This document shows, piece by piece, positions 1-24,416 of a stretch of DNA of 24,416 nucleotides (positions are counted from its first letter, which is position 1; each line of letters begins with the position of its first letter). The stretch covers positions 1 through 24,416 of the IMG/VR virus record IMGVR_UViG_3300050015_000138; one strand, 5' to 3'. The translations under genes were made by a program, and so were the position numbers. Source of the DNA: a virus. The notes below the pieces were generated by a model, which saw nothing but the letters and a program-made list of their open reading frames with translations, did no database searches and was not told the origin of the DNA.

Positions 1-1245
1 ATATGCCACGTTCCTTTGGTCATTTGCCACTTCGATTCCTACCAGCGACGTTCCTGGTATCGGCGCCAAAATTCTTATTTCATTCTTAGCTTCAATGGCT
101 CTTGCAATGTCTGCTTTATGCTTTTCAAAAACTCCCATTCTGACTCCGGCTGATACTTTAAATCTATATTGTGTTACACTGGTTCCCACCTTTATTTCTT
201 CGGGCTCTATGGGTATGCCAAATTCTGCCAATCGCAATTTGATTTTTTCTTCCGGATTCAAATGCTGGTTCTCTACTCTGTCCAGTCTACTGGCTATGAA
301 TTTCTTTGTGGCAAATTGCACGTCCTTTACTTTATGCATCACTTCCACGTCGCTCATGTCAGCGGTCAGCAATCCCTGGGCATATAAAAGTCCTGATTGT
401 TCTCCGTCAAATGGATCGCTTAAGTTCGGCAAATAAACGCTCGATGGGTTTGCCAAAAATCTCACCACGTCTTTGTATAAATTGTAAAAAATAACTCTGT
501 ATTGCTCGTGACTGAATGGTATGACGTAGTCTCTAATCTGTGGCTTGCCGGCGTTCTCTCTTGTGTTCTCGGTGGTTTTTATTTCCCTGAAAATCATCCG
601 GTCGGCGTTGATGTCGCATTGTCCGCGCAATAAATGCCATAAGAATTGTGCCTGCACAATTTTTATGTAGTCTTCAGTCTCGTAATCTGTGAAGCTTTTT
701 GTGAATTTGCAGTCAATAATTTCCACGCCTCCGTCTTTTCTTTTGTGCACAATGTCCGGGATTCCGGTTCCTGGAAGTGGCAGTTTGTCTCCGTCCACCG
801 TTTCGAGGTTGGCTTCCAGCTTTTCTTCCGAGAATAAAATCTCGTTGTATTCTGGTTCCTCTGCGAAGTAAAATTGCATCGCCTGGTGATAACCTTTCAG
901 TAGCTGTTCGCGACTCCCTGTCTTGCCGTAATTTATGTATGAGTCCTCGAAGTCCTCGATGTATTTGGCTCCGGCGTCTATTGCCATTGCCACGGCTTCA
1001 TCGTGCTCTCTTGGCTCACCCCATATTTCCGGGTGAGTCTCCGGTCCATAATAGGCCTTGAGCGCCTCGTGCGCCGCCCTGCCTATCATTCCCTGGACTC
1101 CTATTTTTCCGTCGTACACATTTAATATGTACTTCAATTTAAAAATGAGCGGATTCCTCAAAAGCTGCGTCAGCCCCGAGTAGCTCATTTTGTTGACTGG
1201 CATGAGCGCGGTTTTCGGCTCTGCCGGTGGTTGCTCTTTATTCAT
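1..1245 (-). CDS. PD-(D/E)XK nuclease fused to FtsK-like translocase region (partial, runs off left edge)
   Basis: An open frame of 415 codons starts at ATG 1245 (MNKEQPPAEPK) and is still open at base 1. The N-terminal half is a RecB/Cas4-type nuclease: GIPDIV supplies Asp164, EIIDCK supplies Asp178 and Lys180 (the D...(D/E)xK site), and QAQFLWHLL around residues 198-206 fits the Q-motif helix. From about residue 335 the sequence changes to the pattern found just before the motor of FtsK/SpoIIIE: GTSVTQYRF, VSAGVRMG, then APIPGTSLVGIEVAND (393-408). The ATPase itself would lie beyond the edge. Placed downstream of recT, the nuclease is the likely 5'-3' exonuclease partner of a RecET/Red-like pair. 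The FtsK part suggests coupling of end resection to DNA pumping, which is inference. It has its own promoter (1268-1321). The nuclease call is strong; the FtsK call rests on motif resemblance. Confidence 0.85.
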   Translation of the reverse strand, partial: MNKEQPPAEPKTALMPVNKMSYSGLTQLLRNPLIFKLKYILNVYDGKIGVQGMIGRAAHEALKAYYGPETHPEIWGEPREHDEAVAMAIDAGAKYIEDFEDSYINYGKTGSREQLLKGYHQAMQFYFAEEPEYNEILFSEEKLEANLETVDGDKLPLPGTGIPDIVHKRKDGGVEIIDCKFTKSFTDYETEDYIKIVQAQFLWHLLRGQCDINADRMIFREIKTTENTRENAGKPQIRDYVIPFSHEQYRVIFYNLYKDVVRFLANPSSVYLPNLSDPFDGEQSGLLYAQGLLTADMSDVEVMHKVKDVQFATKKFIASRLDRVENQHLNPEEKIKLRLAEFGIPIEPEEIKVGTSVTQYRFKVSAGVRMGVFEKHKADIARAIEAKNEIRILAPIPGTSLVGIEVANDQRNVAY

Positions 1246-1267
1246 GTGGTTTTGATAAAAAACATTA

Positions 1268-1321
1268 ATTATATTACCTTAATCTTATCACTCCTTGTAA
1301 TCCCTTGTCAACAGTGGAGAA
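1268..1321 (-). promoter_or_regulatory. Promoter P1 with DnaA-box-like site and phased direct repeat
   Basis: Read on the minus strand: a TTCTCCACT box (1321-1313, 7 of 9 to the DnaA consensus), then TTGACA (1311-1306), an 18-bp spacer and TAAGAT (1287-1282). TGACAAG and TTACAAG start exactly 10 bp apart. The alternative -10 TATAAT at 1273-1268 lacks a good -35. It drives the nuclease-FtsK gene with a leader of roughly 30 nt. The same module occurs at 3106-3154 and 6549-6605. Confidence 0.7.
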
Positions 1322-1323
1322 CT

Positions 1324-1416
1324 TTATATGTGATAAATTATGGCAACGATTGCGACGATTGTCAGGCAAATCGGAACGACTGCCCATAATTCGTATGTTT
1401 CAATTTCTAATTTCAT
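1324..1416 (-). CDS. Predicted 30-residue single-pass membrane peptide
   Basis: The reading frame starts 2 nt after the recT stop and encodes MKLEIETYELWAVVPICL followed by a strongly hydrophobic TIVAIVAIIYHI tail, ending in TAA. It would be one transmembrane helix with an acidic N-terminus. The near-abutting start after recT and the absence of another gene in this gap are the support. It lies upstream of promoter P1, so it belongs to the recT transcript. No family is recognised and a chance ORF cannot be excluded. Confidence 0.45.
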   Translation of the reverse strand: MKLEIETYELWAVVPICLTIVAIVAIIYHI

Positions 1417-1418
1417 TT

Positions 1419-2297
1419 TTAATTTTCTTCGTTAATAATTGGTATGTCGTCATCTTGATCTTGCCCGGCTGGTTTGTCTTTTACGTTTGCTTCTTCGGCT
1501 TCCAAATCTTTTGGATTGTGATATGATCCGCCGACTGCCAGTCCTCCAGCATCTAAGTCTGCCTTTTCAATTCCCTCTCCATCCATGTCCTTTTCAATTG
1601 CCTTTTGCAAATCCGGAGTCTTTGGGAGAAGCTTTGATAATTGTAGGAGGCACGATTTTTTCCACATCCATTTTTCAGGGTCTCTGTCGCTGTTCCATGG
1701 GCTATCTTTTACGTTCTTTGCCTTGCTCAAATTCTTTATGGCCATCACTGCGTTTTTGTCCATAACCTTGAATATCTTTCCGCCATCTTTCATCTGTGCG
1801 ACTGCGTAAACTCCGATTGCCTCTCCTCTCGGTTTTCCAAACATTGCAGGTTTGTGAATTAACTTCGGATCCAATCCCTCTAAATATTCAAACTCATCGT
1901 TCTGGTAAATAATCTGTGCGTTGATGGTTGAGACTCTTTCTGTCCTGTAAAGCAATGTAATAACGCCCTGGTATCCGATTTGGAATTTCGCCTGGCTTCC
2001 GTAAGGTATGACGTATGCTTCTCCTGACACTCCGCTTGGTAAAAATCTAAATTGCGCCGATTGCAAAAAAGCCATCATTAAAGAGGGCTTGTCGCATTCG
2101 AGCAGTTTTGGAGTTCTTCGCACGTATTCTACTGCCGATGTCATGAAGCGCATTGCCTCGTCTTTATTCCCGGCGTAGTAATTTTTGACCTGCTTCATAA
2201 GCTCGCCTGCCATTTCCTTTTTTAGGTTCTCGAATGGCGTCAGCGGTCGCTTGTTTGGCGTAGTCGCTATGTGCGTATTTTTTGGTTCGTTGCTCAT
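1419..2297 (-). CDS. recT: RecT-family single-strand annealing protein
   Basis: A 292-residue protein, close to the usual RecT length of about 270-300. The RecT core is clear: a basic N-terminal region, an AVEYVRRTPKLLECDKPSL stretch (about 56-74), QSAQFRFLPSG, the characteristic GEAYVIPYGSQAKFQIGYQG (about 93-112), a YQNDEFEY strand, then WMWKKSCLLQLSKLLPK (about 210-226). The C-terminal 50 residues are acidic and low in complexity (DDDIPIINEEN), like the tails that bind SSB partners. RecT anneals complementary single strands during phage recombination and works with an exonuclease, here probably the nuclease gene next downstream. It is the fourth gene of an operon starting at promoter P2. 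The start has an A-rich leader and no Shine-Dalgarno motif. Confidence 0.93.
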   Translation of the reverse strand: MSNEPKNTHIATTPNKRPLTPFENLKKEMAGELMKQVKNYYAGNKDEAMRFMTSAVEYVRRTPKLLECDKPSLMMAFLQSAQFRFLPSGVSGEAYVIPYGSQAKFQIGYQGVITLLYRTERVSTINAQIIYQNDEFEYLEGLDPKLIHKPAMFGKPRGEAIGVYAVAQMKDGGKIFKVMDKNAVMAIKNLSKAKNVKDSPWNSDRDPEKWMWKKSCLLQLSKLLPKTPDLQKAIEKDMDGEGIEKADLDAGGLAVGGSYHNPKDLEAEEANVKDKPAGQDQDDDIPIINEEN

Positions 2298-2323
2298 AAT
2301 TTGTTTTTGATAAAAATTAAATA

Positions 2324-2491
2324 TTAATCTTCTTCTCCGATTTCGTCAGCTGGATAATCCAGTCCGTCGTCATCATCAGCTCCGTCATCATCCATTGGAT
2401 CTCCGTCTTCGCTGTCGTCCGATTCTTCTTCATCAGAACCGTCGTCCTCGAAGTCGTCTCCAAAAAATAATAAAAAGTCTTCTTCTGTCAT
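2324..2491 (-). CDS. Very acidic 55-residue small protein
   Basis: The frame begins MTEEDFLLFFGDDFEDDG and ends PADEIGEED before TAA at 2326-2324. More than half of the residues are Asp or Glu and almost none are basic. It sits 5 nt after the preceding 114-residue gene and 26 nt before recT, so it is part of the recombination operon. Proteins this acidic can mimic DNA or bind basic surfaces of DNA-binding proteins. Here that could mean modulating RecT, the nuclease or a host defence nuclease, but no family is recognised. Tight packing and a clean start and stop support a real gene. Confidence 0.6.
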   Translation of the reverse strand: MTEEDFLLFFGDDFEDDGSDEEESDDSEDGDPMDDDGADDDDGLDYPADEIGEED

Positions 2492-2496
2492 GGCTT

Positions 2497-2841
2497 TTAT
2501 TTACTTGTTTTTACCTCACTTATTGTTATTCTTGGCGGTCTCTGCTGGGTCTTTACAATCTCTGTCCTCAATGTTGCCGATATCTTTCCTTGTGTTATCA
2601 ATGCGTCAATGGTCGGAATGTCCGCCCATGTCTGAGTCTGTGGCGTAACTGTCACCTTTGTTGACTCATCGCTTATGCTGGCTCCGTTTTCGGCTACGGC
2701 GTCTCTTAATTCTCCCTCTGCGTCAATTACCTGCATTAAAAGGTTTTTGTGCGCGTCAAACACTTCTCTGTTTTTTTCCTGGTGGTCTTTGACCGCCTGG
2801 ACTGCTTTCGAATATTTGCTCAATGAATTTTGTGGGTCCAT
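2497..2841 (-). CDS. Hypothetical protein of the recombination operon, helical N-terminus
   Basis: A 114-residue protein without a recognised family. The first 60 residues are rich in charged residues and Ala/Leu and look like a long helix or short coiled coil (SKYSKAVQAVKDHQEKN, NLLMQVIDAEGELRDAVAE). The remainder is probably beta (KVTVTPQTQTWADIPTID, PPRITISEVKTSK). It lies 12 nt after the HTH gene and just ahead of the acidic ORF and recT. The position fits an accessory of recombination or ssDNA metabolism, such as a Gam-like, SSB-like or Gp157-like function, but nothing in the residues proves this. The A-rich leader before ATG is typical of this genome. Confidence 0.7.
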   Translation of the reverse strand: MDPQNSLSKYSKAVQAVKDHQEKNREVFDAHKNLLMQVIDAEGELRDAVAENGASISDESTKVTVTPQTQTWADIPTIDALITQGKISATLRTEIVKTQQRPPRITISEVKTSK

Positions 2842-2853
2842 TTGTTTTTGTTT

Positions 2854-3099
2854 TTAAAGTTTGATTTTTCCAGACTCAAACTTCTCTATGAATTTAATTA
2901 TATTCTCTCCTTTAAAATGATACTTTTTTGCGCGTCCGACTCCAGTGATGTTTGCCTTTAGGATGTTGCTCTTTTTGGCATCTAAAGCCACGAGTCTTCT
3001 TGTCGACCAGAAAGAAGTTGCCCATGGAAACATTTTCTCCCGGACGATGTCTTGCAATGTAAACCATTCCTTTGGGTTTATTTTTGTTGCTGTTTTCAT
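2854..3099 (-). CDS. Small winged-helix/HTH DNA-binding protein
   Basis: An 81-residue basic protein with the layout of excisionase or MerR-like winged helices: WFTLQDIVREKMFPW (helix 1 and turn), STRRLVALDAKKSNILKA (recognition helix region) and GRAKKYHFKGENIIKFIEKF (wing and last helix). Such proteins act as small transcription regulators, excisionases or replication helpers. It is the first gene of the recT operon. Its ATG falls 7 nt after the -10 of promoter P2, so its mRNA may be leaderless. As the only clear small regulator here, it is a candidate to bind the phased repeats in the three shared promoters. That link is inference. Confidence 0.65.
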   Translation of the reverse strand: MKTATKINPKEWFTLQDIVREKMFPWATSFWSTRRLVALDAKKSNILKANITGVGRAKKYHFKGENIIKFIEKFESGKIKL

Positions 3100-3105
3100 A
3101 TTTGT

Positions 3106-3154
3106 ATCTTAACTTGCTTATTGTTCCTTGTCAAACCTTGTCAGGTGTGGATAA
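3106..3154 (-). promoter_or_regulatory. Promoter P2 with consensus DnaA box and phased direct repeat
   Basis: On the minus strand: a perfect DnaA-box consensus TTATCCACA (3154-3146), CTGACAAG (3144-3137), TTGACA (3134-3129), a 17-bp spacer and TAAGAT (3111-3106). The two TGACAAG copies start 10 bp apart. Predicted transcription starts at about 3099, the first base of the HTH gene. The last codons and stop of the HNH gene at 3131 are formed by these repeats. Confidence 0.8.
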
Positions 3155-3784
3155 CTTACGATTGCGGTATGTTGGAGTTTTTTCGTGGCAATCGTGACAT
3201 AAAGTTCTACCGTTGCTTACTACAAATCTTAGTTCCGGATAATCGCTCCACTTTTTGATATGGTCTGGTTCCAGTCCTTTGCCTTTATAATTGCATTCTA
3301 CGCAGGTGTAATTGTCTCTTGCAAAAACTGACCGGCGCCATTCCTTATATTTTATTGAGCTTCGGTCGCTCTGATTGCTTTTGCTTATTCCGCCTTTCCA
3401 GTTCCAGTGCTTTTCTCCTCGTTGTGCGATGGATGATTTTAAACAGGCTGCTCGGTCTCTTTTTCTGCCTTTTAATGGGCTTGGTCCAGTCCTCGGTTTT
3501 CTTGGTAATCGGTTTATTGCTGTACAAAGGCATTTTTTGGAACAGTATTTTGATTTGGCACTAAAAACTCCGGCGTATGATCTGACCTTTAGTGTCTCTC
3601 TGTATGGCATCTTCTTTCCACATTCCAGGCAATTTTTAAATCCTGTAATCGGTTTTTTAAAAGATGCATACTGGCACTTCCGACTACAGAATTCTTTTCT
3701 CCAGTGGCTTCGTTTTGGGTCTCCGCTCCATTGTTGGAATTCTTCTGTGCACTGTTTGCATTTAATTTTTGGGATATGCTTCAT
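3131..3784 (-). CDS. HNH homing-type endonuclease with N-terminal zinc fingers
   Basis: From the preferred start MKHIPKIKC the protein has 217 residues. The N-terminal half has Cys pairs typical of small zinc ribbons (IKCKQC with FCSRKC, CLECGKKM with YCSKKC). It continues with the HWNWKGGISK element common to phage HNH proteins, and then the nuclease: YKEWRRSVFARDNYTCVEC, LEPDHIKKWSDYPELRF, SNGRTLCHDCH. The Asp-His of PDHI and the last His give the metal and catalytic site. It nicks or cuts DNA, probably to promote its own spread. The start lies inside the end of the upstream SLT gene (22-nt overlap), which suggests coupled translation. A start at 3826 is possible but adds a weaker N-terminus and a longer overlap. 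Its 3' end overlaps promoter P2. Confidence 0.9.
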   Translation of the reverse strand: MKHIPKIKCKQCTEEFQQWSGDPKRSHWRKEFCSRKCQYASFKKPITGFKNCLECGKKMPYRETLKVRSYAGVFSAKSKYCSKKCLCTAINRLPRKPRTGPSPLKGRKRDRAACLKSSIAQRGEKHWNWKGGISKSNQSDRSSIKYKEWRRSVFARDNYTCVECNYKGKGLEPDHIKKWSDYPELRFVVSNGRTLCHDCHEKTPTYRNRKLSTPDKV

Positions 3785-4256
3785 TAATTTTATGATAGCA
3801 CACCTGCCATCGGTTTTGTAGTCCATCTGTCAGCATCTTTCCGGCTATTGCTTCCTGCAATCCTACGTCATGAATAATTTTTAATGCATCTGTGATTGTT
3901 GTTTCAGCATTTAAAAATCCGTATTTCTTTCCAAATGCCATGAATGTATCCATTTGAAATTGCAAAATTCCGTAGCTATATTCGGAGTTGCTATCAAAAA
4001 TTGTAATTTCTGCATGTCCTCCGCTCTCGCATGCCTCTAATTTATCAATCCACGCTCGTTGTAGTGGGGTGTATTGCTGCGATATAGGATTGGGTTGCTG
4101 TTCGGTTGCTGTTTTACTTACCGATGCGACCTTGGGTTGGTTTTGCGCTCCTTGGGCGATTTCTATGAGCTTTGGCACCATCCCTGTTCTAAAAATGGCG
4201 ATTGCAGTTATAATTGTGCAGGCGCAAACGATGCTTTTTTTACTTGATATAATCAT
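3762..4256 (-). CDS. Membrane-anchored SLT-like lysozyme / lytic transglycosylase
   Basis: A 164-residue protein. Residues 8-23 (SIVCACTIITAIAIFR) form a signal anchor, followed by a Gln/Pro/Ser linker. The C-terminal domain has the lysozyme-fold signature LEACESGG, with the likely catalytic Glu77, and SYGILQFQMDTFMAFGKK (94-111), the counterpart of the SxG(L/I)xQF motif of SLT enzymes. QVCYHKINEAYP near the end is the last helix. It would cleave peptidoglycan outside the membrane. It is in the early-type operon, apart from the GH19 endolysin at 7.5-8.0 kb, so a role in modifying the wall of an infected cell, entry or superinfection exclusion is as likely as lysis. An extended -10 lies 51 nt upstream of its start. 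Confidence 0.8.
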   Translation of the reverse strand: MIISSKKSIVCACTIITAIAIFRTGMVPKLIEIAQGAQNQPKVASVSKTATEQQPNPISQQYTPLQRAWIDKLEACESGGHAEITIFDSNSEYSYGILQFQMDTFMAFGKKYGFLNAETTITDALKIIHDVGLQEAIAGKMLTDGLQNRWQVCYHKINEAYPKN

Positions 4257-4306
4257 TTTTTTTGGTTAATGATATGCTGTCGCTCGGTTTCATTTGTGCT
4301 GTCTTT

Positions 4307-4315
4307 ATTATACCA
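4307..4315 (-). promoter_or_regulatory. Possible extended -10 promoter before the SLT gene
   Basis: The minus strand reads TGGTATAAT, an extended -10 with a perfect TATAAT, 51 nt upstream of the SLT start. No matching -35 lies 16-18 bp upstream. It would give the SLT and HNH genes a second, internal promoter within the early operon. Confidence 0.4.
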
Positions 4316-4348
4316 CTTTTGGACGCCATTTTTATATAATGTCAATTT

Positions 4349-4507
4349 TTATGCCTCGGCATCGGTCATCTTCCAATATCCTGTGCTATCCTCGTTGCTA
4401 AGGCTTCCGCTTGAGTATCCCTGTTCCAAATCTTCCATCGCCTTTCTTAAGGCGTATCCAATGTCTGTAACCGTATTGCTTTCGACCTCCAATATTAGTT
4501 TTTTCAT
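4349..4507 (-). CDS. Small conserved-looking 52-residue protein (GYSSGSxSNEDSTGYW)
   Basis: Starts MKKLILEVESNTVTDIGYAL and ends GYWKMTDAEA before TAA. The first half is a short strand and helix with hydrophobic spacing. The second half has the GYSSGSL and GYWKM pattern often seen in small phage proteins of unknown role that resemble antitoxin or inhibitor domains. It begins 38 nt after the DUF1566 gene and is followed by the SLT gene. The region between 4257 and 4348 holds no other gene. Function unknown. Confidence 0.6.
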   Translation of the reverse strand: MKKLILEVESNTVTDIGYALRKAMEDLEQGYSSGSLSNEDSTGYWKMTDAEA

Positions 4508-4545
4508 TTGAGTGTTTTAATTTTTTTAATAATCAAATTACCAAA

Positions 4546-5142
4546 TTAATACTGGCGGACTGGCCGGACATAGTTGATATTGTAGCGGTCGTAGCCGTAG
4601 GTGACGCCACCGCTGAAGCCGACAACCCAGGCGTAGTCCGTGGGGTAGTAGGCGTACGGGGTGCTTGTCCAGTAACCTGCCGGCTCGCATTTAAAAATTG
4701 GGTTAATCGCCGGGTTATATTTTGTGTCATCCACCAGTGTCAGCAATTCTTCTCTTGTCGGCAGTCTCCAGTCGTTCCATTCTTCTCGGTTTAATTCCGC
4801 CACGAATTCCTCGGCTTTGGCGTATGTCAGTCTTTCCTGGCTTCCTTGCTTCTGCCACATTAATCTCTTGCCGTTTGGCATGACTCTTGTGTCGCTTATG
4901 GTTCCGTCTCCATTGTCTATAAATCTTTCTGCGGTTTCTTCCTTTGGTTTCTCCATCTGCTTTTTAACTCCCAATAAATCAATCAACTTGTCCATTCTCT
5001 TTATGATTGCGGTGCCGGTTGTGAATTTTCCGTTGGATCCGCAGTTTTCGCATTGCACTCCTTTTAGCATTGGTGCTCCACAGCATGACGAGTACTTTCC
5101 TTTTTCCTCTTTTATGCCTAATTTTTTAGTTATTTTTTTCAT
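4546..5142 (-). CDS. DUF1566 (Lcl-type) protein with zinc ribbon, DGR-type variable C-terminus (VR1)
   Basis: From MKKITKKLGIKEEKGKY the protein has 198 residues. The ATG at 5142 overlaps the TGA of the upstream HNH gene (ATGA), which decides this start over one at 5184. The N-terminus has a zinc ribbon (CCGAPMLKG with CENCG). Then comes a DUF1566/Fib_succ_major-type lectin fold: FIDNGDGTISDTRVMP, LMWQKQG, NDWRLPTREELLTLVD, NPAINPIF and YWTSTPYA through YVRPVRQY. The last 42 residues are the variable region, nearly identical in DNA to the end of the gene at 21417-22349 except at DGR-style positions. Such domains display diversified ligand-binding surfaces. It lies in an early operon with no tail genes, so it may be a cytoplasmic or exported binder and not a virion adhesin. 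Confidence 0.88.
   Translation of the reverse strand: MKKITKKLGIKEEKGKYSSCCGAPMLKGVQCENCGSNGKFTTGTAIIKRMDKLIDLLGVKKQMEKPKEETAERFIDNGDGTISDTRVMPNGKRLMWQKQGSQERLTYAKAEEFVAELNREEWNDWRLPTREELLTLVDDTKYNPAINPIFKCEPAGYWTSTPYAYYPTDYAWVVGFSGGVTYGYDRYNINYVRPVRQY
4549..4674 (-). repeat. DGR variable region VR1 (paired with 21420-21545)
   Basis: These 126 bases encode YWTSTPYA through the C-terminal YVRPVRQY. Compared codon by codon with VR2, 13 of 42 codons differ, with 17 base changes. None is at a third position and none is synonymous. Every changed position can be an A in a common template (AAC or AAT codons). The upstream edge is abrupt at TACTGG. Weaker similarity (20 of 27 bases) continues past the stop codon. 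Confidence 0.88.
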
Positions 5143-5771
5143 GGTTTTAATTTTTGATGAATTTTTAAATGGCAACTCCTGCAAAGAGTAATGCCGTTAC
5201 TAACTTCGAACCTCGACTCAGGATAATCAGCAAAAGATTTTATATGGTGTGCTACTATCTCCATCGCCTGGCATTTTTGGTGGCACTCTATGCATCTCCA
5301 TCCATCCCTTTCATAAACCTCTGATCTCCAATTTTTGTATTTATCAGTTCTTCTTATCAAATCGTGCTCGTGCGTCACGCCACCTTTCCATTTTCCGTTT
5401 TGGTCTCCAATGTTTTTAAATAATCTTTTTCCAAGATGCGACTGGCGTATTTTCTCTCTTGTCTGTTTGGATGTTTTGTGACCCATTAAAGATTCTCCTA
5501 TTTTCTTTTTATGTTCTTCGGATAATTTAGAACCAGGTTTAAATCCAAACCCTTGATACACTCCCTTTTTGAATTCAGTTTTTGGAGAAGTGCGTTTACC
5601 TTTATGTGCCAAGCTCAACTTTTTCTTTGTTTCTTCTGATAATGGTTTTCCCAATCTTCTTTCTCTTACCAGTCTTTTTTGCTTTTCGGATGCTGGATGG
5701 CTTTTACCAATATGCGATAAGCTTAGATTTCTTCTGTGCTCTTTTGTGATTTTATATCCTTTTTTTGTCAT
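5139..5771 (-). CDS. HNH endonuclease with NUMOD3-type DNA-binding repeats
   Basis: A 210-residue very basic protein. The first 125 residues carry several NUMOD3-like repeats, the short DNA-binding modules of homing endonucleases: LSEETKKKLSLAHKGKR, LSEEHKKKIGESLMGHK, SKQTREKIRQSHLGKR. NGKWKGGV and YKNWRSEVYERDGWRCIEC lead into the HNH core IVAHHIKSFADYPESRF and SNGITLCRSCHLKIHQ. The His-His pair and the final His are intact, so it is probably active. Its TGA overlaps the ATG of the VR1 gene, meaning it sits tightly inside the early operon. Homing endonucleases often neighbour the sequence they spread with. This one borders one DGR target gene, while an HNH remnant borders the other. Confidence 0.92.
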   Translation of the reverse strand: MTKKGYKITKEHRRNLSLSHIGKSHPASEKQKRLVRERRLGKPLSEETKKKLSLAHKGKRTSPKTEFKKGVYQGFGFKPGSKLSEEHKKKIGESLMGHKTSKQTREKIRQSHLGKRLFKNIGDQNGKWKGGVTHEHDLIRRTDKYKNWRSEVYERDGWRCIECHQKCQAMEIVAHHIKSFADYPESRFEVSNGITLCRSCHLKIHQKLKP

Positions 5772-5776
5772 GGTGA

Positions 5777-5956
5777 TTATCTTTTATTGCTTTCGTTACC
5801 TATCTTTATTATATCACCATTTCTTAATCTGCCAATGATTTTATCTTCACGCTTCATCGCATCTTTTAAGTCCTGTGGTGTCAGCTTCCAAAATCCGGCG
5901 TGCATTTCCCAGTAACTCAATGGCATGGATATTATGATTCTACCTGGTTTATCCAT
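5777..5956 (-). CDS. Small 59-residue protein of the early operon
   Basis: Starts MDKPGRIIISMPLSYWEMHA, continues through FWKLTPQDLKDAMKRED and KIIGRLRNGDIIKIG, and stops at TAA 5779-5777. Its start overlaps the end of the zinc-ribbon gene by 8 nt, and it ends 6 nt before the HNH start. The packing supports a real gene. No family is recognised. The amphipathic helix followed by a short basic strand could be a small regulatory or inhibitor fold. Confidence 0.6.
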   Translation of the reverse strand: MDKPGRIIISMPLSYWEMHAGFWKLTPQDLKDAMKREDKIIGRLRNGDIIKIGNESNKR

Positions 5957-6137
5957 GCTTTTTAAAGTCTTTAGCTTTCAAGCAATTGTTCCAGTGAGGC
6001 TGGAAGACTGTCACCATCTCTCCGGCTTCTGTCATTCCCTGAAATCCCATGACTTCGCAAGGCATCCATTTCCCCTCTTTGGTTTTAATCCAGCGGATGT
6101 CCTGGTCGCACCCTTTGCATTTTTTTATGTCTGCCAT
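5949..6137 (-). CDS. Small zinc-ribbon protein
   Basis: A 62-residue protein of a type common in phages. KKCKGCDQDIRWIKTKEGKW contains a CxxC knuckle. It is followed by MPCEV, and the C-terminus has PHWNNCLKAKDF, giving a C-C-H-C set able to hold one zinc. These proteins have no firm assigned role, and transcription-modulating or RNA-binding functions are usually proposed. It lies 1 nt after the membrane protein gene and overlaps the next gene by 8 nt. Confidence 0.72.
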   Translation of the reverse strand: MADIKKCKGCDQDIRWIKTKEGKWMPCEVMGFQGMTEAGEMVTVFQPHWNNCLKAKDFKKHG

Positions 6138-6138
6138 G

Positions 6139-6294
6139 TTATTGCGGTGCTCCCATTACTTTGGCGGTCAGCATTCCAGCATAGAATCCGTCCGGTGGTG
6201 TTTGTCCTGATAAGCTCCAACTGCACCATCCAATTATGTCTGCGACTGCCAATGCGAATAAAACTCCGATGATTATTTTTATTGTGTCGTTCAT
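6139..6294 (-). CDS. Small single-pass membrane protein
   Basis: A 51-residue ORF starting MNDTIKIIIGVLFALAVADI and continuing IGWCSWSLSG, then a short polar C-terminus ending KVMGAPQ. One transmembrane helix at residues 5-27 is clear. It follows the Imm-like gene by 9 nt and precedes the zinc-ribbon gene by 1 nt. Next to a superinfection immunity protein, a role at the inner membrane is plausible. No family is recognised. Confidence 0.6.
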   Translation of the reverse strand: MNDTIKIIIGVLFALAVADIIGWCSWSLSGQTPPDGFYAGMLTAKVMGAPQ

Positions 6295-6303
6295 GTTTTT
6301 TAT

Positions 6304-6486
6304 TTAATTTTTTGCTTCGTATGCGAGTGCCCAGATTAAGGCAACCACCCATCCAATCAGTGTCCAGCCCAGTAAAATATTCAATGCCAGGATTGCCCCT
6401 GCGTTCCTCTTTTTACTGTTGTATGCAATTATTGCAGGCAAAAAATAGAACGCTATCATTAAAAATAAAATTATAAATGCTATCAT
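6304..6486 (-). CDS. imm: Superinfection immunity protein (T4 Imm-like, Imm_superinfect family)
   Basis: A 60-residue protein with two transmembrane helices. It matches the family pattern: IAFYFLPAIIAY ending the first helix, a short basic loop (NSKKRNAG), then AILALNILLGWTLIGWVVALIWAL. The N(I/L)LLGWTxIGWxxALIWAL block is the hallmark. In T4, Imm sits in the inner membrane and blocks DNA entry of a second phage. It is the first gene of the early operon, 56 nt downstream of the start predicted from promoter P3, which suits an immediate-early function. Host genomes carry similar small membrane proteins, so the exclusion role here is inferred from the family. Confidence 0.8.
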   Translation of the reverse strand: MIAFIILFLMIAFYFLPAIIAYNSKKRNAGAILALNILLGWTLIGWVVALIWALAYEAKN

Positions 6487-6548
6487 ATTTTGTGTTTTTT
6501 AATTAATATTTTTGTTGCTCTTTTTCGACCTTTGTTTTAACTGTCTTC

Positions 6549-6605
6549 AGTATAATCCTCTTATCATTCCTTGTCAATGCTTGTCAGCAATAAAACAGTG
6601 GATAA
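6549..6605 (-). promoter_or_regulatory. Promoter P3 with DnaA-box-like site and phased direct repeat
   Basis: On the minus strand: TTATCCACT (6605-6597, 8 of 9 to a DnaA box), CTGACAAG (6587-6580), TTGACA (6577-6572), a 17-bp spacer and TATACT (6554-6549). The TGACAAG copies start 10 bp apart. It is the strongest promoter of the three and drives the operon from imm leftwards to the HNH gene at 3131. It sits just after the late-operon terminator. Confidence 0.85.
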
Positions 6606-6611
6606 CTTTTA

Positions 6612-6644
6612 CAACAAAAAACACGCCTGAGTATGAGCGTGTTT
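6612..6644 (-). terminator. Rho-independent terminator of the late (tail/lysis) transcript
   Basis: An 8-bp stem AAACACGC/GCGTGTTT (6619-6626 with 6637-6644) and a 10-nt loop. On the minus strand it is followed by a run of Ts. It lies after the holin gene and before promoter P3, so it separates the late operon from the early operon. Confidence 0.8.
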
Positions 6645-6668
6645 CTTGTTCGGTTTGCTTTGTGATTG

Positions 6669-6773
6669 CGGAAGCACTGTGCGACTCAGAACGAGGCAGA
6701 GAGATTCCGCTTCAGTACAAATGGGCTGAGCAACGAGCCAAAAAACTGAATTCCAAGCCGCGCGGTGCTTCCG
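6669..6773. ncRNA. Possible structured RNA or 3' UTR element between holin gene and terminator
   Basis: The stretch between the holin stop and the terminator is richer in G and C than its flanks. Its ends pair perfectly over 9 bp (CGGAAGCAC 6669-6677 with GTGCTTCCG 6765-6773). Nested inside are TTCAGT/ACTGAA (6711-6716 with 6745-6750) and GGCT/AGCC (6724-6727 with 6736-6739). On the minus strand it would be the 3' UTR of the late transcript or a small RNA ending at the terminator. A plus-strand frame across it looks protein-like but has no good start, so coding is the alternative. Confidence 0.35.
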
Positions 6774-6796
6774 AATCTATGCATTTTTTGTAATAT

Positions 6797-7156
6797 CTAT
6801 GCAACTGGCGGTGCCGGCGGTGCTGGATTTACCGTTGTCGTGGTTGTAGTCGTTGTTCCGTCTTCCTGAATGTCCAGGTTTAACTTTTTTACTACAAACA
6901 TAAAGTAAACCTGACTGACTGCGAAGACTTCTGTAAACGTTGCCGTTAATGCTTGCCAGTTTGTTAGTGTGGCAATCTTAAATCCTGGTGCCGTTATTTC
7001 ACTTACAACCGCTCCCACGAATGAGATTGCAAGTGCTACCAAGAATGCTCCGTCTCCTTTCAACAATGTATTTTGGAGTCTCTTGTTTATTGCGGTCACT
7101 AACTCCGCAATGTACGATGTTAAAATTCCGAGTAAAACTGTTGCTATTATAATCAT
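6797..7156 (-). CDS. Holin-like membrane protein
   Basis: A 119-residue protein with about three hydrophobic segments (residues 2-23 IIIATVLLGILTSYIAEL; about 38-60 FLVALAISFVGAVVSEI; about 71-90 TATFTEVFAVSQVYFMFVV). A hydrophilic tail follows, with eight consecutive Thr and a Pro-Ala-rich end (NPAPPAPPVA). Its size, membrane count and position right after the endolysin at the end of the late operon are those of a holin, which permeabilises the membrane at lysis. The sequence alone does not place it in a named holin family. Confidence 0.65.
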   Translation of the reverse strand: MIIIATVLLGILTSYIAELVTAINKRLQNTLLKGDGAFLVALAISFVGAVVSEITAPGFKIATLTNWQALTATFTEVFAVSQVYFMFVVKKLNLDIQEDGTTTTTTTTVNPAPPAPPVA

Positions 7157-7177
7157 TGCTGTTTTTTTAAGTGAATA

Positions 7178-7432
7178 TTAAGCCTGGGATGTTTCTGCTA
7201 AAACTTCAGCCCATGTAATAACCTCATCCAACGTAATTTCCCAATCTGATCTTGGTTTTAACAAAGCTATAAGAGCATCCTGCTCCTCTTTATTGTTAAT
7301 GGTTACGACTTGGTCTAATAGCCAAGTTCCGGCGCTCAAAGGTTTCCCAGATTCTTCAACTGTCCTATAACAAATTGCTGTCTTTGTCATGCTTGGCACT
7401 GTCACTACGCTTGTAATAATTACTTTATTCAT
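7178..7432 (-). CDS. Hypothetical 84-residue protein between endolysin and holin
   Basis: Begins MNKVIITSVVTVPSMTKTAI and contains a likely beta-rich first half and a helical end (EEQDALIALLKPRSDWEITL, VITWAEVLAETSQA). No signal peptide or membrane segment is seen. It lies in the lysis cassette. An AT-rich hairpin (7440-7469) sits directly before its start and may tune its translation. No family recognised. Confidence 0.65.
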   Translation of the reverse strand: MNKVIITSVVTVPSMTKTAICYRTVEESGKPLSAGTWLLDQVVTINNKEEQDALIALLKPRSDWEITLDEVITWAEVLAETSQA

Positions 7433-7439
7433 TGTTTTT

Positions 7440-7469
7440 TAGTATCTTTTTATGTTTTTAAAGATACTA
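7440..7469 (-). promoter_or_regulatory. AT-rich 10-bp hairpin at the ribosome-binding region
   Basis: A perfect inverted repeat TAGTATCTTT (7440-7449) / AAAGATACTA (7460-7469) with a 10-nt loop. In the minus-strand transcript it ends 7 nt before the ATG at 7432. It could hide or expose the A-rich leader of that gene or mark an RNA processing site. It lacks the T-run on the minus strand needed for a terminator. Confidence 0.45.
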
Positions 7470-7510
7470 TATTTAATTTTATTTTGTTTGTTGCTCGACC
7501 TTTTTGTTCG

Positions 7511-8029
7511 TTATGCCAAATATTGTGCGATGACGCTCAAAAATAATTGCAGTCCGTTTGTCCCTCCGTTTACCAATAATCTTACTCTTGTCCAATTCTG
7601 TGCATTGCATGCCACGTCGCATCCTCGGTCTTTGAAATATCTTGCGAAGATTTCTGCTGCGGTCTGCACGTTTAATGCCAAGTCAGGGTTTCCAATTAAA
7701 TCAACACCAAGTTTATGCAGATATGTTTCATAATTATAACGCCCGGTCAGTTGAATGTATCCTCTGCCTTTGAATTTGGGTCCATCTCCGGCTACGTCAT
7801 TTCCCAAATCATGCCTGCCCTCGTATGCCGAGCCGTCTGCAAACTCTCTGATTGGTTTAAATGTCCGCGCCGTTTCAACCCTGACTGTTGCCATCGCTCC
7901 TGCCATAACAAGGTCCGAGTAAATCCCAAACTTTGTCAGTGCCGCTTGAATTGCGTCATAGCAATTGCTGGCATCCTGGGTGACTGACTGATTGGCATAA
8001 AATGCTATGAATTTTTGTTTGTTGAACAT
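7511..8029 (-). CDS. Endolysin, glycoside hydrolase family 19 (chitinase-like lysozyme)
   Basis: A 172-residue soluble protein without signal peptide. It shows the GH19 core: MATVRVETARTFKPIREF (catalytic Glu52 in VETA), SAYEGRHDLGN with the second acidic residue Glu70, and GPKFKGRGYIQLTGRYNY (about 84-100), the family's most conserved segment. NPDLALNVQTAAEIFARYF and WTRVRLLVNGG follow in the right order. Phage GH19 enzymes cleave the glycan strands of peptidoglycan. It follows the fibre gene and precedes the holin candidate, so this is the lysis module. Without a secretion signal, release would depend on the holin. Confidence 0.93.
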   Translation of the reverse strand: MFNKQKFIAFYANQSVTQDASNCYDAIQAALTKFGIYSDLVMAGAMATVRVETARTFKPIREFADGSAYEGRHDLGNDVAGDGPKFKGRGYIQLTGRYNYETYLHKLGVDLIGNPDLALNVQTAAEIFARYFKDRGCDVACNAQNWTRVRLLVNGGTNGLQLFLSVIAQYLA

Positions 8030-8034
8030 AATTT

Positions 8035-9564
8035 TTAAATGTTAACTGCTAGTGCGGTCGCTGAATACGCTCTACCGACTTTTTTGTTGGTAAATATGAT
8101 GCCGTTTATTGTTGTTGTTGGGTTTACTGTAATGCCTCCCGATGGGCTGGCATAATAGTCTAATCCTAGGAATAGACCGCTTTGGTTTGTCTCCATTTGA
8201 CCTGTTATATTTACTAGCACAGGATTTCCTGCCGTTTTGGTTGATTGAGCAAATCCAATCACAAAGTTCCAATCAAAGGTTCCTATTACGTTTGCGAGCC
8301 AGTTTCCGCCGGAAGTTGCTGGGTCTACTTCAATAAATTGCCGGCATCCGTTTGATGTTATCGCATTAAGACCGGTAGTTATTTTTGTAGTTATAATTAA
8401 AGAGCAACCTGCGGAAGTGCATTGCACTAACGATACCGTATTGCTCGTTGTCGTCACTATTAAAAAGATATTATTAGCTGAATCATAAACGCTAATAGGA
8501 TTTATTATCGATTTTACGGACACAAAAATATTGAAGCTCGATATGGTTATTGTTCCTGAGCTTTCGCTCAAATAAAATGCTGCAGTCGTTACATAAATTC
8601 CAGTATTTTCGGTTGCCCCTTGCACAAATCTTCCGCTCGCCGATAAGTTTCCGTTGGTATTGTCGTGGGATACAATTGATAGGGTTGTTCCTGAAAGCGT
8701 AAGCACTCCATAATACATAGTCGTTCCGCTTTGGAAATAAGTCACGAGCATTCTGTTTGAGGAAAGAAGGTGAATCCTATTGTCGTTTGATATGCTGTTG
8801 GCGGTGCTGGAAATCTGTAAAATTGATCCTGCGGTTATTGCTCTTGTTGACTCGTTAATTGTTCCGGCTACGGCGTATGGGTATAAAGTTCCAGACGTTG
8901 GGTATAAAGAGTATGCAATGGCGTCATTGGAAGGTGAGCAAACGTCAACCGGTTGATATCCGCTTGTTCCTAAGTGCTGGACGCTTCCGGCGGTGATTGT
9001 AGTTCCTGAAAATGTACAAACATAGGCATCTACCTCTTGTGTGGCTACGCCCGATAATTGGTGAGCAAATGAGGCCACAAAACAAGTCGAAGAAACTTGA
9101 GTTAATCTTAATGGGGTATAGACGTCTCTTGGTGAACCGCCTTGGTTTTCTGTTTGCAATAATACCACCGTCCCCCACGTTATTACCGATCCTGATATCG
9201 TACCAACTACAAGCGAATAATATCTAATATTTCCCGAAGAAATGTTGTCAAAAAATACCGCTACGGTTGTTGAATTCAAATAAATAGCGTCATAGATTGA
9301 GTCTGCTGCTATTGTCGTTCCAGTGTTTTGCAATACCTGATTTTGAATGGCCCCAATTGGGGCAACCCCACCTGATATTAATTTCAATAAGTTTCCTGCT
9401 GAAACGTTTGATTGCGCAGTAATTGACGGAACCACTGGATACAAAAACGACGGGTCAATCTTTCCGGCGCTGTCGGTTACAACTCCGTGTGCTGCGCTAC
9501 CAACACCCGCAGAGGCGTTTATAAAATCTGAAGCTAATATGTCGCTACCTGCTGTAATTGCCAT
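8035..9564 (-). CDS. Tail fibre / host-contact protein with beta-propeller-like repeats
   Basis: A 509-residue protein rich in Ser, Thr, Gly and Ile. The N-terminus MAITAGSDILASDFINASAG resembles attachment segments of phage fibres. From about residue 100 a motif recurs at 50-60-residue spacing: YSLVVGTISGSVITWGTVV, CTFSGTTITAGSVQHL, VAGTINESTRAITAGSI and VLTLSGTTLSIVS. These look like blades of a propeller or stacked beta modules, each pairing a value strand with an 'ITxGxxxxL' strand. The C-terminus (VNPTTTINGIIFTNKKVGRA) resembles a trimerisation end. It lies between tail genes and the endolysin, the usual place for fibres. Receptor binding is inferred from location and composition. Confidence 0.65.
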   Translation of the reverse strand: MAITAGSDILASDFINASAGVGSAAHGVVTDSAGKIDPSFLYPVVPSITAQSNVSAGNLLKLISGGVAPIGAIQNQVLQNTGTTIAADSIYDAIYLNSTTVAVFFDNISSGNIRYYSLVVGTISGSVITWGTVVLLQTENQGGSPRDVYTPLRLTQVSSTCFVASFAHQLSGVATQEVDAYVCTFSGTTITAGSVQHLGTSGYQPVDVCSPSNDAIAYSLYPTSGTLYPYAVAGTINESTRAITAGSILQISSTANSISNDNRIHLLSSNRMLVTYFQSGTTMYYGVLTLSGTTLSIVSHDNTNGNLSASGRFVQGATENTGIYVTTAAFYLSESSGTITISSFNIFVSVKSIINPISVYDSANNIFLIVTTTSNTVSLVQCTSAGCSLIITTKITTGLNAITSNGCRQFIEVDPATSGGNWLANVIGTFDWNFVIGFAQSTKTAGNPVLVNITGQMETNQSGLFLGLDYYASPSGGITVNPTTTINGIIFTNKKVGRAYSATALAVNI

Positions 9565-9568
9565 ATGT

Positions 9569-9790
9569 TTATTCTTTTGTTAAGTCTTGATTTTCTCCTA
9601 GTGGCAAGTTATACAAGTCCTCCCTGCTGTTGATTGCCACGGTTACGCCGTCGACGGTGACGCTTTTTATATCGTGTTCTTGACCCAACTCATTTAAGAG
9701 TCGGTAAATAAAAACATTGACGCTGGCTGGTGCTACCGCTTCTTCGTCTACGTCAATGGTGAATGCTATGCGTTTTGTTTGTACTGCCAT
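9569..9790 (-). CDS. Small hypothetical tail-region protein
   Basis: A 73-residue protein (MAVQTKRIAFTIDVDEEAVA..., ending NLPLGENQDLTKE) that looks like a compact alpha/beta domain. Its ATG shares one base with the TAA stop of the HNH gene (TAATG), which indicates coupled translation. It ends 4 nt before the fibre gene start, so it may be a fibre accessory or chaperone. No family is recognised. Confidence 0.6.
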   Translation of the reverse strand: MAVQTKRIAFTIDVDEEAVAPASVNVFIYRLLNELGQEHDIKSVTVDGVTVAINSREDLYNLPLGENQDLTKE

Positions 9791-10395
9791 TAATATTTAA
9801 TTATGTTTGTTTGTTTTCTGCTGTTGCAACTTCGGCAAAGTGGCTGAATGTTTTCGATGTTGTTTGAGCCTCCTTTCGCAATCGGAATGATGTGGTCTTC
9901 TGTCAGCACGATTTCTGGCTCTCCCCTATGGCAACATGGACACGTCATGTTGTACTGCATTTTTAGATTTTCCCAATCTGCAAATGTATGACTCCCTCCA
10001 ACTCCTCTTTGTCTTAATGCTCTTAATCGATTGTTGTGTAATCTGTTTTTGTATCCGCCTTTCCAGTTATGGTGTTTCGGACCTGTTCGGTTCGGTCGCT
10101 TTGTTCCTTTGCCACCCTCGGTTCCGTTAGCTCTTGCCGATGCATGGGCTTTTGCTCTTTGTTCTGTTGTAAATTGATGATGGTTTTCTGTAAAATCTTG
10201 ATGTCCTGGCTGGAATCCGAATACTTTGCCTTTTTTATAATTTTCCTTTTGACTATCGCTCATCTTTTTAATTGCACTCTCTGTCGGTCTTACACATTGA
10301 TGCGAACAGAATTTTACATTTTCCCACGCTTTTTTAGAATGTGTAGGTTTTTTTATAATTTCCGTTCCGCATGTTTTGCAATTTTTTGACAACAT
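9790..10395 (-). CDS. HNH endonuclease (free-standing, His-Asn-His type)
   Basis: A 201-residue basic protein. The N-terminus has a zinc ribbon (NCKTCGTEI with FCSHQC), then a basic linker with KHHNWKGGYKNR. The catalytic half differs from the other HNH genes here and is the classic form: CPCCHRGEP, LTEDHIIPIAKGGSNNIENI, QPLCRSCNSRK. All key residues (Asp-His, Asn, two CxxC knuckles) are present, so it is probably active. It is wedged between two small tail genes and shares a base with the start of the downstream gene, an insertion without disruption. Confidence 0.93.
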   Translation of the reverse strand: MLSKNCKTCGTEIIKKPTHSKKAWENVKFCSHQCVRPTESAIKKMSDSQKENYKKGKVFGFQPGHQDFTENHHQFTTEQRAKAHASARANGTEGGKGTKRPNRTGPKHHNWKGGYKNRLHNNRLRALRQRGVGGSHTFADWENLKMQYNMTCPCCHRGEPEIVLTEDHIIPIAKGGSNNIENIQPLCRSCNSRKQTNIIKY

Positions 10396-10402
10396 ATTAT
10401 AA

Positions 10403-10993
10403 CTAATTTATGGAATATTGGCAAGATACTGTCATAGATTCTGAGCTCGATTTTGTCCAGCCTCCAGTTAAAGTGTGTGTGAACATCTGTCCTGAGTTTG
10501 CCGATCCGCTTCCATCGATAAATGTTCCAAATTCCTGATATGTTCCATTTGTGTCGGCTTTCGCATAAAAGAAATCAATAAATGCCACATTGTTTGTGTA
10601 GGATGCCGAGGCTACAATTTTTCGGAAGACTTCTGTGCCAAGTTGTGTATCTGCATTCGTTACGGCTGTGCTAGAGCTCCCCAGGGCTCCGTAATTGATT
10701 GTCCCGGTGTATGTCGTGGTGTTTGCCAATCTCTGTGCCAAAACTGAGCGCCCAACTGTCACGACAATATTTCTGACCACCAGTTCTCCTGTCTTATATT
10801 TTTGTAATTCGTCAAATAATTTTCTATATGTGATGTGGTGGTTTGCCTGCGATAAAAAATCCTTGCAGTCTTTGAATGTTGCAATGTGTGCTTGGATTTC
10901 TTTTTCCAAGCGTTGAGCCTCCGGCGTGCTCATATCGTATTTTCTAAATGTATGAATGCCGGTTATTTTGATTTGTTCTGCTGTCTCGTTCAT
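10403..10993 (-). CDS. Tail/baseplate-associated structural protein
   Basis: A 196-residue protein. The first 75 residues are helical and charged (STPEAQRLEKEIQAHIATF, YRKLFDELQKYKTGEL). The rest is a beta domain found in many phage tail-tip or fibre-attachment proteins: INYGALGSSSTAVTNADTQL, EVFRKIVASASYTNNVAFID, GTYQEFGTFIDGSGSAN and FTHTLTGGWTKSSSESMTV. The 'two-value assignment, edge strand, final strand' order matches proteins annotated as baseplate or tail-fibre connectors. It directly follows the hub gene. The exact role is inferred. Confidence 0.6.
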   Translation of the reverse strand: MNETAEQIKITGIHTFRKYDMSTPEAQRLEKEIQAHIATFKDCKDFLSQANHHITYRKLFDELQKYKTGELVVRNIVVTVGRSVLAQRLANTTTYTGTINYGALGSSSTAVTNADTQLGTEVFRKIVASASYTNNVAFIDFFYAKADTNGTYQEFGTFIDGSGSANSGQMFTHTLTGGWTKSSSESMTVSCQYSIN

Positions 10994-11041
10994 GTTGTTG
11001 CTTTTAATTAATTATAACACTCTTGGACTTTTTAGAATAGT

Positions 11042-12571
11042 TTAGCCCCATTCTGATTTATTCCATCTACCCTTTGTTCCTGATCCTGTTGGTGCCCATT
11101 TAAATGGTGGCGTCACGTTTACTTTGCTTATCACTTCGGCAACTGTTACGGTCTCATTTACGCTTTTTACGTTATTATTTTTAGTGATGACTTCGGTAAT
11201 TGTCACAACTTCCGGGACGCTGAAAATCTTGCTCACCTGGTCGTCGGTTGCCAGCGTGTCTTCGGGTGCCGCTATAGAATTTAAAAAATCTACCACACTC
11301 AGCAGTCTTCCGCCGAATGTTATTTTGTAAGTGTATTCAAGTTGGCTTCCGCTTTCGTCAATTGTTGTTTCAACTTTTTGAATAACGAATGGTGTGTCTC
11401 TCGGAATGCCCCATGCTGGCATGTTTATTGTCAAAGCCTGACCGATTTTAAAATATGACCCTGCTTGTAAAAGTCCTGTCCTGGTTGTAATCACTCCGGA
11501 TACGATTGGGTTTGCAAAGTTTGCCAGCTCTTGCTGGGCACGTTGGCGTGCTTCGTCTTTTGACAAAATTGTTGAGTCAATAATTGAACTTGAGTGCACG
11601 CCGTCTCCTCCCTCGATTGCTTTCATTGCGACGATGCTCGGTGCCGAGCTCATAATTGCAATGACGTCTATTTCGTATGTGTAAACAACTGTTATCACGT
11701 CCGTGGCGATTGGCGTTGGGCTTCTACTCGATGCCCTCAATGCTCCACGAGTCGGATTATACATAAAATAATTACTGCCCTCGTCATCCGTCGGATCTAC
11801 GCCGTATGCCTTACTTACTCCGTTAAGCGATACCGATATCATATTCTTTACCGGATACAAAAGCACCCATTCTTTGGCGTGTGCGTCTCCCAATATTTGC
11901 TGGGTATAATTTCCGCTTTCCTGTGTTCCTCCCTGGACCACAATCGAGTTTCGCATTTGACTCACGTCGATTGTGATTGCCACGTTTTCGTGGTTGCCTG
12001 GGTTTGCGTCTGTGAATTTTTCCGGAGCGAGGTCTGTTCCGGTGGCGTCAACAAAATGGACGTCCTTGTTGTAATCTACCCACCAGCTATATCCGGTTAA
12101 CTTTGCCAATTTTTCAAAGCACTGGCGCAGGCTGATGTGATTGAACGCAACCGTTGTGATTGTTGGCCCGGTCTGCACGTTGTTTGTTGTCATCGAGTAT
12201 CCGGCATCTATGTTGTTGCTTACCAAATCCTGCACGATAGCTTTTAATGTCTGGCCAGAGTATGCTTTTTGTGCGAACTTGTTAATTAACAGGTATGTGT
12301 AATCTGTAACTTCAACATCCCAAACAATAATCTGACCTACTCCATATTCTACCGGAGTTATCTTTGAAATGTATCCACCGAATAAACGTCGGCTTCTGTC
12401 TGCGAATATAACCTCAGCTCCCTGTTTTGGAGCTTGTTGTCCTGATTTTTGTGTAATCTTAAAATCTAAAGTATCGCCTTGGTTGGCGATTTGCGATTGG
12501 ATTTTGGTGCTTCCTGTAACATATTGCGGTAAGAAATCTACAGAATTTATTGTTAATGTAAGCGTTGTCAT
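11042..12571 (-). CDS. Baseplate hub / tail-associated protein (gp27-like)
   Basis: A 509-residue protein that begins 1 nt after the tape-measure stop, the usual place for the baseplate hub of long-tailed phages. The N-terminal half shows hub features: GDTLDFKITQ, VIFADRSRRLFGGYISKI, KAIVQDLVS, FEKLAKLTGYSWWVDYNKDV and HFVDATG, as in phage late control D/gp27-type proteins. A long beta region follows. Near the C-terminus a short degenerate repeat occurs (VVTITEVITKNN, TVTVAEVISKVN), then a Trp-rich end. It would cap the tail tube and contact the cell surface. No peptidoglycan-cleaving domain is visible. Confidence 0.72.
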   Translation of the reverse strand: MTTLTLTINSVDFLPQYVTGSTKIQSQIANQGDTLDFKITQKSGQQAPKQGAEVIFADRSRRLFGGYISKITPVEYGVGQIIVWDVEVTDYTYLLINKFAQKAYSGQTLKAIVQDLVSNNIDAGYSMTTNNVQTGPTITTVAFNHISLRQCFEKLAKLTGYSWWVDYNKDVHFVDATGTDLAPEKFTDANPGNHENVAITIDVSQMRNSIVVQGGTQESGNYTQQILGDAHAKEWVLLYPVKNMISVSLNGVSKAYGVDPTDDEGSNYFMYNPTRGALRASSRSPTPIATDVITVVYTYEIDVIAIMSSAPSIVAMKAIEGGDGVHSSSIIDSTILSKDEARQRAQQELANFANPIVSGVITTRTGLLQAGSYFKIGQALTINMPAWGIPRDTPFVIQKVETTIDESGSQLEYTYKITFGGRLLSVVDFLNSIAAPEDTLATDDQVSKIFSVPEVVTITEVITKNNNVKSVNETVTVAEVISKVNVTPPFKWAPTGSGTKGRWNKSEWG

Positions 12572-12572
12572 T

Positions 12573-15041
12573 TTAGATATGGACTATTTTATGGTTTATT
12601 AAAACGCTTCTGAAGACTTGTTCCACGCTTTTTCTCATGTCATCGATGTCTCCATTTTTACGCACTGTTGGATTTATAATATTAATCGTGACTCCTCCGT
12701 CTCCACCACCGCCTAAAGATGCAGGGTTTTTTGTTGCAATGATAAAGTCATCGGGTGCTGTTTTAACAACTCCTTGTGGCGTAATGATTGCGTCATTGAC
12801 TGATTTATATGGACTTGATGTAAATATCGAACCGGCATTATTTGATGCTCCTTGAACTGCGGCTGCTCCCTGGGCAGATTTTAACTGATTTAATGCTTGA
12901 GTTGCACGAGTGTAATCTGCTACTTCGCTGTCTACCTCTTTGGTTGTCTGGTCTGCTCTTGCATTGCTTTGCTGTATAAAAACATTGTGGGCTGCAGTTT
13001 GAGCGACTTGTATTGTCAATACTTTTATTTGAGCCACTAAAACCTCCTGCATAGATTTATTGACAAAATCATTCAATGCATCCAGTTGGTTTTTCATCTG
13101 ACTGTCAAATGCTTCCTTGTCTTTTGCCTCTTTGGTATTATAGTCCTCGATTGTTCTCTGCAAATCAGTTTCTCCGGCGCGTCTTTCCGCTTCTGCCATT
13201 GCTGCAGTGTTCGCTTGTCTGTAGGCCAGCGAGCTATCGTAATTTGCCTGCTCGGTTGCTAACTGCTCATTTAAATTCTCTGTCTGACTGGCACTGGTTG
13301 ATTCAGATAATTGCTTTTTTATATCCGCAATTTTTTGTTCTGATGCGACGATTTTATCGGCAACGCTTGCTGTATCCGATGTTTTTTGATCATCATAACT
13401 CTTTTGCAAATCAGCTATGCCTTTTTGCATTTTGGTTATTGTATCTTGAATCGTTGTTGCTTTGTCCGCCCACGTGTCTTTCAGTTCATTTAAATCGGTG
13501 TTGGCCTGTGCTTGGAACTTATCATATTCTGTGCCTAATTTTGCAACCGCATCAGCGTGTTTTACTATAACTTTTTCCGCATCTGATACAGACTTTGATG
13601 CGGCGGCTGCAGCCTTTGGAATTCTATTTCCAAATTCGTCAAAGTTATCTGTGGCACTGTAGATTTTTACTCCGAGGTCGGTAAGTGTTGATACTATACC
13701 TTTTGATTGGTCATCGAATTCTTTTTGTGAGATTGTACCATCCTTTAATTTATTATCAAGGTTTGTGTATTCTGCCTCTAAATCTTTTGTGGCTTCTGCT
13801 GTTTTAGCTGAACCGTATCCTTGAGTTGCTAAATCAAACACTGATGTTTGTGCGGAGGTATGGACTTTGTTGTATGCATCTGCCAGCTGAGTTAAATTAG
13901 CTATGAGTTTTGTTGATTCGTCCTCTTGTTCTTTTTCTGCCTTTTTATAATTATTAAATGCATCGATTCCCTCTTTTACGGCGACTGCTACGATACCAAT
14001 AACTATCGCTAAAGCTCCGAGCGGATTTGCATCCATTGCTGCATCTAAATTGACCCATGCCAATGTCATTCCCTCTGTGACCGTTGTTGCGGCAAGCATA
14101 GATGCCTGTAAATCTATGATTATACTATCAACAGCAGCAATTGTCGCTCCAACTCCCATTGTTGCAAAAAATGCAGCCGTTGCGATTGTTAAATCAACAA
14201 TAACTGGTGTGACTGCCAATACTGCTTCTGCGAATTTTTCCATCGCTCCGGCTCCTCCAATAACAAGATTTTCTATCTCCGGCAAATTCCTCTCAAATTC
14301 CTGCATCAGTTGCTCTATAACTGGCAACAGTTGATTTCCAACTTCGTCTTTAATTCCAGCCCATTGTGCTTTTATCTCTCGCAATGCGCCTGCTGGAGTT
14401 CCCTCTAAAGCGGCTGCTGAGCCTCCTACCTGCTCTTGTACGGTGTTTAAAACGTCTGCCGAGGTTGATGCACTGTCGAGAGATATTCCGTATTCTTTTA
14501 AAATCCTTGTGTTTCCGGCCATCGCCTGGTTCAGTTTTAACGTGGCTTCATCTAAGCTGATATTTTTTGCGACCGATAAATCCATCGCTAAAGAATTCAG
14601 TTGTACCGCTTCGCTGTAGCTGTGGGTAGACAAAATTGCCTTACCCATTGAGAGCTGGGTTTCTTCTTGTGTAAATCCGAGCGTCTCGTTTTTCTTTGCT
14701 AAGGCATCTATTTGCGGACCGACTGATGCATACGAAAGCCCGGCGTTTTTCACGTCGACTTGTACCTGGACCATTGTCTTTGACACATCGAAAGCCGCAC
14801 CGATTGAGTCTTCAAAAAATCCTTTTACATCTCTTAATCCTGTCATCAGCAATCCGTATGCGGCTTGGGCTGTAAAAATACTTGCCACTAATGTAGCAAA
14901 AGAATTACCAGATTGCTGGTTTGAGTTTGTTATCTGCCCTCCTGCCTCGGCTACATTCGCCGCCAATGATTTAAAAATGGCCGATGCTTGGTCTATCGCA
15001 GAGATGGCTATGGTTAATTTTTGCTGAGTATCATCTGCCAT
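12573..15041 (-). CDS. Tail tape measure protein
   Basis: At 822 residues it is the longest gene in the window. The N-terminal 240 residues carry the TP901-type tape-measure core (AKKNETLGFTQEETQLSMGK, SLDEATLKLNQAMAGNTRIL, KEYGISLDSA). A hydrophobic, Ala/Ile/Val-rich region follows (about 265-365, including GALAIVIGIVAVAV). Then come long Lys/Asp/Gln-rich coiled-coil stretches up to about 700. It spans the tail lumen and sets tail length. At about 0.15 nm per residue the tail would be near 120 nm, an inference. It starts 2 nt after the stop of the frameshifted chaperone. Confidence 0.93.
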   Translation of the reverse strand: MADDTQQKLTIAISAIDQASAIFKSLAANVAEAGGQITNSNQQSGNSFATLVASIFTAQAAYGLLMTGLRDVKGFFEDSIGAAFDVSKTMVQVQVDVKNAGLSYASVGPQIDALAKKNETLGFTQEETQLSMGKAILSTHSYSEAVQLNSLAMDLSVAKNISLDEATLKLNQAMAGNTRILKEYGISLDSASTSADVLNTVQEQVGGSAAALEGTPAGALREIKAQWAGIKDEVGNQLLPVIEQLMQEFERNLPEIENLVIGGAGAMEKFAEAVLAVTPVIVDLTIATAAFFATMGVGATIAAVDSIIIDLQASMLAATTVTEGMTLAWVNLDAAMDANPLGALAIVIGIVAVAVKEGIDAFNNYKKAEKEQEDESTKLIANLTQLADAYNKVHTSAQTSVFDLATQGYGSAKTAEATKDLEAEYTNLDNKLKDGTISQKEFDDQSKGIVSTLTDLGVKIYSATDNFDEFGNRIPKAAAAASKSVSDAEKVIVKHADAVAKLGTEYDKFQAQANTDLNELKDTWADKATTIQDTITKMQKGIADLQKSYDDQKTSDTASVADKIVASEQKIADIKKQLSESTSASQTENLNEQLATEQANYDSSLAYRQANTAAMAEAERRAGETDLQRTIEDYNTKEAKDKEAFDSQMKNQLDALNDFVNKSMQEVLVAQIKVLTIQVAQTAAHNVFIQQSNARADQTTKEVDSEVADYTRATQALNQLKSAQGAAAVQGASNNAGSIFTSSPYKSVNDAIITPQGVVKTAPDDFIIATKNPASLGGGGDGGVTINIINPTVRKNGDIDDMRKSVEQVFRSVLINHKIVHI

Positions 15042-15043
15042 TT

Positions 15044-15249
15044 TTATGGTTGTATGGGGATTTTAGATTTCGCAATTTTCCCCTCGAGTTTAATTTTTTC
15101 TAAGATTAAATCAATCACCCACTCAGGCTGGTTTTGGTAGGTGTGATAATCCCAGCCATACTTCTCCATGATTTCCAGCATCAGAATATCTCCGCTCCAT
15201 TTATCGTCAAGGAGATTTTCTAAATCTTTGGAGTAGCTGGTTCTTTTTT
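15044..15249 (-). CDS. Downstream half of the tail assembly chaperone, reached by -1 frameshift (T part of GT)
   Basis: No start codon opens this frame near its beginning. It is entered from the gene at 15220-15552 by a -1 slip at the A-run 15252-15244, giving RTSYSKDLENLLDDKWSGDI and then EIMEKYGWDYHTYQNQPEWV before TAA at 15046-15044. The fused product would have about 169 residues. The 'KYGWxYxxxxNQPEW' segment is characteristic of the T portion of lambda-like chaperones. G and GT proteins coat the tape measure during tail assembly. The stop lies 2 nt before the tape-measure start. Confidence 0.83.
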
Positions 15250-15552
15250 TTTGTTGTCAGTAATTTCGCTGATTTTTTCAATCACAGCCAATCCGTCTCG
15301 GTTGGGTAGTTTCATGAATTCAGAAACGATGTCTGTCGTTTTTCCATCGATTGAAACAACAATAATTTCAATGGCTTTATCTGTGCTGGCATTTAGCTGT
15401 GCCTGCATACTCTTATCGGTTTTTACTCCGTTCTCATAAATCGCTGCAACATTAAATGCATCGTTTATAGAACGTTTTTCTCCAAAAGAGATTTGAGACT
15501 TGAGGACGATTTTGTGTCCGCCCTCTGTTGCTACTTCAAGTGTGTTTTCCAT
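15220..15552 (-). CDS. Tail assembly chaperone (G-like), with programmed -1 frameshift near its end
   Basis: A 110-residue protein (MENTLEVATEGGHKIVLKSQ...) between the tail tube gene and the tape measure, the invariant place of the lambda G homologue. KSQISFGEKRSINDA, KAIEIIVVSIDGKTTD and NRDGLAVIEKISEITDN fit this class. At codons 101-103 it has nine consecutive A (AAC AAA AAA AAA GAA), a classical A AAA AAA slip site. A short stem (AGATTT/AAATCT) lies about 20 nt downstream. Most ribosomes would finish at 15220 and a fraction would slip to make the GT fusion. A strong hairpin lies just upstream of the start (15562-15608). Confidence 0.87.
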   Translation of the reverse strand: MENTLEVATEGGHKIVLKSQISFGEKRSINDAFNVAAIYENGVKTDKSMQAQLNASTDKAIEIIVVSIDGKTTDIVSEFMKLPNRDGLAVIEKISEITDNKKKEPATPKI

Positions 15553-15561
15553 TTGTTTTTT

Positions 15562-15608
15562 CCGGAGGGATTGTGTTCTTAGGGATAGCGAAGACGCAAT
15601 CCCTCCGG
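15562..15608 (-). promoter_or_regulatory. Strong 12-bp hairpin between tail tube gene and chaperone gene
   Basis: A perfect inverted repeat CCGGAGGGATTG (15562-15573) / CAATCCCTCCGG (15597-15608) with a 23-nt loop that itself can form GCG-UCUU-CGC. It starts 11 nt after the tail tube stop and ends 9 nt before the chaperone ATG, followed by an A-tract. With no T-run on the minus strand it is unlikely to be a full terminator. Partial termination, mRNA processing or stability control between an abundant and a scarce product is the likely use. Confidence 0.6.
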
Positions 15609-15618
15609 CGTTAATTAA

Positions 15619-17004
15619 TTATAAATAATTTGCTCCGGCGTTTGTGTTGGTTACAGTTGCCGAGAATTCTTTGTCGGTGGCATCGTAGCTTACCTCGAAT
15701 TCCTGCTTGATATAATTCAATCCGTCAAGCTGGTATTCAACTGGAGCTTTTGTTAGTACCAATTTGCCCATCTTTAAAATTATTTGCTCGAGAGTTGGTA
15801 CAGTTCCGACTTTGGCTCCGTTAAGGACTACCACTAAAGCATTGAGTGTATTTTGCTGATATTTTGCCAATTCTACGGTGTCGGAGAACTGCAATGTGTA
15901 AGTTCCCTTTATCTGAAGCGATCCTGCCACGAATCCTCCGGCGACTGGATTTGCCGAGCCTGACAAGAATGCTTCGTCAAATAGCACATTGTTGGCTAAA
16001 TTAAGTGTGAAGTTAAGCAATGGTGTTGGGCCTGCTCCTACGCCTGGCGTGCCAACAGTCATTGTTGTTCCTGACCATGTGCAGTGCGATGTTCCGGCTT
16101 GTGTCGTTGCGATTGTGTTAGCTCCTGTGCCGTTTTGGATGGCTACGATTAACAATGTCGGTGTACCTGACACTGTTGTCGCAATCACTTGAGGATGAGC
16201 CACTGTGCCTACTCCGTAATCTGTACCTGGCGTACCTGTTCCGTTAATGGCTTTTTTCAAGTTAGCAAATGCGGCGGCTGGAGTCGTGTTTATGAACACT
16301 TCGTATGGCACTCCTGCTGCTGTCAAAGTCGTTTTAAGCGTGTATGTAATGCTTCCTATGACGATTGTCGATCCGTCTGCTGGAGCTGTTGTGTCTGATG
16401 TCAGCGTTGTGCTTGCAGGGCTTCCTATTGCGTTGGAGAAGCTGGTTCCGAAGTATGCCAACATCTGATTTTTAGTAAATAGAGTGTCTTGAGTGTAGCT
16501 CGGGCTGATTGCACTTGTGTCCGGGAAGTTACCCAAAATACCGATTTTGCATTTCGCAAAGTCTTTGTCAATGGTAAGGTCAAGAGAATCAACAACACAA
16601 TTTGCGTATCGTTCTGTTTGTATCCCTCCCTGTTTAATGGTTAATGTCCCTGTTCGCATTGAGGCATTTGCATTATTTATTGCAAACAAATGGTCATAGA
16701 CCGTTGTTTCTCCGGAGTGTGCTGCCGATGATGTCTTTGTTCCCATGAATAAATCTAATATGTAGGGAAGCATATCTACTGTTGGGACAAACTCTATCGA
16801 ACCCTTGCCATACTGTTTTACCACTATGCTGTTAGAGGTTTTGTTTCTAATTCCGCGCGCGCTATTAAGCAATACTTTATCGCTCATGCTTACTAAGCTA
16901 AGACTTTCCCACTTGAAAAAATCTTGAGCCGATACAGGCGTGCCAGCTGTCGTTTCGATAGCTATGCCCACCTCCGTTTGTCGTCCGCTTATTTTTGTTG
17001 ACAT
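15619..17004 (-). CDS. Major tail tube protein with an inserted surface domain
   Basis: A 461-residue protein. Its first 190 residues (ISGRQTEVGIAIETTAGTPV, FVPTVDMLPYILDLFMG, LTIKQGGIQTERYANCVVD, DKDFAKCKIGILGNFPD) and last 130 residues (LQIKGTYTLQFSDTVELAKY, LDGLNYIKQEFEVSYD) form a tail tube fold of the siphovirus type. Between them, about 197-330, lies an extra module: PADGSTIVIGSITYTLKTTL, AFANLKKAINGTGTPGTDYG, GTVAHPQVIATTVSG. The same 'GSTVTIGGxTYTFxxTL...NLxxAING' module occurs as a decoration domain in other phage virion proteins, so it probably projects from the tube. The gene precedes the chaperone pair, as expected. Confidence 0.83.
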   Translation of the reverse strand: MSTKISGRQTEVGIAIETTAGTPVSAQDFFKWESLSLVSMSDKVLLNSARGIRNKTSNSIVVKQYGKGSIEFVPTVDMLPYILDLFMGTKTSSAAHSGETTVYDHLFAINNANASMRTGTLTIKQGGIQTERYANCVVDSLDLTIDKDFAKCKIGILGNFPDTSAISPSYTQDTLFTKNQMLAYFGTSFSNAIGSPASTTLTSDTTAPADGSTIVIGSITYTLKTTLTAAGVPYEVFINTTPAAAFANLKKAINGTGTPGTDYGVGTVAHPQVIATTVSGTPTLLIVAIQNGTGANTIATTQAGTSHCTWSGTTMTVGTPGVGAGPTPLLNFTLNLANNVLFDEAFLSGSANPVAGGFVAGSLQIKGTYTLQFSDTVELAKYQQNTLNALVVVLNGAKVGTVPTLEQIILKMGKLVLTKAPVEYQLDGLNYIKQEFEVSYDATDKEFSATVTNTNAGANYL

Positions 17005-17008
17005 GTTT

Positions 17009-17194
17009 TTATTTGATTAATTTTATATGATGATTTGCTAAAATTCTTTTTTGCGATTCAACGTCAGCTGGAAGTTCTTTTGTTGTTCCGGCTGAAATTG
17101 CCCAATTAAGAGATGGGAAGTCTACGTCTACGTCAGCAGTAACCTTTTGTATTTTTGGTTCTGCTTCTTTTTTTGTTTCTGTTTTTGTTTCCAT
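17009..17194 (-). CDS. Small hypothetical tail-region protein
   Basis: A 61-residue protein with a charged N-terminus (METKTETKKEAEPKIQKVTA) and an ordered C-terminal part (PSLNWAISAGTTKELPADVE, QKRILANHHIKLIK). It sits 4 nt before the tail tube gene. The Lys-rich head and short domain could make it a small minor virion or assembly protein. No family is recognised. Confidence 0.6.
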   Translation of the reverse strand: METKTETKKEAEPKIQKVTADVDVDFPSLNWAISAGTTKELPADVESQKRILANHHIKLIK

Positions 17195-17224
17195 GTTTGT
17201 TATTTTATTTAATTATACACCTTA

Positions 17225-17728
17225 TTACCTGTTTTGTATAAAATGACAAGTAATCTCGACCATACCCTCGATAGCCCATCCGTTCTCGCTTCTCTTTCCC
17301 TGGGTCATTCCATAGCTTACTCTGCTCGATGAGGATAGATCTGTGCGCAGGTTTTGCGATACGTCCAGCTCAACGTTGTGTCTTAGAATTCCCAATAATG
17401 ATGATGGTTTTAATGCGTATGTACCGTCTTGCCTGCCCTCCATTAAGTCGTACAACTGGTTTATTCCTTTGACCATCGGCTTATCATCGCTGATGGTTTC
17501 TCTTACGTCAGTCACAACCGTAAATGAAATGCGTATGCTATGCTCGTCCTCTACGTTACTTAAGTTTTTAACTGACGTATCGACCTTGGATAAAATGATG
17601 GACGGCAATTCGCTGGCTCCGATTCTGATTGGCTCTCCAAAATAAATCCGTTTGAACACTTTGGTATTATTTTGGATTAGGTCTCCATATTTTTTGAGTA
17701 TCGGGTCGACATAGATTTCGTCTGCCAT
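17225..17728 (-). CDS. Tail terminator / tail completion protein
   Basis: A 167-residue alpha/beta protein of the size and place (two genes before the tail tube, one after the gpG-like protein) of siphovirus tail completion proteins. Typical are an N-terminal helix (ILKKYGDLIQNNTKVFKRIY), the LPSIILSKVDT strand, HSIRISFTVVTDVRETISDD and the C-terminal pattern RVSYGMTQGKRSENGWAIEG-MVEITCHFI. Such rings cap the tail tube where it meets the head. The call rests on gene order and general pattern. Confidence 0.65.
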   Translation of the reverse strand: MADEIYVDPILKKYGDLIQNNTKVFKRIYFGEPIRIGASELPSIILSKVDTSVKNLSNVEDEHSIRISFTVVTDVRETISDDKPMVKGINQLYDLMEGRQDGTYALKPSSLLGILRHNVELDVSQNLRTDLSSSSRVSYGMTQGKRSENGWAIEGMVEITCHFIQNR

Positions 17729-17732
17729 GTTT

Positions 17733-18185
17733 TTATTTTGTTACTTGTAAAAAGTATTTTTGGAATATTCTGACCACCTGTACTCTCTGTGCTTCTGCGA
17801 GCTTCATCATCACGCGCCTTGGCATTTTTGTGCGTGGCTGGTTGCTTTGGTGGTATTTAAAGTATGATATTTCGTTCCAAATCTGCGTCATATCGTTTCT
17901 AAACATGGTCATAAATCCTGCTTTCATCGTTCCGCTGGCCTCAAGGATTCCTTTCCCAGGGTATTTTTTAGCCTTTCTGTATGCGTATGCTTTGCTCAAT
18001 GGCGACCAATTTTCTTCGATTATCGCTCCTTGTGTTTTAAAAACGTCCTCACTGAATATCTTTTTTAGCGTTATTGCCGTCTCCTCGAACGCCGGAGTCC
18101 AGTTATCTATCTTGTCAGCTGCCACTCGTAAAACTCTTGCAAGTTCTACATCTCCCTCTATTTGAAACATTAGACCGAATCCCAT
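17733..18185 (-). CDS. Phage virion morphogenesis protein (Mu gpG / HK97 gp10-like)
   Basis: A 150-residue basic protein. FQIEGDVELARVLRVAADKI and FEETAITLKKIFSEDVFKTQ match the N-terminal helices of this family. NWSPLSKAYAYRKAKKYPGK and GILEASGTMKAGFM match the conserved 'W.PLs..Ta..K......iL..sG.L..s' core. The C-terminus PRRVMMKLAEAQRVQVVRIF is a basic helix. These proteins build the head-tail joint. Gene order (connector, this gene, tail terminator, tail tube) agrees. The region from its start to 18225 also contains the promoter of the opposite-strand HNH gene. Confidence 0.75.
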   Translation of the reverse strand: MGFGLMFQIEGDVELARVLRVAADKIDNWTPAFEETAITLKKIFSEDVFKTQGAIIEENWSPLSKAYAYRKAKKYPGKGILEASGTMKAGFMTMFRNDMTQIWNEISYFKYHQSNQPRTKMPRRVMMKLAEAQRVQVVRIFQKYFLQVTK

Positions 18186-18190
18186 AGTTG

Positions 18191-18219
18191 TTGATAGTGA
18201 TAAGCAATTAGTGTATAAT
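18191..18219 (+). promoter_or_regulatory. Plus-strand sigma70 promoter of the HNH gene, possibly leaderless
   Basis: TTGATA (18191-18196), exactly 17 bp, then a perfect TATAAT (18214-18219). Transcription would start near 18226, which is the A of the HNH start codon. It differs from the shared minus-strand promoters in lacking the TGACAAG repeats and the DnaA-like box, so the HNH gene carries its own control. Confidence 0.75.
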
Positions 18220-18225
18220 TATGGT

Positions 18226-18783
18226 ATGAATAGGATTAAGCGTGGTAAATTCTTTCCTTGTTTTAATTGTAGCACACCTGTGTGGGTTTTTCCGTCCCGA
18301 TTTAATATAAAATATCACTCCTGCTCTACAAAATGCCAGTCTGTTGCTAAGAAAATCTATCAGAAAGAGGCTGCTTTGCCTCAGGTTAAAAAGGTAAAAG
18401 TCAAATGTTTGGTCTGCAAAAAGGACATTTTGGTGCATGGTTATCGTAAAAAAACTGCTAAATTCTGTAATCTGATATGCAGGGGTAGATATTTTAATGG
18501 TGATAGGTCTCCTCAGTGGCGCGGTGGTGTCACTCCCAAAAATATCATCATCCGTAATTCTTTTAAAATGAAACAGTGGCGTGCAGATGTTTTTAAAAGA
18601 GATGACTTCACGTGCGTTCTATGCGGTAAGCATGGTGATAGACTGAACGCTGACCATATTAAGCCTTTCTCTCGATTCCCTGACCTGCGTTTTGATGTCA
18701 GCAATGGCCGCACTCTTTGCGTTCCATGCCATAGAAAAACTGAAACTTGGGGCGGTAAATCTAAAATCTTTGTCGCATTGTAA
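18226..18783 (+). CDS. HNH homing-type endonuclease, the only well-supported plus-strand gene
   Basis: From MNRIKRGKFFPC it has 185 residues. The frame also opens with GTG at 18211, but that lies inside the promoter, so ATG 18226 is preferred. Zinc knuckles come first (PCFNCSTPV with CSTKC; CLVCKKDI with FCNLIC). Then SPQWRGGVTPKN and the nuclease MKQWRADVFKRDDFTCVLCG, LNADHIKPFSRFPDLRFDV and SNGRTLCVPCHRK. Catalytic residues are intact. It is closest in layout to the HNH gene at 3131-3784. Its last 23 bases overlap the end of the convergent connector gene, so it inserted in reverse orientation between two structural genes and was kept without harming either. Confidence 0.92.
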   Translation: MNRIKRGKFFPCFNCSTPVWVFPSRFNIKYHSCSTKCQSVAKKIYQKEAALPQVKKVKVKCLVCKKDILVHGYRKKTAKFCNLICRGRYFNGDRSPQWRGGVTPKNIIIRNSFKMKQWRADVFKRDDFTCVLCGKHGDRLNADHIKPFSRFPDLRFDVSNGRTLCVPCHRKTETWGGKSKIFVAL

Positions 18784-19690
18784 ACTTGCGGTCGGGTCCG
18801 TTGACGTTGTCTACTTGATCGGGATAACTCATGATTCCGTTTGAGTTGGCTTTTGTCTGCATTTCCAATCTGTCGCTTCCAAGCAACTGTTGTCCGCCTG
18901 GACTTTGCAATTGTTTTAAAATTGCCCTGGCTTCTCCCAACCATTTGACTCCCTGGCCGTCGGCTCCGAATTCCTGGTAGTCCATGTAGCCTCCTGCAAG
19001 CAGTGTGGCGATGTTCTCTACCAAAAACGGTATTTCCTGCGTCCCTGAGCTATTCGTCAAAGGTAGGACGTATTTTGCGTTTAAATAACTGTCTACCTCG
19101 TTCTCTGCTCGCTTGCGATATGTTTCAATTTGAGCATCGGTAATAAACGGATTGTTTGTTAATCCGGTTTGTTTTCTGATTGCATAAATCGAACAGTACC
19201 TTGTGCTGTCGTCTCCGGAGACTGCTGGCGAATCCGCCAAGTCTGTTTCGTCGCTTGTTTTTGTATTAAAATATGTTGCTTTAAAATATGCGTATCCCTC
19301 AGTTCCATCGTATTCCAAATAATTGCCTTGTGGGTCTCCTGGCAAAATGTCTGCCGGGCTTCCGTATCCTGTAAGCTCTGTATAACTTCCTGATGCTGTC
19401 AGGCTTCCATAAAACTTGCGCTGGTTGTATTGATATTTAACAATTGGCTCGTCGGCGTAATGAACCATCTTCATTGTCGCCAATGTGATTGTCTGTTGGG
19501 TTACGGATGTTATCTGACAAAGTTCCGCTTGCTCGCTTCCCTCCGGTCCCACAACTATAAAATCATCGGCTACAAATCCGCTCGAGTTTGCAACTGGAAG
19601 CACCACGGCTGTGCCTGGTGCGGTGTTTGTTGTGACGCTTGTGCGTTCGCGTTTTATTGATGGCTCTGTTGGAAATAAGATTGTTTTCAT
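18761..19690 (-). CDS. Head-tail connector / adaptor protein
   Basis: A 309-residue protein. The first part is beta-rich (SVTTNTAPGTAVVLPVANSS, FVADDFIVVGPEGSEQAEL, QQTITLATMKMVHYADEPIV), a pattern found in phage proteins that bind head or neck components. The C-terminal third is helical, with IETYRKRAENEVDSYLNAKY-VLPL (about 190-213), which resembles DUF1320 (Mu gp36) and gp6-type adaptors, where 'a..eidsYL..RY.lPl' is conserved. It precedes the gpG-like and tail terminator genes, the correct place for a connector. It ends inside the 3' end of the opposing HNH gene. Confidence 0.65.
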   Translation of the reverse strand: MKTILFPTEPSIKRERTSVTTNTAPGTAVVLPVANSSGFVADDFIVVGPEGSEQAELCQITSVTQQTITLATMKMVHYADEPIVKYQYNQRKFYGSLTASGSYTELTGYGSPADILPGDPQGNYLEYDGTEGYAYFKATYFNTKTSDETDLADSPAVSGDDSTRYCSIYAIRKQTGLTNNPFITDAQIETYRKRAENEVDSYLNAKYVLPLTNSSGTQEIPFLVENIATLLAGGYMDYQEFGADGQGVKWLGEARAILKQLQSPGGQQLLGSDRLEMQTKANSNGIMSYPDQVDNVNGPDRKFTMRQRF

Positions 19691-19725
19691 ATCTTTTTCT
19701 TTATTTTACCATTGTTTGAATATTT

Positions 19726-19785
19726 AAAAAAAGGCGGAAGCCACAAAGCCCTTTATTGGTTAATATTTTTGACTTGGGCTTCCGC
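19726..19785 (-). terminator. Rho-independent terminator upstream of the connector gene
   Basis: A perfect 9-bp stem GCGGAAGCC (19734-19742) / GGCTTCCGC (19777-19785). On the minus strand it is followed by seven Ts (19732-19726). The loop is long (34 nt) and contains an alternative stem AAGCCC/GGGCTT (19746-19751 with 19776-19781) that competes with the terminator, an arrangement that could act as an attenuator. Confidence 0.65.
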
Positions 19786-19792
19786 TTTATGG

Positions 19793-19987
19793 TTAGGAGT
19801 TTTCGGGTGGGATATTCTGATAGTAGATTTCGACTACCATCTGTCGGTTGTTGGCTTCTGCCGTGTCCATAAACCCTGGCAGGTGCGCGACCAGCATGTG
19901 CAGGTCATCTTTGTCCGTTATAGGTAGGCAGTAGGCTTTGTAGCACTCTACGTTGCTTCCTGCGCTCTTTACGGCGATACTTGTCAT
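19793..19987 (-). CDS. Small hypothetical 64-residue protein
   Basis: MTSIAVKSAGSNVECYKAYC followed by LPITDKDDLHMLVAHLPGFM and a short C-terminal strand (RQMVVEIYYQNIPPENS). The residues look like an ordered small alpha/beta domain. It is the last gene before the terminator. It overlaps the previous frame by 83 nt, which is long, so either that gene is shorter or one of the two is not translated. No family is recognised. Confidence 0.5.
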   Translation of the reverse strand: MTSIAVKSAGSNVECYKAYCLPITDKDDLHMLVAHLPGFMDTAEANNRQMVVEIYYQNIPPENS

Positions 19988-20123
19988 CGTGCTTTCCTTT
20001 CGGGTGTTCGGTTGGCAATCTTGTAAGATTAGGGCAACCTTGATGTCTGTTCTGTGCGAGGCAATGTTCCAATGATCCGTTGACCGGACAAAATCCGTGC
20101 TTTTTGCACCAGAATATGGTCAT
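19905..20123 (-). CDS. Small Cys/His- and Arg-rich protein, ATGA-coupled
   Basis: A 72-residue frame with many Cys, His and basic residues (MTIFWCKKHGFCPVNGSLEH, CLAQNRHQGCPN, then HDDKYRRKERRKQRR). A C-H-C-H-C-C set could bind zinc, and the basic tail would suit nucleic-acid binding. Its ATG overlaps the TGA of the upstream 33-residue frame (ATGA), which supports both. The 83-nt overlap with the next gene argues for caution. Confidence 0.4.
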   Translation of the reverse strand: MTIFWCKKHGFCPVNGSLEHCLAQNRHQGCPNLTRLPTEHPKGKHDDKYRRKERRKQRRVLQSLLPTYNGQR

Positions 20124-20221
20124 CTAAACCTCCTTTGTGTTGGTGGTTGAGGGCGGAACTCATGTTCTGCCCATGGATGAAAGTCTGTACAATCTATGCA
20201 AGTTGCACCCTCAGCCACCAT
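20120..20221 (-). CDS. Tiny zinc-knuckle-like peptide (33 residues)
   Basis: MVAEGATCIDCTDFHPWAEH followed by EFRPQPPTQRRFR and TGA. A CxxC pair and two His residues could form one small zinc site. It begins 13 nt after the preceding membrane coiled-coil gene and ends in an ATGA overlap with the next small gene. Its length makes a chance frame possible. Confidence 0.4.
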   Translation of the reverse strand: MVAEGATCIDCTDFHPWAEHEFRPQPPTQRRFR

Positions 20222-20234
20222 TTGTTTAAAAGAA

Positions 20235-20639
20235 CTATTTTTTCGGTATTCTTTCGTCGATTATCGTTGATAGTCTTGTTATTTCATTACTCATTTTTCC
20301 AATTGTTGTAATTAATGTGTCCACCTTTGTGTCTATCGTATGAATATGGTTTTGTGCCAATGTCATTGCGGTATCTAATCTGCAACTGAATTCATTGAAC
20401 TTTTTTTCGTTAGCCTCCTTCTCCCATTGGACTTGTTGTGCTAATAGTTGCGCCTTACCTTCTGCTTCTTTTTGCGACAAAATTGTAGCTTTGTCTTTCA
20501 AATTCTCCTCGGCGATTATCTGTTTTTTTTCTAATTTTTCTTGAGGTTTTCTAAAATAGAAAAATACTGAAAATATCACCCCTAAAATTCCGAGGGCAAA
20601 CATTATGTTTGATGGATTGATTATTTCTATTAAGTCCAT
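20235..20639 (-). CDS. Membrane-anchored coiled-coil protein
   Basis: A 134-residue protein with one N-terminal transmembrane helix (NIMFALGILGVIFSVFFYF, about 11-29). A long charged helix follows (KPQEKLEKKQIIAEENLKDK, SQKEAEGKAQLLAQQVQWEK), then heptad-like repeats (DTAMTLAQNHIHTIDTKVDT, TTIGKMSNEITRLSTIIDER). The design resembles i-spanins or phage membrane scaffolds, but its place among head and connector genes, away from the lysis cassette, is not typical for a spanin. No family is assigned. Confidence 0.65.
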   Translation of the reverse strand: MDLIEIINPSNIMFALGILGVIFSVFFYFRKPQEKLEKKQIIAEENLKDKATILSQKEAEGKAQLLAQQVQWEKEANEKKFNEFSCRLDTAMTLAQNHIHTIDTKVDTLITTIGKMSNEITRLSTIIDERIPKK

Positions 20640-20649
20640 GGGGATTTAT

Positions 20650-21039
20650 TTATGCATTTATTGCTCCAGTAAATTCTGGCAATGTCTTTAAAAAGTCATA
20701 CCCCTGGTCAAAGACATTCTTTGTGCTCGTCAGGTCGTATGCGAATTTATAGATACCTTTGAATCCTACAATTCTGCTGTCGGGTCCGCCGTTCATTTCC
20801 TCGTCCATTGGGATGGCTCCGGCAATTTGTCTCGTAGCATTGTCTTTCCAATAATTAATTTTCAATATTGCCTGCCTTGTGTTCGGTGCGTCTGTGGATT
20901 TTTTGGGCTCAATGAACACATTAAAATTAATGTAATTCCCGGCGTTACCATCCTTACTTGTGAAGTTGTGATTTAGTGCCAAATTGGGTTCATCTGACCT
21001 CCGCCAACTTTTCAAAAGTTGGTATAAGTCTTTGCTCAT
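20650..21039 (-). CDS. Hypothetical 129-residue protein
   Basis: MSKDLYQLLKSWRRSDEPNL, then NYINFNVFIEPKKSTDAPNT, RQAILKINYWKDNATRQIAG, PDSRIVGFKGIYKFAYDLTS and a helical end (QGYDFLKTLPEFTGAINA). It looks like a globular alpha/beta protein with no membrane segment. The start overlaps the 3' end of the HNH remnant by 50 nt. This is where the reverse transcriptase and template of an intact DGR cassette might have been expected, but the protein has no reverse transcriptase motif. Confidence 0.6.
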   Translation of the reverse strand: MSKDLYQLLKSWRRSDEPNLALNHNFTSKDGNAGNYINFNVFIEPKKSTDAPNTRQAILKINYWKDNATRQIAGAIPMDEEMNGGPDSRIVGFKGIYKFAYDLTSTKNVFDQGYDFLKTLPEFTGAINA

Positions 21040-21331
21040 CCACTCTCTTACGAGGGTGATGTGCGTGGCATAATGTTATACCATTTTTAATTTTATACCT
21101 TGCTTCTGGGTAATCATGCCAAGATAAAATGTGATGTGCCACAATCTTACCCTTGCAATTTTTATCGTTGATTTTGCATTTATTTTTATCTCTGTTAAAA
21201 ACTCCATTTCGCCATTGTTTATATTCAGGATTATTTCTTTCAGTCCAGTATTGTTTTATCTGTTTTCTGTCTTTAATCCTCCGAGCGAATATTTGTACTG
21301 CTTTGCGAATTTCGGCACTCGGATATGGAAT
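20990..21331 (-). pseudogene. HNH endonuclease remnant without a start, spliced onto the Avd-like gene
   Basis: An open frame of 113 codons with a complete HNH core: EYKQWRNGVFNRDKNKCKIN, GKIVAHHILSWHDYPEARY and NGITLCHAHHPRKR. It has no ATG, GTG or TTG before the core and lacks the zinc-finger or NUMOD N-terminus of the other HNH genes here. Its 5' end overlaps the Avd-like frame, which it meets one frame back (-1). The simplest reading is a truncated HNH gene fused by insertion or deletion into the Avd gene. An alternative is expression by a -1 frameshift, but no good slip site is seen in the overlap (21256-21331). Confidence 0.65.
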
Positions 21332-21387
21332 TCACGCAGGATGCTGAATGCTTTATTGTAAAGTGGTAGGTGTTCGTAATGTGCCAT
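21256..21387 (-). pseudogene. avd: Avd-like DGR accessory gene, truncated to 43 residues
   Basis: Begins MAHYEHLPLYNKAFSILREF and continues PKFAKQYKYSLGGLK before TAA. The '(H)YxxLPLYxKAFxxL' start and 'YKYSLG' segment resemble the first helices of Avd / four-helix-bundle proteins of DGRs, which normally run to about 110-130 residues. Only about a third is left, and HNH sequence replaces the rest. Avd binds the DGR reverse transcriptase and template RNA. Its place, 30 nt after a gene ending in a variable region, is the standard target-avd order and supports the assignment. Truncated, it is probably non-functional. Confidence 0.65.
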
Positions 21388-21416
21388 AAAATTCGTTTAA
21401 TATCCAAATATCTAAA

Positions 21417-22349
21417 TTAATACTGGCGGACTGGCCGGACATAGCCGTTACCGTTGCGGTAGTTGCTGTAGGTGACGCCATCGCCGAAGTTGACAACCCA
21501 GGCGTAGTACGTGCGGTAGCCGGCGTACGGGGTGCTTGTCCAGTAATAATTATCTGTTCTTATATTCGGGAACATCGCTGCATTAATTGCCGGGCTGACT
21601 TGGCTGTAATCCACTAAGCTCAAAAGTTCTGTTATGTTCGGCAAATACCAGTCGCTCTTTCCTGCTTTTGTTAATGCTTTACATGCTTCTGTTGCTCCAT
21701 TATTTGCACCTCCTGAATCAGCGTTATCGCACGGCATTTGGCTTGGTACTAAATTGCCAGATCCATCGTCTGCTCCCCAAATACTCTTTGACCAGTAACT
21801 TGGATTTGTTGTGCGGTCAAAGTCAAACAATGACCCCACATCTGTTGCAACCTGAGTCCACGAACCTCCATTTGTTATATCTTCTGCAATCGTTCCGAGC
21901 AATGGCGCATTAGACGTTTCGTTTGCTCCGCATTGATAATATGTGCCATCTCCTGCAGCATCTAATACTACATCTCCACTGCTATAGCTTATTGCGTTTG
22001 CAAAGCTCGGAGGATTTATGCTTGTGTGTGCTACTAAACAAATCCATGCCGAGTAATCGCTGGCTTTGTCTGCAATGTCTCCAGCTAAATATGATGTGTT
22101 TGCTGCCCACAATCCTTTTGCCACTCCGATGTTGCTTGCATTTAATCCATCAGGAATTAAAAGCTCGGGTTGTTTTATCCATTGCCTATTCGTCACTCTG
22201 TCGGTTATCGTGTTGTCTCCGTTATCAATAAATCGTGGCAAGATTGGACTTCCTGCTTGAATATCTCCATCATCTCCACCACCTGTGACATATGATGTAC
22301 TCCACCCTGTTTTTGGTAATTGACATTTATCTGTTCTTGTTGATGGCAT
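21417..22349 (-). CDS. DUF1566 (Lcl-type) virion-region protein with DGR variable C-terminus (VR2)
   Basis: A 310-residue protein. FIDNGDNTITDRVTNRQWIK (about 40-59) opens the DUF1566 fold. An insert follows with two carbohydrate-binding-like repeats (GLWAANTSYLAGDIADKASD with WICLVAHTS; ISYSSGDVVLDAAGDGTYYQ with GSWTQVA), similar to small chitin-binding modules. The fold resumes with GKSDWYLPNITELLSLVDY, SPAINAAMFPN and the variable segment YWTSTPYA...YVRPVRQY. In DGR phages such lectin-fold ends bind receptors. Located among head-side and fibre-like genes, this is probably a displayed binding protein, while the VR1 copy is in the early operon. No reverse transcriptase or template repeat is nearby. 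Confidence 0.88.
   Translation of the reverse strand: MPSTRTDKCQLPKTGWSTSYVTGGGDDGDIQAGSPILPRFIDNGDNTITDRVTNRQWIKQPELLIPDGLNASNIGVAKGLWAANTSYLAGDIADKASDYSAWICLVAHTSINPPSFANAISYSSGDVVLDAAGDGTYYQCGANETSNAPLLGTIAEDITNGGSWTQVATDVGSLFDFDRTTNPSYWSKSIWGADDGSGNLVPSQMPCDNADSGGANNGATEACKALTKAGKSDWYLPNITELLSLVDYSQVSPAINAAMFPNIRTDNYYWTSTPYAGYRTYYAWVVNFGDGVTYSNYRNGNGYVRPVRQY
21420..21545 (-). repeat. DGR variable region VR2 (paired with 4549-4674)
   Basis: 126 bases that match VR1 except for 17 substitutions in 13 codons, all at first or second positions. Codon pairs (VR1/VR2) include AAC/GGC, ATC/AAC, AAT/GGT, TAC/AAC, GAC/TAC, GGC/AGC and CCC/CGC. The unchanged 3' part encoding YVRPVRQY would be the homing end. 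Similarity continues weakly for about 27 nt beyond the stop. Confidence 0.88.
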
Positions 22350-22370
22350 AGATTTTTTTGTTTAATATTT

Positions 22371-22895
22371 TTATGCTAACGGATCCGTTGTTGTCCACGT
22401 TCCGTTTATTCCCACAATGTTCCATTGAGTTGTGGTTGTTGCTATCAAAGTAATTGTTGCGTACGTCTCTCCGGCTTCAGCATCATAAATGGTTCCTGTC
22501 GCTCCGCTATCTGCAATCTTCTGGCTGGCTCCGGCTTGTATCGTTAGTTGCCCTGCTCCTTTTTTAACAAGCGTAATTTGTTTTCCTAAATCTCCGGCTG
22601 ATAAAGTCGGCAGTGTGAATGTTTTCAGTCCGACATTGTTCATTGTTATCGTACTTCCAATTCCTAAATCTCCAACAACAATCGGATAGTCATCGGTCTT
22701 GTCCTGTACTGTGTACGAAAATCCTGCACCGATTGCCTGATAAATGTTGTCAAAGTAAGTCTTTAAGAATGACTTAATAACTGAAAACGGCACCTTTTTA
22801 TCGGTGGGCGTTGTTGCCGGAGTTGCAACTTCAAAGACTATATCTGTGTCTGCAACTGCGGATGCTGCCGGTAAATCTTGTAATTTTGTTGCCAT
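22371..22895 (-). CDS. Fibre-like structural protein
   Basis: A 174-residue protein. The N-terminal 60 residues (MATKLQDLPAASAVADTDIV, KKVPFSVIKSFLKTYFDNIY) match the attachment region often seen at the start of phage fibre or spike proteins. The rest is a beta module (VVGDLGIGSTITMNNVG, KTFTLPTLSAGDLGKQITLV, AGQLTIQAGASQKIADSG, GETYATITLIATTTTQWNIV) typical of fibre shafts or tips. It precedes the DUF1566 VR2 gene by 21 nt and may carry that protein on the particle. Confidence 0.6.
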   Translation of the reverse strand: MATKLQDLPAASAVADTDIVFEVATPATTPTDKKVPFSVIKSFLKTYFDNIYQAIGAGFSYTVQDKTDDYPIVVGDLGIGSTITMNNVGLKTFTLPTLSAGDLGKQITLVKKGAGQLTIQAGASQKIADSGATGTIYDAEAGETYATITLIATTTTQWNIVGINGTWTTTDPLA

Positions 22896-22901
22896 ATTTT
22901 T

Positions 22902-23036
22902 TTAATTTAATGTTATAGGATTTCCGTTTTGTAAAGTTAAATCTGACTCATCCTGCAAATTCAAAAAGTGCGGTGGCACTAATCCGTCGCTATCATCACC
23001 TCCGACCATAATTGTAATGCCGATGTGATTTTGCAT
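22902..23036 (-). CDS. Small hypothetical 44-residue protein
   Basis: MQNHIGITIMVGGDDSDGLV continues PPHFLNLQDESDLTLQNGNP and ends ITLN before TAA. It starts 4 nt after the preceding 83-residue gene and stops 6 nt before the fibre-like gene. The packing supports translation. It looks like a short beta-rich peptide, perhaps a minor decoration or fibre adaptor. No family is recognised. Confidence 0.55.
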   Translation of the reverse strand: MQNHIGITIMVGGDDSDGLVPPHFLNLQDESDLTLQNGNPITLN

Positions 23037-23040
23037 TTTG

Positions 23041-23292
23041 TTAACTTAATCTTACTATGTCTGTTGCTGTTGCGGCGGTTACTGCAATTACGAGCACTGG
23101 CAATATCGATCCGCTTGAAATGTTTTTAAAAATAACTCCGGCTTCTCCGTTTGCTGTTGTAACCGTGATGTTACCTCCTGTCCCAATAAAAAGAGTTGAT
23201 GGAGAGAATACTGTTACTCCTGGGGTTACTGCAATGGCGCTCTCTGCCTGAATGTTTATTGCTTTTCCTTTTCTCGATGAAAATAGTCCCAT
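23041..23292 (-). CDS. Small beta-rich virion-type protein
   Basis: An 83-residue protein: MGLFSSRKGKAINIQAES, then IAVTPGVTVFSPSTLFIGTG, GNITVTTANGEAGVIFKNIS, SGSILPVLVIAVTAATATDI. The alternating Val/Ile/Thr pattern predicts a beta sandwich, as in small decoration or fibre-base proteins. It is in a run of small head-side structural genes. Function unknown. Confidence 0.6.
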   Translation of the reverse strand: MGLFSSRKGKAINIQAESAIAVTPGVTVFSPSTLFIGTGGNITVTTANGEAGVIFKNISSGSILPVLVIAVTAATATDIVRLS

Positions 23293-23301
23293 AGTTTTTT
23301 G

Positions 23302-23346
23302 TTTAAAGATTAATAATTTTCACATCCCTGGGCTCATAAAAGCCCA
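23302..23346 (-). CDS. Possible 14-residue peptide ORF
   Basis: The gap between two genes encodes MGFYEPRDVKIINL and TAA, starting 11 nt after the upstream stop and ending 9 nt before the next ATG. A 6-bp hairpin (TGGGCT/AGCCCA) overlaps its start. The spacing fits the packed layout, but a frame this short could be chance. Confidence 0.25.
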
Positions 23347-23357
23347 TGGTGTAAAAG

Positions 23358-23792
23358 TTATAAATTGTCGCCGGTGTCTGCTGCTCCATCGGTTTTGCTA
23401 CCGACATTGGTGTCGGTCGCAGTTTCTGATGGCTCTTTTATCGCTCCATCTTCTCCTGCCTGCTTGTTTTCGGCAGTATCCGATGTCTCGTCCGTTTTTG
23501 AATCAGAAGCGTTCACAGGGGCTGTTTCGGGAGCTTTGTCTTCCTCCTTTTTCGGTCCCCAAGTGTTTTGCTGATCTTCGGCTTTTGTTTCCGGTTCGGT
23601 TTTAATGTCTGCTTGGCTTTCCGCTCCGGCTATTTCCTTTGCCTCGTCAATGGATGTTGCTCTCTCGATTATTTTTAAGGCTCCGGCTTTTACTAAATGC
23701 TCAAATTCTGCAAACTCAGCCTCAATGATTTGCCCAATTGAGAACTTGGTTCCATTGTGGCTGATGTTTGAAATTACTTGAAAGAAATTCAT
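23358..23792 (-). CDS. Structural-region protein with long acidic disordered tail
   Basis: A 144-residue protein. Residues 1-45 form a small ordered part (MNFFQVISNISHNGTKFSIG, EAEFAEFEHLVKAGALKII), a pattern found in small proteins near major capsid genes. The remaining 100 residues are low complexity, rich in Glu, Asp, Lys, Ala and Thr, and probably disordered. It lies 19 nt after the decoration-like gene. A scaffold or head-assembly adaptor role is possible but not shown. Confidence 0.6.
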   Translation of the reverse strand: MNFFQVISNISHNGTKFSIGQIIEAEFAEFEHLVKAGALKIIERATSIDEAKEIAGAESQADIKTEPETKAEDQQNTWGPKKEEDKAPETAPVNASDSKTDETSDTAENKQAGEDGAIKEPSETATDTNVGSKTDGAADTGDNL

Positions 23793-23811
23793 TTGTTTTT
23801 TTATCTCTTAA

Positions 23812-24357
23812 TTATAATCCTTGGACGTATTCAACCCACAAGATTAACTTGCCGGCTGTTAACGCTGCGACTGCAACTGTTGCGGTCAATTCCTTTTCAG
23901 CGGACACTGGTCCAATCATTGATGCTGCTTTTGAGGCTGCGTCTAAGATTGCGGTATCAGCGTTGACTGTTCTTTCGGCATAGCTTCCGGCTAATGTTCC
24001 ATGCACTCCGGCATTCCAAACATTTGAACCGTCTGCGATTGCAATTGCTGCCACAAGATCGTTGGCTCCGTTAACGCTTAATGCGATTGTTGCCAAATTG
24101 CTCCCTCCTGCTGTTGACAAAAAGGAAGTTTTAACTTGATACCAAGCTCTTGTGATAACTGCTCCGATTGGAAGATAAACTCCCAAACCGTGTGCTGCAA
24201 CTGTTTTGTTGCTAACTCCTGCACTGTCGTTTCCTGCCGTGTCAAAGATTACCTGAGCAATCTTTCCTGCAACAAGAACGCTTTCAGCTTTTACTGCTCC
24301 GCGCCTGCTTTGAAATTCAGGAGCGACTTGTTTTAACTGTGATACTTGTTTTGCCAT
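23812..24357 (-). CDS. Virion structural protein, possibly capsid decoration
   Basis: A 181-residue protein rich in Ala, Val, Gly and Thr. Features: QLKQVAPEFQSRRGAVKAES at the N-terminus, AAHGLGVYLPIGAVITRAWY, TIALSVNGANDLVAAIAIAD and a C-terminal beta strand pair (ATVAVAALTAGKLILWVEYV). The overall pattern is a beta-barrel-like virion protein. A decoration or minor capsid role is inferred from its place at the head side. No family is assigned with certainty. Confidence 0.6.
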   Translation of the reverse strand: MAKQVSQLKQVAPEFQSRRGAVKAESVLVAGKIAQVIFDTAGNDSAGVSNKTVAAHGLGVYLPIGAVITRAWYQVKTSFLSTAGGSNLATIALSVNGANDLVAAIAIADGSNVWNAGVHGTLAGSYAERTVNADTAILDAASKAASMIGPVSAEKELTATVAVAALTAGKLILWVEYVQGL

Positions 24358-24369
24358 GTTTTTGTGTTT

Positions 24370-24416
24370 TTATTTTGAGCTGTGGCCTTTGATCCGATCG
24401 CAGGTTATCCAACTGG
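24370..24416 (-). CDS. C-terminal end of an upstream gene (partial, right edge)
   Basis: One minus frame enters from the right edge and reads SWITCDRIKGHSSK before TAA at 24372-24370, 12 nt upstream of the next ATG. The spacing fits gene packing here. A major capsid or other head gene would be expected at this position, but 14 residues cannot identify it. Confidence 0.4.
   Translation of the reverse strand, partial: SWITCDRIKGHSSK

Follow-up and report, generated by a model that had tools for sequence, protein, structure and literature searches.

Phage DGRs with two targets are known, for example in Tentaclin phages (PMC10743442), and RT-centred surveys of fragmented assemblies miss targets that do not adjoin an RT (PMC8144416). 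Free-standing homing-endonuclease genes (HEGs) have been described in phages (PMC2988022), and Skunavirus genomes often contain truncated HNH remnants (PMC12724721). The DNA analysed here, hereafter the window, is the whole of a linear fragment of 24,416 nt, positions 1-24,416 of a single IMG/VR record (IMGVR_UViG_3300050015_000138). It resembles the phage DGRs with two targets (PMC10743442) and those with remote targets (PMC8144416) in having one TR backbone in two targets, one of which is remote, but the core is lost and both VRs are stranded. Compared with the DGRs of two related phages, L001/G001 and L003/G003, which have the BPP-1-type order target-avd-TR-RT, it has in common the flanking genes, an Lcl_C target, the beginning of Avd, an IMH-like VR end and variation at TR adenines, as well as a remote second target in the case of G003, whereas its avd gene is cut after codon 37 and both TR and RT are absent. 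Likewise, its HNH fragment lies between two phage genes, as do the free-standing NUMOD3-HNH homing endonucleases (L048 and others), and truncated remnants of such genes are frequent in phages, but it is devoid of its 5' part, is fused out of frame to avd and is found at the start codon of the next gene, with a TTG instead of an ATG.

Organization of the locus and its intact relatives

On the minus strand of the window, the order of the genes is the following: an Lcl_C/DUF1566 target gene with VR2 (target 2), codons 1-37 of avd, the final ~91 codons of an HNH gene, which lie in the -1 frame, and a gene annotated as a 129-aa ORF (the '129' gene) (Table 1). A predicted Lcl_C/DUF1566 domain with the VR at the C-terminus, as in C-type-lectin-like DGR target proteins, is present in both targets (PF07603), which are separated by 16.9 kb. 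Homologues of target 2 share 77% identity over residues 1-293 (L015/G004) and 50% identity (L001), and a homologue of target 1 in G002 is 54% identical. Four further apparently intact HNH genes are encoded in the window (3131-3826, 5139-5771, 9790-10395 (-), 18211-18783 (+)), and one of these four is located directly upstream of target 1, with a stop/start overlap (ATGA).

Table 1. Coordinates of the DGR-related features of the window
Feature	Coordinates	Strand	Description	Evidence
Target 1 (remote)	4546..5184	-	Second Lcl_C protein; likely start ATG 5142	PF07603, E 1e-24
VR1	4552..4659	-	Register and backbone as VR2	
'129' gene	20650..20982	-	Follows RT in relatives; likely start TTG 20982-20980	
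HNH endonuclease remnant	20990..21277	-	HNH core and natural C-terminus	phrog_119, E 1e-8
avd/HNH junction (probable deletion)	21274..21280	-	Possible 2-3-base overlap (GG/GGA)	Both protein alignments stop at 21277; nucleotide alignments
avd remnant	21277..21387	-	Codons 1-37 of the Avd gene	73-78% identity to L001 and L003 Avd residues 1-37
Target 2	21417..22349	-	310-aa protein, C-terminal Lcl_C (DUF1566); adjoins the former DGR core	PF07603, E 5e-26
VR2	21423..21530	-	108 bases used in statistics; ends in IMH-like GTCCGGCCAGTCCGCCAG	

Three relatives, namely L001 (G001, 27.8 kb; IMGVR_UViG_3300036886_000511), L002 (G002) and L003 (G003, 38 kb), were found by a scan with the VR end. The reading of this DNA from its sequence alone (the sequence-only reading) had proposed to examine whether the DUF1566 gene and the 129-aa gene flank an intact avd-TR-RT in related phages, and such loci do exist in L001/G001 and G003. 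Indeed (i) L001 displays the order tail gene, Lcl_C target, Avd (118 aa), TR, RT and '129' gene homologue, (ii) G003 carries target-Avd-TR-RT at one contig end and the 3' end of the RT with a '129' homologue at the other, and (iii) in L046 the 3' end of the RT is followed by the '129' gene. The '129' gene homologues in L046 and L001 were found by two-sequence alignment, and the RT profile matches both G001 and G003. In L001, the RT gene (at about 3560) shows a 35-nt deletion and a frameshift after the YVDD motif; L046, which is nearly identical there, has an open frame, and the frameshift of L001 is either due to the assembly or another case of an inactivated DGR. Since the same two genes flank an intact avd-TR-RT in L001/G001 and G003, the core was lost in the window, where everything between avd codon 37 and the '129' gene, about 1.6 kb by L001, is missing and 0.3 kb of HNH DNA is found instead. 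The loss or displacement of a DGR core in an HNH event, as had been put forward from the sequence alone, is thus supported by the relatives that keep the core, with the refinement that the HNH gene probably did not land in avd. Identical avd and HNH frames, conserved in close relatives with no link to DGRs, had been named as an observation that would speak against this reading; no such avd-HNH arrangement was found in relatives, in scans that possibly did not cover near-identical records.

The avd and HNH remnants and the start of the '129' gene

The Avd-like ORF (21387-21256, minus strand) begins 30 nt past the stop of target 2, as the sequence-only reading had described. The latter extended the Avd similarity to about 43 residues; it actually ends at residue 37, and the 43-codon ORF is composed of 37 avd codons plus six that come from out-of-frame HNH DNA. 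Full-length Avds of related phages align to 21387-21277 (residues 1-37) with an E-value of 1e-16, and the intact loci of these syntenic relatives are collinear, so a chance similarity was rejected. The concern that Avd might find no match in profile searches was dispelled by the intact relative L001, whose Avd matches PF22296 (bAvd) above the cut-off (E 3e-12), the Avd of L003 being just under it (39.3 vs 40 bits). Taken alone, the 43-aa remnant gives a weak collinear match to the PHROG Avd (E 0.25) and none to Pfam, and no Avd match to the remnant was found in the phage collection. Only residues 1-37 of about 118 thus remain in the window. Of the 28 differences between the avd remnant and L003, 17 are at third positions, and this mostly third-position divergence fits a recent loss of the core.

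The Avd and HNH similarities meet at base 21277, which places the breakpoint within about 3 nt. No canonical slippery heptamer was seen by eye at the junction, and the idea that programmed -1 frameshifting links the avd and HNH frames was not retained. The HNH part had been read as a start-less core in the -1 frame, and this was confirmed: the segment 21277-21005 aligns to codons 71-161 of a 166-aa HNH protein (67%, E 5e-40). The HNH core motif and the natural C-terminus are kept; the start codon has been lost together with the NUMOD3 part, which took up the ~70 codons at the 5' end of the gene. This NUMOD3 N-terminal DNA-binding part and the start are present in the full-length relative L048, the closest HNH homologue (67% identical in the HNH core), in which AATTTGGCACTAA occurs after the stop as in the window. 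The HNH homologues are mostly 150-250 aa long, and the N-terminal NUMOD3 part was detected in both of those tested (one just under the Pfam cut-off).

After the stop of the HNH fragment, the sequence reads ACCCAAT and then TTG GCA CTA. This TTG aligns with the ATG start of the '129' gene homologues of L001 and G003, and the part of the 129-aa ORF (20650-21039, from ATG 21039) that lies upstream is HNH DNA read in another frame. Start codons behind HNH genes were surveyed at 80 loci (L066-L145), scoring next ORFs with an in-frame TTG, and neither ATG nor GTG, between -8 and +12 relative to the HNH stop, the other gene pairs within the same loci serving as control. The next ORF was found to start with TTG after 35 of 63 genes of this HNH family, as against 5 of 234 control gene pairs (p 6e-23). 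At one of these loci (L141), the homologue of the next gene has an ATG at the same residue in two annotated phages (L148, L149) that have no HNH gene directly upstream. This NUMOD3-HNH family tends to sit exactly at the start codons of next genes and may be a start-codon-targeted homing element; no paper on an HNH family at TTG starts of next genes was found. Since the family tends to sit at start codons, the HNH gene of the window can be placed downstream of the RT before the deletion. An insertion of the HNH gene into avd is less likely than a deletion because the 3' end of the fragment coincides with the start codon of the next gene and its 5' end lies inside the HNH gene. The HNH gene as a normal DGR accessory was likewise rejected: it is absent from every intact avd-TR-RT examined here, and papers with both terms do not describe it as such in their titles and abstracts.

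Variable repeats and missing core

The absence of a template repeat or RT following the Avd-like gene, noted in the sequence-only reading, extends to the whole record. Indeed, no PF00078 match was obtained in the 24.4 kb of this incomplete record, in which tblastn with the L003 RT gave nothing significant, and the 18-base VR/IMH core was found at two places only, VR1 and VR2, even with up to 3 mismatches allowed, TR queries matching only the VRs significantly.

In the relatives, mismatches between TR and VR are restricted to adenine sites (19/34 A sites vs 0/74 others in L001; 15/38 vs 0/70 in L003). VR1 and VR2 differ from each other at 17 of 108 positions, 15 of which are columns where the TR of L001 has an A (p 2e-7, L001's TR serving as reference since the window has no TR of its own), and all of which are at codon positions 1-2 (17/72 vs 0/36 at third positions, p 6e-4). 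The two differences outside the A columns of the relatives' TRs are both located in the 5' part of the VR, where these TRs differ from each other, and the window's own TR may have had an A at these two columns. The locus is a decayed DGR, that is to say a DGR by descent, in which three defining features (RT, TR and intact Avd) are missing, the variable repeats vary at template adenines as judged with L001's TR, and relatives have the ancestral cassette order at the same site. Three contigs of related phages, G002 (L039), G005 (L044) and G004 (L041), break off within VR2 or at the first of its variable codons, which is what a hypervariable VR would lead one to expect; in the window, the contig runs through both VRs.

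VR1 and VR2 share the backbone GCCTGGGTTGTC..CTTC....TGGCGTCACC, and their 3' end is identical to the TRs of relatives over GTCCGGCCAGTCCGCCAG. The TR of L001 differs from each of the two VRs at 10 non-A positions and thus did not write them. The backbone common to VR1 and VR2 differs from that of VR2 in G004, so one TR rewrote both VRs recently, after the two phages diverged; the core was therefore either lost recently or is supplied in trans.

Origin of the remnant and alternative explanations

The locus is most likely a phage DGR remnant produced by the entry of an HNH gene at the start of the '129' gene, followed by a deletion of ~1.8 kb that probably left the targets frozen. In brief, the ancestral row would have been target 2-avd-TR-RT-'129', with a second target about 17 kb away, and the TR would have been copied by the error-prone RT with Avd, the mutated copies taking the place of the VRs in both targets, which are surface-protein genes. 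Then, immediately downstream of the RT, the start codon of the '129' gene would have received a NUMOD3-HNH homing-endonuclease gene and been left as TTG. Some 1.8 kb (1.58 kb as measured on L001, and about 0.2 kb from the HNH gene) would have been deleted later, so that avd codon 37 abuts HNH codon ~71 and the 3' part of avd, the TR, the RT and the 5' part of the HNH gene are missing. We infer this order of the two events and a single deletion; no intermediate was found in which an HNH gene separates the '129' gene from an intact RT. Since TR, RT and most of Avd are gone, the phage has no means of its own to rewrite the targets. The ends and open frames of VR1 and VR2 are intact, so the target proteins are probably still produced in the form that they had last, and the two variable genes are kept, probably frozen at their last state.

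A non-autonomous DGR 'client', in which both VRs would still be rewritten by the RT, Avd and TR of a co-infecting or resident relative, is unlikely. The identity of the VR 3' end with the TRs of relatives, the intact IMH-like ends and the lack of third-position drift between VR1 and VR2, expected with very recent or ongoing homing, are compatible with it. However, in an 18-mer scan of IMG/VR (which may have left out near-identical records) no TR with the window backbone was found, the only TRs being those of L001 and L003, and the two 20-mer matches in prokaryote genomes (Reinekea and an Eremiobacterota MAG), considered as a host TR, have no VR/TR-like sequence around them. L146 was also rejected as a source of TR, as it has no VR-like context. 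A target possibly still open to diversification in trans, an idea raised from the sequence alone, is conceivable in principle, but nothing found here supports it.

It is quite improbable that avd-TR-RT moved or was duplicated to an unassembled part of the genome, the DGR being active in cis. The record is incomplete and the VR backbones are identical, as such a core would allow, but L001, L003/G003 and L046 have the core, or its RT end, at the very position where it is missing here. In addition, the closest relative found (G004: exonuclease 89%, RecT 85%, target 2 77%), whose identity with the window is 67-89% at the overlap in the early genes and 54-85% at the other overlap, covers the interval absent from the window, although it is itself a fragment, as is G002. 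No RT was found by profile in G004, which makes a displaced RT unlikely.

An assembly chimera, in which the assembler joined avd and HNH fragments of two phages, is very unlikely: the window is a single record and the region appears hard to assemble, the VR contigs of relatives (G002, G004, G005) ending in or at VR2, but the sequence is collinear with relatives on either side of the junction, which lies at a distance from the repeat, and the HNH fragment ends exactly at the start of the next gene, as its family does. Finally, a new functional gene made of avd codons 1-37 and the HNH part, expressed by frameshifting or from an internal GTG at 21142, would be consistent with the kept HNH core residues, the open avd frame and the AAGGG upstream of this GTG, but is highly improbable given an HNH part without N-terminal NUMOD3 part and start, an Avd of 37 out of about 118 residues and no relative found with this arrangement.

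Regarding the phage DGR remnant, no paper on a DGR cut out in this way was found in a limited literature search. The relatives with an intact two-target DGR and the phage studied here, with its core excised and both targets kept, form a 'before and after' pair, and stranded targets of this kind escape RT-centred surveys. This locus clearly exemplifies how a homing-endonuclease gene can take part in the loss of a retroelement, and it offers a natural test of the fate of receptor-type proteins once hypermutation stops.
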